Positions 1 to 64,000 of a stretch of 64,000 nt of DNA are shown here, in pieces. Within the stretch, counting starts at the first letter, position 1. Each line of letters starts with the position of its first letter. The position numbers were made by a program, and so were the translations under genes. The stretch lies in assembly GCA_007280905.1 (NCBI GenBank), contig QYQM01000008.1, positions 1-64,000 on the forward strand, given 5' to 3'. Below the pieces are notes generated by a model that worked only from the letters and a program-made list of their open reading frames with translations, did not search any database and was not told the origin of the DNA. The stretch comes from Porphyromonadaceae bacterium. Lineage in GTDB: Bacteria > Bacteroidota > Bacteroidia > Bacteroidales > UBA12481.

Positions 1-1047
1 GGTATCGATGTCGGGTTTCTCTTCCGGTACAAACTGTAATCCAAGATTGCGTTTAGCAGTATGATTATAAATACCATAGCACCGGATTTTCACAAACCGA
101 GAGGGCAGGATATGCAGGGTGAAGCGGCGCAGGAACTCAACCCCGTCCAGGGTTACGGGCTTTTTAACAGCCCCGTCCCGATAATCTTTGGTCATGAAGG
201 TCACCTTTCCGCCGGCAATGATTAAAATACGCTGGTTTGTTATGGCTACACGGTGTGTGTATTGTCCCAGGTATTTTACCACGTGATCTGCACTTGCCAG
301 GGAAGGTTCGCAGTTTACTATCCAACGGGTGTGGAATGCCCGCTGCACCAGGTCGTTGAACAGCGACAGTTCATTTTGCTTCCTTAAGGCGCGCTTCAGG
401 CTGTCGAGGAACCTGCCTTTAAAGGCCTCACTCAGTTGATGGACCGGATACAGATAGTTGCCCAAATGTCCGATCTTTTTCCATTGTCCATCGAGTGTAA
501 ATCCGGCAGCCGGAACAATGCAGTGGATGTGTGGGTGTAATGTAAGGTTTTGACCCCATGTGTGCAGTACTGCCACCATTCCTGTTTCTGCATGCAATTG
601 GGTATAGGAGAACTGTGCAAGGGTTTCCCAGGCGGAAGCAAAGAGAAGGTTATACAGATCTGCGTGATGCAGAATGAAAAGACGGTTGAGTTTGTCGGGA
701 ACCGTAAAGACCACGTGGAAGTACGGTACCGGCAATAGATCCAGTTTGCGATTTTCGATCCAGGCTTCCCGCTGGGTATTCTGGCACTTGGGGCAATGAC
801 GGTTACGGCAACTATTATAGCTTATGCGAAGGTACCCGCATGCATCGCATTGATCAATATGTCCGCCCAAAGAGGAAGTACGGCAATGCTGTATGGCGCG
901 CAATGTCCGCTGTATATAAGCATTGGGCGAATATTTTTCTACAAATCCATTCCCGAACCGATCGATTACCTGTGCCAGTTCATAGGCCGGTTTCAGGATT
1001 TCTGGTACAACCGGTCGAACGGGCTGAACAGGTTGCTGTGGTTGGGT
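1..1047 (-). CDS. IS91-family (Y1/HUH) transposase, C-terminus beyond the left edge
   Basis: The minus frame is open from 1047 to base 1 (about 349 codons) with no stop before the window edge, so the gene is partial at its 3' end. Near the N-terminus is a zinc-binding cluster (C-x2-C, then HCPKC). The HUH metal site HPHIHC lies at about 521-538 and the tyrosine pair YLGQY at 259-273. IS91 transposases cut and rejoin single DNA strands through such tyrosines (family knowledge). The frame overlaps the end of the upstream recombinase gene by about 55 bp, so the two are probably co-expressed. There is no ATG near the expected N-terminus (family proteins begin around the KPAYELA segment). Translation must use a non-AUG start or reach this frame by -1 slippage from the recombinase. 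No frameshift is seen inside. Confidence 0.88.
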
Positions 1048-1907
1048 TTAGCGACATGTAAATACACCAAGGTTGTTTCAATTCGTTCGTGACCGAGCAA
1101 CTCCTTAATGGTGACGATATCCATGCCATACTCAAGCAAGTGGGTGGCATAACTGTGACGAAGCGTATGAAGTGTGATTCCTTTCTGCAGCTTACACTTC
1201 TTCACTGCTTCTCGCAAAGCCCACTGCATACCTCTTACGCTCAAAGGAGTGCCGGGTTCATTGCCGTTGAACAGATATTCGACCGGACGACAGGCATAGA
1301 AGTATTTCCGCAGGCCCTTCAGAATCAGGGGTGAGAGTGGTACATACCGGTCTTTGTTGTATTTGCTTTGTCGAATGTGGATCATCATCCTGCCGGAGTC
1401 AATGTCAGAGATCTTCAACCGGCTGGCTTCGCGGGCACGAAGACCGGCTGAATACATGAGTGATAAAAGAATACGGTGCTTTAAAAGCTCAGGAGCATTG
1501 AACAATGCCTTGCATTCTGCCTGATTCAACACGACAGGCAGTTTGCTGTCATGCTTGATTTTTGGGAGGTGAACCACCTTGTCATTCATTCCTAATAGCC
1601 GGTAGCAATACCGCAAACCATACACGGCAAACTTGAAATCACTCAGGGAAGGTGTTTTACTTTGTCGCGCCAAACTGGCGAGATACTTATTTAGCTCCTT
1701 TTCGCTGATATGCTGGGGAAGCTTGCCGAACTGAAGGCTCAGTTGCGCCAGTTTACGTGCATAATTGGACAGTGTACTGGAGGATTGTCCGGATAACCGC
1801 ACCTTGTCATCCAGTTCCTCATACAGGTTCCGGAAGCCTCTTACCTGATGACAGGCTTGTTCAACAATCGTGAACGATTTTTTTCGTAACTTAGCTGGTG
1901 TTTCCAT
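993..1907 (-). CDS. Tyrosine recombinase/integrase paired with IS91-type transposase
   Basis: A 304-residue phage-integrase-fold protein. An N-terminal SAM-like core-binding domain occupies about residues 10-100. The catalytic domain shows the box I arginine (SAGLRAREASRLK), a beta-hairpin lysine region (RQSKYNKDR), the HTLRHSYATHLLEYG motif, LLGH and the nucleophile in TTLVYLHV. All expected catalytic residues are visible. I chose the ATG at 1907; a TTG at 1934 would add nine residues. It lies immediately upstream of, and overlaps, the IS91-type transposase. Recombinase plus Y1 transposase pairs are known in composite IS91-like elements, so this is more likely part of the mobile element than a housekeeping Xer (a clear xerC is present at 37.6 kb). 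No integron-integrase-specific extra helix was recognised. Confidence 0.85.
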   Translation of the reverse strand: METPAKLRKKSFTIVEQACHQVRGFRNLYEELDDKVRLSGQSSSTLSNYARKLAQLSLQFGKLPQHISEKELNKYLASLARQSKTPSLSDFKFAVYGLRYCYRLLGMNDKVVHLPKIKHDSKLPVVLNQAECKALFNAPELLKHRILLSLMYSAGLRAREASRLKISDIDSGRMMIHIRQSKYNKDRYVPLSPLILKGLRKYFYACRPVEYLFNGNEPGTPLSVRGMQWALREAVKKCKLQKGITLHTLRHSYATHLLEYGMDIVTIKELLGHERIETTLVYLHVAKPNHSNLFSPFDRLYQKS

Positions 1908-1960
1908 AATAAATAAAGTTTTGGTCAACTTCAATTTACGATGTAAACACGAAACAAGCT

Positions 1961-1987
1961 ATCCCACCCCTCAAAAGGGGGTGGGAT
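1961..1987. repeat. Perfect hairpin, candidate end of the IS91-like element
   Basis: ATCCCACCCC (1961-1970) is repeated in inverted form as GGGGTGGGAT (1978-1987) with a 7-base loop. It lies about 55 bp upstream of the recombinase start. IS91-type elements lack terminal inverted repeats but carry subterminal hairpins at their ori and ter ends. This is therefore a reasonable candidate for the 5' (ter-like) end. The other end is outside the window. Confidence 0.5.
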
Positions 1988-1990
1988 TTA

Positions 1991-2123
1991 GTGCAACATA
2001 TGGTATAGTGCATGCGGGTTTCATCGGTTTTCGAAGGTTAGTAGCTCGTAAACAAAAGTCGGTGTAAACTGATAGGAAATCACCTCGTAATCCCGCACGA
2101 CACCATACCATCAACCGTTGGCA
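1991..2123 (+). repeat. attC-like imperfect palindrome upstream of the DUF2971 gene
   Basis: GTGCAAC (1991-1997) and GTTGGCA (2117-2123) are near-complementary ends of a 133-base segment. Inside them TGGTATAGTGCATGCGGG pairs, with mismatches, with CCCGCACGACACCATACCA (about 2093-2111). This arrangement, with 7-base ends containing AAC/GTT around an imperfect stem, resembles a long integron attC site. It is only a resemblance; no fold was computed. Confidence 0.35.
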
Positions 2124-2137
2124 ACTATTTGAATTGA

Positions 2138-2938
2138 ATGATTAGAAGGATTACTAATACCGGGATTCCCAAGACTTTATACAAGTATCGGGATTGGAAC
2201 AACAAGAATCATCGTAGGCTGATTTCTCACCAGGAAATTTACTTTCCGAGACCTTCTGACTTCAATGATCCATTTGATGGAAACATTCCTGTTCGTTGGG
2301 ACTTAATGACATATGGCCAGTGCTTAGAAAAAAATCTTGAAATCATAAATATCGTACACAAAGACAAAGATCAACGTCAAGTAAGAGAATATGCCAAAAA
2401 AATGACGGACGAGAAGACTTTGTGGCATCCAGACAAGTTAGCCAAAGAACGACCTGAACAATTAGAAAAATGGAATTCAATTATTGGTCTGTTCTCATTG
2501 TCTGCCATTCCGGACAACATTTTAATGTGGTCGCACTACTCTTCCAATCATACTGGATTTGTTGTTGGTTTTGATTCCGAATCTTTGTGCAACGATTATG
2601 ATTTTGATTATTTGGAACCTGTAAATTATCAAATTGAATACCCGACAATCTCAGGATTAGAGGAAATAACTGATCAATTTCACAAGAAGTTTTTCTTCAA
2701 ATCTCAACTATGGGAGTATGAACAAGAATGGAGAATTAGTAAGAATCATATTGAAAAAAGAGTTGTAAAACTTAAAAAGGAAACTATTAACGAAATTTTA
2801 ATTGGTTGCAAATGTAACGATCAAGAAACACATAGAATTAAAAGACTAATCGAAAAATTCATGGGAACAGCAATTCCGATTTACAAGGCTATGAAGCTTG
2901 ATGAAGAATTTGGATTGAGAATGGAGAGAATAAATTAA
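2138..2938 (+). CDS. DUF2971 family protein
   Basis: A 266-residue soluble protein without signal peptide. The N-terminus shows the family hallmark (YKYRDW, then IYFPRPSDFNDPFDG at about residues 30-47). A central segment has the IPDNILMWSHYSSNHTGFVVGF pattern typical of DUF2971, split here between about residues 127 and 148. The biochemical function of the family is not established; members are common in accessory and cassette-borne DNA. The gene stands alone between two attC-like palindromes and has AT-richer codon use than the wtp genes downstream, suggesting acquisition by transfer. The start is the ATG at 2138. Confidence 0.75.
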   Translation: MIRRITNTGIPKTLYKYRDWNNKNHRRLISHQEIYFPRPSDFNDPFDGNIPVRWDLMTYGQCLEKNLEIINIVHKDKDQRQVREYAKKMTDEKTLWHPDKLAKERPEQLEKWNSIIGLFSLSAIPDNILMWSHYSSNHTGFVVGFDSESLCNDYDFDYLEPVNYQIEYPTISGLEEITDQFHKKFFFKSQLWEYEQEWRISKNHIEKRVVKLKKETINEILIGCKCNDQETHRIKRLIEKFMGTAIPIYKAMKLDEEFGLRMERIN

Positions 2939-2944
2939 AACAGA

Positions 2945-2996
2945 TGCCAACAAAACCTAAACTGCATTAAAACGCAGTTTAGCCAAGCCGTTCGGC
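2945..2996 (+). repeat. attC-like palindrome between DUF2971 and GrpB genes
   Basis: The segment runs from TGCCAAC (2945-2951) to GTTCGGC (2990-2996). It contains a perfect 9-bp stem, CTAAACTGC (2957-2965) with GCAGTTTAG (2974-2982). TGCCAAC is the exact reverse complement of GTTGGCA at 2117-2123, as expected for the two ends of one integron cassette holding the DUF2971 gene. The size (52 bases) is at the lower limit for attC sites. It could also be an ordinary terminator-like hairpin, though there is no T-run. Confidence 0.4.
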
Positions 2997-3014
2997 GTAA
3001 ATTTGAAAGGCACA

Positions 3015-3584
3015 ATGAATAAGCAACTTGACCAGATGACGAATGAAGAATTGGGAATACTTTTCCCCATTATCATATCGGAATCGAATCCTGATTGGAT
3101 AAGATTATTCCAGATTGAGAAAATTGAGATTGAAAAGATGTTGGGGAAAAACAATATTATCAGTGTTGAACACATCGGCAGTACTGCGATTCCAAAATTA
3201 AAAGCTAAACCAACGATCGACATATTACTTGAAGTACCAGATCCGATAGAAAAAAGTGACCTGATTGAAAGACTGACAAAATTGGAATACCAATATATTC
3301 CAAGACCTGAGAATCCAGCCCCTCATATGATGTTTGCAAAGGGATATACCATTGATGGATTCAAAGGACAAACCTATCACATTCATGTGCGATACAAAGG
3401 TGATTGGGATGAATTGTTCTTTCGTGATTATTTGATATCCAATCCCACCATTGCTCATGAGTATGGTGATCTTAAGACCGGATTAGCAAATGAATATAAA
3501 AATGACAGAGAAGGTTACACAGAAAAAAAGACTGATTTTATAAGGCGAATAACTGAAATCGCGAGGAATGAAAGAGTGAGATAA
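3015..3584 (+). CDS. GrpB family protein (nucleotidyltransferase fold)
   Basis: A 189-residue protein of the GrpB/COG2320 family, a branch of the nucleotidyltransferase superfamily with no firmly known substrate. The core motif EHIGSTAIPKLKAKPTIDI appears near residues 56-74; the GS and the acidic residue of TIDI match the nucleotide-binding pattern. Conserved HMMFAKGY, HIHVRYKG and LFFRDYL segments follow. I chose the ATG at 3015; a TTG at 3003 is the alternative. The gene stands alone directly after a palindromic site. GrpB genes often occur in integron cassettes, fitting the cassette-like look of 2.0-4.0 kb. Confidence 0.78.
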   Translation: MNKQLDQMTNEELGILFPIIISESNPDWIRLFQIEKIEIEKMLGKNNIISVEHIGSTAIPKLKAKPTIDILLEVPDPIEKSDLIERLTKLEYQYIPRPENPAPHMMFAKGYTIDGFKGQTYHIHVRYKGDWDELFFRDYLISNPTIAHEYGDLKTGLANEYKNDREGYTEKKTDFIRRITEIARNERVR

Positions 3585-3632
3585 AATCTAAACCCAACAT
3601 TTCAAACCACGGAAACGTTGTGGGTCATGTAA

Positions 3633-3886
3633 CCAACCAAACGACAATATTTTAGCAGGATCATAGAGAATTTTCGTAAATTTGTATATGAAACAAGCTT
3701 TGCTGATTGCCTCCATATTGCCTCGCAACAATTAATCGCGCAGACTATTTGATAAGCCGGAATTTCAAACATGTTGTAAATGCCCAGAGAATTCGGGGAT
3801 ACAATGCTATCAATATTAAGAATGGCTACAAACAATTAGAGATTCGTTCACCAAGAGATTTTATGAACTTTGAAGACAACAGTTGA
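3633..3886 (+). pseudogene. PIN-domain (VapC-like) toxin remnant, frameshifted
   Basis: Reading 3633-3722 in one frame gives a segment ending FADCLHIA. Shifting frame at about 3722 gives LATINRADYLISRNFKHVVN followed by RIRGYNAINIKNGYKQ and a stop at 3884-3886. Together these match the last ~80 residues of Bacteroidota PIN-domain toxins, including the D-x-LHIA and NFKH signatures. One base is missing at about 3720-3722, and the N-terminal half (with the first catalytic aspartate) is absent because an in-frame stop lies at 3630. The toxin is therefore dead. The following small ORF overlaps its last codons. Confidence 0.65.
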
Positions 3887-4028
3887 AAAAACGTTTGATG
3901 CAGTAAAATTCATGCGTGAACAGAGAGATAAATTGAGCGAAAAGCTGTCCAAAATGACAAAGAAAGAAATCGTTGAGTATTTCAAAAAAAGGAAACTGGA
4001 AAACTCAATAAAGCCCTGTGCAAAATAG
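3870..4028 (+). CDS. Small PIN-toxin-associated protein, putative antitoxin
   Basis: A 52-codon ORF starting with TTG (3870) and ending TAG (4026-4028). The product starts MKTTVEKTFDAVKFMREQR, is charged and probably helical, and ends with KPCAK. Proteins of this type commonly follow PIN-domain genes in Bacteroidota, overlapping the toxin stop as here (17 bp). It has no recognised DNA-binding motif. By position it would be the antitoxin or a co-factor of the disrupted PIN toxin. Intact reading next to a broken partner suggests an orphan in early decay. Function is inferred from context only. Confidence 0.5.
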   Translation: MKTTVEKTFDAVKFMREQRDKLSEKLSKMTKKEIVEYFKKRKLENSIKPCAK

Positions 4029-4089
4029 GTTGATGAAACGATAAAATTCCTTAGGGGCTAAAAATGCTAAAAACTAAACGGTTAGAAAG

Positions 4090-5043
4090 ATGCGAATGAT
4101 TGTCAGGTTGGCATTGACCCTCCTCGCCATTGTTACGTTAGCATCCTCCTGCAACAACCCCCCCACCAAACAGCAACCGGAAAATAAGGTTCTCTCTGTT
4201 TTTCATGCCGGCAGCCTGTCGGTTCCCATGAAAAACCTGGCGGCTGCGTTTGAGAAGGAAAACCCCGGCGTAAAAGTTCACTTGGAAGCGGGCGGCAGCC
4301 TGGCCTGCGTGCGGAAGATAACCGAACTGAACCAGATCTGTGATGTATTGGCCCTGGCCGATTACAATCTGATCGATGAGTTGGTGATTCCCAGGTACGC
4401 TCAATGGAATATCTTATTCGCTACCAATGAGTTATGTTTGGCTTATACCGATAAATCAAAGAAGGCTGACCAGATAAATGACAACAATTGGTTTGAAATC
4501 CTGATGGATCCCGGAATTCGTTACGGCCGGAGCGATCCCAACGCCGATCCTTGCGGCTACCGGACCGTTTTGGCCGTGAAGCTGGCCGACCGGTATTATC
4601 AAAGTGGCAAAGAGTGGCAGAAACTGCTGGAAAAGGATACCCGATACATCCGGGGCAAGGAGACCGATCTGAACGCCCTCCTGGAGAGCCGGACGATCGA
4701 TTATATGTTTAATTACCTGTCGGTTGCCGTGCAGCATGATTTTAAATACCTCCTGCTGCCCGATTCCATTAACCTGAGCGATCCGGCCCTCGATTCCTGG
4801 TATGCCACGGCACAGGTGGATGTCAGGGGAACCAGCCCGGGCACCACGGTCACTCAAAAAGGGGCATCCATTGTATATGGAATGACTATTCCGGTTAATG
4901 CTCCCAATCCAAAACTCGCAGAAAAATTTGTAAAGTTCATCACCGATCCGAAAAAGGGCAGGCTTATAATCGAAATATCAGGGCAAACTGCCATCGAGCC
5001 TAAATATTCCGCAAAGAGTAAAACCGACAGGAACCTGTTTTGA
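4090..5043 (+). CDS. wtpA: Tungstate/molybdate ABC transporter, substrate-binding lipoprotein
   Basis: A 317-residue binding protein exported as a lipoprotein (hydrophobic leader, lipobox ending at Cys21). The mature part begins with the oxyanion-binding-protein pattern LSVFHAGSLSVPM and contains EAGGSLACVRKI. The motif GRSDPNADPCGYRT is characteristic of the WtpA/ModA-like group that binds tungstate and molybdate. It would capture the oxyanion outside the inner membrane and pass it to the permease encoded next. wtpB and wtpC follow in the same direction, and a molybdopterin-synthesis operon lies 17 kb away. Whether tungsten or molybdenum is preferred cannot be read from the sequence. Confidence 0.88.
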   Translation: MRMIVRLALTLLAIVTLASSCNNPPTKQQPENKVLSVFHAGSLSVPMKNLAAAFEKENPGVKVHLEAGGSLACVRKITELNQICDVLALADYNLIDELVIPRYAQWNILFATNELCLAYTDKSKKADQINDNNWFEILMDPGIRYGRSDPNADPCGYRTVLAVKLADRYYQSGKEWQKLLEKDTRYIRGKETDLNALLESRTIDYMFNYLSVAVQHDFKYLLLPDSINLSDPALDSWYATAQVDVRGTSPGTTVTQKGASIVYGMTIPVNAPNPKLAEKFVKFITDPKKGRLIIEISGQTAIEPKYSAKSKTDRNLF

Positions 5044-5106
5044 AAAGCTGATATTTGTCAATTTTTTCTCCGACCGGGCGATAAAATCGATTTCAGAGAT
5101 AAGGTT

Positions 5107-5250
5107 GGTTCAGGGCAGTGGGCAGTGGACATCATTACAGAAGCTGTAGACGCTCCTGCTGAATGCCGCGGTCAGGGACGGGGTCCCCGCCTTCGCGGGG
5201 ATGACACTTCTCCGAGGGATACTGCCAACTGCCTACTGCCTACTGCCAAC
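5107..5250. repeat. Short repeats between wtpA and wtpB
   Basis: The wtpA-wtpB gap holds GGGCAGTGGGCAGTGG-like direct repeats, a GTCCCCGCCTTCGCGGGGA hairpin and alternating CTGCCAACTGCCTACTGCC units. None encodes a plausible protein. This kind of dispersed intergenic repeat splits an otherwise compact operon and reaches to within about 30 bp of the chosen wtpB start. Confidence 0.6.
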
Positions 5251-5281
5251 TGAATTCTTACCTTTAACCCAAATTTCAGCA

Positions 5282-6079
5282 GTGAAGCGATCAGGATTAT
5301 CGTTGATTTTTGCCGTACTGGGTGGCCTGGTGCTGTTGTTTATACTGGCACCGTTGGTGGGTATATTCCTTAAAACCACCCCTGTACAATTTTTTGAAAC
5401 GGTGCAGGATAAAGGGGTCACCAGTAGTATCCTGCTAACCCTTCTGGTTTCACTGTGCACGACCGTCTTTTTTGCATTCGGAGCTATTCCGCTGGCTTAC
5501 CTGCTTGCCCGGCGAAGTTTTAAAGGCAAGAACCTGGTTCAGTCGCTCATCGATTTACCGATCGTTATTCCTCATTCTGCTGCCGGTATTGCCTTGCTTG
5601 GACTGGTCTCGCGTGATTCATTGCTGGGAAAGGCTGCTTCGTCCATCGGAATTGATTTTGTAGGACATCCATTGGGAATCGGGTTGGCGATGGCCTTTGT
5701 CAGTTTGCCTTTCCTGATCCAATCAGCCCGTAATGGCTTCGAACAAGTACCAGTCAGGCTTGAAAAAGCCGCGATGAACCTGGGTGCTTCCGGTTGGAGA
5801 ACTTTCCGGACAATCAGCCTACCATTAGCGAAAAGGAGCATTATTTCCGGACTGGTCATGATGTTTTCCCGCGGGTTGAGTGAGTTCGGTGCCGTGGTTA
5901 TCATTGCCTATTATCCGATGGTTACACCAGTCCTGATCTGGGATCGTTTCAATGCCTTCGGATTGAAATATGCCCGGCCGGTGGCAGCGGTTTTTATTTT
6001 GGTCTGCCTGATTTTCTTTGTTGTTTTACGCATTTTGGCTAACAAAACGGCTGATGATCAGAATCGAAAACATATCTAA
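5282..6079 (+). CDS. wtpB: Tungstate/molybdate ABC transporter permease
   Basis: An integral membrane permease of about 265 residues with six predicted helices. The binding-protein-dependent transport signature, the EAA loop, is seen at EKAAMNLGASGWRTFRTI, and SRGLSEFGAVVIIAYYP lies in the last third as in ModB/WtpB. It forms the translocation channel for WtpC. The frame is open upstream to an ATG at 5201, but those 27 codons translate a repeat (CTGCCAACTGCC units). I therefore prefer the GTG at 5282, which gives the usual family length. Its 3' end overlaps wtpC by 26 bp, implying coupled translation. Confidence 0.85.
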   Translation: MKRSGLSLIFAVLGGLVLLFILAPLVGIFLKTTPVQFFETVQDKGVTSSILLTLLVSLCTTVFFAFGAIPLAYLLARRSFKGKNLVQSLIDLPIVIPHSAAGIALLGLVSRDSLLGKAASSIGIDFVGHPLGIGLAMAFVSLPFLIQSARNGFEQVPVRLEKAAMNLGASGWRTFRTISLPLAKRSIISGLVMMFSRGLSEFGAVVIIAYYPMVTPVLIWDRFNAFGLKYARPVAAVFILVCLIFFVVLRILANKTADDQNRKHI

Positions 6080-7112
6080 GCGATTCGAAAGCTTCGAACT
6101 CAGCAATGTCACTCTGGAAATTCCTGAGGGTGAATATGTTGTGTTGCTTGGGGATTCGGGTTCCGGAAAATCAGTGCTGCTGGAGATCATAGCCGGATTG
6201 ATAAAACCCGATCAGGGAAGGATCTTTCTGAATGATCAGGACCTTACGGATGAGCCAATCAGAAGCCGGCCTTTTGGAATGGTTTTTCAGGACCTTGCAC
6301 TATTTCCGCATTTATCTGTGCATGAAAACATTGCTTATCCGCTTAAGGCCAGGCATTTATCAAAATTGGATATGGATATAAAGATCAGGGAACTTGCTGA
6401 AAAGCTTGAAATCACCCATATACTGGACAGATATCCACCCAATTTGTCGGGTGGCGAAAAGCAAAGGGTGGCACTGGCCCGGACGCTCGCCAACGAACCT
6501 GCCTGCCTGCTGCTGGATGAACCGCTGGCTTCCGTTGATGCACACATCCGAAAAGAAATTAAATCGGTGCTGAGCAAGCTTCATCGCAATGGCCAGACTA
6601 TCATTCATGTCACTCACGATTACCAGGAAGCATTGAGCCTCGCTTCCCGCATCGGAATTTTGGAAAATGGCAAGTTGGTCCAATACGGACCTGCACTTGA
6701 GGTGCTGAGGAATCCGGTTAGCCCTTTCATGGCTAGTTTTACCGGTATCCGGAATTTCATCCCGGTAACACTCGGGAAGGACCCGGTTGACGGGCACTTC
6801 AAAGCCTGGACCAAACAAAATATTCCGTTGATCTTTCAAACCGACAAGGACTACGGCAAGGGATACCTGATCATTCCCGAGAATGCCGTTTTTCTTTCCA
6901 CTGAGCCGGTCACAACGAGTGCCGCAAACCAGCTGAAAGGCACTATAACCGATATCATTCCGGCACCACATGGCTTCGAAGTTGTTATTGATGTAGGCTT
7001 TTCGCTATATGCCCTGTTAACGGCCGACGGCATCGGGCGCCTGTCGATAAAAACCGGAGATTCGGTTTATGCGAGCTTTAAAGCAACCGCACTGAGGTTT
7101 ATTAAGAAATAA
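6054..7112 (+). CDS. wtpC: Tungstate/molybdate ABC transporter ATP-binding protein
   Basis: A 352-residue ATPase. Walker A is GDSGSGKS, the ABC signature is LSGGEKQRVALARTLA, Walker B is LLLDEPLASVD, and the switch histidine is in HVTHDY. A C-terminal TOBE/MOP-like beta domain follows from about residue 280 (TITDIIPAPHGFEVVIDV). Such domains occur in molybdate and related ATPases and can regulate uptake. The chosen ATG at 6054 (MIRIENISKRF) matches the family start; an upstream in-frame codon at 6018 lies inside wtpB. It powers import by WtpA and WtpB. Confidence 0.88.
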   Translation: MIRIENISKRFESFELSNVTLEIPEGEYVVLLGDSGSGKSVLLEIIAGLIKPDQGRIFLNDQDLTDEPIRSRPFGMVFQDLALFPHLSVHENIAYPLKARHLSKLDMDIKIRELAEKLEITHILDRYPPNLSGGEKQRVALARTLANEPACLLLDEPLASVDAHIRKEIKSVLSKLHRNGQTIIHVTHDYQEALSLASRIGILENGKLVQYGPALEVLRNPVSPFMASFTGIRNFIPVTLGKDPVDGHFKAWTKQNIPLIFQTDKDYGKGYLIIPENAVFLSTEPVTTSAANQLKGTITDIIPAPHGFEVVIDVGFSLYALLTADGIGRLSIKTGDSVYASFKATALRFIKK

Positions 7113-7134
7113 TCTCCATCCACCTCTCCCCCTT

Positions 7135-7173
7135 CCCCCTCTCCCGCGCTCGCTTCGCTCACGGGAGAGGGGG
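7135..7173. repeat. Dispersed 39-base hairpin, copy 1
   Basis: A 12-bp perfect stem CCCCCTCTCCCG / CGGGAGAGGGGG lies just after wtpC. It is repeated at 17971-18009 with one loop difference. There is no T-run, so it is not a classic terminator; it may protect the 3' end of the wtp message. It is followed at 7203-7257 by an ACAACCGACAACCG-type low-complexity tract that also recurs near 14.7 and 17.9 kb. Confidence 0.65.
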
Positions 7174-7292
7174 CGCTCTTGGGAAACTGCCAACGCAGGT
7201 TTACAACCATCATAACCATCATAACAATCACAACCGACAACCGATAACTGACAACTGTTTTGAGACGCAATTATGCGTCCCTACAGCACCTT

Positions 7293-7650
7293 TTAATAAA
7301 GCTTTCTCCCCACCGCCGCCTGAAAGCGATAGTTGCAGACCGACAGATCAATACGGGCTTTTATGAGTATAAGTTAGCTGTCGGATACCGAATTGCCGGC
7401 ATCGAGTAAATCAAGGTTGGTTATAGCGCCTGCTTTAAAATTAATTTCAGCCAGAGAATAGGCTTTTTTTACCTGAGCCAATTGCATTTCAAATAATTGG
7501 ATCTTGCGGAAGGCAGTCTTCAGATTGGTTTCGTTTTCCACGATTTCAGTCGTAACGGTCCGGCTGGTTTGCTCGAGATCGAGTTTAGCAGAACGGATCG
7601 TGGATTCAGCTTGCAGCAGACTGCTGGATGGTTATTGCAGCTTCGAGATC
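7293..7650 (-). pseudogene. Remnant of TolC-like outer membrane efflux protein
   Basis: Minus-strand translation yields a TolC-type C-terminal half: MDLEAAITIQQS, then, after a one-base frame change near 7620, LLQAESTIRSAKLDLEQT, then AYSLAEINFKAGAITNLDLL. An in-frame stop interrupts it at 7374-7376. Beyond the stop the same frame reads ARIDLSVCNYRFQAAVGRKLY and ends at 7293. The N-terminal half is missing and the fragment abuts the MFS gene. In an intact locus this would be the outer-membrane channel for the adjacent HlyD-MFS pump. With a frameshift, a nonsense codon and a deletion it cannot work. Confidence 0.7.
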
Positions 7651-7652
7651 CA

Positions 7653-8555
7653 TCAACTGGCGCTCTTTTTTTTCTTCACACGCAGAAATATTATCGGTAT
7701 GCCGCCGATCAGTGTGGCAAAAGCGGCAAACATGAAATCATCGTCGACGCCCTGGATAAAAGCCTGTTTACCGAGGTTCGACACTATCAGTGCCTGTCCC
7801 TGTTTCAGGGCTGTTGAGGGAGAACTCCCGGCCTGATGTTGGATGCTATATCCTAATTGGGTAACCGTTGCCCGGTAAGCTGGCGAGGTAGCTTGAATTG
7901 CCTGGCCGTACATCTGTGTATGATAAGCTACACGGGTTGAAAGGAGCGTGGCAAGGATCGCAATCCCCAGACTGCCACCGAGTTGCCTGATCGTATTGGC
8001 TAATCCGGACGCCTGGGCCATTTTTTCACGCGGAATTTGGAGCAGAGAAATGGTGCTCAGCGGCGTAAACAGTATCCCCATTGCGAATCCTCTGATATAA
8101 AGGGATAGCATGATATAGGAATGCTCGGTCAGAAAGGGCGGCTGCAGGGTTCCTGCACCCAATCCCTGGATTATTCTTGAGAGGATCAGCGTATTCTCAT
8201 CTACCGACATTCCGCATAAGAGCGACCCCAGGGTAAAAAGCAACAATCCCCAGAAATACATCCGTTTATAACCAAACCGGTCAGCCATCCAGCCGGATGT
8301 TGGCAACATCACGGCCATCGACAACATATAAGCCGTAATCACCCATTCGATCTTATCCAATCCAACCCCAAAAGAGGCCATAATCTTGGGAAGGCCCACA
8401 TTCACTATCGTTGAATCCAGAACGGCCATAAAAGTTCCGAGCATCACATTGGCCAACAGGAACCACTTATAGCCGGTGTGTCGCGGATGAAAGGCGGAAT
8501 CCCGCCCCCTGATCGCTGTACGGATAAGGTGCGAAGGCGAAAGTCTTCGTCTCAT
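7653..8555 (-). CDS. DHA2/EmrB-type MFS drug exporter with large internal deletion
   Basis: A 300-residue product, whereas EmrB/QacA-type 14-helix pumps have about 500. The first half is normal: AVLDSTIVNVGLPKI, WVITAYMLSMAVMLPTSGW and the ADRFGYKR loop. The sequence then runs from GAGTLQP straight into a segment typical of the last third (YIRGFAMGILFTPLSTIS). Roughly 200 residues holding the central helices are lost while the frame is kept. A working transporter is unlikely. Start overlaps the end of the HlyD gene (ATGA), so the two were translated as a coupled pair. The outer-membrane partner downstream is also broken. Confidence 0.8.
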   Translation of the reverse strand: MRRRLSPSHLIRTAIRGRDSAFHPRHTGYKWFLLANVMLGTFMAVLDSTIVNVGLPKIMASFGVGLDKIEWVITAYMLSMAVMLPTSGWMADRFGYKRMYFWGLLLFTLGSLLCGMSVDENTLILSRIIQGLGAGTLQPPFLTEHSYIMLSLYIRGFAMGILFTPLSTISLLQIPREKMAQASGLANTIRQLGGSLGIAILATLLSTRVAYHTQMYGQAIQATSPAYRATVTQLGYSIQHQAGSSPSTALKQGQALIVSNLGKQAFIQGVDDDFMFAAFATLIGGIPIIFLRVKKKKSAS

Positions 8556-9565
8556 TTGCCTTCCTTAATGATTTTTACACTCACTGACATCCCCGACAGT
8601 AGGTTGTGGGTTGCCAGGTCGGTGTGATTCTCCGTGCCCTCTATCGAAATTTTCAAGGGTACGCGCTGCGTTATCTTGGTAAAATTCCCTGATGCATTGC
8701 TGGCCGGGATCAGTGAAAACTGTCCTGCCGTATTGGATCCGATTGAGATTACTTTGCCCGTGAATACTGTTCCCGGAAAAGCATCGAGGGTAAACCGGGC
8801 TGCCTGGCCTATATGAATCTGCGATACTTTCGTCTCCTCAATGTAAACGCTCACCCACAGGTTTCGCGAATCTGTAAGAGTTAAAATGGCCTGCCCCGGT
8901 TGGGTAATATCTCCCGGAAGCAGCCACCTTTTGCCTACCACTCCGTCGAAGGGGGCCACCAGACGGGTATTTTTCAGCTGGGTCTCCACAACACTAACCT
9001 GGGATTGTGCGTAATCAACGGTAGAAGAAGCGCTTGCGATCTGAGCTTGCGATACATTAAGCTGATAATTGGCAGCCTCAAGTTGGGCATCGACGGTCTC
9101 ATACGCCTTTTTGATATGATCAAACTGCTCACGGGTGAACACTCCTCCATCGAATTGGGCTTTTGCCTGATCGAGATCCTCTTTGGCCCTTTCCAAGTTG
9201 ACTTTCAGTACGTTAATACTAATTTTATCAAATTTATATTTTGCTTCGGCCTGGATCACATTAGCCTGAGCCTGGTTCTTAAGAGCCAGTGCCTGGTTAT
9301 GTTGAGCAAGCAGATCAATGCTATCGAGCTCAGCAACCACCTGCCCCAGTTTTACCGGATCTCCCTCATTCACATACAAATTGGCGATCCGACCCAATAT
9401 TTTGGAACTGACCGATACCATCTCCGTATCGACGTGTGCATCATCGGTGGACAGATACCGGGAGTACTCCTTGTACCAAAAACCTGCACCGACCAACACG
9501 GCGGCCACAACCAGAATCAATGGTATGTACCGGCCAAATCCTTTTTTCTTTTCATCTGATTTCAT
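8552..9565 (-). CDS. HlyD/EmrA-type membrane fusion protein of a drug efflux system
   Basis: A 337-residue adaptor with one N-terminal membrane helix (about residues 12-30), the two halves of a lipoyl-like domain (SSKILGRIANLYVNEGD and VAPFDGVVGKRWLLPGD), a long coiled-coil hairpin between them, and a C-terminal beta-barrel. EmrA proteins bridge the inner-membrane MFS pump to an outer-membrane channel. The gene looks intact. Its partners in this locus (MFS pump, outer-membrane protein, TetR repressor) are all damaged, so it is probably a survivor of a decaying operon. Confidence 0.85.
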   Translation of the reverse strand: MKSDEKKKGFGRYIPLILVVAAVLVGAGFWYKEYSRYLSTDDAHVDTEMVSVSSKILGRIANLYVNEGDPVKLGQVVAELDSIDLLAQHNQALALKNQAQANVIQAEAKYKFDKISINVLKVNLERAKEDLDQAKAQFDGGVFTREQFDHIKKAYETVDAQLEAANYQLNVSQAQIASASSTVDYAQSQVSVVETQLKNTRLVAPFDGVVGKRWLLPGDITQPGQAILTLTDSRNLWVSVYIEETKVSQIHIGQAARFTLDAFPGTVFTGKVISIGSNTAGQFSLIPASNASGNFTKITQRVPLKISIEGTENHTDLATHNLLSGMSVSVKIIKEGK

Positions 9566-9587
9566 TGTCTCACACTATTTGTTGTTT

Positions 9588-10226
9588 TTATTTGCGGTAT
9601 TTGAGACCCCTGATAAACAATTCGGTAAAGCTTTTGGCCTTTTGAACCAGGGAATCATATTCCTCTTCATCGATATACATCATCTCTTTTCGACTCAGAA
9701 CACTCTGCCTCAGGCCTCTGAGAATATCCAGGTACATGCGTGATGTGGCTTCGACATTGTCGATGTAAAACTGGCCCTGTTCTATTCCTTTAGAAAGGAT
9801 CATAGATATCAGATCAACTTCCTGCTCATTAAAACGCATCCGGATATCTTTGAAAACCGGCGTTAAACCTTTATAGGCATCAACCCTGAGCCGGCTTAAA
9901 TTGAGTAAGAGCCTGAAATAGTGTAATCTGGCTTCACCGGGTTCGGATATCCCGGACAACCTATATCCCGGATCCCGGAATATCAGTCTCTGGTTGGTCC
10001 ATACCATTTCGCGTTTTCTGAAATCGGATATGACGGTCCAGGATTTTAATGTCATATCCAATGACGCAGCTATTGTTAATGCCTGGAGTGATGCCCGGTC
10101 GGTTTCGAAGGCCGGTGATCTGAAAACGGATGATATCTGGCTGGTAAAATTGCAATCCGGGGAAAAAGGAGCGATCCTGGTCAAACGCATAGTGGCAGGC
10201 GATGACGGCGAGATCGAGTTCGCCAT
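9588..10226 (-). pseudogene. TetR-family regulator lacking its DNA-binding domain
   Basis: The last ~130 residues (about 9588-9975) look like a TetR ligand-binding/dimerisation domain, with helices such as EARLHYFRLLLNLSRLRV and MILSKGIEQGQFYIDNVE. The N-terminal helix-turn-helix is absent. The ORF instead runs on into ~80 unrelated residues antisense to another open frame at 9994-10230. A deletion therefore fused the C-terminal half to foreign sequence. The gene is divergent from the RND operon and would once have repressed the HlyD-MFS operon that follows it. Confidence 0.6.
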
Positions 10227-10230
10227 TTAA
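9994..10230 (+). pseudogene. Unrecognised C-terminal gene fragment at the TetR deletion junction
   Basis: An open plus-strand frame ends DDGEIEFAI and stop at 10228-10230. It contains a plausible protein-like segment (SDARSVSKAGDLKTDDIWLV). Its upstream part runs into TetR-derived sequence, so it may be the tail of a gene cut by the deletion that removed the TetR N-terminus. I do not recognise the family. It could also be chance, since the opposite strand is open too. Confidence 0.3.
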
Positions 10231-10407
10231 ATCCGGAAATAGGGATCCCCGGAATGTTTTTTAATGTTTTTCTCCATTGGCCTGGCCTTTCTGCGTCTAT
10301 ACTTTTGAATTGAATACCTTCGTTTTATTCACATTAATATTTCATTATCTTTAGACAGCCCTTTGTCCTCCAGTATCTATGGCTTTAAATAAACCCGGCA
10401 TAACGAT

Positions 10408-13400
10408 ATGTCGACCCAGCGACCGACCTCTTCTTTTTCGATTCTGATCATTTTCATGATCCTGATGATCATCGGAGCTGCTCTTATTCCACGATTACCT
10501 GTTCATTTGCAGCCTACCCGAACGATGAAGACATTGTCCGTCCGGTATACCTGGTCGGGCGCCTCGCCGCGGTTGATCGAGCAGGAAGTTACCGCACCGC
10601 TTGAGGGGCTATTGAACACCATCCGCGGTGTTACCAGGATATCGTCTTCCTCTGAAAATGAAAGGGGTTATATACGACTTGAGTTTGATAAGAATGCGGA
10701 TATGGATGCCATGCGGTTTGAGGTGGCTTCCAAGGTTCGCGAGATTTTTCCAAGGCTGCCGGACCGGGTCAGCTATCCTGTAATTTCTTCTTATAGTTCC
10801 GTCGCCGAAGAAAAAACGCTCCTCACCTATACCCTTAATGCACCTGCAAGCCCCCGCCTGATTCAGGAATATGCCGAGAAAACGATCAAACCCAAACTTT
10901 CACATATAGAAGGTTTGTATGGAATCCGTGTTTTTGGAGCCATGCCGATGGAATGGGAACTCGAGTACGACGAGGAGAAACTTCAACAGATCGGCCTGTC
11001 GCGCAATGACATCACTTTGGCTCTTACAAGTTATTTCCGTAAAGAGGTCATCGGGATGGGATTCGATCAGGAGGGTGCACTGGGTGTGGAATCACCGAAA
11101 AGCGTTTCACTGCAAACCATAACCTCCAAGGATGGCTCCTGGCAGGATATTCCCGTAGCCACCGTTGAAGGCCGGTTAATGAGAATCAGTGATCTGTGTA
11201 AAATCCGGTATGTGGAGCAGGAGCCGGTAGGGTATTACCGGATTAACGGAAACAACACCATAAACCTCGTTTTTACGGCAGAAAAAGATGCCAATAGCCT
11301 TAAAGTGGCGGATGAGATTAAGAAGGAATTGGTTGCTTTATCTTCCTCATTTCCACATGGATATTTTATGCTGCTTAGTTCGGATTCGACAGAATTTATC
11401 CGTGATGAAATCCAGAAGGTCCTCCGAAGAACCCTGTTCTCTTTTGGTATTCTTTTGCTGTTTGTTCTGATCGTCAGCCGGCAGCTCCGTTATCTATTGA
11501 TTATCTTTATCAGCCTGATATCCAATTTATTGGTAGCTGCAATCCTGTTCTATCTTTTCAAGGTCGAGATCAACCTCTATTCCATGGCGGGGATAACCGT
11601 CTCGCTCGGGATTATCATCGATAACACCATCATCATGGTGGACCATCTGAGGACCAAAGGCAACCGAAAGGTTTTCCTGGCTATACTGGCAGCAACTGCT
11701 ACCACTATAGGAGCTCTGTCGGTTATCCGGTTTATGGGAGAGCAGTTGCGTTTGCAATTAAAGGATTTCTCGGCAGTTATGATCCTGAGCCTGACCGTTT
11801 CCATGGCGGTGGCACTGTTTTTGGTTCCCTCGCTGATGGAGCTTATCGGATTGAAAAAAGAGCAGGAACGCCGTCACACAAGGAGCCTCCGGTTTGCTGC
11901 AAAATTCGGCAGTGTATATCAGCCGGTTATCGGTTTTTCACAACGATTCCGATGGGCATTCATTGTAGTTGCAATTCTGATCTTTGGGCTTCCGGTGGGC
12001 AAGCTTCCAACGCGGATGGAGGGGGATAAATGGTATCATAAATTGTATCGGAGCACGCTGGCCAGCGAGACCTACGTCCAGAAAATCAAACCGATATCTG
12101 ATAAGGTGCTTGGAGGAACACTGAGGCTGTTCAATACCAAAGTTTACTCCAGATACAAATATCGCGAACCCGAACGGACCGCCATCTCCATAACCGTTGC
12201 CCTCCCGCAAGGTGCCACGCTCCGGCAAATGAACGATCTGATGGTGGAAGTGGAGGGATATCTTACAGGTTATGAGCAAATTGATCAGTTTGTAACCAAC
12301 ATTTACACTCCCAGGTCGGCCTCCATGAATATCAATTTCAAACCCGAATTTGAAATGGGGGCTTTCCCGTATATTCTTTACAGCCAGTTGAATGATCTGG
12401 CGAATAAGCTGACAGCTCCCGACTGGGGGGTTTATGGGGTAGGGCAGTATTTTAATAATTCCCTCTCTGAACAGGTGGGCTCGCAGCAGATCGATCTTTT
12501 GGGATACAATTACGAGGAACTCATGAAATTTGCCGATTCAGTGAAGGCAAAGGCTGCCGAACATCCGCGTGCTTCCAAGTTCGATATAGTCAGTACCTTA
12601 AGCGATTCTTACTATTGGGGTCAGCGTGATCCGCTTTATGAATATGTCATCTCGATGGATCCACAGAAACTGAAGCTGAAAAAGATCTCACCGGTCCAGG
12701 TGTATTCTTATCTTAAGGGCTTTGGGATTAACCAGGCTTCGGATGCTCAACTATTTGTGAATGGGGCCTATGAGCCGGTGCGGATGAAATCAGTGCAGTC
12801 GGATGAATTTGATGTGTGGATGATGGGAAATACCCCGATAGCCAGCGGCGAATCGATGATCCGGCTGGATAATCTGGGCGATCGCAGCAAAGAGGGCATC
12901 AACAAGGCCATCTGCAAAGAGAACCAGCAATACCGGTTAACGGTGGCCTATGACTTTATCGGGGCATCAAAGCTTGCCGAGCTGCATCGCCAAAAAGTGA
13001 TCGATGAGGTATCAGCCTCGTTGCCCATCGGTTATTCAATCAAAGAATCCAGTTACCGGTATTGGCAGCGGGAGGCTAACAGGCAGTTCCTGTTGATCCT
13101 GCTGGTTATTATCATTATGTATCTGATTTGTGCCATTCTGCTGGAATCACTGATTCAACCGCTGGCAGTGGTTGCCATGATCCCTATCTCTTTTGTCGGG
13201 CTGTTTTTGACGTTCTACGTGTTTAATCTGAGTTTCGACCAGGGTGGGTTTGCGGCCTTTATTTTGCTCAGCGGTATCGTGGTGAACGCGGCACTCTATA
13301 TATTAAGTGATTATAACCACTATATGAAAGATGCAGCACGTAATCTGACTCCTGCACGCCTGTATATCAAAGCTTACCAGGGAAAGATAATACCCATCGC

Positions 13401-13596
13401 ATTAACTGTATTAGCAACCGTCCTGGGTTTGGTTCCTTTCATTACCGAGGGTGACGATGAAGTATTCTGGTTTGCACTGGCCGCCGGAACCATGGGCGGA
13501 CTGATCTTCTCCGTTTTGGCCATCATGATTTTCATGCCCGCATTTCTTCCTCTCAAACCTAAACATCGAAAGCATTTCCATCGAATAAACAGATAA
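10408..13596 (+). CDS. RND efflux permease, first of two in operon
   Basis: A 1062-residue inner-membrane permease of the AcrB/MMPL superfamily with the expected layout: helix 1 (about residues 10-28), a large periplasmic loop, six helices around residues 340-490, a second periplasmic loop, and the final helix block. The TM4 motif is GIIIDNTIIMVDH: the first acidic residue of the proton relay is kept and the second is Asn, as in many non-HAE1 RNDs. It is followed after 12 bp by an adaptor gene and then by a second, different permease, suggesting a heteromeric pump as in MdtABC. Substrate unknown. Confidence 0.88.
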   Translation: MSTQRPTSSFSILIIFMILMIIGAALIPRLPVHLQPTRTMKTLSVRYTWSGASPRLIEQEVTAPLEGLLNTIRGVTRISSSSENERGYIRLEFDKNADMDAMRFEVASKVREIFPRLPDRVSYPVISSYSSVAEEKTLLTYTLNAPASPRLIQEYAEKTIKPKLSHIEGLYGIRVFGAMPMEWELEYDEEKLQQIGLSRNDITLALTSYFRKEVIGMGFDQEGALGVESPKSVSLQTITSKDGSWQDIPVATVEGRLMRISDLCKIRYVEQEPVGYYRINGNNTINLVFTAEKDANSLKVADEIKKELVALSSSFPHGYFMLLSSDSTEFIRDEIQKVLRRTLFSFGILLLFVLIVSRQLRYLLIIFISLISNLLVAAILFYLFKVEINLYSMAGITVSLGIIIDNTIIMVDHLRTKGNRKVFLAILAATATTIGALSVIRFMGEQLRLQLKDFSAVMILSLTVSMAVALFLVPSLMELIGLKKEQERRHTRSLRFAAKFGSVYQPVIGFSQRFRWAFIVVAILIFGLPVGKLPTRMEGDKWYHKLYRSTLASETYVQKIKPISDKVLGGTLRLFNTKVYSRYKYREPERTAISITVALPQGATLRQMNDLMVEVEGYLTGYEQIDQFVTNIYTPRSASMNINFKPEFEMGAFPYILYSQLNDLANKLTAPDWGVYGVGQYFNNSLSEQVGSQQIDLLGYNYEELMKFADSVKAKAAEHPRASKFDIVSTLSDSYYWGQRDPLYEYVISMDPQKLKLKKISPVQVYSYLKGFGINQASDAQLFVNGAYEPVRMKSVQSDEFDVWMMGNTPIASGESMIRLDNLGDRSKEGINKAICKENQQYRLTVAYDFIGASKLAELHRQKVIDEVSASLPIGYSIKESSYRYWQREANRQFLLILLVIIIMYLICAILLESLIQPLAVVAMIPISFVGLFLTFYVFNLSFDQGGFAAFILLSGIVVNAALYILSDYNHYMKDAARNLTPARLYIKAYQGKIIPIALTVLATVLGLVPFITEGDDEVFWFALAAGTMGGLIFSVLAIMIFMPAFLPLKPKHRKHFHRINR

Positions 13597-13608
13597 ACTA
13601 TATCCATC

Positions 13609-14700
13609 ATGAAAAACCTGATCTATTACCTTTTCGTGTTCTGCCTGGTTTACAGTCTGCCGGCCTGCAAAAAGAAGGTGGAGAACAAATTCGGAAACAA
13701 GCTTGGAGATATTGGCGCAAAAGCCAATCCAATCAAGGTGGAGGGCCAGCTCATTGAATATGGCGATTTTCCAATCGAACTGGTAAGCAACGGCAAACTG
13801 GAAGCTTTCCAGAAAGCATCGCTGAAATTCAGGAACAGCGAAAAAGTAGTTAAGATCAATTACCAGAATGGTGCCTGGGTAGAAAAAGGAAGCCTGATTG
13901 CCGAACTTGATAACCAGATGGAAAGCCTGGATCTTGAGCAGGCCAAACTCCGGATGGAGAAAGTGAAACTCGATCGATTGGATCTCATTGTCAGCCATCA
14001 GGTTGGGGCCAAACGGCCAGAGGATGTCAGTCCGGCATCTCTAAACACTTTTAATATCAAAGTTGGATTTAAGGAAACGGAATTAGCTTATCAGCAAGCA
14101 CTTATCCGATATGAATACACCCGCCTGGTCGCTCCGGTTTCAGGCCGTATTGCCAGTCTGGAGTGCAAGGAACAGAACTTTCCGGCCGGCGACAAGCCTT
14201 TTTGTCTGATCATCAACGATAAGGAATTTGAGGTGGTTTTTCCGGTGATGGAAAATGAAATTGCGCGGCTGCGAGTAGGGCAGGAGGTTACCGTAAAACC
14301 CTTTGCCATGGACTCGGTCACCTATATCGGCCGTATTGCCCAGATCAATCCCCTGATCGATGAACACGGAAATGTGACGATCAAGGCACGGGTACCCAAT
14401 ACCAACGGCCACCTGGTGGAAGGCATGAATGTGAAAGCCCTGATCAGGGATAAGGTCCCCGGTGGCCTCATTGTTCCCAAGGAAGCTGTCGTACTCAGAA
14501 ACAACCAGCAGGTGGTTTTCTCCCTGCTGAATGGCCGCTCCTACTGGAATTATGTGGAATCAGACCTCGAAAACTCATCCAGCTATACGATCCGGGTAGT
14601 AAAAGCCGGTATCCTGAAAGCCGGCGACACTATCATTACCAAAGGAAACCTTAACCTGGCCAACGATGCGGAGCTCGAATTTAAGTTCAATGCAAAATGA
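13609..14700 (+). CDS. RND efflux periplasmic adaptor, lipoprotein
   Basis: A 363-residue membrane fusion protein with a lipoprotein signal (lipobox LPAC, Cys20). The lipoyl halves are VVKINYQNGAWVEKGSLIAE and RLVAPVSGRIASLECKE, joined by a short helical hairpin, and beta-barrel and membrane-proximal domains follow. It would connect the RND permeases encoded on both sides to an outer-membrane channel that is not encoded here. It starts 12 bp after the first permease gene; an 88-bp repeat-filled gap separates it from the second. Confidence 0.87.
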   Translation: MKNLIYYLFVFCLVYSLPACKKKVENKFGNKLGDIGAKANPIKVEGQLIEYGDFPIELVSNGKLEAFQKASLKFRNSEKVVKINYQNGAWVEKGSLIAELDNQMESLDLEQAKLRMEKVKLDRLDLIVSHQVGAKRPEDVSPASLNTFNIKVGFKETELAYQQALIRYEYTRLVAPVSGRIASLECKEQNFPAGDKPFCLIINDKEFEVVFPVMENEIARLRVGQEVTVKPFAMDSVTYIGRIAQINPLIDEHGNVTIKARVPNTNGHLVEGMNVKALIRDKVPGGLIVPKEAVVLRNNQQVVFSLLNGRSYWNYVESDLENSSSYTIRVVKAGILKAGDTIITKGNLNLANDAELEFKFNAK

Positions 14701-14728
14701 CCTCCCCGGATTTTAAGTACCCACCCCA

Positions 14729-14787
14729 ACCGACAACAATCACAACAATCACAACAATCACAACCGATAACCGACAACCAACAACAA
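14729..14787. repeat. CAAC-rich low-complexity tract between adaptor and second RND gene
   Basis: Repeated ACAATCACAACAATCACAAC and CCGATAACCGACAACC units fill the gap right up to the start codon of the second permease. Related tracts lie at 7203-7257 and 17890-17951. It encodes nothing recognisable. It could affect translation initiation of the downstream gene simply by keeping the leader unstructured. Confidence 0.6.
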
Positions 14788-14788
14788 A

Positions 14789-17700
14789 ATGGTCAACTTC
14801 CTGATTCATCGTCCGATCGCCGTAATCATGGCCTTTCTGGCTATCCTGTTCCTCGGTGTTGTTACGGTTTTTAAATTGCCGGTTTCGCTGATGCCGGATA
14901 TCGATATTCCGGAGATCACCGTACAAGCCACCTATCAGGGTATCCCGGCCAGGGAAATGGAAAATACCGTGACTACTAAAATACGCCTTCAGTTGATGCA
15001 GGTGGCTCATCTGGAGGGTATTGAAAGCGAAACGCGCGACGGATACGGCATTATCCGGATGAAATTCACTCATGGTACCGATATCAATTATGCCTACATC
15101 GAGTGCAATGAAAAGATCGATGATGCCATGAACAATTTGCCCCGTGGCTTCGATCGGCCCAGGGTAGTTAAGGCATCGGCAACGGATATCCCGGTTTTTA
15201 ATCTCATGATCACGCAGAAAGCGGAGTGGGCAGATCCGGAAAAACTCGTGGAACTGAGCGAATTTGTACAATCTGTAATTCTCAAGAGGATAGAACAGCT
15301 GCCCGAAGTGGCTATGGTTGATATAACCGGTGCAATGGAACCGGAACTCGTTATTTCTCCCGATCCGGAAAAACTCAAAAGTATCGGAATCACCGATCAG
15401 GATATTCTGAACGCCCTCGAATCCAACAATACCAATATCGGAAACTTGATGGTGAGGGATGGCTATTACCAGTACCAGATCAAATTTGCCAATTACCTGA
15501 AGGATGCGAAAGATATTGGTAATCTGTATATTGGCAAGAACGACCGGCTTATGCAACTTAAAGATCTGGCTAAGGTTGAAGTCCGGCCACAGGAACGCCA
15601 CGGGATTTTTATGAACCGCGAACGAACCGGGCTCTGTCTGGCCATTATCAAGCAATCAGATGCCCGCATGGAGAATCTGAAAAAAGAGATTGATAAGATG
15701 GTGACAATCTATCGAACAGATTACCCGCGCCTGGATTTTGAAATTGAAAAGGATCAGACTAAGATCCTAACCTATTCCATGGGGAACCTCAAACAAAGTC
15801 TGTGGTTTGGCGGACTGCTGGCTATGCTGGTGATGTTCCTGTTTTTGAAGGATTTCAGATCACCGCTGCTGATTGTCTTCTCGATTCCGGTATCGCTGGT
15901 GGTTTGTTTGCTGATGTTCTACCTGTGCGGGTTATCGATGAATATCATCTCTTTATCGGGACTCGTATTGGCGGTGGGGATGATGATCGATAATTCCATC
16001 ATCGTTATCGACAACATCAATCAGTATATTGATCGTGGAGAAACGGTCCATAAGGCCTGTGTTCATGGGACGAATGAGGTGATCCGGCCTTTGATTTCTT
16101 CGGGTTTAACCACTTGTGCGGTTTTTGTTCCACTGATCTTCCTCAGCGGTATCTCCGGTGCTCTGTTTTATGATCAGGCAATTTCGGTGACTATCGGATT
16201 AACTGCCTCTTTCCTGGTTTCCATTACTTTGATTCCGACTCTTTTCCGATTGTTTTTCGTCCGTAAGCCCAAGGCTGCAGCCAACAATTTCCTGAGTAAG
16301 ATCAATAAGATCGATTATGAACGAGCTTATGAGAGATCATTTAACCATGTTTTTAAATACCGGGGCATTTACCTCGTGGCCTTTATCCTGATGATTGCAG
16401 CTTCGTATCCTTTGTACAAAATGGTTGGAGTGAGTCAGTTACCGGAGATCGAACAAACTGAACTCATCGCCGTGCTCGACTGGAATGAACCCATCCATGT
16501 GGAAGAAAACGCCCGTCGAATTGAACAATTGGTGACTTCTATTCCGGATAGTCTGACTCAATATTCATCGCTCGTGGGTGAGCAGCAATTTATCCTGAAC
16601 CGGGAAGCTGAACGTACGGCTTCGGAGTCAGAAATTTATATCAGGATGACCAGTAATGATTCGATTAATCGGGTTACTGCTCATATCCGCGAATTCCTAA
16701 ACGCCAATTATCCGATTGCTACGGTCAGCTTTCATCCGCCGGAAAATATTTTTGAGGCCATTTTTTCTGAGGATATCCCTGAGCTACTTACGCGGATATC
16801 CAGCATGAAAGGTCAGGAGCAGCCTATGCTCCAGGAAGTCTGGGCGTTTACCGATTCCTTAGCCAGGACTGACAATCTTACCTTTGAACAGGTTCCTGTG
16901 CATGATCAGATTGTGATCGAGGTGGATCCTGAGCTGCTGCTTTTGTATAAGGTCAGTTTCACCAGTGTGACTGACCAGCTGGAGAAAGCTTTCAATCAGA
17001 AACGGATCGGGGTGTTGAAGACCTATCAGCGCTTTATCCCGATTTTATTGGCCGATGAGCGTCGACCGGTTGCAGGGATTATCCAGAATACCTTTGTCCG
17101 GAACAGCGAGGGCATTGAGTACCCTCTTTCGAGTTTGGTTAAGATCGGTCGGGAACAGCAATATAAAACGATAAGGGCCTCACGCAATGGGGAATATGTG
17201 CCATTGGTTGCCAAAGCTTCTGCCTTTTCGGTCCCTTCAATTATCGAAAAAATTAAAAACGGTGTCCGGAATTCTACAGTATTGCAGGCTGAATTTGATG
17301 GCACCTGGTTCCGGCAAAAGATCTTGATGAAAGAGTTGTTGGTGGTACTCCTGATCTCTGTTCTTCTGTTATTCTTCATACTTGCCGCACAATTTGAATC
17401 CTTTCTCCAGCCATTAATTGTGCTGGTTGAATTGCCGATCGATATAGCGGCGGCCCTGTTTATGCTCTGGATATTCGGCGAAACCCTCAACCTGATGTCG
17501 GCTATCGGGATCATCGTGATGAGCGGGATCATCATCAACGACTCTATACTCAAGATCGATACCATCAACCGAACCCGGGCAGAGGGGTATGCCGTGCTGG
17601 AAGCCATTCATATTGCGGGCCGGCGGCGACTGAAACCGATCATCATGACCAGTTTAACGACTGTTTTGGGTTTATTGCCGTTCCTCTTCTTCAAAGGCCT

Positions 17701-17863
17701 GGGTTCCGATCTGCAGAAACCACTGGCACTCACTATCATGGGCGGTATGACGATAGGCGCGCTGGTCAGTATTTATATTGTGCCGATTATCTATTGGGCT
17801 GCCTACAGGAAGGAAGACAAGCGACCGGCCGTCAATGAACAAATCGTGAAACGTGACGCGTGA
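14789..17863 (+). CDS. RND efflux permease, second of two in operon
   Basis: A 1024-residue RND permease, clearly different from the first permease but with the same architecture. It opens with the usual MVNFLIHRPIAVIMAFLAIL helix; the TM4 motif is GMMIDNSIIVIDN and the late block holds GIIVMSGIIINDSILKI. With the first permease and the shared adaptor it completes a three-gene export system. Two non-identical permeases and one adaptor suggest a heterotrimer. No outer-membrane factor gene is adjacent, so a TolC from elsewhere must be borrowed. Confidence 0.88.
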   Translation: MVNFLIHRPIAVIMAFLAILFLGVVTVFKLPVSLMPDIDIPEITVQATYQGIPAREMENTVTTKIRLQLMQVAHLEGIESETRDGYGIIRMKFTHGTDINYAYIECNEKIDDAMNNLPRGFDRPRVVKASATDIPVFNLMITQKAEWADPEKLVELSEFVQSVILKRIEQLPEVAMVDITGAMEPELVISPDPEKLKSIGITDQDILNALESNNTNIGNLMVRDGYYQYQIKFANYLKDAKDIGNLYIGKNDRLMQLKDLAKVEVRPQERHGIFMNRERTGLCLAIIKQSDARMENLKKEIDKMVTIYRTDYPRLDFEIEKDQTKILTYSMGNLKQSLWFGGLLAMLVMFLFLKDFRSPLLIVFSIPVSLVVCLLMFYLCGLSMNIISLSGLVLAVGMMIDNSIIVIDNINQYIDRGETVHKACVHGTNEVIRPLISSGLTTCAVFVPLIFLSGISGALFYDQAISVTIGLTASFLVSITLIPTLFRLFFVRKPKAAANNFLSKINKIDYERAYERSFNHVFKYRGIYLVAFILMIAASYPLYKMVGVSQLPEIEQTELIAVLDWNEPIHVEENARRIEQLVTSIPDSLTQYSSLVGEQQFILNREAERTASESEIYIRMTSNDSINRVTAHIREFLNANYPIATVSFHPPENIFEAIFSEDIPELLTRISSMKGQEQPMLQEVWAFTDSLARTDNLTFEQVPVHDQIVIEVDPELLLLYKVSFTSVTDQLEKAFNQKRIGVLKTYQRFIPILLADERRPVAGIIQNTFVRNSEGIEYPLSSLVKIGREQQYKTIRASRNGEYVPLVAKASAFSVPSIIEKIKNGVRNSTVLQAEFDGTWFRQKILMKELLVVLLISVLLLFFILAAQFESFLQPLIVLVELPIDIAAALFMLWIFGETLNLMSAIGIIVMSGIIINDSILKIDTINRTRAEGYAVLEAIHIAGRRRLKPIIMTSLTTVLGLLPFLFFKGLGSDLQKPLALTIMGGMTIGALVSIYIVPIIYWAAYRKEDKRPAVNEQIVKRDA

Positions 17864-17889
17864 CGCGGAAGAGTTTCAAGTGACGAGTA

Positions 17890-18009
17890 ACAACCGACAA
17901 CCGACAACCGACAACCGATAACCAATAACAATCACAACAATCACAACAACCATCATCCACCCCTCCACTTCCCCCTCTCCCGCGCTCGCTCCGCTCACGG
18001 GAGAGGGGG
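17890..18009. repeat. CAACCGA tandem tract plus 39-base hairpin, copy 2
   Basis: A tandem run of ACAACCG units and AACAATCAC units (about 17890-17951) is followed by a hairpin at 17971-18009. The hairpin is identical to the copy at 7135-7173 except at one loop base (CTTC against CTCC). Both hairpins lie shortly after the last gene of a plus-strand transport operon. Confidence 0.65.
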
Positions 18010-18109
18010 CGCTCCGAGGATCACATCATTAAACCTGAATCTTTCACTTCAGAACTCAGAACTCTACATTCGAATCTATAAATTCTCACCTCTCTTAACC
18101 TCCTAAACA

Positions 18110-19297
18110 ATGAACCCCAAAAATGCACTGAATTCCATCGTATTAACGTTGGTCTTGGTGTCTCTGGCATTTGCAGGATGCAAAACTGCACCAAACAACA
18201 CCGCCGGCATTCACCAGTTGGATCTGGTATCGTTGAAGGATAACCCGGTTGACCTGGGCCTTTCGAAATTAGCGAAAGAGATTGAATACATTCCTTTGGA
18301 GACCAGGCCAGATGTACTTCTCGGGTCTGTAAAGTGTTGTTTGGGAAAGGAATGGATTTATATTCTCAGCAGGGACCAGCGGGTTTTACTCTTCAACCGG
18401 AGCGGGAAATTTGTCAGGACGATTGGTGCCCAAGGGAAAGGTCCGGGTGAATATATCGGGGCCCGGGAAATACAGATTTCTCCGGATGGGACCCTGATTT
18501 ATTTATATTCAACCCCCACAAACAGCTGCTATGTTTATAAAGTAACAGGAGAGCAGTACTGTCATTTTGAACTGGCCTATACTGCCTGGCGATTTGCCCG
18601 CCTTTCATCAGGAAAACATCTGATGATCGCACCGTATGGGGATTTTACTTTTACCAATGAGGGAAAATTCCTCTATTATATCCAGGATAGTACCGGTGCC
18701 GTGATCAGGAAATATCCCTCGGAAAATATTATCCGGATGTTGGGGAATTTTTCGATCGGCCGGTTTTTTATTACTACGGTATCACTCCTCGCCTATGTGC
18801 CATTTTCCGATACGGTTTTTCAGGTTGATAAAGCAGGGGAAATGAGTCCAAAATATGCATTGAACTTCGGAAAATACCGGATCCCCAATGAAGCTCATAA
18901 CGATATGGGTGTTCTCATGCAGAACCAGCATCAATATATTACAGACATTAACCTTATTGAAACCGAACCCTGGCTTTTCGTCAGTTGCTCTTTCCAAAAC
19001 GAGGCCCGTGTTGGATTTTACGCCTATGACCATAGCCCTGTTCAGTCTGTTCAAAACACCAAAGGCCTCATCATCAATGACCTCGACGGTGGTCCGAATT
19101 TCTTTCCAGCCGGATCAGATGGGATTAAAGAAGTTTATTCTCTTTTGCAGCCCGTTGATCTCTTTCTCCAAAAGAAGAATGGTGAATTTGAGAACAAGAA
19201 ATTCTCAAAGAATGATGCCCGTAAATCGTTTGTCAAATTCATGGACACTTTGAAAGAAGACGATAATCCGGTGGTTGTAGTGGTCACTTTAAAATAG
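18110..19297 (+). CDS. 6-bladed beta-propeller lipoprotein
   Basis: A 395-residue lipoprotein (lipobox ending at Cys24). Downstream features match the Bacteroidota 6-bladed propeller family: the EIEYIPLET motif near the start, the blade repeat LFNRSGKFVRTIGAQGKGPG, and ISPDGTLIYLYS. Such proteins sit at the cell surface or in the periplasm and are often encoded beside small secreted peptides; their ligands are unknown. It is a paralogue of the product of 19896-21089 and the two gene groups converge on the hairpin at 19400. No adjacent plus-strand partner was found. Confidence 0.8.
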   Translation: MNPKNALNSIVLTLVLVSLAFAGCKTAPNNTAGIHQLDLVSLKDNPVDLGLSKLAKEIEYIPLETRPDVLLGSVKCCLGKEWIYILSRDQRVLLFNRSGKFVRTIGAQGKGPGEYIGAREIQISPDGTLIYLYSTPTNSCYVYKVTGEQYCHFELAYTAWRFARLSSGKHLMIAPYGDFTFTNEGKFLYYIQDSTGAVIRKYPSENIIRMLGNFSIGRFFITTVSLLAYVPFSDTVFQVDKAGEMSPKYALNFGKYRIPNEAHNDMGVLMQNQHQYITDINLIETEPWLFVSCSFQNEARVGFYAYDHSPVQSVQNTKGLIINDLDGGPNFFPAGSDGIKEVYSLLQPVDLFLQKKNGEFENKKFSKNDARKSFVKFMDTLKEDDNPVVVVVTLK

Positions 19298-19399
19298 CTG
19301 ATTTACGATTTCTTTGCTCTCTTTACGCTCTTTTCGTTCTTAACGTCCTTAACCCCCTTAACCTCCTTAACTTCCTTAACCCACACCCACGCCCTCCTT

Positions 19400-19422
19400 C
19401 CCCCTCCTTCATAAGGAGGGGG
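19400..19422. terminator. Hairpin between convergent propeller gene groups
   Basis: CCCCCTCCTT (19400-19409) and AAGGAGGGGG (19413-19422) form a perfect 10-bp stem with a three-base loop. It lies between the plus-strand propeller gene and the minus-strand peptide gene, where both transcripts must end. No T-run follows on either strand, so it may be a repeat element that also acts as a bidirectional stop. It is preceded by CTTAACCCCC-type direct repeats at about 19338-19380. Confidence 0.45.
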
Positions 19423-19452
19423 TCAGGGGGAGGTACTTGGAAGGGGGGCAGG

Positions 19453-19788
19453 TTAATCTGCACACCTCGGATCATCTTCATTAAAGTTGCACCACGATTG
19501 CTTTAGCGTCGTCATCCGGCAACATTCAATCAGAGAAAAATTGGAACTGATTCCGATAACCCAACTGAAACCATTCGTATTGACACTGGGTCCGGTATTG
19601 AGTCTTAGTCCGTCGCTAATGAACACGTATGTCCGCTTTGTCTGTTCCTGCCAGCCCAAACCTTCACCATAGCCAATGAAGGTAGTATCCATTCCTGCAC
19701 CATTTACCGGATCTTCTCCGTAAACAATTCCGGTTACCAATAGGCAGGTAATCAGAATGATAATTGTTAATTGCTTTTTTGTTTTCAT
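19453..19788 (-). CDS. Small secreted cysteine peptide A
   Basis: A 111-residue protein with a clear signal peptide (about residues 1-24, ending VYGED). It carries no recognised domain. It has a cysteine pattern at the C-terminus: Cys89-Cys90, Cys100 and Cys109, that is CC-x9-C-x8-C-x2-end. Peptide B (21726-22049) has nearly the same length and the pattern CC-x9-C-x5-C-x2-end, and both have an aromatic/WVG-like stretch before the CC. It is the last gene of the minus-strand unit peptide B, thioredoxin-like, propeller, peptide A. The architecture recalls NVEALA peptides, which also neighbour propeller genes, but no NVEALA motif is present. Confidence 0.7.
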   Translation of the reverse strand: MKTKKQLTIIILITCLLVTGIVYGEDPVNGAGMDTTFIGYGEGLGWQEQTKRTYVFISDGLRLNTGPSVNTNGFSWVIGISSNFSLIECCRMTTLKQSWCNFNEDDPRCAD

Positions 19789-19895
19789 TCGTAAATAAAT
19801 TTTTAATGCTTGTTAAATTTTATTCGTACTCATGGAGCCCTCAATTATTCTCATGTCCTTTTGGGAACTTTAGTTCGTGAGGGGTTCATACTGTT

Positions 19896-21089
19896 TTAAT
19901 ATGATTTTGTTAACCATTCCTGTTTAATTTTTGCAAACCACAGAACCGGTCGGTCCTGGGTTAATGCCGACTCAACCAGTGAGTCCATTTCATGATAAAA
20001 TTCCTGTGTTTTTGGATCTTCTTTTCGATTCGCCTGTGACTCCTTTATAGCCATCAGCAGGGACATATCATATATACCAATCAGCTCATCCTGATCACTT
20101 TTCGCTATGGGATATAGTAAAGGAACCTTTGCGACACTACTGGTTATCTGGGTTGAAAAGACACCTTTTCGTGTATTGAGGTCAGCCATGGCTAATTCCA
20201 TATGGCTATCCAGGAAAACCCTGAAAAGCCGGATCGGACCAAAGGCAAGCAATTGATCTTTCCCGGAGACGTATTTTCCTTGAACAGCCTCTCCATACCT
20301 TGGTGAATTGTAACTGATACCGAATAAATCTTCAGGATATTTTAATTTACCCCAATCAAGGAATACATCAGGCGAAACCTCGCCCTTCTGATTGATTTTA
20401 AAGATGGTGTCGGATTGGCTGAGAAGCAGGGCTCCATTGCCAAACTCCTCCAGATTCCGTTGGTAAGCCACTGACCAATACATTGAGCTGTCGCCTAAAA
20501 CCTTTGCCTGTCCCCTGGATTTCCCATCTTCGCCTAACAGGAAAATTCCTTCTTCAAGGCTATCGACACCGTCATTAGAACGAGAGGCATTATAACCGGC
20601 GATCATATCGTCACCAACCCTGACCATATCCCTCGCCGACCAACGAACTCCGAATTCACGGAGCATCTGACCATCAAAATTATACACCATAATTTTTGAC
20701 GGCCAAAAGGATTGCAGCCAGAGTTCTTTTTCTGCCGGTTTTACCCACATGGCATCCAACTCCTGATATTCACCCGGTCCGCGGCCAACGCGCTGTATCC
20801 GGTATCTGAACTTACCCGTGGTATCGAAGCAAAAAACCGCTTCAAGCCTCTTGTCGAGCATGAACATGTTTTCACCGTTTACTATCATTTTGTCGATATC
20901 TGTGAAGGCTGATTCGGGGTGATTCTCCAGTTGAACATAATGTACCCGTTCGATGAATTGCCCAATATCGATTGCGTTAGCGGGCTCAAACGGAACCGTA
21001 ATGACCGATTCAACTGCTGCCTTCTTTGGCTGACAACCGGCAAGAAGGATCAGGCAAACCGCCAGGCTAGTATATATTTTTGTTCTCAT
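19896..21089 (-). CDS. 6-bladed beta-propeller lipoprotein
   Basis: A 397-residue lipoprotein (lipobox LLAGC, Cys19). The first blade has the family pattern ERVHYVQLENHPES and a later blade reads VGRGPGEYQELDAMWV; compare GKGPGEY in the paralogue at 18110-19297. It is predicted to be exported and membrane-anchored; binding partner unknown. It lies 10 bp after the thioredoxin-like gene and 107 bp before peptide A, in one minus-strand unit with two cysteine peptides. Binding or presenting those peptides is a reasonable but untested guess. Confidence 0.8.
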   Translation of the reverse strand: MRTKIYTSLAVCLILLAGCQPKKAAVESVITVPFEPANAIDIGQFIERVHYVQLENHPESAFTDIDKMIVNGENMFMLDKRLEAVFCFDTTGKFRYRIQRVGRGPGEYQELDAMWVKPAEKELWLQSFWPSKIMVYNFDGQMLREFGVRWSARDMVRVGDDMIAGYNASRSNDGVDSLEEGIFLLGEDGKSRGQAKVLGDSSMYWSVAYQRNLEEFGNGALLLSQSDTIFKINQKGEVSPDVFLDWGKLKYPEDLFGISYNSPRYGEAVQGKYVSGKDQLLAFGPIRLFRVFLDSHMELAMADLNTRKGVFSTQITSSVAKVPLLYPIAKSDQDELIGIYDMSLLMAIKESQANRKEDPKTQEFYHEMDSLVESALTQDRPVLWFAKIKQEWLTKSY

Positions 21090-21099
21090 TATGTATAGA

Positions 21100-21723
21100 T
21101 CAGTTAAAGTATCTCTGTTTAATCAGGTTGAGGTATTCTTTTGTCTGGACCTCCAGGGTAGGATAGGGTGTAAATGTCAGGTCTGCAAGATGTTCCGGAC
21201 CCGTCATGAAAAAGTAGGGAATTTCCAGTGAATCCATGGGCAATTGCAAACTTTTATCCTGAATTTCCAGAAACTCAACACCGGTCAGAATTTTTTGCCT
21301 GTGATTCCATTGTTCCCGTGTAGGCCCTTGTACCGAGAAAAGAATCAAGAGGTTATCCCGATTAATCTCTGTGATCTCATTCTTTACCATAAATAACAAT
21401 TGATCCACACAAGTGGAGCAATGCCGGTCGGACAATACGAGAACGAGCTTTTTCGACTGACCGATATAATTATTCAGATCGGTAGCGTCGCCTTTTGAGG
21501 GCTGTACCCATATTCCCTCAGGTATTTCCTTATTATTGGATTTCATGGTAAATTCCCAGCCTCTGTTCATCAGGTACAACTCCCGGTTTGCCTGGATAAA
21601 CCGGTTGCGGTTGTCGTTCATCCTTTGACTGTATTCCTTGTTGTTTTGATCAAACCTCCAGATCCAGGCAAGGTTAATGATCAGGAGGATGAAGATCGAT
21701 AGCAGCCAGAACCTTGCTTTCAT
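21100..21723 (-). CDS. Membrane-anchored thioredoxin-like protein
   Basis: A 207-residue protein with one N-terminal helix (about residues 5-22), so the rest faces the periplasm. A thioredoxin-like fold is indicated by KLVLVLSDRHCSTC, with the redox pair Cys102-x2-Cys105 after a beta strand, and by IPYFFMTG in the position of the cis-proline loop. The start ATG at 21723 lies 2 bp after the stop of peptide B, so the two are certainly co-translated. A thiol oxidoreductase between genes for cysteine peptides suggests a role in forming or reducing their disulfides. Confidence 0.7.
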   Translation of the reverse strand: MKARFWLLSIFILLIINLAWIWRFDQNNKEYSQRMNDNRNRFIQANRELYLMNRGWEFTMKSNNKEIPEGIWVQPSKGDATDLNNYIGQSKKLVLVLSDRHCSTCVDQLLFMVKNEITEINRDNLLILFSVQGPTREQWNHRQKILTGVEFLEIQDKSLQLPMDSLEIPYFFMTGPEHLADLTFTPYPTLEVQTKEYLNLIKQRYFN

Positions 21724-21725
21724 GA

Positions 21726-22049
21726 CTAGTTCGGACAGATTTTCAGATCCTTGCATCCGTCCATGGCGCGAAGGGTTTTCTTGCAGCACAGGTAATAGGA
21801 ATAATCAGTCACCAATCGTGAAAAGGAAGCGCCAACCCAGCCAAAATACTCAAAATGTTCACCGGACTTCTGTCTTTCGACCTCGGGCGTATAACCAACC
21901 AGAACTCCGGTCGGGGCATTTTCCGGGTCTATAATATTTCCCGGATTACCGTCCTCTGTTGCCAGGGCGCTAATCCCGATCAGATTACCCATCAGGATTG
22001 TAACAATGGCCAGCATAAATCCCAACCGTTTCCACTTAAATGTTTTCAT
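21726..22049 (-). CDS. Small secreted cysteine peptide B
   Basis: A 107-residue protein starting MKTFKWKRLGF with a signal peptide of about 30 residues. The C-terminus has Cys88-Cys89, Cys99 and Cys105: CC-x9-C-x5-C-x2-end, matching peptide A at 19453. Before the CC both have an aromatic segment (here FGWVGASFSRL). It is the first gene of the four-gene minus-strand unit, divergent from moeA. An in-frame upstream start would add 19 residues but would spoil the signal peptide. Function unknown. Confidence 0.7.
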   Translation of the reverse strand: MKTFKWKRLGFMLAIVTILMGNLIGISALATEDGNPGNIIDPENAPTGVLVGYTPEVERQKSGEHFEYFGWVGASFSRLVTDYSYYLCCKKTLRAMDGCKDLKICPN

Positions 22050-22157
22050 TGTGTTTTTGTTTTTAATTTGATTACACAGTATATAGATGGCAAAGAGGGA
22101 ATTCAATGGAAAAAATAGACCCTGTTTTTTTCATGGAGCGGAAAAAAGTAAAAAAGA

Positions 22158-22165
22158 TAACTTTG
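22158..22165 (+). promoter_or_regulatory. -7 element TAACTTTG for the molybdenum-cofactor operon
   Basis: TAACTTTG matches the Bacteroidota -7 consensus TAnnTTTG. It lies 18 bp before the moeA ATG at 22184. No good TTTG lies at the usual distance upstream. Its place inside the longer moeA frame argues for the shorter start. Confidence 0.4.
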
Positions 22166-22183
22166 GTGCCTAATTCATTTGTC

Positions 22184-23374
22184 ATGATTACTTTCGAGGA
22201 AGCTCTAAAAATATCTTTAAATCAGGCAGTTACATTCGGGATCGAATCAGTATCCTTTGAAGAAGCCACAGGAAGGGTTCTGGCCGAAAGCATTAAATCG
22301 GACATGGATATCCCTCCTTTTAATAAAAGCGCAATGGATGGATATGCCTGCCGCCGGCAAGATCTTGCTCATTCAATGCAGGTTATTGAGGTTATTCGGG
22401 CTGGCATTCCGCCGGTAAAATCAATCAGCGAAGGAACATGCTCCCAGATCATGACCGGTGCAATTATTCCTGATGGAGCTGATACCGTTGTTAAGGTTGA
22501 GGACTGCACCGGAGGAGAGGCTGATGCGCCGATTCGGAATAAAATCCGGTTTGTTGGTGAAAAAACCGGTGCCAATATATGTTACCGCGGTGAAGATATG
22601 AAGGCAGGTGAAGTGGTTCTCGAGGCAGGAACCCTGCTGGATTCACGTCACGTGCCGATCCTGGCTACCGTAGGAAGTGTTTTTATTAAGGTGTACCGGT
22701 TGCCCTCAGTAGGGGTGCTGTCTACCGGCACTGAACTCGTTGAGCCGGGCGAAACCCCGGGATTGTCGAAGATCCGCAATACCAATGCCTATCAGATGAT
22801 TGCCCAATTGGGGAAAATGGGCATCGATTGCGATTATTACGGTATCGCAGCCGATGATGAGGATATTACCCGCAGCATGATCTCGGAGGCATTGGAAAAT
22901 AATGATATACTGATCCTTAGTGGCGGTATCTCGATGGGTGAATTCGATTTTGTACCCGCTGTTCTGCAAAGTCTGGGTATTTATGTTGCCTACAAGCAGG
23001 TTGCTATTCAGCCAGGTAAACCTACCCTCTTCGGCACCGGTCAGAATAAGTTTGTTTTTGGATTGCCCGGTAACCCGATCTCTTCCTATTTTATACTTGA
23101 GCTCCTTGTTAAGCCATTTATATATAAATGCATGGCCTACGACTGGAATCCCCCGGTTCTCCGATTGAGGGCAGGAGAGCGGATGACCCGGAAAAAAAGT
23201 AACCGCCTGGCCTGGATGCCAGTCAGGATCGATCAGGAAGGATTAGTTTATCAGATCGAATACCACGGTTCAGCACATATTTTTTCACTCAGGGATGCAG
23301 ATGGAATCATTCCGGTGCCAATCGGAAAAGCAATCATTGAAGAAGGGGAATTTGTGGATGTTCGACCGCTTTGA
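22184..23374 (+). CDS. moeA: Molybdopterin molybdenumtransferase MoeA
   Basis: A 396-residue MoeA, which inserts molybdate (or tungstate) into adenylylated molybdopterin. Diagnostic motifs are PPFNKSAMDGYACR near residue 45, GTELVEPGE, LILSGGISMGEFDFV and the GLPGNPISS loop. The C-terminal beta-barrel is complete. The start at 22184 (MITFEEAL) fits the family; an ATG at 22106 would lie upstream of the -7 element. It opens the operon moeA-moaA-moaC-mogA and overlaps moaA by 17 bp. Confidence 0.92.
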   Translation: MITFEEALKISLNQAVTFGIESVSFEEATGRVLAESIKSDMDIPPFNKSAMDGYACRRQDLAHSMQVIEVIRAGIPPVKSISEGTCSQIMTGAIIPDGADTVVKVEDCTGGEADAPIRNKIRFVGEKTGANICYRGEDMKAGEVVLEAGTLLDSRHVPILATVGSVFIKVYRLPSVGVLSTGTELVEPGETPGLSKIRNTNAYQMIAQLGKMGIDCDYYGIAADDEDITRSMISEALENNDILILSGGISMGEFDFVPAVLQSLGIYVAYKQVAIQPGKPTLFGTGQNKFVFGLPGNPISSYFILELLVKPFIYKCMAYDWNPPVLRLRAGERMTRKKSNRLAWMPVRIDQEGLVYQIEYHGSAHIFSLRDADGIIPVPIGKAIIEEGEFVDVRPL

Positions 23375-24158
23375 TAGAAATATAAATTACTTAAGAATAT
23401 CGGTCACCGACCGGTGTAATTTCCGCTGCACCTATTGCATGCCCATGGAAGGCGTACCTTCTATGCATCATGAGGATATCCTGCGTTACGATGAGATTAT
23501 TGAGGTGGTAAATGTTGCTTTGGATTTCGGAATCAACAAGGTTCGCATCACAGGAGGTGAACCCCTCGTTCGGAAAGGTGTTGTCAGTTTGGTCGAAATG
23601 ATTGCTGCCATTCCTGAAATCCGCGATCTATCCATGACCACCAATGGGGTTCTTCTGGAAAGATATGCCCGCGAGCTGAAAAATGCCGGGTTGCGGCGGG
23701 TGAATATCAGTCTGGATACAATGGACCCGGTTCGTTATCACGATATTACCAGGCTGGGAGATATCAGCCAGGTTATATCTGGTATAGAAGCAGCTATGTC
23801 GGCAGGATTAGAGCCCGTCAAACTTAATTGCGTTATACATGATTCACCCGATGAACCCGATGCCCAAATGGTCGGGGAATTTGGCAAAAGAAAGGGGTTG
23901 GAAGTCAGGTATATTCATGAAATGGATCTGGACAGCGGCTATTTCCGCAGGGTGATCGGTGGCGACGGAGGGAACTGCCCGATCTGCAACCGGCTGCGGC
24001 TAACCAGTAACGGGTTGGTCAAACCCTGCCTGTTCAGCAATTCAGGCTATTCCGTACGGGAACTTGGCCCGCGCAATGCCATCGAACGTGCTTTTCAGAA
24101 TAAGCCTGAATGCGGCAGTGTCAATACGACGGGGGAATTCTATAACTTAGGAGGATGA
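23358..24158 (+). CDS. moaA: Compact GTP 3',8-cyclase MoaA (radical SAM)
   Basis: A 266-residue radical SAM enzyme for the first step of molybdopterin synthesis. The S-adenosylmethionine cluster motif CNFRCTYC has its cysteines at 20, 24 and 27. The second cluster site is visible as CPIC with a third cysteine in VKPCLF, surrounding the GTP-binding CNRLRLT segment. The protein ends in Gly-Gly (YNLGG), required in MoaA. It is about 60 residues shorter than the usual ~325, the missing part lying between the EVRYIHEMD strand and the second cluster. All catalytic elements remain, so it is called functional. The chosen start (MFDRF) overlaps moeA. Confidence 0.88.
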   Translation: MFDRFDRNINYLRISVTDRCNFRCTYCMPMEGVPSMHHEDILRYDEIIEVVNVALDFGINKVRITGGEPLVRKGVVSLVEMIAAIPEIRDLSMTTNGVLLERYARELKNAGLRRVNISLDTMDPVRYHDITRLGDISQVISGIEAAMSAGLEPVKLNCVIHDSPDEPDAQMVGEFGKRKGLEVRYIHEMDLDSGYFRRVIGGDGGNCPICNRLRLTSNGLVKPCLFSNSGYSVRELGPRNAIERAFQNKPECGSVNTTGEFYNLGG

Positions 24159-24161
24159 TAA

Positions 24162-24246
24162 TTTAAGGCACAAGGCACAAGGCTCAAGATGTAAATGAAA
24201 AGCATAAAATACGAAGACTTCACTAACCCCAGACTTCAGTCTGGGG
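24162..24246. repeat. GGCACAA repeats and palindrome at the moaA-moaC junction
   Basis: Direct GGCACAAGGCACAAGGCTCAAG repeats (split here: GGCACAA twice, then GGCTCAAG) lie just before the moaC start. A palindrome CCCCAGACTTCAGTCTGGGG occupies 24227-24246 inside the first codons of moaC. It resembles a mobile intergenic repeat that has become part of a coding sequence. Confidence 0.5.
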
Positions 24247-24728
24247 GAGACCTCCACAATGGCGATAAGGCGAATGAGCTATCCCATCTCGATTCTTCCG
24301 GCCGGGCGCGCATGGTTGACGTGAGCTTAAAGCCCGATCAGCTGAGGGTCGCAAAAGCAGAAGGCCGGATCATCCTTAATCCGGATACTATCCGGTTGAT
24401 CCGCGAGAATCTGATGAAAAAGGGCGATGTGCTTGCCGTTGCCGAGATTGCTGGAATTCAGGCCGCTAAAAGCACCTCCTCTTTGATTCCATTGTGCCAT
24501 AACATCAACCTGACTACCGTAAAAGTATTGACCGACTTCACTGATACCGGTGTAACCATCAGCAGTGAAGTGCATTGCATCGGTCAAACCGGTGTTGAGA
24601 TGGAGGCCCTTACTGCCGTCAGCGTGGCTTTGCTTACCATTTACGATATGTGCAAGGCAGTCGATAAGAAAATGAGAATCGAAGGAATTCAATTAATCGA
24701 AAAAACCAAACATGATCTTACCCGATAA
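24195..24728 (+). CDS. moaC: Cyclic pyranopterin monophosphate synthase MoaC
   Basis: A 177-residue MoaC, which completes cyclic pyranopterin monophosphate after MoaA. Family motifs: LSHLDSSGRARMVDVS, AGIQAAKSTSSLIPLCHNI and VEMEALTAVSVALLTIYDM with the catalytic lysine in CKAVDK. The first ~28 residues are an extension not found in typical MoaC and are partly encoded by a CCCCAGACT palindrome. No other start codon lies before the LSHLDSSG motif. It overlaps mogA by 17 bp. Confidence 0.92.
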   Translation: MKSIKYEDFTNPRLQSGGDLHNGDKANELSHLDSSGRARMVDVSLKPDQLRVAKAEGRIILNPDTIRLIRENLMKKGDVLAVAEIAGIQAAKSTSSLIPLCHNINLTTVKVLTDFTDTGVTISSEVHCIGQTGVEMEALTAVSVALLTIYDMCKAVDKKMRIEGIQLIEKTKHDLTR

Positions 24729-25224
24729 AATCAGGTTTGCCGTAATCACCCTCAGCGACCGGGCCAGTCGCGGTGAATACGAAGATCTCAGCGGCCCGGC
24801 AATCACCGCCATGATCCGGGAATTCTTCGCGGAAAAATCAATCAATGCTGAGATTGAAAATGTCATTATTCCCGATGATCCGAAGCGCTTAAGCGGCTTG
24901 CTGTTAAATTACCGTGCCAAAGGTACTGAGGTTGTTTTTACCACCGGCGGAACCGGCCTGGGCCCGAGGGATTTTACTCCTGACGTGGTAAAGCCATTGC
25001 TGGATAAAGAAATACCCGGAGTCATGGAAATGATCCGGGTAAAATATGGTATGATAAAGCCTGTCGCCCTCGTTTCAAGGTCGATCGCCGGTGTGTCCGG
25101 TAAAACGCTGGTCTATTGCCTTCCCGGCAGCCTTAAGGCAGTTGGTGAATACTGCCATGAGATCCTGCCTACCATCATGCATTCGATCAAAATGGTCCTC
25201 GGTATCGATGATCACAATTGCTGA
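24712..25224 (+). CDS. mog: Molybdopterin adenylyltransferase MogA/MoaB
   Basis: A 170-residue protein that adenylylates molybdopterin before metal insertion by MoeA. It shows AVITLSDRASRGEYEDLSGP, the nucleotide loop TTGGTGLGPRDFTPD and CLPGSLKA, all typical of MogA/MoaB. It ends the four-gene operon and converges with the lamin-tail gene 5 bp downstream. moaD, moaE and mobA are not in the window. Confidence 0.9.
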   Translation: MILPDKIRFAVITLSDRASRGEYEDLSGPAITAMIREFFAEKSINAEIENVIIPDDPKRLSGLLLNYRAKGTEVVFTTGGTGLGPRDFTPDVVKPLLDKEIPGVMEMIRVKYGMIKPVALVSRSIAGVSGKTLVYCLPGSLKAVGEYCHEILPTIMHSIKMVLGIDDHNC

Positions 25225-25229
25225 TGAGG

Positions 25230-26078
25230 TTACCTGTCAATAACCAGCCGTGTTGCCTTGGTCTGTCCGCCTGAAACTACCTCAATAAACCAGATTCCGG
25301 GCGTAAGAAAATCCGGTTCAATGACTTCCCTCAGCACCGCCCGTTCGGAAAAGGTTTTATAGATAAAATCCTGCCCCAGAAGATTGATCATCCTGATTTC
25401 GCCGGATTGAGGCTTTGAAAAAGTGGCCTCCAGGATGAATCGTCCCTGCGATGGATTCGGAAAAATATCTAACCTGATACCTTGCTCCCATTCTTCCAAA
25501 CCGGATGACAACGGATTGGCCTTACCCGGACTTCCCTTGTCACCTGCCCCAAAAGCTATTCTGGCCGGAAACCAATGTTCGGGTTGATCGTTACCGCTGA
25601 AAGACTGATAATCAGGATGCAATTCCATCGAGGCACCCGATACTACCGGCCAGCCGGAACCATAAGAAACCTGGTCAATCAGCGTCTCATCGGCCGCAGT
25701 GATGATCACCTGGTCTGATGTATTGCTCAGGGTGAAGTTTTGATAGATATAATTTACCACCACTCCGCCATTGGTTAAAATATCTCCATTCTTGGCCAGT
25801 ACCCAGTAACTTTTTGCCGGCATGACCAACTGGTCCGTGGAGGTTATCACATGCTGATTGGAACCTGCATCTTTCAGCGTCAGTCCATTTAACAGCACAT
25901 CATGGTTTGTGGCGTTCCAGATCTCAAACCACTCCCCGTTTGCATCACTCACAGCTTCAGGGTTTACCATGATTTCAGTAATCAGGATCTCACCCTGCCG
26001 GGGTGCCGTCTGGCCGCTTAGGTTGATCCAATAACCTGCCAGAATAACCGTTAGTAAAACGATGTAATTGTTTTTCAT
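25230..26078 (-). CDS. Secreted lamin-tail-domain protein with type IX sorting domain
   Basis: A 282-residue exported protein. After a signal peptide (about residues 1-22) comes a lamin-tail domain (residues ~28-150: ILITEIMVNP, EWFEIWNATNHDVLLNG, WVLAKNGD). The last ~80 residues are a type IX sorting domain of type A (LDIFPNPSQGRFILE, IRMINLLGQ, GIWFIEVVSGG). Such proteins are carried across the outer membrane by the type IX machine, of which porT is encoded at 30.0 kb. The role of bacterial lamin-tail domains is unclear; they often accompany secreted nucleases or phosphatases. The gene stands alone on the minus strand. Confidence 0.85.
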   Translation of the reverse strand: MKNNYIVLLTVILAGYWINLSGQTAPRQGEILITEIMVNPEAVSDANGEWFEIWNATNHDVLLNGLTLKDAGSNQHVITSTDQLVMPAKSYWVLAKNGDILTNGGVVVNYIYQNFTLSNTSDQVIITAADETLIDQVSYGSGWPVVSGASMELHPDYQSFSGNDQPEHWFPARIAFGAGDKGSPGKANPLSSGLEEWEQGIRLDIFPNPSQGRFILEATFSKPQSGEIRMINLLGQDFIYKTFSERAVLREVIEPDFLTPGIWFIEVVSGGQTKATRLVIDR

Positions 26079-26207
26079 TTGAATTAATGATTTAAGGTTT
26101 ACTCCAGATATAGATGCAGGATGCGTATCGGAATGGAAAAAATGACATAGTTAATTTTTAGCCCCGTTTTATATCTTTATACTTGCCGTGTCAAAAAACA
26201 GCAAATC

Positions 26208-26960
26208 ATGATAGATACCTTATTAAATCACAGATCGATACGTAAGTATAAAGCTGTTATCGTCGAGCCCTCGAAACTTGAAATCATTCTTGAAGCTGCA
26301 ACACGGGCTTCCAATACAGGTAACATGCAGGCTTATAGTATCGTGGTGACCCGGGACGCCGGCATCCGGAAAAAATTGTGGGAGGCTCATTTTAAACAGG
26401 ATATGGTTCTCGAAGCACCGGTTCACCTGACTTTCTGCGCCGATTTTAACCGGTTCAGCAAATGGTGCGAACAGCGAAAGGCCGATCCGGGTTATAATAA
26501 TTACTTGTCCTTTCTCACTGGAGCTATCGATGCCTTGCTTGCTGCACAGAATGCCGCCCTGGCTGCTGAATCACTCGGACTCGGCATCTGCTATCTCGGA
26601 ACTGCAACCTGGATGGCCGCCAGAATGATCGAAATTCTTGATCTGCCCAAACTCGTTGTTCCGGTGACCGCCATGGTAATCGGTTATCCGGATGAGACAC
26701 CGCTGCTCACAGACCGCCTGCCGGTTATAGGGGTGGTGCATCAGGAAAAATACCAGGATTATTTACCAATCGATATCGATCGGATCCATGCTGAAAAAGA
26801 ATCACTGGAATCAACTATTGAATTGCTCAAAGTTAACGGGAAGGAGACGCTGGCACAGATATTTACCGATAACAGGTATAAGAAGAGCGATAATCGTTTC
26901 TTTTCCAGGGCATTTATGGATATTCTTGATAAACAGGGTTTTATGTGCAATGATGATTAA
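26208..26960 (+). CDS. Nitroreductase family protein
   Basis: A 250-residue flavin-dependent oxidoreductase of the nitroreductase/NfsA type. It has RSIRKYK at the N-terminus, ASNTGNMQAYSIVV for FMN contacts, AAESLGLGICYLGT and PVTAMVIGYPDE. A ~45-residue C-terminal tail (NRYKKSDNRFFSRAFMDIL) is usual in one subgroup. It probably reduces nitroaromatics, quinones or related compounds with NAD(P)H; substrate not predictable. The next gene starts 9 bp later. Confidence 0.85.
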   Translation: MIDTLLNHRSIRKYKAVIVEPSKLEIILEAATRASNTGNMQAYSIVVTRDAGIRKKLWEAHFKQDMVLEAPVHLTFCADFNRFSKWCEQRKADPGYNNYLSFLTGAIDALLAAQNAALAAESLGLGICYLGTATWMAARMIEILDLPKLVVPVTAMVIGYPDETPLLTDRLPVIGVVHQEKYQDYLPIDIDRIHAEKESLESTIELLKVNGKETLAQIFTDNRYKKSDNRFFSRAFMDILDKQGFMCNDD

Positions 26961-26969
26961 AATTCTTTG

Positions 26970-28457
26970 GTGAAACACTATAGGTTGATCGGTTTAATTT
27001 GGCTTCTGCTTGCCCTTGCATCAGGAAGTTACGGCCAGAACACGATTAAACTGGACATCAGAATTCCGGACTCTGCCGGGGAATCAGGTGCGGCAATGTT
27101 TAAGAAGCTTCGAATCACCAATCCCATCCGCATTAAATTTTCCGATCTGAATCTAAAAATCGAACAAATAATCGGGTACTATGAAAATTCAGGCTACCCG
27201 TTTGTCCAGGTTAGGATGGACTCAGTTAATCCTGTGCAAACCGGGATTTTCGGCATTTTATTGATCCATCCTGGAGAGTTGGTTACCATTGATACCCTAA
27301 TGAATCGAACCGGGTTCCGCATCTCGCCTCGGGTTTTTTACCGGCTGATGAATATCCGGCCCGGTGACCGGTACAGGGAATCGGCTGTAAATGAAGCATC
27401 CCGGCGGTTGGGGTTGATTCCTTACCTGAGTCAGACGCGGCCGCTGGAGGTCGGGTTTCATCCGGGGAAAGCTTCGGTTTACGTTTACCCGGGGAAAGCC
27501 GGTGCCAATAGGTTTGATGGATGGATCGGGCTTTCGCCGGATCTTCGGGCCGGCGGGAAATTAGCCTTCTCGGGTGCACTGACTCTCAATCTGAATAATG
27601 TTCTGGGGCAGGGAGAAAACTGGCAGTTCGACTGGCACCGGAACCAGGACGGCTCTCAAAAACTTAACCTGGCGGCCCATGTTCCCTATCTGGCCGGACT
27701 TCCTTTCGGGTTGCAGGGAAAGTTCGAATTATACCGTCAGGATACGAGTTACCTCAATTTGGGCTGGGATGTTGGGATTCCTTATCATTTTAACCCAAAC
27801 CATCTCTTAAATCTCTTCATCAGACATAAGGAAAGCAGTATTCTGGTATCGTTAACAGATGGTAAAAGTTCAATCAGACAGCCATTTACAAGCTTGCTTT
27901 CAGGTCTTACCTGGGAATTTAACCAACTCGATAATCGCATCAATCCGTATCGTGGTCTTGAATTCAGACTCGAGGCCTCAACCGGCCGGAAAAGTATACC
28001 CGATAGCATATCGATGCAGCAATCGGAGTTCACCGCCAATATCTCCTGGTTCCAACCCCTCGCAAAAAGTCTTACTTGTGCCCTTGTCCTTCAGTCCGGT
28101 TACCGGAAATCCCCTGAAACCTATGAAAACGAGCAATATAGATTAGGCGGACTCGGCCTGCTTCGCGGATTTGATGAAGATGTTTTTCATACAGATGCGT
28201 TTGCTGTAACCTCTGTGGAGTTAAGGTACCTCCTCGATCGGACTTCCCATCTGATCGTTCTCACGGATGTTGGCTTTCTGAGAATCATAGAAAACAATAT
28301 CCCGATATTTAAAATTCCGGTCGGAGTAGGTCTGGGCGGCCAGATCCGCACCGCCGGCGGGATATTCCGGATCATTTTTGCTCTGGGTAAGGATGGTGGT
28401 CAACCGTTTAATCTTAAGAATGCTAAAATCCATCTGGGTTACGTCGGAGTCTTTTAA
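26970..28457 (+). CDS. BamA/TamA-like outer membrane beta-barrel protein
   Basis: A ~495-residue protein with a signal peptide ending SYGQN. An N-terminal part (about residues 45-150) has POTRA-like features (IEQIIGYYENSGYPFVQV, PRVFYRLMNIRPGDRY). A C-terminal barrel (about 170-495) has alternating hydrophobic strands, including LGGLGLLRGFDED, the surface-antigen/Omp85 signature. It is shorter than BamA or TamL (the latter encoded at 33.1 kb). The start is GTG 26970; TTG 26967 is equally possible. Substrate unknown; export or assembly of outer-membrane material is the likely role. Confidence 0.75.
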   Translation: MKHYRLIGLIWLLLALASGSYGQNTIKLDIRIPDSAGESGAAMFKKLRITNPIRIKFSDLNLKIEQIIGYYENSGYPFVQVRMDSVNPVQTGIFGILLIHPGELVTIDTLMNRTGFRISPRVFYRLMNIRPGDRYRESAVNEASRRLGLIPYLSQTRPLEVGFHPGKASVYVYPGKAGANRFDGWIGLSPDLRAGGKLAFSGALTLNLNNVLGQGENWQFDWHRNQDGSQKLNLAAHVPYLAGLPFGLQGKFELYRQDTSYLNLGWDVGIPYHFNPNHLLNLFIRHKESSILVSLTDGKSSIRQPFTSLLSGLTWEFNQLDNRINPYRGLEFRLEASTGRKSIPDSISMQQSEFTANISWFQPLAKSLTCALVLQSGYRKSPETYENEQYRLGGLGLLRGFDEDVFHTDAFAVTSVELRYLLDRTSHLIVLTDVGFLRIIENNIPIFKIPVGVGLGGQIRTAGGIFRIIFALGKDGGQPFNLKNAKIHLGYVGVF

Positions 28458-28465
28458 AATTGCTG

Positions 28466-28473
28466 TAATTTTG
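28466..28473 (+). promoter_or_regulatory. -7 element TAATTTTG before the SDR gene
   Basis: TAATTTTG matches the -7 consensus TAnnTTTG and lies 25 bp before the SDR start. No TTTG was found at the usual upstream distance. It suggests that SDR-menG-porT have their own promoter. Confidence 0.4.
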
Positions 28474-28498
28474 CAAACCCTTTTTAAGAATTGAAAAT

Positions 28499-29281
28499 AT
28501 GCAAACTAAAGCTAATCCAAAGAAACCAATTGTGCTCATAACCGGTGCAACTTCGGGTATCGGGCGTGCTTCGGCGATACACCTGGCGAAGGATGGTTAT
28601 CGACTTATTCTGACTGGCCGCCGGGCCGTCACCCTCAAAAAACTGACCGTCTACCTCGAATCAAAATATAAAGCCGATTGTTACGCCATACCGGTGGACG
28701 TTCGCGATTATTCCACCCTGAAGAATTCTTTTGATAAACTTCCGGAAGAATGGAAGTCAATCGGAATTCTCATCAATAATGCCGGACTGGCAGCCGGATT
28801 GGATCCGGTACAGGAAGGTTCGTTAAACGACTGGAATCAAATGATCGATACCAATATTAAAGGAATCCTTCATATGACCAGGCTGATCGCTCCCGGAATG
28901 ATTGCCCGTAAAAAAGGCCATATAATAAATATCGGGTCTGTTGCCGGGAAAGAGGTCTATCCAAAGGGTGCTGTCTACTGCGCAACCAAACATGCCGTTG
29001 AAGCATTAACCCTCGGCATGCGTCAGGATTTTGTTCCTTATGGGGTAAAAGTATCATCCGTTTGTCCGGGAGCGGTGGAAACCGAATTCTCACTGGTACG
29101 GTTCAAAGGAGATCAGGAAAGGGCCGACAAAGTTTATGACGGTTTTGTGCCGCTGCAGCCTGAGGATATTGCGGATGTAATTCACTTCATTATTACCCGG
29201 CCGGCTCATGTAAATATTCAGGATGTTCTGATTATGCCCACCGCCCAGGCTTCTGCAACCATTATCCACCGGCAGGTATGA
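28499..29281 (+). CDS. Short-chain dehydrogenase/reductase (SDR)
   Basis: A 260-residue classical SDR. The cofactor loop is TGATSGIGRAS, with ILINNAG in the central strand. The catalytic Ser and Tyr-x3-Lys are in INIGSVAGKEVYPKG and VYCATKHAV, and VCPGAVETEF follows. It is closest to the NADP-dependent YdfG-like group; these act on 3-hydroxy acids such as serine or allo-threonine, but the substrate cannot be read here. The stop overlaps the start of menG (ATGA). Confidence 0.88.
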   Translation: MQTKANPKKPIVLITGATSGIGRASAIHLAKDGYRLILTGRRAVTLKKLTVYLESKYKADCYAIPVDVRDYSTLKNSFDKLPEEWKSIGILINNAGLAAGLDPVQEGSLNDWNQMIDTNIKGILHMTRLIAPGMIARKKGHIINIGSVAGKEVYPKGAVYCATKHAVEALTLGMRQDFVPYGVKVSSVCPGAVETEFSLVRFKGDQERADKVYDGFVPLQPEDIADVIHFIITRPAHVNIQDVLIMPTAQASATIIHRQV

Positions 29282-29985
29282 AAACAAATGAGAGCCGGGA
29301 AAATTCGGAAATGTTTGATCAGATTGCCGGTTCGTATGATTTTCTTAATCATATGCTCTCGCTGAATTTTGATAAAGGATGGCGGAGAAAGGCCATCAGT
29401 ACTTTCGCCACCATGAAACCCCGGAGAATTCTTGATGTCGCAACCGGTACTGCCGATATGGCCATCGGTGCAGTCCGGCTCAACCCGGATCAAATTACCG
29501 GTGTGGATGTTTCAACAGGAATGCTTGAAATCGGCCGGAAAAAGATCCTCGATCATGGTTTGGCTGACCGGATCACTCTGATTGAAGCCGCATGCGAAGC
29601 CCTGCCTTTTGAGGAATACTCTTTCGATGCCGCCATGGTCGCATTCGGAGTCAGGAACTTCAAGGATCCGGAACTGGGTTTGCGTGAGATTTACAGAGTC
29701 TTGAGCCCGGGCGGAAAACTGGCCATTCTTGAATTCTCGCTGCCACGTCAGAAATGGCTGCGTAACGGATACCGGTTCTATTTTCACCGTCTGGTACCGG
29801 CCATCGGCCGATGGTTCTCACGCGATCTCTCGGCATACCGTTACCTGCCTGATTCCGTGGAAGCCTTTCCAAAAGGCGAAGCTTTTGTTGCCATGTTAAA
29901 TCGTGCAGGATTCACTTCCTCAGCCTACAAGCCGCTATCTTCCGGTATCTGCGGATTGTACACCGGAATTAAAAAAAACAATTGA
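29278..29985 (+). CDS. ubiE: Demethylmenaquinone methyltransferase
   Basis: A 235-residue SAM-dependent C-methyltransferase of the UbiE/MenG family, which makes the last step of menaquinone synthesis. Motifs: FDQIAGSYDFLNHMLSLNFDKGWR, ILDVATGTADMAIG (SAM loop), VAFGVRNFKDPELGLREI and LEFSLPRQKW. In Bacteroidota the quinone is menaquinone, so MenG is the relevant role. It overlaps the SDR gene by 4 bp and precedes porT by 37 bp, an order I know from other Bacteroidota. Confidence 0.92.
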   Translation: MKTNESRENSEMFDQIAGSYDFLNHMLSLNFDKGWRRKAISTFATMKPRRILDVATGTADMAIGAVRLNPDQITGVDVSTGMLEIGRKKILDHGLADRITLIEAACEALPFEEYSFDAAMVAFGVRNFKDPELGLREIYRVLSPGGKLAILEFSLPRQKWLRNGYRFYFHRLVPAIGRWFSRDLSAYRYLPDSVEAFPKGEAFVAMLNRAGFTSSAYKPLSSGICGLYTGIKKNN

Positions 29986-30022
29986 AATACTATTTGTAGC
30001 TGTTTCATAGTTATTTTACCGA

Positions 30023-30733
30023 ATGAAACAAATCTGCATGTCTGCACCAAAAGGAATAATTCTTGTAATTCTGTTGTCCTTCAGCCTTCCGGTTCTGCCG
30101 CAAAAATCGATACCAAAAAATATGATTATGGCAGATACACAAACATTTCATTTCGGTTATTCGGTGGGAATCAATACCACAGGTTTTACCATTATTCCAA
30201 AGGATGGGTACCATCTTGATCTTGTTCAGAACCCCGGGATCAATATTAACCTGATTACAGATTATCGTTTAGGTAAATTTTTGGATATCAGATTTTTACC
30301 TGGTATTCAATTTGCTCAGAGAGATCTTACCGTGACCAATAAACTAACTGCTGAAACAAAAAAATGGCCGATCGAAAGTGTATTCGTTGATTTGCCCATT
30401 TTGTTTAAGTACCGGTCGGCGCGCGTAAATAACTATGCCCCCTATCTTATTGCCGGAATTAGCCCACGGTTTGATTTAACACGCGCTGAAATAGTGGGTT
30501 GGAAACCAGCGACACCCATGCTGAAATCATTCGATTTTTACCCCGAGCTGGGCGTTGGGGTCGACTTTTACCTCTCCATGGCAAAAGTTGCCGTGGAACT
30601 GAAATTCGCTGTCGGGATGCTTGACATCTTCCTTGAACCAGCGGATCCCCTGTTCAATCTATATGTTTCCGGTATTGATAAGATCTATTCAAGAATGGTT
30701 ATCCTCGCTTTCCATGTTGAACAGTCGCGATGA
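30023..30733 (+). CDS. porT: Type IX secretion system protein PorT
   Basis: A 236-residue outer-membrane protein with a signal peptide (ending VLPQK) and an eight-strand barrel of alternating residues (FHFGYSVGINTTGF, LGKFLDIRFLPGIQFAQRDL, FVDLPILFKYRSARV, YAPYLIAGISPRFDL). Length, the PILFKYRS strand and the position after menG/ubiE support PorT, a component needed for secretion through the type IX system. The cargo-like protein at 25230-26078 shows the system has substrates. The remaining por genes are elsewhere. Confidence 0.75.
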   Translation: MKQICMSAPKGIILVILLSFSLPVLPQKSIPKNMIMADTQTFHFGYSVGINTTGFTIIPKDGYHLDLVQNPGININLITDYRLGKFLDIRFLPGIQFAQRDLTVTNKLTAETKKWPIESVFVDLPILFKYRSARVNNYAPYLIAGISPRFDLTRAEIVGWKPATPMLKSFDFYPELGVGVDFYLSMAKVAVELKFAVGMLDIFLEPADPLFNLYVSGIDKIYSRMVILAFHVEQSR

Positions 30734-30751
30734 ATCGAAAAACAGTCCAGG

Positions 30752-32308
30752 ATGCGGAAAGTCGAGATAACCCTCAACCCTGAGGACGCAACTGTCCCCA
30801 AACAAATCAGGAAAAAAGCCTGTCTGGAAGCCGGAATCTCTCCTAATGTGGTTACTGATTTCAGAATCCTGAAACGATCAGTCGATGCCCGCCGAAGGCC
30901 GATAATCGTGAGAATGCTGGTCGGACTGGCTGTTAATGAACCATTAACCGCTGTTGCTCAAATATATAATTGGAAAAATGTAACTGCAGCCACTCCTGTT
31001 GTTGTTGTCGGGGCCGGCCCTGCCGGTCTTTTTGCTTCACTGCACCTGCTGGAGCTAGGCTATAAACCTATTGTCGTGGAGAGGGGAAAAAGTATTTCCG
31101 ATCGGAAAAGCGACATCGCAATCCTGAACCGCAATCAGGGATTAAACCGGGATTCAAATTATTGTTTTGGCGAGGGTGGGGCCGGAACATTTTCTGACGG
31201 TAAACTGTATACCCGATCCAAAAAAAGAGGAGACGTAAGGCGGATATTGGAAATCCTGCATCTTCATGGCGCTGATGAATCCATACTTTATGACAGCCAT
31301 CCTCATATCGGAACCGACCGTTTGCCTGCAATAATTACTGCAATACGCGAAACATTAATTAACCATGGGGCTGAGTTCCATTTCGAATCCCGTGTGGAAG
31401 ACCTTATTATTCAAAACGGGAAGGCTAATGGGGTATTAACTGCTCAGGGTGACAAGTATTCCGGTGATGGCGTGATCCTCGCCACGGGTCATTCAGCCCT
31501 GGATATATACCGCTTGGTTGATCGCCGGCATTTACCGCTGCAACTCAAAGGATTTGCCATGGGTGTCAGAATTGAGCACCCCCAGCACCTGATTGACCAG
31601 ATACAGTACCATTCGAAGGATGGACGAGGCAAATACCTGCCGGCAGCAGAGTACACCCTGGTAAAGAATGTGAGCGGACGCGGAGTTTATTCATTTTGCA
31701 TGTGTCCGGGCGGTATTATTGTTCCATCCGCCACTTCAGATTTTGAAACCGTTGTCAACGGCATGTCCAATTCATTGCGGAATTCACCCTTCGCCAACAG
31801 CGGCCTGGTGGTTGAAATCAGGCCTGAAGACCTTGCTGCTTATAGTGAACATGGCGCATTTGCCGGACTTGCCTTCCAGGAAGAGCTTGAGAAATCAGCT
31901 TACCGTTATGGCGGCCAGGGTCAGATAGCACCGGCTCAAAGGTTGACTGATTTTATCGAGGGGAGAAGCTCTTCATCTCTTCCTGACCATTCTTATAATC
32001 CTGGTCTGGTGTGTTCTCCGATGCATGAGTGGCTTCCGGAAAGTATCCGTTTCAGACTCCGGGATGGCTTACGCTTTTTTGGCCGGCAAATGAAAGGATT
32101 CATGACCCACGAGGCCATAATGGTTGGGGTTGAGTCGCGTACTTCTTCTCCGATCAGGATTGTCCGTGATCCCGACAAGGGATTTCATCCTGACCTGCCG
32201 GGTCTGTTCCCTGCCGGTGAAGGAGCAGGATATGCGGGAGGCATTGTTTCATCAGCTATGGATGGAGAGTACGCCGCAGATTCTGTTCACCGTTTCCTCT
32301 CCGCCTGA
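30752..32308 (+). CDS. FAD-dependent oxidoreductase (COG2509 family)
   Basis: A 518-residue flavoprotein of a widely conserved, uncharacterised family. An N-terminal ~80-residue domain (EITLNPEDATV, ILKRSVDARRRPI) precedes the FAD Rossmann motif VVVVGAGPAGLFASLHLLE. Other motifs are YCFGEGGAGTFSDGKLYTR and, near the end, GLFPAGEGAGYAGGIVSSAMDG. No membrane segments. It may act on NAD(P)H-linked reductions; the true substrate is unknown. Its 3' end overlaps the convergent methyltransferase gene by 53 bp. Confidence 0.88.
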   Translation: MRKVEITLNPEDATVPKQIRKKACLEAGISPNVVTDFRILKRSVDARRRPIIVRMLVGLAVNEPLTAVAQIYNWKNVTAATPVVVVGAGPAGLFASLHLLELGYKPIVVERGKSISDRKSDIAILNRNQGLNRDSNYCFGEGGAGTFSDGKLYTRSKKRGDVRRILEILHLHGADESILYDSHPHIGTDRLPAIITAIRETLINHGAEFHFESRVEDLIIQNGKANGVLTAQGDKYSGDGVILATGHSALDIYRLVDRRHLPLQLKGFAMGVRIEHPQHLIDQIQYHSKDGRGKYLPAAEYTLVKNVSGRGVYSFCMCPGGIIVPSATSDFETVVNGMSNSLRNSPFANSGLVVEIRPEDLAAYSEHGAFAGLAFQEELEKSAYRYGGQGQIAPAQRLTDFIEGRSSSSLPDHSYNPGLVCSPMHEWLPESIRFRLRDGLRFFGRQMKGFMTHEAIMVGVESRTSSPIRIVRDPDKGFHPDLPGLFPAGEGAGYAGGIVSSAMDGEYAADSVHRFLSA

Positions 32309-33068
32309 ATTCGCTGCACACAATCGCAGCTGCAATCGAAACATTCAGCGACTCGGGCCTGAACTTCCCTTCCGAGAAATCCGGAATCAGTAAATTTTCA
32401 GTTGTGAGTTCCGTCAAATCGGTGCTCAATCCTCTGGATTCGTTGCCTAAAAGGATCAATCCATTGGATGTAAGCTTAGCCGTATACAGATTCTGGCCAT
32501 CCAGATGTGTACCGTAAACGGGACAATCCAGTGGAAGTGATTTAATAAACTTATACAAATCCGTGGTCAATAACTTCAACCGGAATATTGATCCCATACT
32601 CGACTGAACAACCTTTGGGGAAAAAAAATCAGCTGAATCTACGGATGCAATTATTCCGTCCAGACCAAACCAGTCGGCGAGCCGGACTATGGTCCCTACA
32701 TTACCAGGATCCTGAACCTGGTTTAGCCCAATTAACAAATCGCTGTTAAAATCGAAAACGGGTGCCGTAGTTTCATAGCGGCTAATAACTGCAAGTACCT
32801 GATTGGGAGCCTTTTGTAAACTTATCCTTTCGAGTTCACGATCTGATACGGGAATCACTTCAGCTTCCGGATTTCTTATGCCGGATAAGTTGGAATCCAG
32901 CCAGCTCTCGACTCCGCAAATTGTTCTTACCTGAAAGGAACCATCTGGAGGCAACTCAATGGCCTCACGAACGAGCTTGTCTCCTTCAGCAATAAAGCAC
33001 CCGGATTCATCACGAACTTTTTTTTGCTCCAGCGACCGGATAAATTGAATCTGCGCTTTAGTAATCAT
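32256..33068 (-). CDS. TrmH/SpoU family RNA 2'-O-methyltransferase
   Basis: A 270-residue enzyme. An N-terminal RNA-binding domain (about residues 1-100: IRSLEQKKVRDESGCFIAEG) precedes the trefoil-knot catalytic domain with all three SpoU motifs: NQVQDPGNVGTIVRLADWF, LLGNESRGLS and SLNVSIAAAI. It methylates a ribose in rRNA or tRNA; the exact site is unknown. It ends within the 3' coding end of the FAD oxidoreductase (53 bp convergent overlap) and is divergent from tamL, sharing a 68-bp spacer. Confidence 0.9.
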   Translation of the reverse strand: MITKAQIQFIRSLEQKKVRDESGCFIAEGDKLVREAIELPPDGSFQVRTICGVESWLDSNLSGIRNPEAEVIPVSDRELERISLQKAPNQVLAVISRYETTAPVFDFNSDLLIGLNQVQDPGNVGTIVRLADWFGLDGIIASVDSADFFSPKVVQSSMGSIFRLKLLTTDLYKFIKSLPLDCPVYGTHLDGQNLYTAKLTSNGLILLGNESRGLSTDLTELTTENLLIPDFSEGKFRPESLNVSIAAAIVCSEFRRRGNGEQNLRRTLHP

Positions 33069-33136
33069 TTGGCCTATGGTTGATTCGCAATTTACATTAA
33101 ATTTATAATTTCGGAATCTGACACCAAAAAGGATAG

Positions 33137-35470
33137 ATGATCCGGCGCTGCAACAAAAAATATTTTATCAGAAATGGTCACACCATAATTCTGATCCTGC
33201 TTATCTTATTGGGATGCAATCCAGTACGATATGTTCCGGAGAATCAGTACCTGCTGAAATCAAATAAAATTCAAACCAAAGGCGGGAATGCCCCTGATCG
33301 CGACCTGGAAGATTATTTCCGGCAACAACCCAATAAAAAGATTTTCGGTTTTTGGCGATTTCATTTGGACGTATATAATCTCTCGAATCCTGCTAAAAAA
33401 AAGGGTTTTAGCAACTGGTTGAGGAAAATCGGAGAGGAACCGGTCATATATAATCAGGCTGCAACCAATGAAACCCTGAATCAGTTGAAACGTTATCTTA
33501 AAAATATTGGCTATTACAATGCTAAGGTTGATGATACCGTTTCCTTTTCCCATAAAAGAGCCAGCGTTGTTTACCGGATTGATTTTGGTCCGCCTTATGT
33601 GGTTGACCAGGTCAGGTTAACAAGTCCTGAAATGGTAACCGACACTGCGATCGGTAACCTGATTCGTCTGGATTCAACTTCCTCCTTACTGAAACCCGCG
33701 ATGCGATATGATCTTGAAGTATTACGGCTGGAGAGAATGCGGTTATCGAATTACCTTAGAGATAATGGCTATTATGGTTTTTCCAGGGAATATGTTTATT
33801 TTCAGGCAGATACAATGAAGGGTAATCACAAGGTCGATGTCTGGATGGGGATTAAAAACCCGAAAGATGCTATTAATGATGTCACCCTGCTGAATTTTCA
33901 TCCCCTTTACCGCATCGGTAATATCAGCATTATGACTGATTTTAATACATCGGATTATCTCCGCGATACATTGAGTTATCTGTCTGCTTCTGATACCATT
34001 ATTTATCAGGGCACCAGTTTCCTTTATAAGAACCGATTAAGGATGAAACCGAGCCTTCTTTATTCTTCTGTGGCATTTAAATCAGGAAGCCTCTTCAGCC
34101 AAAGCCTGGTGGATAAAACGATCGAGGCATTCAGTTCACTCCGCAATTTCAAGCAGATCAAGATCAACTTTACCCCAACCGGCAATCCAACCGACTCGGT
34201 ACAGAAACTCGACTGCCAGGTTTTATTAAGTCCTATGATCAGGCAATCGTATGATGTTTCGCTTGAAGGTACCTACTCCTCTGGAAATATCGGAGTGGCA
34301 GGAAACCTGATTTATAAAAACCGCAATCTCCTTCGGGGAGCCGAGAGCTTTGAGTTGAAATTCAAGGGAGCCGTGGAATTTCTGGCAAATTCGGTGTCAG
34401 ATTTTAACCGGATGGTTGAATTCGGTGTGGATGCGCGACTGGAGGTACCCCGTTCGTGGATTCCTTTTACAACCCGGAAAGGTTCAGCCTTTGGCAAACC
34501 TCACTCCTCGTTAAACCTGAGTTATAACTATCAGCAACGTCCCGACTTTACCAGAACCATTGTTAATGCTGCTTTTGGTTACAACTGGAAATTGGCGTTG
34601 TCGCGGCATCAGATCAATATCTTCGAGTTCAACTACGTGAACGTTACTAATATGTCTGATAGATTCTACCAGATTATTAAAGGCACTTATTTTGAAAATA
34701 GCTTTCGCTCGCATATGGTTCCGGCTTTGAACTATACTTATACATTGTCCAATCAGGAGGTTAATAAACAGTCAAGTTTCTTTTATGTCAGGTTACGACC
34801 TGAAATTGCGGGTAATGTGTTTTACGGATACAACCGCTTGACGGGCCACGTAAAACCTGAAAATGGTTATGAATTATTCAAAACCCCTTTCTCGCAATAT
34901 GCTGAAGTTGATGTCGATTTAAGGTACCATAGGGTGATCAATTCATCGAACAAAATGGCATTCCGGTTTTTTGCCGGTGCCGGATATCCATACGGAAACA
35001 GCGATGCCATGCCTTTTGAAAAGAAATATTTCTCCGGGGGGTCGTCAGGAATCCGTGCCTGGCAAGTCCGTTCACTCGGGCCGGGTACCTATGTTATCCC
35101 GGAAGATCAAAAGGGATTGTACCCTAACCAGCTGGGCGATATTAAACTGGAGGCAAGTGCTGAATATCGTTTCGATCTTTTCTCGATAATAAAAGGTGCG
35201 ATCTTTGTCGATGCCGGGAATATCTGGGCTATGAACTCGTCGGATGACCGGCCGGGTTCCGTTTTCAAAGCATCTGGTTTTTATAGGGAAATTGCCGTTG
35301 GAACCGGTTTCGGTATTCGTGCTGATTTTTCCTATTTTGTTGGCCGGCTTGATCTTGGAATAAAACTCCGCGATCCCGGCACTCCGGATGGCCCGAGATG
35401 GATCCCAGGTTACAGGAAATACCAGATCAGCGATTTCGTGCTTAACTTCGGAATCGGTTATCCTTTTTAG
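33137..35470 (+). CDS. tamL: TamL-like BamA/TamA family outer membrane lipoprotein
   Basis: A 777-residue Omp85 protein. It has a lipobox (LILLGC, Cys27) typical of Bacteroidota TamL, then VPENQYLLKSNKI and successive POTRA repeats (about residues 45-380; LKRYLKNIGYYNAKVDD, LSNYLRDNGYYGFSREYV). A C-terminal barrel carries SYNYQQRPDFTR, EKKYFSGGSSGIRAW and the final FGIGYPF. With TamB it is thought to move lipids or assemble outer-membrane proteins; tamB is not adjacent. Divergent from the SpoU methyltransferase gene, an arrangement common in the phylum. Confidence 0.85.
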   Translation: MIRRCNKKYFIRNGHTIILILLILLGCNPVRYVPENQYLLKSNKIQTKGGNAPDRDLEDYFRQQPNKKIFGFWRFHLDVYNLSNPAKKKGFSNWLRKIGEEPVIYNQAATNETLNQLKRYLKNIGYYNAKVDDTVSFSHKRASVVYRIDFGPPYVVDQVRLTSPEMVTDTAIGNLIRLDSTSSLLKPAMRYDLEVLRLERMRLSNYLRDNGYYGFSREYVYFQADTMKGNHKVDVWMGIKNPKDAINDVTLLNFHPLYRIGNISIMTDFNTSDYLRDTLSYLSASDTIIYQGTSFLYKNRLRMKPSLLYSSVAFKSGSLFSQSLVDKTIEAFSSLRNFKQIKINFTPTGNPTDSVQKLDCQVLLSPMIRQSYDVSLEGTYSSGNIGVAGNLIYKNRNLLRGAESFELKFKGAVEFLANSVSDFNRMVEFGVDARLEVPRSWIPFTTRKGSAFGKPHSSLNLSYNYQQRPDFTRTIVNAAFGYNWKLALSRHQINIFEFNYVNVTNMSDRFYQIIKGTYFENSFRSHMVPALNYTYTLSNQEVNKQSSFFYVRLRPEIAGNVFYGYNRLTGHVKPENGYELFKTPFSQYAEVDVDLRYHRVINSSNKMAFRFFAGAGYPYGNSDAMPFEKKYFSGGSSGIRAWQVRSLGPGTYVIPEDQKGLYPNQLGDIKLEASAEYRFDLFSIIKGAIFVDAGNIWAMNSSDDRPGSVFKASGFYREIAVGTGFGIRADFSYFVGRLDLGIKLRDPGTPDGPRWIPGYRKYQISDFVLNFGIGYPF

Positions 35471-35492
35471 ACGGATATAAGCCATCTTGCCT

Positions 35493-35500
35493 TATATTTG
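35493..35500 (+). promoter_or_regulatory. -7 element TATATTTG before the aldolase gene
   Basis: TATATTTG matches TAnnTTTG and lies 23 bp before the fba start, after the tamL stop at 35470. No clear -33 TTTG was found. Confidence 0.4.
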
Positions 35501-35523
35501 CGGATTCATTAAAATCACTGGTC

Positions 35524-36597
35524 ATGAAAATTCTTGATATAGTAAAACCCGGTGTAGTTACCGGAAAAGATGTTCAAAAGATCTTTAGTATCGCCAAAGA
35601 TAATAGTTTTGCCATTCCTGCTGTTAACGTGGTTGGCACCAACTCGGTTAATGCTGTTCTTGAAGCTGCACGTGCTGCCAGAGGACCTGTAATGATACAA
35701 TTCTCAAATGGAGGTGCCTCATTCTGGGCCGGCAAGGGATTGTCGAATGATAAACAGGAAGCTGCGATTCTCGGGGGTATCTCCGGGGCTCGCCATATTC
35801 ATACCGTTGCGGAAGCTTACGGTATTCCGGTCATCCTTCACACCGACCATGCCGCAAAAAAACTGCTTCCCTGGATCGACGGTCTGCTGGATCAGGGTGA
35901 GAAACATTTCCAGCGTCACGGGAAACCTCTGTATAGCTCGCATATGCTTGATCTATCTGAAGAAACGCTGGCCGAAAATATTGAAATTTGCAAACAATAC
36001 CTCGGTCGCATGAGTAAAATGGGCATGACCCTCGAAATTGAACTTGGGGTAACAGGCGGTGAGGAAGACGGTGTTGATAATACCGGATTAGATAATTCCC
36101 TATTATACACACAGCCTGAACATGTAGCCTTTGCTTATGCCGAGCTTTTAAAAATCAGCGACCAGTTTACCATCGCCGCATCATTTGGAAACGTTCATGG
36201 TGTATACAAACCAGGTAATGTAAAATTGCATCCGGTAATTCTAAAGAATTCGCAGGACTATATTGAAAAGAACCTGAAGACCGGATCCAAACCGGTTAAT
36301 TTCGTTTTCCACGGCGGATCAGGATCGACACAGCAAGAAATCCGCGAGGCTATTTCTTATGGAGTCATCAAAATGAATATTGATACCGATACCCAATGGG
36401 CCTATTGGATTGGTGTCAGGGACTACTATGAAAAGAATAAGGGGTATCTGCAGACTCAGATTGGCAACCCTGAAGGGGCAGATAAACCCAATAAGAAAAA
36501 ATATGATCCGCGTGTAGTGCTCCGTGAAGGGGAAAAAACACTTATTGCCAGGGTGCAAAAAGCTTTTGAAGATCTGAACTGCCTCGATCGGTTGTAA
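35524..36597 (+). CDS. fbaA: Class II fructose-bisphosphate aldolase
   Basis: A 357-residue zinc aldolase of the long class IIA (E. coli FbaA) type, cleaving fructose 1,6-bisphosphate in glycolysis and the reverse step in gluconeogenesis. Diagnostic segments: AIPAVNVVGTNSVNAVLEAAR, VILHTDHAAKKLLPW (zinc-binding His, catalytic Asp), LEIELGVTGGEEDGVDN (metal Glu), FGNVHGVYKPG, VFHGGSGS and VIKMNIDTDTQWAYW. It stands alone behind a TATATTTG element. Confidence 0.95.
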   Translation: MKILDIVKPGVVTGKDVQKIFSIAKDNSFAIPAVNVVGTNSVNAVLEAARAARGPVMIQFSNGGASFWAGKGLSNDKQEAAILGGISGARHIHTVAEAYGIPVILHTDHAAKKLLPWIDGLLDQGEKHFQRHGKPLYSSHMLDLSEETLAENIEICKQYLGRMSKMGMTLEIELGVTGGEEDGVDNTGLDNSLLYTQPEHVAFAYAELLKISDQFTIAASFGNVHGVYKPGNVKLHPVILKNSQDYIEKNLKTGSKPVNFVFHGGSGSTQQEIREAISYGVIKMNIDTDTQWAYWIGVRDYYEKNKGYLQTQIGNPEGADKPNKKKYDPRVVLREGEKTLIARVQKAFEDLNCLDRL

Positions 36598-36673
36598 TTT
36601 TTACATTATATCCCTGAAATAATAGGCGTAACATTTCCATTTTGGCAGACGAACTGCATCTAATACCGGTAAA

Positions 36674-36679
36674 AGGAGG
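36674..36679 (+). promoter_or_regulatory. Strong Shine-Dalgarno AGGAGG before the HhH gene
   Basis: AGGAGG six bases from the ATG at 36685. Full Shine-Dalgarno sites are uncommon in Bacteroidota, so the site supports this start. A second one lies at 38543-38548 before hpf. Confidence 0.6.
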
Positions 36680-36684
36680 TATAT

Positions 36685-37305
36685 ATGACCAAATTTTACC
36701 GGTATCTTTTTACCAGGTCGGAATTGAGGGGAGTCCTGATTTTAAGTTTCGGAGTTATCCTGATCCGGGTTCTTGCCTTTTCGATCAGTCCGATGGTAAG
36801 TGATTCCTCTGGTGATACATTAGCATTTGCCATGGCGGATTCAACCGGGCAGGCCCGCAAGAAGCCGAAAATAATTGAGATTAATTCGGCCGATAGCCTT
36901 GCCCTGCTTGATCTGCCTGGGATCGGACCGGTTTTTGCCAAACGGATTATCAAGTACCGTCAAATGCTTGGTGGTTTCGCGTATCCCGAACAACTGAAAG
37001 AAGTATATGGTATGGATTCGGCCCGGTTGTCCGGTTTTATTAAACAGATCAGGATTGATACTTCAGGGATTCGCAGGATTGATATAAACAAGGCAACATT
37101 TAAAGAACTACTGGCTCATCCCTATCTGGAATATGAACAGGTTAAGGCGATTGCGAGATTTCGCGACAAGAAAGGATTGCTTGGATCGCCAGGTGAACTA
37201 TGGGCAGCAGGTATTTTGGCTGACTCACTGTGGAGTTGTTTGTCCCATTACCTGATTGTTGTGACAGATTCTGCTTTAAAAGAAAATAAGATTTTGGTTA
37301 AATGA
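36685..37305 (+). CDS. ComEA-like helix-hairpin-helix protein
   Basis: A 206-residue protein with one N-terminal membrane helix (about residues 15-35) and two tandem ComEA/T2SK-like HhH units. The first reads IEINSADSLALLDLPGIGP and continues AKRIIKYRQMLGGF. The second is DINKATFKELLAHPYLEYEQ followed by KAIARFRDKKG. Such domains bind DNA without sequence preference. It may take part in DNA uptake or sit at the membrane near DNA; function is unproven. It has a perfect Shine-Dalgarno site and a 63-bp spacer to rpsU. Confidence 0.8.
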   Translation: MTKFYRYLFTRSELRGVLILSFGVILIRVLAFSISPMVSDSSGDTLAFAMADSTGQARKKPKIIEINSADSLALLDLPGIGPVFAKRIIKYRQMLGGFAYPEQLKEVYGMDSARLSGFIKQIRIDTSGIRRIDINKATFKELLAHPYLEYEQVKAIARFRDKKGLLGSPGELWAAGILADSLWSCLSHYLIVVTDSALKENKILVK

Positions 37306-37368
37306 AGATTTTTGTTTTCCTTTGCAGTCCAAATTTCGGTTAACTGAACGCATTAAAAGAATTAACGT

Positions 37369-37566
37369 ATGATCATTATTCCGGTAAAAGAAGGTGAGAA
37401 CATTGAAAGGGCCCTCAAAAAATTTAAACGTAAATTTGAAAAAACCGGCGTGGTAAAAGAATTAAGAGCACGTCAGGCTTTCACTAAACCTTCGATCAAA
37501 CGGCGTCAGGAGTTGCTCCGTGCTGCCTATGTGCAGGGACTGCAGCAAGCGGAAGAGAACGAATAA
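37369..37566 (+). CDS. rpsU: 30S ribosomal protein S21
   Basis: A 65-residue basic protein starting MIIIPVKEGENIERALKKF and containing FKRKFEKTGV and KPSIKRRQEL, the S21 pattern. S21 joins the small subunit near the anti-Shine-Dalgarno end. In Bacteroidota bS21 with bS18 and bS6 helps hide that end of 16S rRNA, which fits the rarity of Shine-Dalgarno sites here. It precedes xerC by 72 bp. Confidence 0.95.
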   Translation: MIIIPVKEGENIERALKKFKRKFEKTGVVKELRARQAFTKPSIKRRQELLRAAYVQGLQQAEENE

Positions 37567-37594
37567 ACTTATCCGCCTTTATGCGGTCCGCAAC

Positions 37595-37631
37595 AATCTT
37601 TACAAATTATTGTTATATTTATGTAAAGATT
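37595..37631. promoter_or_regulatory. Inverted repeat in the xerC leader
   Basis: AATCTTTAC (37595-37603) and GTAAAGATT (37623-37631) are perfect 9-bp inverted repeats separated by 19 AT-rich bases. The right arm ends 7 bp before the xerC start. It could be an operator, or a leader hairpin limiting ribosome access. No T-run follows. Confidence 0.4.
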
Positions 37632-37638
37632 CCGGATC

Positions 37639-38529
37639 ATGATGGATGCTGTTGATTTGTTCCTCAGGTTTCTTCACACTGAAAAACGATATTCCCCGTA
37701 TACTTTGCAATCATATAAAACTGATTTGTTGCAGTTTAGCCGTTTCATAGGGGAATGCGGTTCAAGCGATTCAATTACTTTATGCACTACCAGGCAAATC
37801 CGGAGTTGGGTAATCTCGATGCTCGACGATGGTATGGCCGCAAGGTCGGTTAACCGGAAAACAACTACTCTCCGAAGATTTTATCGTTTTTGCCAACAGG
37901 AAGGCCTGGTTGTCAATAATCCCGCAGATTTCTTACCGTCAGTCAAAGCCCCTAAACCCTTACCTGTTTTCATGGAAGAAAGCCAGATGGATTCAGTACT
38001 CGATAGAGCAACTGTTCCTGTAGAGTTCCCGGAGATCAGGGATTTGCTGATTCTGGATTTATTATATGGAACAGGGATTCGGCTTAGTGAACTGACGGGA
38101 TTGAAGGATAAGGATATTGACTCCAGTCGTTGTCAGATAAAGGTTTTGGGTAAAAGACAGAAGGAAAGGATTATTCCCGTAACCCCGGAGCTGGTCGGGC
38201 TGATCAACGATTATCAAACGGTTCGGAATCGTACATTTAACGTTATCGGGGGTGGAATGCTTATTCTGACTGATAAAGGGCGTCCGGTTTATGCCAAATT
38301 GGTATACCGGGTTGTCAACCAGGCTTTAGGGATGGTTACCAGTGCAGGAAGGAGAAGCCCTCATGTATTGCGGCATACATACGCAACCCATCTCCTGAAC
38401 AGGGGTGCTGAATTGAATGCTATAAAGGAACTTTTAGGACATGCAAGCCTGAGTGCTACTCAGGTTTATACGCATACGGGTTTTGAAAAACTGAAACAAG
38501 TTTACCAAAAGGCTCATCCAAGAGCCTGA
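37639..38529 (+). CDS. xerC: Tyrosine recombinase XerC/XerD
   Basis: A 296-residue chromosome-dimer recombinase. The N-terminal SAM-like domain (FLRFLHTEKRYSPYTLQSYKTD) is followed by the catalytic residues: LLYGTGIRLSELTGL (Arg), VLGKRQKERIIPV (Lys), PHVLRHTYATHLLNRG (His, Arg), ELLGHASLSATQVYTH (His, Tyr). Normal length for XerC/D. With a partner Xer it resolves chromosome dimers at dif. The position between rpsU and hpf is typical of Bacteroidota. Whether it is XerC or XerD proper cannot be decided. Confidence 0.88.
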   Translation: MMDAVDLFLRFLHTEKRYSPYTLQSYKTDLLQFSRFIGECGSSDSITLCTTRQIRSWVISMLDDGMAARSVNRKTTTLRRFYRFCQQEGLVVNNPADFLPSVKAPKPLPVFMEESQMDSVLDRATVPVEFPEIRDLLILDLLYGTGIRLSELTGLKDKDIDSSRCQIKVLGKRQKERIIPVTPELVGLINDYQTVRNRTFNVIGGGMLILTDKGRPVYAKLVYRVVNQALGMVTSAGRRSPHVLRHTYATHLLNRGAELNAIKELLGHASLSATQVYTHTGFEKLKQVYQKAHPRA

Positions 38530-38556
38530 TCACTAAAATTTTAGGAGGAATTATTT

Positions 38557-38856
38557 ATGACCATCAAAATTCAATCCGTGCATTTCGATGCTGACCAGAA
38601 ACTTCTGGATTTTATCGAAGAAAAAGTCACCAAACTTAGTGTGTTTGAAGACTCAATTCTGGGAGCAGAGGTAATCCTTCGTTTGGACAAGAATCAAAAT
38701 TCCGAAAATAAACTCAGCGAGATCCGACTCATCATTTCAGGATCCGATTTGTTTGCCAAGAAACAATGTAAATCCTTTGAGGAAGCTATTGATCAGACTA
38801 TTGAAGCTCTGAAACGTCAGTTATTCAGACAAAAAGGTAAAAAAACCAGCAGGTAG
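38557..38856 (+). CDS. hpf: Ribosome hibernation promoting factor (HPF/RaiA)
   Basis: A 99-residue short HPF with IQSVHFDADQKLLDFIEEKV, LGAEVILRLDKN and a basic C-terminal helix. HPF blocks idle 30S subunits and favours ribosome storage in stationary phase. It lacks the C-terminal dimerisation domain of long HPF. AGGAGG at 38543-38548 precedes the ATG. Confidence 0.9.
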   Translation: MTIKIQSVHFDADQKLLDFIEEKVTKLSVFEDSILGAEVILRLDKNQNSENKLSEIRLIISGSDLFAKKQCKSFEEAIDQTIEALKRQLFRQKGKKTSR

Positions 38857-38875
38857 AAAAAAATTCTTGAAAAGT

Positions 38876-38906
38876 TTTGATGTCTGATTTCTATGTACTA
38901 CATTTG
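38876..38906 (+). promoter_or_regulatory. Consensus primary promoter for the tRNA-tuf operon
   Basis: TTTG (38876-38879), 19 bases, then TACATTTG (38899-38906): an exact fit to the Bacteroidota primary-sigma consensus TTTG-N19-TAnnTTTG. Transcription should start a few bases on, about 50 bp before tRNA-Thr. It probably feeds tRNAs, tuf and the genes beyond. Confidence 0.75.
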
Positions 38907-38965
38907 CAGACCCAAAACTGGCAATGGGAGAGTTCTTTTATTTTTTGCTTTTTTAGACTGAATTT

Positions 38966-39039
38966 GCCAATGTAGCTCAGTTGGCCAGAGCAGCTGATTT
39001 GTAATCAGCTGGTCGGGGGTTCGAATCCCTCCATTGGCT
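38966..39039 (+). tRNA. tRNA-Thr (TGT)
   Basis: A 74-base cloverleaf: acceptor GCCAATG pairs with CATTGGC, anticodon stem GCTGA/TCAGC around loop TTTGTAA, T-loop GTTCGAATC. The anticodon is TGT. CCA is not encoded. First of a tRNA cluster ahead of tuf. Confidence 0.95.
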
Positions 39040-39070
39040 CGAATTTAGTCCGAATTTAGTATTACGATAA

Positions 39071-39156
39071 GGGGAGATACCAAAGTGGCCAACTGGGGCA
39101 GACTGTAAATCTGTTGGCTGACGCCTTCGGAGGTTCGAATCCTCCTCTCCCCACCA
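39071..39156 (+). tRNA. tRNA-Tyr (GTA)
   Basis: A class II tRNA with a long variable arm (TTGGCTGACGCCTTCGG region). The acceptor GGGGAGA pairs with TCTCCCC and the anticodon loop CTGTAAA gives GTA. This copy encodes its CCA end (39154-39156), unlike its neighbours. Confidence 0.95.
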
Positions 39157-39161
39157 GTGCG

Positions 39162-39233
39162 GCGGGAATAGCTCAGCGGTAGAGCATTAGCCTTCCAAGC
39201 TAAGGGTCGCGGGTTCGAATCTCGTTTCCCGCT
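39162..39233 (+). tRNA. tRNA-Gly (TCC)
   Basis: A 72-base tRNA: acceptor GCGGGAA with TTCCCGC, anticodon stem TTAGC/GCTAA around CTTCCAA, T-loop GGTTCGAAT. Anticodon TCC. It begins five bases after the tRNA-Tyr CCA, so processing must separate them. Confidence 0.95.
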
Positions 39234-39242
39234 CGGAAATTA

Positions 39243-39315
<73 letters not shown>

Positions 39316-39372
39316 CAAATGTATAAGATGAAATCATTATTTAGTTAAATAAACGGAACAAAAAAAGTAGCC

Positions 39373-40557
39373 ATGGCTAAGGAAAAATTTGAAAGGACTA
39401 AACCTCACGTCAATATCGGTACTATCGGCCACGTTGACCACGGTAAAACTACTTTAACTTCTGCCATTACGATGGCCCTGAACAAGAAGGGGCTTGCAGA
39501 TGTTAAGAGTTTTGATTCAATTGATAACGCTCCTGAGGAGAAGGAGAGGGGTATTACAATTAATACTGCCCACGTTGAGTATCAGACGGCAACTCGCCAC
39601 TATGCTCACGTAGACTGTCCGGGCCATGCTGACTATGTGAAAAACATGGTTACTGGTGCTGCCCAAATGGACGGTGCAATTCTGGTGGTAGCAGGTACCG
39701 ATGGTCCTATGCCACAGACTCGTGAACATATCTTGCTGGCTCGTCAGGTTAACGTTCCAAGAATTGTTGTATTCATCAATAAGTGCGACAGCGTTGATGA
39801 CCCTGAACTGTTGGAACTGGTAGAAATGGAAATCCGCGAACTTCTTACATTCTATAAGTTTGACGGTGAAAATACCCCGGTAATCTTCGGATCTGCTCTC
39901 GGAGCTATGCATGAGGAACCTCAATGGGTTAAGAAAGTATATGATCTGATGGACGCTGTTGATACCTGGATTGAAATACCTCCGCGGGCAATTGAAAAAC
40001 CATTCCTGATGCCGGTTGAAGACGTTTTTTCGATCACCGGACGTGGAACAGTTGCAACCGGTAGGATTGAAACCGGTATCGTTAACACAGGTGATGAAAT
40101 CCAGATTGTCGGCCTCGGTGAAGGACGGAAAGCAATTGTAACCGGTGTTGAAATGTTCCGCAAGATTCTTGATCGCGGTGAAGCTGGGGATAACGTGGGT
40201 TTACTGCTTCGCGGTGTTGATAAAGAAGAAGTTCGTCGTGGACAGGTTATTGCAAAACCAGGTTCGATTACTCCTCATACAAAAGTAAAAGCTGAGGTTT
40301 ATATCCTGAAAAAAGAAGAAGGTGGTCGCCATACTCCTTTCCATAACAAATATCGTCCGCAGTTCTATATCAGGACTCTCGATGTTACCGGTGAGATTCT
40401 TCTTCCCGAAGGAACTGAGATGGTTATGCCTGGTGACAACCTGACGATTACCATTCAGCTGATTACTCCGGTAGCTATCGACCGTGGTCTTCGCTTCGCA
40501 ATCCGCGAAGGAGGCCGTACAGTTGGTGCCGGCCAGGTGGTTGAAATTATTGAATAG
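39373..40557 (+). CDS. tuf: Elongation factor Tu
   Basis: A 394-residue GTPase that brings aminoacyl-tRNA to the ribosome. G1 is GHVDHGKT, G3 is [10 protein letters not shown]4 is NKCD; domains 2 and 3 are complete, ending AGQVVEIIE. It lies between tRNA-Thr and tRNA-Trp, in the conserved tRNA-tuf-tRNA-secE-nusG order. A hairpin at 40571-40603 separates it from tRNA-Trp. Confidence 0.97.
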
Positions 40558-40570
40558 TAGATATTTTTTG

Positions 40571-40603
40571 AAGGGTGATGCGGTGAATAACCGGATCACC
40601 CTT
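40571..40603 (+). terminator. Hairpin between tuf and tRNA-Trp
   Basis: AAGGGTGAT (40571-40579) pairs with ATCACCCTT (40595-40603), with a shorter inner CGG/CCG stem. There is no T-run, so it more likely acts in RNA processing or partial termination than as a full terminator. Confidence 0.5.
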
Positions 40604-40608
40604 ATCAT

Positions 40609-40681
40609 ACGGATGTAGCTCAATTGGTAGAGCAGCGGTCTCCAAAACCGCAGGTTGGGAGTTCGAGTCTCTCCATCCGTG
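40609..40681 (+). tRNA. tRNA-Trp (CCA)
   Basis: A 73-base tRNA: acceptor ACGGATG with CATCCGT, anticodon stem GCGGT/ACCGC around CTCCAAA, T-loop GTTCGAGTC. Anticodon CCA. It sits 15 bp before secE and is probably cut from the same transcript. Confidence 0.95.
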
Positions 40682-40696
40682 CCTAGTGCTTAAGCA

Positions 40697-40888
40697 ATGA
40701 AAGTCAAGACCTATTTTAAAGAATCGTACGACGAGTTAGTTCATAAGGTTTCATGGCCGACATGGCCGGAATTGCAAAATTCCGCTATTGTTGTCCTGGT
40801 TGCTTCCCTGATTATTGCCCTCATTGTATTGATTATGGATTTTTCGTTCAGAAACGTGATGCATGCCATTTACAACATGTTTTTTTAA
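40697..40888 (+). CDS. secE: Preprotein translocase subunit SecE
   Basis: A 63-residue small SecE with KESYDELVHKVSWPTWPEL, the conserved amphipathic helix, and one membrane helix (about residues 30-52). It clamps SecY in the translocation channel. Followed by nusG after 12 bp. Confidence 0.94.
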   Translation: MKVKTYFKESYDELVHKVSWPTWPELQNSAIVVLVASLIIALIVLIMDFSFRNVMHAIYNMFF

Positions 40889-40900
40889 CCTGAGCGAACA

Positions 40901-41449
40901 ATGAGTCAGAACGAAAAAAAGTGGTATGTCCTGAGAGCGATTGGCGGTAAGGAGAAAAAGGTTAAAGAGTATATCGAAAGCGAAATAGCTCACCATAACC
41001 TGCAGGATTACATTACCCAGGTTCTGATCCCCACTGAAAAGATCTATCAGATCCGAAATGGTAAAAAAGTGTCCAAAGAGAGAAATTATCTCCCCGGATA
41101 CGTTTTGATCGAAGCGGTTCTGGTGGGTGAAGTACCCCACATTTTGAAAAACGTACCCAATGTTATCGGTTTTTTGGGTGAAGAACGTGGAGGAGTAGCT
41201 GTCCCGATGAGACAGTCGGAAGTCAACCGGATTTTAGGAAAGGTTGATGAATTGTCAGAAACCGATGAGGAACTGAATGTTCCTTTCTTCGTTGGTGAAG
41301 CTGTTAAAGTGGTTGACGGACCGTTTAATAGTTTTTCCGGCGTTATTGAAGAAGTGAACAATGAAAAGAAAAAGCTGAAAGTTATCGTCAAAATTTTTGG
41401 ACGAAAAACACCTTTGGAACTCAGTTTTATGCAGGTCGAAAAGGAATAG
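40901..41449 (+). CDS. nusG: Transcription termination/antitermination protein NusG
   Basis: A 182-residue NusG. The N-terminal NGN domain ([28 protein letters not shown]) is followed by a KOW domain ([21 protein letters not shown]). It binds RNA polymerase and affects pausing, termination and coupling with translation. It begins the transcription-translation gene block. Confidence 0.95.
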
Positions 41450-41514
41450 GGATTTCAACTGGTTCTTGCTTCCAAAGGATCGGCTGAAAAAAATGCTTTC
41501 CCCTGTTTTGATCC

Positions 41515-41538
41515 TCCGCAGGAAGTTACTGCTGCGGA
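41515..41538 (+). promoter_or_regulatory. Hairpin in the rplK leader
   Basis: TCCGCAG (41515-41521) pairs with CTGCGGA (41532-41538) across a 10-base loop in the 125-bp nusG-rplK gap. The position fits a leader for ribosomal-protein feedback or an RNA-processing site, but no known L1-binding motif was established. Confidence 0.35.
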
Positions 41539-41574
41539 ACCTGTATGAGCGTTTATAATAAATTTTGAAATCGT

Positions 41575-42012
41575 ATGGCAAAAGAAGTTACGGGAATCAT
41601 CAAATTGCAGATCCGGGGCGGGGCAGCAAACCCCTCACCACCTGTCGGACCGGCGTTGGGTTCTAAAGGAGTCAATATCATGGACTTCTGCAAGCAATTC
41701 AATGCCCGTACTCAGGACAAAGCCGGAAAAATTATTCCCGTGGTGATAAAGGTTTTTAGCGATAAATCATTTGAATTTATAACAAAAACCCCGCCTGCAG
41801 CTGTTCAATTGATCGAAGTCTCCAAAATTAAAAAGGGATCTTCGGAACCAAATCGTGTAAAAGTTGGTTCAGTAACTTGGGAACAGGTTCGTCAGATCGC
41901 TGAAGATAAAATGGAGGACTTAAATGCCTTCACTGTTGAATCAGCAATGCAAATGATCGCAGGTACAGCACGGAGCATGGGAATAACAATTAAAGGTGAT
42001 GCAGCCTTATAA
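41575..42012 (+). CDS. rplK: 50S ribosomal protein L11
   Basis: A 145-residue L11 with [35 protein letters not shown] and the C-terminal rRNA-binding domain ending [13 protein letters not shown]. It forms the GTPase-associated centre. First of rplKAJL. Confidence 0.97.
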
Positions 42013-42025
42013 TTAAGGAGTTATC

Positions 42026-42721
42026 ATGGCTAAACTGACCAAGAACAGAAAACTCGTCCTCGGAAAAATCGAGGCCGAAAAATTGTATACCCTGACGGAA
42101 GCATCAGACCTGTTAAAACAGGTTTCTACCGCTAAGTTCAACGCTTCAGTGGATATTGATGTACGTCTCGGGGTTGATCCCAGGAAGGCCAATCAAATGG
42201 TCCGCGGTGTAGTCACCCTGCCGCATGGCACCGGTAAAGTAATTCGGGTTCTGGCACTTGTCACCCCCGATAAAGAAACCGAAGCTAAAGAGGCAGGAGC
42301 AGATTTTGTTGGTCTTGACGACTATGTCGAAAAGATCAAAGGAGGCTGGACTGACGTCGATGTGATCATTACCATGCCTTCCTGCATGGCAAAAATCGGA
42401 CCCCTCGGCCGAATTCTCGGTCCGCGCGGATTGATGCCGAACCCTAAAACCGGAACTGTTACCATGGAAGTAGGAAAAGCTATTACCGATGTAAAAAAAG
42501 GTAAGATCGACTTTCGCGTTGATAAATTCGGTATTGTTCATGCGGGTGTCGGGAAAGTTTCTTTTGAACCGGAAATGATTGCGGATAATGCCCGCGAACT
42601 TCTTTCCACTATCCTCAAACTGAAACCATCCGCCGCTAAAGGTACTTACGTTAAAAGTATTTATATGTCAAGTACCATGAGCCCTGGAATTCCGATTGAC
42701 CCTAGGTCAATTGACGCTTAA
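42026..42721 (+). CDS. rplA: 50S ribosomal protein L1
   Basis: A 231-residue L1, shaping the L1 stalk by the E site. Motifs: [31 protein letters not shown] and [15 protein letters not shown]. It starts 13 bp after rplK. L1 usually represses its own operon by binding the leader mRNA. Confidence 0.97.
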
Positions 42722-42747
42722 TACCCTAAAATGAGAATTTTCAAATC

Positions 42748-43269
42748 ATGAAACGGGAAGACAAAAACGTCATAGTTGATCAGCTCACCGTAGTAATTAA
42801 TCAGGCAAAACATTTCTATATTGCCGATATCAGTGGACTGAACGCAAGTGAAACAATTGCTTTAAGGAGAGTCTGTTTTAAAGAAGATGTGAAGTTGCTT
42901 GTGGTGAAAAACACCCTCCTTCAAAAAGCATTGGAACGAGCCGATGGGCATTATGAGGAATTATACCCGGTACTTAACGGACCTACGTCCATTATGATTA
43001 CTGATACCGGGAATAAGCCGGCTAAAATGATCAAAAGCTTCCGCAAGAAGCATTTAAAGCCGGAACTCAAAGGTGCCTATGTTGAAGAATGTGTCTATGT
43101 TGGAGACAACCTCATTGACAAATTAATTGCCGTTAAGAGCCGTCAGGAACTACTTGCTGACTTGATTGCACAACTGCAATCACCGATGAACAATGTAATG
43201 TCATCGCTCCAATCCGGTAAACATATATTGGCAGGTCTTGTTAAGACTCTGTCTGATAAAGAAGTATAA
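42748..43269 (+). CDS. rplJ: 50S ribosomal protein L10
   Basis: A 173-residue L10, the base of the ribosomal stalk that carries L7/L12 dimers. The N-terminal domain (KREDKNVIVDQLTVVINQAK, LLVVKNTLLQKAL) binds 23S rRNA, and the helical C-terminal part holds L12. It precedes rplL by 35 bp. Confidence 0.96.
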   Translation: MKREDKNVIVDQLTVVINQAKHFYIADISGLNASETIALRRVCFKEDVKLLVVKNTLLQKALERADGHYEELYPVLNGPTSIMITDTGNKPAKMIKSFRKKHLKPELKGAYVEECVYVGDNLIDKLIAVKSRQELLADLIAQLQSPMNNVMSSLQSGKHILAGLVKTLSDKEV

Positions 43270-43304
43270 TGTATTGTTGAACCCATTTGTAAAATCATAG
43301 TAAA

Positions 43305-43682
43305 ATGGCTGATTTAAAAAAGCTCGCTGAAGAACTGGTTAACCTAACCGTTAAGGACGTCAACGAATTAGCTGGTATCCTTAAAAATGAATATGGCATT
43401 GAACCTGCTGCTGCTGCAGTTGCTTATGCCGGACCGGCTGCCTCGGAAGAAGGTCCGGTAGTTATGGAAAAAACAGAATTTGATGTCATTCTGAAAGCCC
43501 CGGGTGGTGCAAAACTGGCAGTTGTAAAACTGATTAAGGAACTCACCGGCCTCGGTCTGAAAGAATCAAAAGAATTAGTTGATGCTGCTCCGAAAGCAGT
43601 TAAAGAAAAAGTAACAAAGGAAGAAGCAGAAGCTTTGAAATCACAACTTGTTGAAGCAGGAGCCGAAGTTGAAATTAAGTAA
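43305..43682 (+). CDS. rplL: 50S ribosomal protein L7/L12
   Basis: A 125-residue L12. An N-terminal dimerisation helix ([20 protein letters not shown]), a short hinge rich in Ala, and the factor-binding domain [18 protein letters not shown] with [19 protein letters not shown]. It recruits translation GTPases. A hairpin with T-run follows. Confidence 0.97.
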
Positions 43683-43710
43683 ATACGACTCTTCCATACT
43701 CGATTCTCAA

Positions 43711-43748
43711 GGTTTAGAATCCCGGCAATCGGGGTTCTAAGCCTTTTT
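43711..43748 (+). terminator. Attenuator between rplL and rpoB
   Basis: GGTTTAGAATCCCG (43711-43724) pairs, with few mismatches, with CGGGGTTCTAAGCC (43730-43743), followed by TTTTT. Since rpoB follows 45 bp later with no clear new promoter, this is probably a partial terminator that lowers rpoBC relative to ribosomal protein output. Confidence 0.65.
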
Positions 43749-43792
43749 GCTGTTGTTTCCAATACCCGCTTTAATTAATTCTTCTTTGGTCG

Positions 43793-46700
43793 ATGGCACA
43801 AACAAGCACACAGCGAATCAATTTTGGTTCCACAAAAAGTCAGCTAAAATACCCTGATTTTCTGGAGGTTCAGGTAAAATCATTTACCGAATTTTTCCAA
43901 CTGGAAACTACTCCAGAGCAAAGAAAAAATGAAGGCCTTTATAAGGTCTTTCAGGAAAATTTTCCAATTACCGATACGAGGAATAATTTCGTCCTGGAAT
44001 TTCTGGGTTACTATATCGACCCTCCGCGATATACAATTGAGGAGTGCATCGAGCGCGGCCTTACCTATAGCGTACCGCTAAAGGCCAAGCTTAAACTTTA
44101 TTGCACCGACCCGGAACATGAGGATTTCGATATGGTTATCCAGGATGTTTACCTGGGGACTGTACCATACATGACCCGAAGGGGAACTTTTGTCATTAAC
44201 GGTGCCGAACGTGTGGTGGTATCACAGTTGCACCGTTCTCCGGGAGTTTTCTTCGGACAAAGTACGCATGCGAACGGCAGTAAACTCTATTCTGCCAGAG
44301 TAATCCCGTTCAGAGGCTCATGGATCGAATTCGCTACTGACATTAATAATGTTATGTATGCGTACATTGATCGTAAAAAGAAATTGCCGGTTACAACCCT
44401 TCTTAGGGCAATTGGCTTCGAGGGTGATCGCGATATTCTGGAAATATTTGACCTGGCCGATGAAATCAAAGTTTCAAAAGCCGCCCTCAAAAAGGTTATC
44501 GGCAGAAAATTAGCCGCACGTGTGCTGAAATCGTGGATAGAAGATTTTGTGGATGAAGATACCGGTGAGGTTGTATCCATCGAACGTAATGAAATTATTG
44601 TAGACAGGGAAACCGTTCTTGATAATGATCATGTTGACGCAATCGTTGAATCAGGTGCCAAATCCATCCTGCTTCATAAGGAAGATACCAACCTTTCAGA
44701 TTTTGCAATAATCTATAATACTTTGCAAAAAGATCCCTGCAACTCTGAAAAGGAAGCCGTTATTCATATTTACCGCCAACTCAGGAATGCTGACCCACCG
44801 GATGACGCTACCGCAAGGGATGTTATCGATAAATTGTTCTTCTCGGATAAACGGTATGATCTTGGTGACGTAGGCCGCTACCGGATCAATAAGAAACTCG
44901 GGCTTGATATCGGAATGGATGTAAAGATCCTGACCAAACAAGATATTATCAGTATCATTAAATACCTGATTCAGCTGATCAATTCAAAGGCTGATGTCGA
45001 TGATATTGACCATCTCAGTAATCGCCGTGTTCGTACGGTTGGGGAACAGTTATACGCTCAGTTTGGCGTTGGTCTTGCACGAATGTCAAGAACAATCAGG
45101 GAAAGGATGAACGTCAGGGACAATGAGGTTTTTACCCCGATTGACCTGATCAATTCCAAAACCCTGTCCTCCGTGATTAATTCCTTCTTCGGAACAAATG
45201 CCCTCTCTCAATTTATGGATCAGACCAATCCTTTGGCCGAGATGACCCATAAAAGACGTATGTCAGCATTAGGACCGGGAGGTTTGTCGAGAGAACGTGC
45301 CGGTTTTGAGGTTCGTGACGTTCATTATACGCATTACGGCCGCTTGTGTCCGATCGAAACCCCGGAAGGTCCGAACATTGGACTAATCTCCTCTCTGTGT
45401 GTATATGCAAAGGTTAACGAGCTCGGATTTATCGAAACTCCTTATCGAAAGGTGAATTCCGGAGTTGTTGATTTTAGCAGTGATGGTCTTATTTATCTGA
45501 CAGCCGAAGAAGAGGAAGGACAAATGATAGCTCAGGCCAATGCCCGTTTGAATGATGATGGCAAATTCATCGATAATCGTATCAAATCAAGATTTGAAGG
45601 CGATTTTCCGATTACCGCACCGGAAGATATTCATCTGATGGACGTGGCTCCTAACCAGATTGCCTCAATTGCTGCTTCACTGATTCCCTTCCTGGAACAT
45701 GACGATGCCAACCGCGCTCTTATGGGATCCAACATGATGAGGCAGGCTGTTCCACTCGTTAATCCGGAGACACCAATCGTTGGAACCGGAATTGAAGGGG
45801 ATGTAATTCAGGACAGCCGTATTCATTTTACTGCTGAAGAAGATGGTATAGTGGAATATGCTGACGCTGAGCGCATCGTGGTTACATACGATCGTGATGA
45901 ATATCAGAAGTTTGTGAGATTTGACAATGAGGTTAAAACTTATATTCTTCCAAAATTCAATAAAACCAATCAGAATACTACCATCAACCTGAAACCGGTC
46001 GTACGTAAAGGAGATCGCCTGGTCAAAGATCAGATTTTAACCGAAGGTTATTCAACAAAAGGTGGTGAGCTGGCTCTCGGACGAAATCTTAAAGTTGCTT
46101 TCATGCCCTGGAAAGGGTATAACTTTGAAGATGCTATCGTGATTTCTGAAAGGGTAGTTCGTGAAGATCTATTCAGTTCAGTGCACATCGATGAGTATCT
46201 TTTGGAAGTACGTGATACCAAGAGGGGTTTGGAAGAACTGACCGCTGATATACCAAACGTTAGCGAAGAAGCTACCCGTAACCTCGATGAAAATGGATTG
46301 ATCCGGGTGGGCGCTGAAGTCAGGCCGGGCGATATTCTGATCGGAAAAATCACCCCAAAAGGTGAATCCGATCCATCACCGGAAGAAAAACTGCTCCGTG
46401 CAATTTTCGGTGACAAGGCCGGTGACGTTAAGGATGCAAGCTTGAAAGCAGGCCCATCGCTTAATGGTATCGTGATAGATAAAAAACTCTTTTCTAAGAG
46501 TATGAAGGACCGGAAGATCCGCGCTGCTGAAAAGACCCTGATTGATAAATTCGAACAGGAATTCAAACGGCAGGCGGATGACCTTTCCAATATCCTGGTT
46601 GAAAAACTGTTTACCCTCATCAATGGAAAAGCTTCGCAGGGAGTGAAAAATTACCTGAATGAGGATATTGTTCCCAAGGGAACCAAGTTTTCGCTAAGAA

Positions 46701-47602
46701 TTCTTCAGGGTATTGATTTTCTCCAGGTTAATCCCAATAAGTGGACAACGGACAAGGATAAGAATGATACGATCAGGGAACTACTTCAAAACTACCTGAT
46801 TAAATATAAGGAAATTGAAGGGGATTACCGGAGGAAGAAGTACAATGTTACCATCGGGGATGAACTTCCTGCCGGTATTGTACAACTCGCCAAGGTATCT
46901 ATTGCCAAAAAACGTAAGCTTACGGTTGGAGACAAAATGGCAGGACGCCACGGTAATAAGGGTATTGTAGCCAAGATCGTAAGACAGGAGGACATGCCGT
47001 TCCTGGAAGACGGATCTCCGGTAGATATCGTCCTGAACCCGCTTGGCGTACCTTCCCGTATGAATCTTGGACAAATCTATGAAACGGTTTTAGGTTGGGC
47101 AGGGAAAGAACTGGGATTAAAATTCGCCAGTCCGATTTTTGATGGCGCTACGCTCGACGAAATCTCTGCATATACTCATAAGGCAGGCATACCTAAGTTC
47201 GGCCGTACCTATTTATATGATGGTGGCTCGGGTGATCGTTTTGATCAACCGGCAACCGTTGGAATTATTTACATGCTGAAACTTGGCCATATGGTTGAGG
47301 ATAAGATGCATGCACGTTCTATCGGACCTTATTCACTGATCACTCAGCAACCACTTGGAGGTAAAGCTCAATTTGGAGGCCAGAGGTTTGGTGAAATGGA
47401 GGTTTGGGCACTTGAAGCTTTCGGGGCTGCTCATATCCTTCAGGAGATTCTAACCGTTAAATCGGATGATGTTATCGGCCGGGCAAAAGCCTATGAGGCA
47501 ATTGTCAAGGGCGAACCACTTCCGATGCCCGGTATACCGGAATCCCTGAATGTGCTGCTGCATGAATTGCGCGGCCTGGGATTGAGTGTTAAGTTGATTT
47601 AA
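43793..47602 (+). CDS. rpoB: RNA polymerase subunit beta
   Basis: A 1269-residue beta subunit, normal for Bacteroidota. Landmarks: [22 protein letters not shown] in two parts, the rifampicin-site region [34 protein letters not shown], the catalytic lysine segment [17 protein letters not shown], and the C-terminal [18 protein letters not shown]. The Gln-Met-Asp-Gln residues of the rifampicin pocket are those of sensitive enzymes. rpoC follows after 33 bp. Confidence 0.98.
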
Positions 47603-47635
47603 TTCAGGTTTGTAAACAATAGAACTCTATATATT

Positions 47636-50600
47636 ATGGCGTTCAGGAAAGAAACTAAGGTAAAAACAAATTTTACCAAAATTGCTTTGGGTTTGGCATC
47701 ACCGGAAGAGATCCTGGAACGATCAAGCGGAGAAGTGCTGAAGCCCGAAACAATCAATTACCGTACCTATAAACCGGAGCGGGATGGATTATTTTGTGAA
47801 AGGATTTTCGGTCCGGTTAAGGATTATGAATGCCACTGCGGCAAGTACAAACGGATCCGTTATAAAGGAATTATTTGTGACCGTTGCGGTGTTGAGGTAA
47901 CTGAAAAGAAAGTGCGCCGTGAGCGTATGGGACACATATCCCTTACGGTGCCCGTTGCACATATCTGGTATTTCCGTTCACTTCCCAATAAGATTGGATA
48001 CCTTCTGGGATTACCATCAAAAAAGCTCGATTCCATTATCTATTATGAGAAATATGTGGTAATCAATCCCGGAATCAAAGAGGCGGATGGAGTAAAATTG
48101 CATGATTTCCTGAGTGAGGAAGAATATCTCGATATCATTGAATCTCTTCCAAAAGAAAACCACTTATTGGATGGTTCAGATCCGAGGAAATTCATTGCCG
48201 GAATGGGTGCTGACGCCCTGTATAGACTTCTCGAGCGTATTGATCTCGATGAACTATCTTATGATTTGAGGCATCGTGCTGATAATGAGTCGTCTCAGCA
48301 ACGCAAGAGCGAAGCATTAAAACGTTTGCAGGTTGTTGAATCTTTCCGTGCTTCGAAAGCCGTTAATCATCCGGAATGGATGATCGTAAAAGTAGTACCG
48401 GTTATACCGCCAGAACTCCGGCCTTTAGTGCCTTTGGATGGTGGACGTTTTGCTACATCCGACCTGAACGATTTATACCGCAGGGTTATCATCCGGAATA
48501 ACCGGTTAAAAAGATTGATTGAAATCAAAGCTCCTGAGGTAATTCTCCGAAATGAGAAACGAATGCTCCAGGAAGCTGTTGATTCACTTTTTGATAATAG
48601 CCGGAAATCCAACGCAGTCAAAACCGACGCCAACCGTCCCCTCAAATCTTTAAGCGACAGCCTTAAAGGTAAACAGGGCCGGTTCCGTCAGAACCTCCTG
48701 GGTAAACGTGTCGACTATTCCGCACGTTCTGTTATCGTGGTTGGCCCTGAATTGAAATTGCATGAGTGCGGATTACCGAAAGATATGGCTGCTGAACTAT
48801 ATAAACCTTTCATTATCAGGAAACTTATTGAAAGAGGTATTGTAAAAACAGTTAAGTCGGCTAAAAAAATTGTTGACCGAAGGGATCCGGTTGTTTGGGA
48901 TATACTTGAAAATGTACTTAAGGGACATCCTGTTCTGTTAAACAGGGCTCCAACCCTGCACAGATTGGGTATTCAAGCCTTCCAGCCTAAACTGATCGAA
49001 GGTAAAGCTATTCAATTGCACCCACTGGTTTGTACTGCATTCAACGCCGACTTCGACGGTGACCAGATGGCTGTTCACCTTCCTCTCGGCAATGCTGCTA
49101 TTCTGGAAGCCCAGATGTTGATGCTGGCTTCGCATAATATTTTGAATCCGGCAAACGGCGCTCCGATCACCGTACCATCACAGGACATGGTTCTTGGATT
49201 GTACTACATTACGAAAGGCCGCATTAGCACCGATAAAGAGCATGTCAAAGGTGACGGTCTCAGCTTTTATTCATCAGAAGAAGTTATCATCGCCTATAAC
49301 GAGGGAGCAATCGACCTGCACGCCAATATCCATGTGAAAGCAAAGGATATGGTCGACGGTAATCAGGTTGTACGGCTTATCGACACAACGGTCGGACGGG
49401 TTCTGTTTAATGAAGTAGTTCCGGAAGAAGTAGGTTATCTGAACACCCTGCTGACTAAAAAATCACTTCGTGAAATTATTGGCTGGGTGCTGAAAGAATG
49501 CGGCACAGCCAAAACTGCCAAGTTCCTGGATGATATCAAAGAAATCGGGTTCCAGGCTGCGTTCCGGGGAGGTCTTTCCTTTAACCTCGATGATGTTATC
49601 GTGCCTCCGGAAAAAGATGCAATGATAAAGGATGGCTATGACCAGGTGGATGAGGTTCTGGGAGACTATAACAATGGGTATATCACCAATAATGAGAGAT
49701 ATAACCAGATCATTGATATTTGGACGCATACAAATGCAAGATTGACCCAAACGGTACTCGACAAATTGAGAACTGACCGTCAGGGGTTCAATTCCATCTA
49801 TATGATGCTTGATTCGGGTGCTCGTGGATCGAAGGAACAGATCCGTCAGTTATGCGGAATGAGGGGTTTGATGGCAAAGCCGCAAAAATCCGGTTCTACC
49901 AGTGCTGAAATTATTGAAAACCCGATTTTATCGAACTTCAAAGAGGGTTTGTCGGTTCTTGAGTACTTTATTTCCACCCACGGTGCTCGTAAAGGTCTTG
50001 CCGATACCGCTCTTAAAACAGCGGATGCTGGTTATCTGACGCGTCGTTTAGTTGACGTATCACATGATGTTATTGTATCAGAGGAAGATTGCGGAACACT
50101 TCGCGGACTGGTTGCCAGTGCACTCAAGAATAATGAGGAAGTGGTAGAAAGTTTATATGACCGTATTCTTGGCCGTGTTAGCCTTCACGATATTTATCAT
50201 CCGACAACGGGTGAAATGGTTGTGGAATCCGGCGAAGAAATCACGGAATCGATAGCTCATATTATTGATGAATCACCAATCGAAAGGGTGGAGATCCGGT
50301 CGGTTCTAACCTGTGAATCTAAGTTTGGCGTTTGCACCAAATGCTACGGCAGAAGTCTTGCCACAGGCCGGTTGGCTCAGAACGGTGATGTTGTTGGTGT
50401 TATAGCCGCCCAATCCATCGGTGAACCTGGGACCCAGTTGACACTGAGAACTTTCCACGTTGGGGGTACTGCTTCCAACATTGCTACGGAGTCGAGTATC
50501 CTGGCCCGTTATAACGGCCGCCTTGAATTTGACGAACTGCGTACGGTCGATTTTAGCGACGCTTCAATAAAAGGAAAGGTGGTAATTGGCCGGTTGGCTG

Positions 50601-51913
50601 AAATGAGAATTGTTGACAAGAACACCGGAATCACTCTGACAACCCATAGCATTCCTTATGGTGCCAAAGTATTCAGGAGTGAAGGTGAAGATATTGAAAA
50701 GGGTGATCTGTTGTGCGAATGGGATCCGTTCAACGCTGTTATCGTGTCGGAAGCAGCCGGTAAGGTTGCATTCGACAGTGTGATTGAGGGTATTACCTAT
50801 CGTGATGAGTCGGATGAGCAAACTGGTTTCCGCGAAAAGGTTATCATTGAAACAAAAGATAAAACCAAGAACGCTGAGATTAAGATTCTGGCTAAGAACA
50901 ACGAGCCGCTGAAAATTTATAACCTTCCTGTAGGTTCGCATATCTCTGTTTCCGAAGGTGAAACTGTAAAGGCTGGTGAGATTCTGGTTAAAATTCCAAG
51001 ATCAGCCAGTAAGGCTGGTGATATCACCGGTGGTTTGCCGCGGGTAACTGAATTATTCGAAGCCCGTAACCCCTCAAATCCGGCAGTGGTTGCTGAAATT
51101 GATGGTGAAGTTTCATATGGAAAGGTAAAACGCGGTAACCGGGAAATTATAATTACTTCAAAAACAGGTGAGATCAAAAAATATCTGGTTTCTCTTTCGA
51201 AACAGATTTTGGTTCAGCCTAATGATTATGTACGTGCCGGAATACCACTATCCGACGGATCAATCACACCATCTGATATTTTATCGATTAAAGGTCCGAC
51301 CGCTGTTCAGGAATACATTGTGAACGAGGTACAGGAGGTTTACCGTATGCAGGGGGTGAAGATCAATGACAAACATTTTGAGGTAATTGTCCGCCAGATG
51401 ATGCGCAAGGTGGTCATCGAAGATCCGGGCGATACCAAATTCCTCGAAAAGCAGATTGTTGACAAGATGGAGGTAATGGAAGAGAACGATTGGATTTATG
51501 GCAAGAAAGTTGTTCTCGAAGCCGGAGATTCTCAAACAGTTCGTCCAGGAATGATTGTTTCGGCCCGCAAACTTCGTGATGAAAACTCGCTTCTCAAACG
51601 TAAAGATTTACGCATCGTTGAATCGCGTGATGCTGTTCCTGCAACCTCCAGCCAGATTCTACAGGGTATTACCCGTGCTGCATTGCAAACCAGCAGCTGG
51701 CTGTCTGCCGCATCTTTCCAGGAAACTACCAAAGTGCTCAATGAAGCTGCCATTCTTGGAAAAGTTGATGAACTGAGGGGATTGAAGGAAAATGTTATTG
51801 TTGGTCACCTGATTCCGGCCGGAACCGGCAATCGCAGTTTTGAGAAAATTGTGGTCGGCTCCCTGGATGATTATCAGGCCCTTATGCTTGGGAAATCCAC
51901 TGAAAATGATTAA
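47636..51913 (+). CDS. rpoC: RNA polymerase subunit beta'
   Basis: A 1425-residue beta' subunit. The N-terminal zinc ribbon ([20 protein letters not shown]), the magnesium-binding [16 protein letters not shown], bridge-helix region [12 protein letters not shown] and the second zinc site ([19 protein letters not shown]) are all intact. Followed after 20 bp by the DUF3467 gene. Confidence 0.98.
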
Positions 51914-51933
51914 ATCGAGGAAAGGATAAAATA

Positions 51934-52257
51934 ATGACAGATCAAGGGAAAAAGGGAAATCAGATCAATATTGAGCTGAGTGAGGAAATTGCTCAGGGTG
52001 TTTACTCAAACCTGGCGATCATTACGCATTCAAGTTCGGAATTTGTTCTTGATTTCGTTAGGATCATGCCGGGTCTACCTAAAGCAAAGGTAAAAAGCCG
52101 TGTTATCCTGACTCCTGAGCATGCAAAGCGATTATTGTTTGCCCTTCAGGATAATATCCAGAAATATGAGGCGGTTCATGGGGTAATCAAAAACGTAGAG
52201 CGAACAGGTGGTCCGGTCATTCCTATGTCCTTTGGGGGACCAACCGCTGAGGCATAA
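51934..52257 (+). CDS. DUF3467 protein
   Basis: A 107-residue protein of DUF3467: INIELSEEIAQGVYSNLAII, SEFVLDFVRIMPGLPKAKVK, SRVILTPEHAKRLLFALQDN. It follows rpoC after 20 bp in many Bacteroidota and shares its transcript, ending at the terminator at 52266. The function is not known; the position suggests a link with transcription. Confidence 0.88.
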   Translation: MTDQGKKGNQINIELSEEIAQGVYSNLAIITHSSSEFVLDFVRIMPGLPKAKVKSRVILTPEHAKRLLFALQDNIQKYEAVHGVIKNVERTGGPVIPMSFGGPTAEA

Positions 52258-52265
52258 GATTTCAG

Positions 52266-52293
52266 GCCCTGCCATTTGGCAGGGCTTTTTTTT
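52266..52293 (+). terminator. Intrinsic terminator after the rpoBC-DUF3467 operon
   Basis: GCCCTGCC (52266-52273), loop ATTT, GGCAGGGC (52278-52285) and eight T residues (52286-52293). A perfect GC-rich stem with T-run: a classical Rho-independent terminator nine bases after the DUF3467 stop. Confidence 0.92.
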
Positions 52294-52300
52294 ATATTTG
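52293..52300 (+). promoter_or_regulatory. -7 element TATATTTG for etfBA
   Basis: TATATTTG matches TAnnTTTG and starts inside the T-run of the terminator, 26 bp before the etfB start. A TTTG lies only 14 bases upstream, within the terminator loop, so the -33 part is doubtful. Confidence 0.45.
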
Positions 52301-52325
52301 TCGGCTGACAATCAATCAATCATTT

Positions 52326-53201
52326 ATGAAGAGTTTGAAAATCATCGTTTTAGCTAAACAGGTTCCTGATACACGTAATGTTGGGAAAGATGCCATGAAG
52401 GCTGATGGGACCGTTAACAGGGGTGCACTGGCAGCTATTTTTAATCCGGAGGACCTTAATGCTCTGGAACAAGCCCTGCGGATTAAAGATCGTTACCCGG
52501 AAAGTGAGATCGTAATTCTAACCATGGGGCCGGGCCGTGCTGCAGAGATTATAAGGGAAGCCATATACAGGGGTGCAGATAAAGGGTATCTTCTGACGGA
52601 CAGAAAGTTTGCCGGATCAGATACTCTGGCTACTTCTTATGCACTCTCTATGGCCATCCGTAAAATGGAGCCGTATGCCATGGTTATTGCCGGCCGGCAG
52701 GCTATTGACGGCGATACTGCCCAGGTGGGCCCCCAGGTGGCTGAAAAACTCGGACTTCCTCAGGTTACCTATGTCGAAGAAATACAGGAAATAACTAACA
52801 ATAAAATAGTTATAAAAAGACGTCTGGAAAGGGGTGTCGAAATAGTGAAATCATCATTGCCACTCCTTATTACTGTACATAATTCTGCTCCTGCTTGTCG
52901 CCCCCGGCATGCCAAACGACTGATGAAATTCAAACATGCGCAAACGGTTACAGAAATGCAGGACAACAGCGAGGACTATATCAGTCTTCAGCAAGACCGG
53001 CCGTACCTGCGAATCGAGGAGTGGAGTGTCGATGACGTAAAGGCTGATGATTCCATGCTTGGGCTGTCAGGCTCCCCAACAAAAGTCAAGAAGATTGATA
53101 ATGTTGTATTTAAAGCAAAAGAATCCAAGGTGCTGACTGCTCAAAACGTTGATATTGAATGGTTGGTCAAGGAGTTGATTACCAATAATACCATTGGCTA
53201 A
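52326..53201 (+). CDS. etfB: Electron transfer flavoprotein subunit beta
   Basis: A 291-residue EtfB with IIVLAKQVPDTRNVG, NPEDLNALEQALRIKD, AIDGDTAQVGPQVAEKLGLP and RRLERGVEIVKSSLP. It binds AMP and, with EtfA, carries electrons from acyl-CoA dehydrogenase. Here the dehydrogenase gene completes the same operon, so this pair probably serves fatty- or amino-acid-derived acyl-CoA oxidation. Confidence 0.93.
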   Translation: MKSLKIIVLAKQVPDTRNVGKDAMKADGTVNRGALAAIFNPEDLNALEQALRIKDRYPESEIVILTMGPGRAAEIIREAIYRGADKGYLLTDRKFAGSDTLATSYALSMAIRKMEPYAMVIAGRQAIDGDTAQVGPQVAEKLGLPQVTYVEEIQEITNNKIVIKRRLERGVEIVKSSLPLLITVHNSAPACRPRHAKRLMKFKHAQTVTEMQDNSEDYISLQQDRPYLRIEEWSVDDVKADDSMLGLSGSPTKVKKIDNVVFKAKESKVLTAQNVDIEWLVKELITNNTIG

Positions 53202-53234
53202 ACCGACCAATTGAAAATTCAAAATCGGAATATT

Positions 53235-54254
53235 GTGAATAATATATTTATATGCTGCGAAGTGGAAGAAGGCCTGGTGGCCGAAGTATCTCTTGAGTTA
53301 TTGACCAAAGGCCGGTCACTGGCCAATCGGTTGAATTGCAAGTTAGAAGCAATAGCTATCGGATCCGGACTCGAAAAATTGCCGGATCAGGTTTTTCCGT
53401 ATGGAGTGGATGTCATTCATATTGCTGATGATCCAAGATTATCACCTTATACTACGATGCCTCATGCTGCCATTGTAATCGGTATTTTTCGAAAAGAGGA
53501 ACCTCAGATTGGATTGTTCGGCGCCTCCTCCGTTGGCCGAGATTTAGCCCCCCGCGTTGCATCAGCATTGAAGTGCGGATTAACAGCCGATTGTACACAG
53601 CTTGAGATTGGCGATCATTATGAAAAGAAAACCGACACCGAGTATAAAAACCTTTTATATCAGATCCGGCCAGCTTTCGGCGGAAATATTATTGCCACCA
53701 TTGTAAATCCTGAAACCAAACCCCAGCTCGCAACGGTAAGGGAAGGCGTGATGAAAAAGGAGATCCTTTCTGTATCTCATAAAGGGAAGGTTAAACCGGT
53801 TGCCGTGAATGAATTCGTTAACAGCACCGATTTCGCGGTTGAGATCATTGAAAGGCATATGGAGCAAAGGAAAGTCAACATTAAAACTGCTCCTATCATT
53901 GTTGCCGGCGGATATGGTGTCGGGTCAAAAGAGAACTTCGAACTTCTTTTTGAGCTGGCTAACCTGCTCGGAGGCGAAGTGGGTGCTTCACGTGCGGCCG
54001 TGGATGCCGGATTTGTTGACCATGAACGGCAAGTTGGACAAACAGGTGTAACCGTTCGCCCTAAACTTTATATTGCCTGCGGGATATCCGGACAAATTCA
54101 GCACAGGGCCGGGATGGAGGAATCTGCAATGATTATTTCCATCAACAATGATCCGCACGCACCCATCCATAGTATTGCAGATTATGCAATCGTGGGAGAA
54201 GTATCCGATGTGATACCCAAAATGATCAGGTATTACAAAAAAAATTCCAAGTAA
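53235..54254 (+). CDS. etfA: Electron transfer flavoprotein subunit alpha
   Basis: A ~339-residue EtfA. The N-terminus (NNIFICCEVEEGLVAEVSLEL) supports GTG at 53235; a TTG at 53211 would add eight residues. The FAD domain shows IIVAGGYGVGSKENFELLFEL, GASRAAVDAGFVDHERQVGQTG, and ACGISGQIQHRAGMEES. It receives electrons via EtfB. It ends 14 bp before the acyl-CoA dehydrogenase gene. Confidence 0.92.
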   Translation: MNNIFICCEVEEGLVAEVSLELLTKGRSLANRLNCKLEAIAIGSGLEKLPDQVFPYGVDVIHIADDPRLSPYTTMPHAAIVIGIFRKEEPQIGLFGASSVGRDLAPRVASALKCGLTADCTQLEIGDHYEKKTDTEYKNLLYQIRPAFGGNIIATIVNPETKPQLATVREGVMKKEILSVSHKGKVKPVAVNEFVNSTDFAVEIIERHMEQRKVNIKTAPIIVAGGYGVGSKENFELLFELANLLGGEVGASRAAVDAGFVDHERQVGQTGVTVRPKLYIACGISGQIQHRAGMEESAMIISINNDPHAPIHSIADYAIVGEVSDVIPKMIRYYKKNSK

Positions 54255-54268
54255 TTAAAATCAGAACC

Positions 54269-55987
54269 ATGGCAAATTTTTATACAGAAAACCAGGATTT
54301 GCAATTTCAGCTTTCTCATCCATTGATGAAGAAAATTGTGGATTTAAAAGAATATGGGTTTGCTGACCGAGATAAATTCGATTATGCCCCTCTTGATTAT
54401 GAGGATGCTGCTGATACCTATCATAAAGTGCTCGAAATTATAGGAGAAATCTGTGAAACAACCATTGCTCCCAATGCCGAATCGGTTGATCATGATGGGC
54501 CTCAGTTGATTGATAACACGGTTCATTATGCCCGGGGAACTCAGGAAAATCTGGAAATGCTCAATCAGGCCGGCCTGCTCGGTATGTCACTACCCAGAAA
54601 ATATGGTGGTCTGAATTTTCCTATAACTCCGTATGTTATTGCAGCAGAGCTTGTTTCAAGAGCTGATGCCGGATTTGCGAATATCTGGGGATTACAGGAT
54701 TGTGCTGAAACAATCCACGAATTTGCTTCAGATGACGTTAAGAATGAATTCCTTCCGCGATTTCAGTATGGGGCCACCGCAGCTATGGACCTTACCGAGC
54801 CGGATGCAGGGTCAGACCTGCAATCGGTACAACTGAAAGCCCATTATGATCAGGCGCGCGATATTTGGATACTGAATGGTGTCAAGAGATTTATAACCAA
54901 CGGTGACGCTGATATTTCCCTGGTTTTAGCCCGTTCTGAAGAGGGCACATCCGATGGGCGTGGTTTATCGCTGTTTGTTTTTGACCGGACAGACGGGGGA
55001 ATGGTCGTTCGCCGCATTGAGAACAAGCTTGGTATCAAAGGATCTCCTACCTGTGAACTGGTTTTCAAGGATGCTCCTTCCAAACTGGTTGGCGACCGGC
55101 GGATGGGCTTGATTAAGTATGTTATGGCCCTGATGAATTCTGCACGATTGGGGATCGGCGCTCAATCGGTTGGAATATCCGAAGCTGCCTATCGCGAAGC
55201 CCTGAAATATGCAGGCGAAAGGGAACAGTTTGGAAAACCGATTGTCCAGTTTCCGGCAGTTTATGAACTGCTGACGGTTATGAAGGTAAAACTTCAGGCC
55301 AGCCGTGCCCTCTTGTATGAAACAGCACGCTTTGTTGATGTATACAAGGCCTACGCTAATCATAGCGAACACCGTAAACTCGAGAAAGAGGAACGGGATG
55401 AAATGAAATATTATCAGCGACTTGCTGATGTTTATACACCCTTGATAAAACTGATGGCCAGTGAATACTGCAATCAGATTGCCTATGATGCAATCCAGAT
55501 TCACGGAGGTACCGGTTTTATGAAGGATTTTCCTGTCGAACGGCTATTTCGCGATGCCCGGATAACCACAATTTATGAGGGAACAAGCCAGTTACAGGTT
55601 GTAGCAGCCATCCGCGGGGTAACCACCGGCGTTTACCTTTCGAAAATCCGCGAATATGAAAACCTCAAAGTGAGCCCGGACCAGGAATTGCTTAAGAAAC
55701 GCCTCATCGAGATGACAACCGAATATGAACATGCGATCCTGAAAGCTCAGAAATCAGAAGAAGAAGAATATCTGGATTTTCATGCCCGGAGGTTGGTTGA
55801 GATGGCCGCTCATATCATTATGGGTTATTTGCTTCTTTTGGATAGCGAAAGAGATCCGGTATACAGGGATTCAGCCAGAATTTTTATTCAACGGGCTCAG
55901 TCATGGAACCGCGAAAGAATGCTGTTTATTCACCAATTTGAACCGAATGATCTGGGCCTTTATAAAATGGATGTGATGAAATTGTAA
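54269..55987 (+). CDS. Acyl-CoA dehydrogenase
   Basis: A 572-residue flavoenzyme, longer than the usual ~380 because of a C-terminal helical extension (from about residue 440). FAD and substrate motifs: MDLTEPDAGSDLQSV, KRFITNGDADISLV, KLGIKGSPTCELVF and IQIHGGTGFMKDFPVERLFRDAR (in two parts). The probable catalytic Glu is in IYEGTSQLQ. Membership in the etfBA operon shows that it passes electrons to EtfAB. Chain-length preference is unknown; the length resembles long-chain types. Confidence 0.92.
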   Translation: MANFYTENQDLQFQLSHPLMKKIVDLKEYGFADRDKFDYAPLDYEDAADTYHKVLEIIGEICETTIAPNAESVDHDGPQLIDNTVHYARGTQENLEMLNQAGLLGMSLPRKYGGLNFPITPYVIAAELVSRADAGFANIWGLQDCAETIHEFASDDVKNEFLPRFQYGATAAMDLTEPDAGSDLQSVQLKAHYDQARDIWILNGVKRFITNGDADISLVLARSEEGTSDGRGLSLFVFDRTDGGMVVRRIENKLGIKGSPTCELVFKDAPSKLVGDRRMGLIKYVMALMNSARLGIGAQSVGISEAAYREALKYAGEREQFGKPIVQFPAVYELLTVMKVKLQASRALLYETARFVDVYKAYANHSEHRKLEKEERDEMKYYQRLADVYTPLIKLMASEYCNQIAYDAIQIHGGTGFMKDFPVERLFRDARITTIYEGTSQLQVVAAIRGVTTGVYLSKIREYENLKVSPDQELLKKRLIEMTTEYEHAILKAQKSEEEEYLDFHARRLVEMAAHIIMGYLLLLDSERDPVYRDSARIFIQRAQSWNRERMLFIHQFEPNDLGLYKMDVMKL

Positions 55988-55991
55988 CGCC

Positions 55992-56783
55992 ATGTCTTAT
56001 CGGATCGGTTTTATCGGAGCAGGCAGGGTAGCCTGGCATTTGGCACCTGCATTGAAGAAATCCGGACATCGGATTCTTCAGGTAATCAGTAAGTCAGCCT
56101 TATCGGCACAAAAGCTTGGGGATCGGGTAGGATGTGAACATACCGATAAGATCACCAAACTGGACAGGGATATTCAAATTCTGTTCTTAACCGTTGCAGA
56201 TCATGCACTTGTTGAGTTGATCAATGATATCAGCGATTATCGTGGAATCGTGGTGCATACCAGCGGTACTTTCTCTTCTATGCGTTTTGCCTGCCAGAAA
56301 TACAAGTATGGAGGAATGTACCCCCTTCAGACATTCTCTACCGGCAGGCCTCTGGACTTGTCTAAGGTTCCTGTTTTCATTGAAGGATGTGAACCCGCTG
56401 TAACGGAAGTCCTCGTAAATTTAGCCTCGGGATTTTCGAGCGAGGTGCATGTGGTTGGATATGAGGAACGCAGGTGGATGCACCTGGCTGCCGTATGGTC
56501 CAATAATTTTACTAATCATATGCTTACCAATGCATACGGTATCATGAATGAACATTCCCTTCCGGTGCAATGGCTGGAGCCGTTAATCCGTGAAACTTTT
56601 AATAAGGCAATTGAATTGGGTCCGCTAAAATCCCAGACCGGACCTGCTGTACGACATGATCAGCAGACCCTCGAAAAGCATGTCGATCTATTATCTTACT
56701 CCCAGGAATTACAGGTACTGTATAAACGTATAAGTGATTCCATTCAGAATGTTTCAACCGCTTCAAAAGGCGATCGATTATGA
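55992..56783 (+). CDS. DUF2520 NAD(P)-binding Rossmann protein
   Basis: A 263-residue protein. N-terminal Rossmann domain with IGFIGAGRVAWHLAPALKKSG, then a helical DUF2520 domain (WMHLAAVWSNNFTNHML, GPLKSQTGPAVRHD). It resembles the pyrroline-5-carboxylate reductase/ketopantoate reductase fold; the substrate is unknown. It is the first gene of a tight four-gene unit and overlaps the KdsC-like gene by 4 bp. Confidence 0.88.
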   Translation: MSYRIGFIGAGRVAWHLAPALKKSGHRILQVISKSALSAQKLGDRVGCEHTDKITKLDRDIQILFLTVADHALVELINDISDYRGIVVHTSGTFSSMRFACQKYKYGGMYPLQTFSTGRPLDLSKVPVFIEGCEPAVTEVLVNLASGFSSEVHVVGYEERRWMHLAAVWSNNFTNHMLTNAYGIMNEHSLPVQWLEPLIRETFNKAIELGPLKSQTGPAVRHDQQTLEKHVDLLSYSQELQVLYKRISDSIQNVSTASKGDRL

Positions 56784-57286
56784 GTTTTTTTAAAGAAGAC
56801 CTAAGAAATATCAAAGCATTTGTTTTTGATGTTGATGGTGTTATTTCAACCAATCAGGTGCTCCTGCATGCGTCAGGAGATTTGATGCGATCAATTAATA
56901 CGAGGGATGGTTTCGCCATAAAAACAGCAATCGAGGCGGGTTTTAAAGTTGGAATCATAACCGGAGCGCGGTCAGAATCATTGAGGTTGAGGTTTAAAGA
57001 CCTTGGAACAGAAGATGTTTTTCTCGGTTCTTTGGATAAACTAGTTGATCTTAAGTCTTTTGTGACAAAATGCCAACTTCAATTAAGCCAGATTCTGTAT
57101 ATGGGGGATGATATCCCGGATCTGGGAGCCATGAAGGAAGTGGGTATGCCCACCTGTCCCAATGATGCAACTAATGAGGTACAGGCAGTTTCCAGGTATA
57201 TTTCCAACTATCCGGGAGGCCATGGTTGTGTCAGGGATGTAATTGAACAGGTATTGCGAACCCAGGGATTCTGGAACTACCATTAA
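56780..57286 (+). CDS. KdsC-type HAD phosphatase
   Basis: A 168-residue HAD hydrolase of the KdsC (3-deoxy-D-manno-octulosonate 8-phosphate phosphatase) group. The nucleophile motif is FVFDVDGVIS, motif II IITGARSE, motif IV MGDDIPDLGAM. The protein lacks a cap domain, as KdsC does, ends with GGHGCVRDVIEQVL, and would make KDO for lipopolysaccharide. Overlap with DUF2520 and proximity to the UbiA gene suggest an envelope-related operon. Confidence 0.85.
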   Translation: MSFFKEDLRNIKAFVFDVDGVISTNQVLLHASGDLMRSINTRDGFAIKTAIEAGFKVGIITGARSESLRLRFKDLGTEDVFLGSLDKLVDLKSFVTKCQLQLSQILYMGDDIPDLGAMKEVGMPTCPNDATNEVQAVSRYISNYPGGHGCVRDVIEQVLRTQGFWNYH

Positions 57287-57295
57287 TGACCGGAT

Positions 57296-58258
57296 ATGAG
57301 TGTAACAGGAGCATTCAGGATTTTCAGGCTTCCAAATCTTTTGATGGTTGCTGCAACCATGTATCTGATGCGCTGGTCGATTATTAAGCCGCTTCTTGGA
57401 GTTTATGGAATTGAACTGCAAATCTCAGAATTAGCCTTTCTCGGATTGGTGTTATCCACTGTTTTAATTACCGCTGCCGGCTATGTGATTAATGATTACC
57501 ATGATGTCAGGGCCGACCAGATCAATAAACCCAAAAAGGTGGTGGTTGACAAACACGTTAGCAGACGATTGGCATTGTTCCTTCATTGGTTGCTTAATTT
57601 TATCGGGGTTTCAGCGGGTGTAGTCTTTTCATTACTTTACCATGTTCCCTGGATGATTCTTATTTTTACCGGCGCTCCGCTTTTGCTCTGGTATTATTCC
57701 GTCAGGCTGAAGCATATGTTACTGGCAGGAAATCTTGCTGTTTCATTGCTCACTGCTACTGTACCCTTGCTGGTTATCCTGTTTGAGTATCCTCTACTGG
57801 CCCGGAATTACCGTTTCGACCCTGTGTTTTTCCCGCATGGATTAATTGCAATCCTGATATGGGTAGGTACATTTGCCTTTTTTGCGTTCATGACCAATCT
57901 GATCCGTGAAATAATTAAAGATGCCCAGGATATTGAAGGAGACAGGGAGCTTGATAGCCAGACATTGCCAATTTCATGCGGATTGAAGAAAACCAAAAGA
58001 GTTATAATCGGAATTGCAGTTTTTACAGTACTGGTTTTGGGATTCTTTTTCCTGACTTACCTGAAAGACTGGATCAGCCTGGCTTACTATATACTGGCAC
58101 TTTTATTGCCATTTGCCTTCCTCATCATAAGAACCCTGAAATCATCAGATAGCAAAGATTTTAATTTTTTAAGTCAGTGGGTTAAGTTGATCATGCTTCT
58201 GGGCTTGCTTTATGCACCGGTGGTACATTGGATCATCAGGAATTATTTCAACCGATGA
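57296..58258 (+). CDS. UbiA-family prenyltransferase
   Basis: A 320-residue integral membrane protein with about eight helices. Two aspartate-rich motifs bind prenyl diphosphate: NDYHDVRADQINKPKK and DAQDIEGDRELDSQTLP. UbiA members attach prenyl chains to aromatic or glycerol-phosphate acceptors. In Bacteroidota this gene position is often annotated geranylgeranylglycerol-phosphate geranylgeranyltransferase; the acceptor cannot be told here. The stop overlaps the maf start by 4 bp. Confidence 0.85.
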   Translation: MSVTGAFRIFRLPNLLMVAATMYLMRWSIIKPLLGVYGIELQISELAFLGLVLSTVLITAAGYVINDYHDVRADQINKPKKVVVDKHVSRRLALFLHWLLNFIGVSAGVVFSLLYHVPWMILIFTGAPLLLWYYSVRLKHMLLAGNLAVSLLTATVPLLVILFEYPLLARNYRFDPVFFPHGLIAILIWVGTFAFFAFMTNLIREIIKDAQDIEGDRELDSQTLPISCGLKKTKRVIIGIAVFTVLVLGFFFLTYLKDWISLAYYILALLLPFAFLIIRTLKSSDSKDFNFLSQWVKLIMLLGLLYAPVVHWIIRNYFNR

Positions 58259-58872
58259 AGCGATTCAGCGACTATCTGCAGGATTACTGCATCTTTCTGG
58301 CTTCACGGTCACCCAGAAGGCAGTCATTACTAACCCAGGCAGGGATTCCATTTGAGGTTTGGTTAAAAGAGGAAGTGGCCGAAGATTATCCGCCGGATTT
58401 GAGTCCATCCGATGTAGCAATTTTCCTTTCAAGGCTGAAAGCCAATGTTTATCGTAATGAACTTGGCCCGAAGGATATCCTGATAACTGCTGACACTATT
58501 GTGGTGCTCGGTTCAAGAATCCTGGGAAAGCCTGTTGACCGCACTGATGCGATAAAGATGCTCAGAGGACTGTCGGGAAAGCCGCATGAGGTTATTACCG
58601 GTGTTTGTCTGACCTCTTTAGCGAAAGAATCAGCATTTATTGCCAGTACAATCGTATGGTTTGACCACCTGGAACAGTCGGAAATAGAGGAATATATAGA
58701 TGAATTCAGTCCATATGATAAAGCTGGTTCTTATGGAATTCAGGAGTGGATCGGTTACATGGGAATTCACCGTATTGAAGGGTCTTACTTCAATGTGATG
58801 GGATTGCCGGTACAGCAGTTGTATAAAGAACTTCAGAGCTTTACGGGATACAAATCAACACGAAACAAATGA
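58255..58872 (+). CDS. maf: Maf-family nucleotide pyrophosphatase
   Basis: A 205-residue Maf protein, hydrolysing non-canonical or selected nucleoside triphosphates. Motifs: FLASRSPRRQSLLTQAGIPFE (two parts), ITADTIVVLGSRILGKP, LRGLSGKPHEVITGVCL and YDKAGSYGIQEWIG. The ATG at 58255 overlaps the UbiA stop (ATGA); an upstream codon at 58228 would add nine residues. Last gene of the four-gene unit. Confidence 0.9.
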   Translation: MKRFSDYLQDYCIFLASRSPRRQSLLTQAGIPFEVWLKEEVAEDYPPDLSPSDVAIFLSRLKANVYRNELGPKDILITADTIVVLGSRILGKPVDRTDAIKMLRGLSGKPHEVITGVCLTSLAKESAFIASTIVWFDHLEQSEIEEYIDEFSPYDKAGSYGIQEWIGYMGIHRIEGSYFNVMGLPVQQLYKELQSFTGYKSTRNK

Positions 58873-58879
58873 AATCATC

Positions 58880-61033
58880 ATGAAAAAGTTATCGTTTGTA
58901 TTAATCATATTCCTTCTTATAGGATCAATACTGCGATCAGAGGAGGGAATGTGGATGCCGCTGCTGCTTAAAAAGTATAAAATTGAAGATATGCAGCGAG
59001 CCGGATTTAAACTGACCGCTGAAGATGTCTATTCCGTCAATCAGGCTTGCCTGAAAGATGCGATTGTTATTTTTGGCGGCGGGTGCACGGCTGAGTTGAT
59101 TTCCGGTGAAGGATTGCTCATAACCAACCATCATTGTGGTTATGGGAATATTCAGCGACATAGTACCGTTGAACATGATTATCTGACTGATGGTTTTTGG
59201 GCAATGACCAGGGGAGAGGAGTTACCCAATCCAGGATTGAGCGTAACATTCCTGATTCGGATTGAAGATGTTACGGAATCCTCACTGGCGGGTGTAACTT
59301 CAACGATGAACTCATCTGACCGTGAAAAAGCAATTCAGGAAAATATAAAAAAGATCCAGACGGATGCTGTTAGAGGAACAGCGTATACCGCAAAGGTGAC
59401 CCCGTTTTTCAGTGGAAACCAGTATTTTCTTTTTGTTTATGAAGCTTATCAGGATGTACGCCTGGTTGGTGCACCTCCAAGTGCAATCGGTAAATTCGGC
59501 GGGGAAACTGATAATTGGATCTGGCCAAGGCACACAGGTGATTTTTCTTTATTCAGGATTTATGCAGGGCCCGATAACCGTCCGGCTACATATTCCCCAA
59601 GCAATGTACCCTATAAGCCAAAGAAATTCTTTCCGATCAGCTTACGCGGCGTCGAAAAGGGTGATTTCACGATGGTTTTCGGGTATCCTGGCCGTACTAC
59701 AGAATATATTCCATCCTTTGTGATTGAGAATCAGGTAAACTTTACTATTCCGGCTTCGATTAATCTTAGAACCAAACGGCTTGATATGATCACCGCGGCC
59801 ATGGAAACCAATCCTAAAATCAGGATTCAGTATTCAGCAAAGAAATCCGGTATAGCTAATTCCTGGAAAAAAAATCAGGGAGTTTTACTTGGGCTAAAAA
59901 AGGTTGCGGCGATTGACCGGAAAAAGGAATTTGAGAAGTGGTTTCAGGAGTGGGTTGGTACAGATGCTGAGCGGCAAGCAGAATATGGAACCCTTTTGGG
60001 ACAATATAAGGACATTGTCACCAATCAGGCTCCGTTTGAATTAGCAATTACCTATGCCCGCGAAGCCGGTGAGGCTGCCGAGATCATTGGTTTTGCAGGC
60101 AGGTTTTCCTCCCTCGTTGACCTGGCGGCGAAAGGAAATGCTGAGGAAGTTAAAAAACTGGCAGATCGATTGAGACCGGGAGTTGAATCGTATTTTAAGG
60201 ATTATGATGCCCCGACAGACCAAAAATTGCTGGCTGTATTGATGCAAGCTTATGCAAATGGGATAACTCCGGATTTTCAGCCGGATCTGTTAAAGCAAAT
60301 CCTGATTGATTTTAAGGGTGATTTTGAAAAATATGCGAAATCAGTATTTGACAAATCTATCCTGGACAGCGAGCAGGATGTAAATCTTATGTTGACAAAG
60401 TTTAACTCAAAATCGGCAAAAAAGCTTTCAAACGATCCGGCATTTTTAGTGTTCAAGAGTTTGCAGAAATTGCAGAATGAGCTGGTCAATCCTGGTTTAG
60501 CTAAGGGTCAGGATCTGTTGCCCGAGTTGCAACGGAAATATATGAAAGCACAAATGGAGATGCAACCGGAAAAGCTGTTTTATCCCGATGCTAACTCAAC
60601 GTTAAGGATAACTTACGGAAAGGTTGATGATTTCATGCCTGCCGATGGTATTCAATACAAATATATTACTACACTTGATGGTATTATGGAGAAGGACAAT
60701 CCGGAGATTTATGATTACCGTGTGCCTGAGAAGCTTAAACAACTTTATCTGTCAAAAGATTACGGTCAGTATGTTTCTGATCATACGATACCGGTTTGCT
60801 TTATTGCATCAAACCACACATCAGGGGGCAACTCCGGCAGTCCGGTTATAAATGCTGATGGTCAGCTGATTGGAATTAATTTTGATAGAAATTGGGAGGG
60901 AACAATGAGCGATATTATGTATGATCCGGATCTGTGCCGGAATATCAGCCTCGATATTCGCTATGCACTTTTCATTATAGATAAATTTGCTGGTGCTAAA
61001 CATCTGATCAATGAAATGGAGCTTGTCAGATAA
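58880..61033 (+). CDS. S46 family dipeptidyl-peptidase, DPP11-like
   Basis: A 717-residue exported serine peptidase (signal peptide about residues 1-20). The S46 catalytic set is in TNHHCGYG (His84/85), PRHTGDF (Asp221) and GGNSGSPV (Ser652), matching the spacing of Porphyromonas DPP7/DPP11 (720 residues). Eighteen residues after the serine is Arg670 in GINFDRNWEG. In DPP11 an Arg at the equivalent place selects Asp/Glu at P1, whereas DPP7 has Gly. It probably releases acidic dipeptides in the periplasm for amino-acid feeding. Confidence 0.9.
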   Translation: MKKLSFVLIIFLLIGSILRSEEGMWMPLLLKKYKIEDMQRAGFKLTAEDVYSVNQACLKDAIVIFGGGCTAELISGEGLLITNHHCGYGNIQRHSTVEHDYLTDGFWAMTRGEELPNPGLSVTFLIRIEDVTESSLAGVTSTMNSSDREKAIQENIKKIQTDAVRGTAYTAKVTPFFSGNQYFLFVYEAYQDVRLVGAPPSAIGKFGGETDNWIWPRHTGDFSLFRIYAGPDNRPATYSPSNVPYKPKKFFPISLRGVEKGDFTMVFGYPGRTTEYIPSFVIENQVNFTIPASINLRTKRLDMITAAMETNPKIRIQYSAKKSGIANSWKKNQGVLLGLKKVAAIDRKKEFEKWFQEWVGTDAERQAEYGTLLGQYKDIVTNQAPFELAITYAREAGEAAEIIGFAGRFSSLVDLAAKGNAEEVKKLADRLRPGVESYFKDYDAPTDQKLLAVLMQAYANGITPDFQPDLLKQILIDFKGDFEKYAKSVFDKSILDSEQDVNLMLTKFNSKSAKKLSNDPAFLVFKSLQKLQNELVNPGLAKGQDLLPELQRKYMKAQMEMQPEKLFYPDANSTLRITYGKVDDFMPADGIQYKYITTLDGIMEKDNPEIYDYRVPEKLKQLYLSKDYGQYVSDHTIPVCFIASNHTSGGNSGSPVINADGQLIGINFDRNWEGTMSDIMYDPDLCRNISLDIRYALFIIDKFAGAKHLINEMELVR

Positions 61034-61084
61034 TCTGTTAAAATGAGCTGTTTGTCACTTTATTTTGATTATTGGCCTGTTAAT

Positions 61085-61115
61085 TTTGTTTATTAACAAT
61101 TTGTTAATATCTTTG
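61085..61115 (+). promoter_or_regulatory. Consensus promoter for the histidine kinase gene
   Basis: TTTG (61085-61088), 19 bases, TATCTTTG (61108-61115): an exact match to TTTG-N19-TAnnTTTG. Start of transcription should be near 61122, leaving a leader of about 100 bases. The spacer is rich in GTTAA/TTAAC words. Confidence 0.7.
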
Positions 61116-61223
61116 TTAACTTTCGTCCGATTAATGAACAGGCCATAGTTAATCATGAAAAAGTGCAAAAGGTAACCCGTATTTCAAAAAAAAAATCGAA
61201 ATATCGGTTAACAGGTTGAAAAA

Positions 61224-63329
61224 ATGGAAGGTTTGCAAAAGGGAAAAGACTGGTTACGTGGAAATATCAGACGCATACCAGTTGAATACAGGGAATCATT
61301 TTTGCGTGAAACGGGGACAGATAACCTGATCCGATTACGACTTTTATGCCTTGTCCTGATTGCTTTGTCCGTTTTGTTTTTTGTGAACCCTGGAATTTTT
61401 GAGGCTGAATCCGCATCGTTACCAATCTCCCCGTATATAATGAATCTGCTTTTTAGCAGCATTACCATATTGACTTTAGCCGGTTCACAGGTAATTTTCA
61501 CAAAACTTAATAGTTGCCCTGCCTGGTTGATTCGTTTACCGGTGATTCTGATTGCTGTGTGCCAATTATGGTGGGGGTGTTATGCCGGAAGTCTTCATCC
61601 GTTTGGTTTGACCCCTACGATCTATTTCATGATTTGTTTGTTTGTGCTTTCCTCCGTTTTTATCCTTTCCATTGCTGAGACCATCGGGATTATGCTAAAC
61701 GGGCTTATTGCGTTTTATTGGTTCCATTTCTCTTCAGCCAACGCAACTGTTATATCGGCGGGGTCATTATCCGGACTATTATTTTTTCTCAGTGTTGCGT
61801 TTTTCGTTTCGAGAGTAGTTTATTATAGGCGACTCTCTGCTTTTTTAAATTGGGAGAATATCTCCTCCATGAACAGCACTTTAAAATGGGAAATAAAGAA
61901 ACATCAGCAAACTCTTCAGGAATTAGAGGCTATTAAGAATGACCTGGACCAGCAGGTAAGCGAAAAAACCAGTTATCTAAGGGATACCAACAAACGATTA
62001 CACAAAGAGATTGCTGAAAGGAGCTATGCTGACAAGGTGAGAACTGTATTATATCGCATATCGGGATTTGTAAACCAAAACGGCAGTTTGACAGAAATAA
62101 TCAGAAGTATACATGAGCAATTAAGGCAAATACTTGATGTGACGAATTTTATGGTTGGCACTTATGATTCCGAGCGCCTAGTCATTGAGCCTGTTTACCA
62201 GGAAAACTCTACCGAGTCATTTGAAAGATATCGGCTCGGACGGACATTAAGTTCTTACGTTATCCGGCATAAGAGATCTTTACTAGTCAATAAGAAGGGC
62301 ATACGGGAATTGGTAGCAGCCGGGGAGGTCGAAATTATAGGTGTTCCTGCCTATAGTTGGCTCGGGGTACCCTTGATGGTTGACGACCGGGTAGTCGGAA
62401 TAGTTATGGTGCAGAGTTATAAATCAATTGTGATTTACGATCAGTCGGACCTGCAATTGCTGGAATATGTCAGTGAACATCTTGCCCTGGCTATCGATCG
62501 TTATGAGGTACAATCCAAGCTGATCAAAGCAAAGGAACAGGCCGAGGAGAGCGACCGGTTGAAATCTGCTTTTCTATCCAACCTTTCTCATGAAATACGC
62601 ACCCCGATGAATGCCATTTTGGGATTTTCAGAAATGATAGGGGAATCTAATACCACTGATATACAGCGGCAACAATATACATCGCGTGTTTTGGAAAATG
62701 GCCACCGTCTTCTGACTACTCTGACCAAGATGATTGAATTGGCAAAACTTCAGGCTCATCAAATGCCCTTCGATATTCAGGATTTGCAGGTTGAACAGGC
62801 ATTTTCAGTTTTGAGAGACGAAATCAATCCGGTTATTTCCTTATTTAAGAAAACGGATTTGGAAATTCGCTTTGTTTGCGATTCGACGGGGGAAAAATTG
62901 TCCTTTTTAGCTGATCCAATGCGCTTTAAGCAGTTAGTTCTTTGTCTGGCAGAAAATGCGGTCAAGTTCACTGACCATGGATATATGGAAATTGGGTGCC
63001 GGAAATACGACCAGAGACAATTATTGTTTTGGGTTAAGGATTCAGGTATTGGCATGAATAATAGCGATTTAGAGCATATTTTCGAATGGTTCATTAAAGG
63101 CCAGAAGGCCAGTGAAAATCTCTATGAGGGCACGGGATTAGGTTTGACCATTACCAAGCTGATCGTGGAGCTAATGAATGGACAGATTTGGGCTGAATCT
63201 GAACCTGGCAAAGGCTCCTGTTTCTATTTTACACTTCCGGCAGTTATGCCTGAATCGATCAAAATGATACCCGAAAGAAGGGATCGACACGATTCCTTCG
63301 GAACCGAACATTCGGTTCATGCCGGCTAA
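61224..63329 (+). CDS. Membrane sensor histidine kinase with GAF domain
   Basis: A 701-residue kinase. Six or so membrane helices (about residues 35-200) lead into a coiled coil (IKKHQQTLQELEAIKNDLDQ) and a GAF domain (about residues 270-430; SWLGVPLMVDDRVVGIVMVQ). The HisKA phospho-acceptor is in LSNLSHEIRTPMNAILGF, and the ATPase domain has N (AENAVKFTDHG), G1 (KDSGIGM) and G2 (GTGLGLTI) boxes. There is no receiver domain and no response-regulator gene next to it, so its partner is elsewhere. Signal unknown. Confidence 0.92.
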   Translation: MEGLQKGKDWLRGNIRRIPVEYRESFLRETGTDNLIRLRLLCLVLIALSVLFFVNPGIFEAESASLPISPYIMNLLFSSITILTLAGSQVIFTKLNSCPAWLIRLPVILIAVCQLWWGCYAGSLHPFGLTPTIYFMICLFVLSSVFILSIAETIGIMLNGLIAFYWFHFSSANATVISAGSLSGLLFFLSVAFFVSRVVYYRRLSAFLNWENISSMNSTLKWEIKKHQQTLQELEAIKNDLDQQVSEKTSYLRDTNKRLHKEIAERSYADKVRTVLYRISGFVNQNGSLTEIIRSIHEQLRQILDVTNFMVGTYDSERLVIEPVYQENSTESFERYRLGRTLSSYVIRHKRSLLVNKKGIRELVAAGEVEIIGVPAYSWLGVPLMVDDRVVGIVMVQSYKSIVIYDQSDLQLLEYVSEHLALAIDRYEVQSKLIKAKEQAEESDRLKSAFLSNLSHEIRTPMNAILGFSEMIGESNTTDIQRQQYTSRVLENGHRLLTTLTKMIELAKLQAHQMPFDIQDLQVEQAFSVLRDEINPVISLFKKTDLEIRFVCDSTGEKLSFLADPMRFKQLVLCLAENAVKFTDHGYMEIGCRKYDQRQLLFWVKDSGIGMNNSDLEHIFEWFIKGQKASENLYEGTGLGLTITKLIVELMNGQIWAESEPGKGSCFYFTLPAVMPESIKMIPERRDRHDSFGTEHSVHAG

Positions 63330-63482
63330 ACCGGATCAGACTTTATGAACTGATTTTTGTCATACCTTTTACTAATAAAGGTCATGTTTGCCTTTTTTGT
63401 TTTGTTATACTTTTAACAGACTTAATAAGTGCCTGATTATTATTAAGATTAACGCAAAAATTGAATTCAAAGGAGAATAAAA

Positions 63483-63950
63483 ATGGCTGATGTTCAACAG
63501 ATTATTAACGATGTTACCAAGGTTTACGGAAAGGAACGAAAGGCATTGATGCCGATTCTTCAAGCCGTGGTGAAAATCAAAAATTACCTGGATGACCAGG
63601 ATCTTATTTCAATTTCAAAGGCTTTGGATCTTTCCGCTGCCGAAGTTTTCGGGACAGCAAGTTTTTACACATTTCTGGATATAGTTCCCCGGGGGAAAAA
63701 TGTAATCCGGGTATGTAAAACAATCTCGTGCCACATGGCTGGTAAGGATGAAATTATCCATGCCATCGAAAACACCTTGAATGTAAAAACCGGAGAAACA
63801 TCGGTTGATAAAAAATTCACTCTCTTAAGTACCAATTGCCTTGGATGGTGCCATAAGGGTCCGGTCATGCTGATCAATGACAAGGTTTTCCCGGAACTGA
63901 CTGCAGCGAAGGCCATAGAGATTCTGCAAAATTACCAGGAAGAAGAATAG
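63483..63950 (+). CDS. nuoE: NADH dehydrogenase subunit E-like [2Fe-2S] protein
   Basis: A 155-residue thioredoxin-like ferredoxin of the NuoE/HndA type. The four cluster cysteines follow the family spacing: RVCKTISCHMAG (C-x4-C) and, ~35 residues later, NCLGWCHKGP (C-x3-C). It receives electrons from the NuoF flavin site in complex I or in NAD(P)-linked hydrogenase or formate dehydrogenase complexes. A Shine-Dalgarno-like AGGAG at 63471-63475 precedes the ATG. The next gene starts 29 bp later, so a NuoEF-type module continues beyond the window. Confidence 0.88.
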   Translation: MADVQQIINDVTKVYGKERKALMPILQAVVKIKNYLDDQDLISISKALDLSAAEVFGTASFYTFLDIVPRGKNVIRVCKTISCHMAGKDEIIHAIENTLNVKTGETSVDKKFTLLSTNCLGWCHKGPVMLINDKVFPELTAAKAIEILQNYQEEE

Positions 63951-63978
63951 TTTTCAGGAACCAAAAGCAATAGAAAAA

Positions 63979-64000
63979 ATGGAAAATTCAAGACCGAAAC
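63979..64000 (+). CDS. Start of next gene, probably NuoF-like, cut by the window end
   Basis: An ATG at 63979 opens a frame (MENSRPK) to the end of the window. Only seven codons are visible. NuoF-type subunits normally follow NuoE, so this is a positional guess. Confidence 0.35.

Follow-up and report, generated by a model that had tools for sequence, protein, structure and literature searches.

Gene content of the cassette

Within the window, that is, the whole stretch of 64,000 nucleotides that was analysed, four open reading frames (ORFs) form a tightly spaced cassette on the minus strand, from position 19453 to 22049, which is under purifying selection. In the direction of transcription, the genes encode a first small peptide (peptide A), a thioredoxin-like protein, a propeller lipoprotein and a second small peptide (peptide B) (Table 1). 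The four ORFs, with the order, the sizes, the CSTC motif and the 2-bp spacing given in the initial annotation, were all present as described there. The ATG of the thioredoxin-like gene starts 2 bp past the stop codon of peptide A, and about 10 bp separate the thioredoxin-like gene from the propeller gene; these short gaps make co-transcription of peptide A, the thioredoxin-like gene and the propeller gene likely, as is predicted from the sequence for the closely spaced genes of the cassette.

Table 1. Coordinates of the cassette genes and of a GG-leader locus in the same genome. Positions of the cassette genes refer to the window, those of L179 to its own locus.
Feature	Position	Strand	Description and basis
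Peptide A	21726-22049	-	107 aa, exported; ORF, homologue alignment
Thioredoxin-like oxidoreductase, membrane-anchored	21100-21723	-	207 aa; alignment, AlphaFold2, Foldseek
6-bladed beta-propeller lipoprotein (DUF5128)	19896-21089	-	397 aa; PF17170, lipobox
Peptide B	19453-19788	-	111 aa, exported; ORF, homologue alignment
L179 (own genome, contig C59)	3-1637, 2687-3886, 5444-5695	-	C39 peptidase-VKOR-like fusion, DUF5128 propeller, GG-leader cysteine-rich peptide

The propeller lipoprotein matched PF17170 (DUF5128), a family without assigned function, at 80.6 bits (cut-off 22.9), and is by this curated score one of the 26 DUF5128 propellers of its genome; it carries the lipobox LLAGC, whose cysteine 19 is invariant in seven of seven sequences. 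No Pfam or NCBIfam family scored above its cut-off for peptide A, the thioredoxin-like protein or peptide B. Assignment to an anti-phage defence system was rejected, as none of the four proteins had a match with PADLOC. A second DUF5128 propeller gene, at 18110-19297 on the plus strand, is convergent with the cassette; it was considered as a further member and discarded, as those relatives with contig coverage of this place lack it there.

Conservation of the cassette in related genomes

Relatives from two genera, whose named records are MAGs of uncultured Bacteroidetes/Bacteroidales, have the same four-gene order at the corresponding chromosomal position. Complete copies are present in seven genomes (G000, G001, G003, G004, G005, G006 and G008), and in three (G002, G007 and G011) the cassette is cut by contig ends; in G002 the propeller continues on a second contig and is followed there by peptide B and an RND gene. 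These same ten genomes have peptide A next to the thioredoxin-like gene. The cassette is flanked on one side by molybdenum-cofactor genes (moeA, moaA and others), moeA being divergent and lying beyond the peptide A side, and on the other side, in most genomes, by RND efflux genes. G008, from the other genus, has the same arrangement on the moeA side but different genes after peptide B.

Both tests named in the initial annotation, co-occurrence of the peptide, thioredoxin-like and propeller genes in related genomes and conservation of the cysteines among peptide homologues, thus gave a positive result, the former across two genera and the latter for all four cysteines in 10 sequences of peptide A and eight of peptide B. 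Pairwise dN/dS was about 0.09-0.27 for peptide A and about 0.07-0.39 for peptide B, in both cases for the calculable pairs; many synonymous distances were saturated. The invariant cysteines together with these low ratios make it very likely that both peptides are translated and that purifying selection acts on them. The cassette is almost certainly a real functional unit.

Peptides A and B

The leaders of both peptides have a basic start followed by a hydrophobic segment and, in peptide A, a predicted cleavage site after ...GISALA, with an acidic stretch next to it. The mature part of peptide A ends with CC at 88-89, C99 and C105 (CC-x9-C-x5-C), and that of peptide B with CC at 89-90, C100 and C109 (CC-x9-C-x8-C), the last cysteine being followed in both by two residues. 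The four cysteines are invariant in 10 of 10 homologues of peptide A and, for peptide B, in seven of seven aligned sequences and in an eighth copy on the second contig of G002. Invariance across homologues, with dN/dS in the range reported above, places the shared cysteine layout beyond chance. Peptide B has in addition two invariant tryptophans, W46 and W99; the 10-sequence alignment of peptide A has none.

The likeness of the two peptides put forward in the initial annotation held for this cysteine layout and did not extend to sequence homology beyond it: the profile comparison of A with B was weak (hhalign probability 37%), and, over all sequences, the residues between the cysteines did not exceed the likeness expected from column permutation (p = 0.19). 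In G008 the segment CCKFTG is present in both peptides. A common origin of peptides A and B is possible on this sequence evidence.

By the database searches, peptides A and B represent two predicted families without a Pfam, NCBIfam or PDB match. Against 393 genomes of the order, the profile of peptide A had matches only inside its own family, and that of peptide B only weak partial matches outside it. The AlphaFold2 model of peptide A comprises a confident beta-hairpin within residues 50-107 and an uncertain middle, with a pTM of only 0.42, and gave no fold match at E <= 0.001. Assignment of the peptides to the BTK zinc motif (PF00779) was rejected on account of a sub-cut-off score and the lack of an invariant histidine.

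The thioredoxin-like protein

In its AlphaFold2 model (pLDDT 83.7), the thioredoxin-like protein has a long helix at the N-terminus and then a thioredoxin fold; it carries CSTC at positions 102-105 and a proline, P169, which precedes a strand and occupies by its place in the sequence the predicted cis-Pro position. C102, C105 and P169 are invariant in the alignment of 10 orthologues and also among 17 diverse relatives, many of them at 13-20% identity. The invariant CxxC and P169 are the strongest evidence in the cassette for an active thiol chemistry.

The best Foldseek matches in the PDB were to ResA, with TlpA close behind (E about 1e-6), and included TlpA-Sco/CuA mixed-disulfide complexes. 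The cassette protein shares with ResA and TlpA the N-terminal anchor, the thioredoxin fold, the CxxC and the proline at the cis-Pro place; however, it has no curated match to AhpC-TSA/Redoxin or to another Pfam or NCBIfam family, and it occurs next to peptide and propeller genes instead of in a context of cytochrome biogenesis. Since ResA and TlpA act as reductases in their known roles, the fold does not decide between oxidase and reductase. DsbD/CcdA-type proteins, which could feed a reductase, are present in the genome, and the family search found no DsbA-family match in it.

Human NHLRC2, in which a thioredoxin-like domain is fused to an NHL propeller (PMC6107167), was also among the fold matches. 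This protein illustrates that the two fold types can form one unit, although it is a single fused eukaryotic protein. It is not known to have a peptide partner.

Peptide, thioredoxin-like and propeller genes at other loci

A profile built from the thioredoxin-like orthologues alone had few matches in 295 class genomes; with a diverse profile, 32 of 295 order genomes gave matches. The genome that carries the cassette has about ten relatives of the thioredoxin-like protein, and nine of its 25 scorable propellers adjoin a thioredoxin-like gene. Exported peptides with at least four mature cysteines, which were screened by a crude leader-and-cysteine rule and not by a trained signal-peptide predictor, were found within 1.5 kb of six of the nine propellers with a thioredoxin-like gene versus two of the 16 without (Fisher p = 0.0099). 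At the remaining three clusters such a peptide lies 2.5-5 kb away. Both exceptions have a thioredoxin-like sequence nearby: L037 is within a cluster that holds such a gene, and at L180 the thioredoxin-like ORF beside the propeller ends early. The latter ORF (5943-6284, minus strand) contains CSPC, lies by the propeller and a cysteine peptide, and is possibly disrupted. The parts of the same regions that lie away from propellers, about 187 kb in total, contained only four such peptide ORFs, one antisense to a likely real peptide and the others identical to the peptides at 2.5-5 kb.

Outside the family, 17 loci were fetched by the thioredoxin-like gene alone, and the gene adjoins a DUF5128 propeller in 16 of them; a peptide with at least four cysteines was found within 3 kb in nine of the 17 loci and, by the same rule, in none of the other eight. 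Elsewhere, the peptides associated with these genes contain 4-8 cysteines, in layouts of many kinds. The exact CC-x9-C spacing was not enriched among 37 other associated peptides; a pattern widened after A and B had been seen, CC-x6..10-C-x4..9-C, occurred in six of the 37 (1.27 expected, p = 0.0008). The dedicated system of peptide, thioredoxin-like and propeller genes proposed in the initial annotation is supported by these data and can be extended to unrelated Bacteroidales loci.

In Bacteroidota, propeller genes near small peptides of the NVEALA type are common and without assigned function. Most of the loci fetched by NVEALA alone have a propeller next to them; a thioredoxin-like gene, or else a small CxxC lipoprotein, is a frequent further neighbour. 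Both types of neighbour, propeller and thioredoxin-like gene, are present in the cassette, which also resembles these loci in placing a small exported cysteine peptide by a 6-bladed propeller lipoprotein, and some NVEALA peptides terminate in CC-x7..9-C-x5..8-C. The suggestion that A and B, having no NVEALA motif, form a separate family was nevertheless supported: PF14055 had no match in the genome of the cassette, neither peptide has a family match, and their profiles gave no meaningful alignment with NVEALA profiles. The mature part is conserved in A and B, whereas in NVEALA peptides the leaders are conserved and the mature parts vary strongly; moreover, the cassette has two different peptides flanking one unit.

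A further parallel is the locus L179 of the same genome, which likewise combines a DUF5128 propeller with a cysteine-rich peptide. This peptide matched the GG-leader family TIGR04149 at 40.5 bits, whereas A and B had no NCBIfam match. The locus differs from the cassette in its GG leader and C39-type export, where the cassette peptides have a Sec-type leader. In place of the CSTC protein it has a fusion of a C39 peptidase domain with a weak match to VKOR, which is an oxidase domain. The VKOR-like fusion at this locus and the result of the DsbA search favour the idea that propeller loci have a dedicated means of oxidising exported peptides.

Altogether, the cassette is one lineage-specific example of a widespread class, of which NVEALA loci are another version, and the probable role of such loci, as predicted from their gene content, is the folding and binding of small disulfide peptides. 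In the literature searched, which had most subscription journals outside it, we found no paper on NVEALA and no description of the trio of peptide, thioredoxin-like and propeller genes as a recurrent class; the trio class is apparently undescribed, whereas NVEALA-propeller neighbourhoods are already known.

Possible function of the cassette

The conserved cysteines of the peptides and the conserved CxxC of their partner suggest that disulfides are formed or edited in the products of the cassette. Peptides A and B would be exported by the Sec route and their leaders cleaved, as predicted from the leaders themselves; the thioredoxin-like protein, anchored in the inner membrane, would form or edit disulfides among the cysteines of the CC...C...C arrangement in the periplasm; and the propeller lipoprotein, on the outer membrane or in the periplasm, could bind the folded peptides as a receptor, carrier or display partner, a role to which the association of the genes points. 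The thioredoxin-like protein probably has the peptides as its substrates, and whether it acts as an oxidase or isomerase is an even matter; binding of the peptides by the propeller is conceivable and falls a little short of that balance. A thioredoxin-like protein that oxidises the peptides, with a propeller that binds or displays them, would fit all the evidence, and for the reading as a whole, in which the cassette is a self-contained envelope unit for two disulfide-bonded peptides, we see the chances as equal.

The main rival takes the opposite direction of thiol chemistry, with a reductase that keeps the cysteines of A and B reduced so that CC-x9-C-x5/8-C binds a metal in an envelope metal-binding or sensing system. 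The best folds, ResA and the TlpA-Sco/CuA complexes, agree with it, as does the DsbD/CcdA homologue in the genome, and CC-x9-C has the spacing of the BTK zinc motif. The BTK matches are however weak (13.6 bits versus a cut-off of 24, hence far below it), the histidine region upstream of the cysteines is not invariant in peptide A, the varied cysteine layouts of the associated peptides resemble those of disulfide peptides and not one metal site, and the GG-leader version has a VKOR-like domain; we consider this explanation unlikely. Less likely still is a secreted two-peptide toxin or bacteriocin, to which the propeller would confer immunity and whose folding the thioredoxin-like protein would assist. 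Two exported cysteine peptides in one unit, the strong variation of the mature NVEALA peptides behind conserved leaders and the many loci per genome would all suit a toxin, but both genera have A and B, in conserved form, at a single syntenic site; the two peptides are neither hypervariable nor mobile, and there was no match to defence models or, for the model of peptide A, to a known fold.

The list of parts also recalls the mau operon, which comprises a propeller, a small cysteine-rich polypeptide and a membrane thioredoxin-like protein; the cassette would then encode a periplasmic enzyme like methylamine dehydrogenase, with the propeller as large subunit, a peptide as small subunit and the thioredoxin-like protein as MauD. 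The two invariant tryptophans of peptide B would be in line with this, but peptide A has no such residue, no tryptophan pair is common to the related peptides, and the cassette propeller is a 6-bladed DUF5128 protein, unlike MauB, which is a 7-bladed propeller, so that this explanation is very improbable.

Returning to the disulfide-peptide reading, its widest form would be a so far undescribed, multi-copy class of disulfide peptides in Bacteroidota, with an oxidoreductase and a propeller receptor of their own at each locus, with NVEALA, GG-leader and A/B peptides as branches, and with a role in envelope signalling or interaction; we propose this only tentatively. No function is assigned to the NVEALA peptides and DUF5128 propellers of gut and environmental Bacteroidales, and the recurrent thiol-disulfide partner, together with peptide cysteines that are fixed in this lineage, leads to a testable hypothesis for the class as a whole, namely the production, folding and recognition of disulfide peptides by such loci. 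Bacteroidota biology would, if this hypothesis is true, gain a large set of exported peptides.

Other features of related loci

In one genome (G225) several triplets of the trio are present (L152, L154 and L155); their peptides look like paralogues and have in common a similar segment rich in cysteines. L164 (G286) has two propellers and a single thioredoxin-like gene, surrounded by three exported peptides that are related to one another, measure about 140 aa and resemble each other in their cysteine ends. At L035 in the genome of the cassette (contig C173, 5808-14204), the thioredoxin-like gene is in a cluster of lipoprotein-like ORFs with a 774-aa ORF, and an exported peptide with 8 cysteines is encoded upstream. 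Genes for a TPR-CHAT protein, a sigma-70/ECF-like factor and a small membrane protein lie by the trio loci L036 (11264-17180) and L057 (11015-15114), and at L036 a signal peptidase I (S26) gene adjoins a cysteine peptide.
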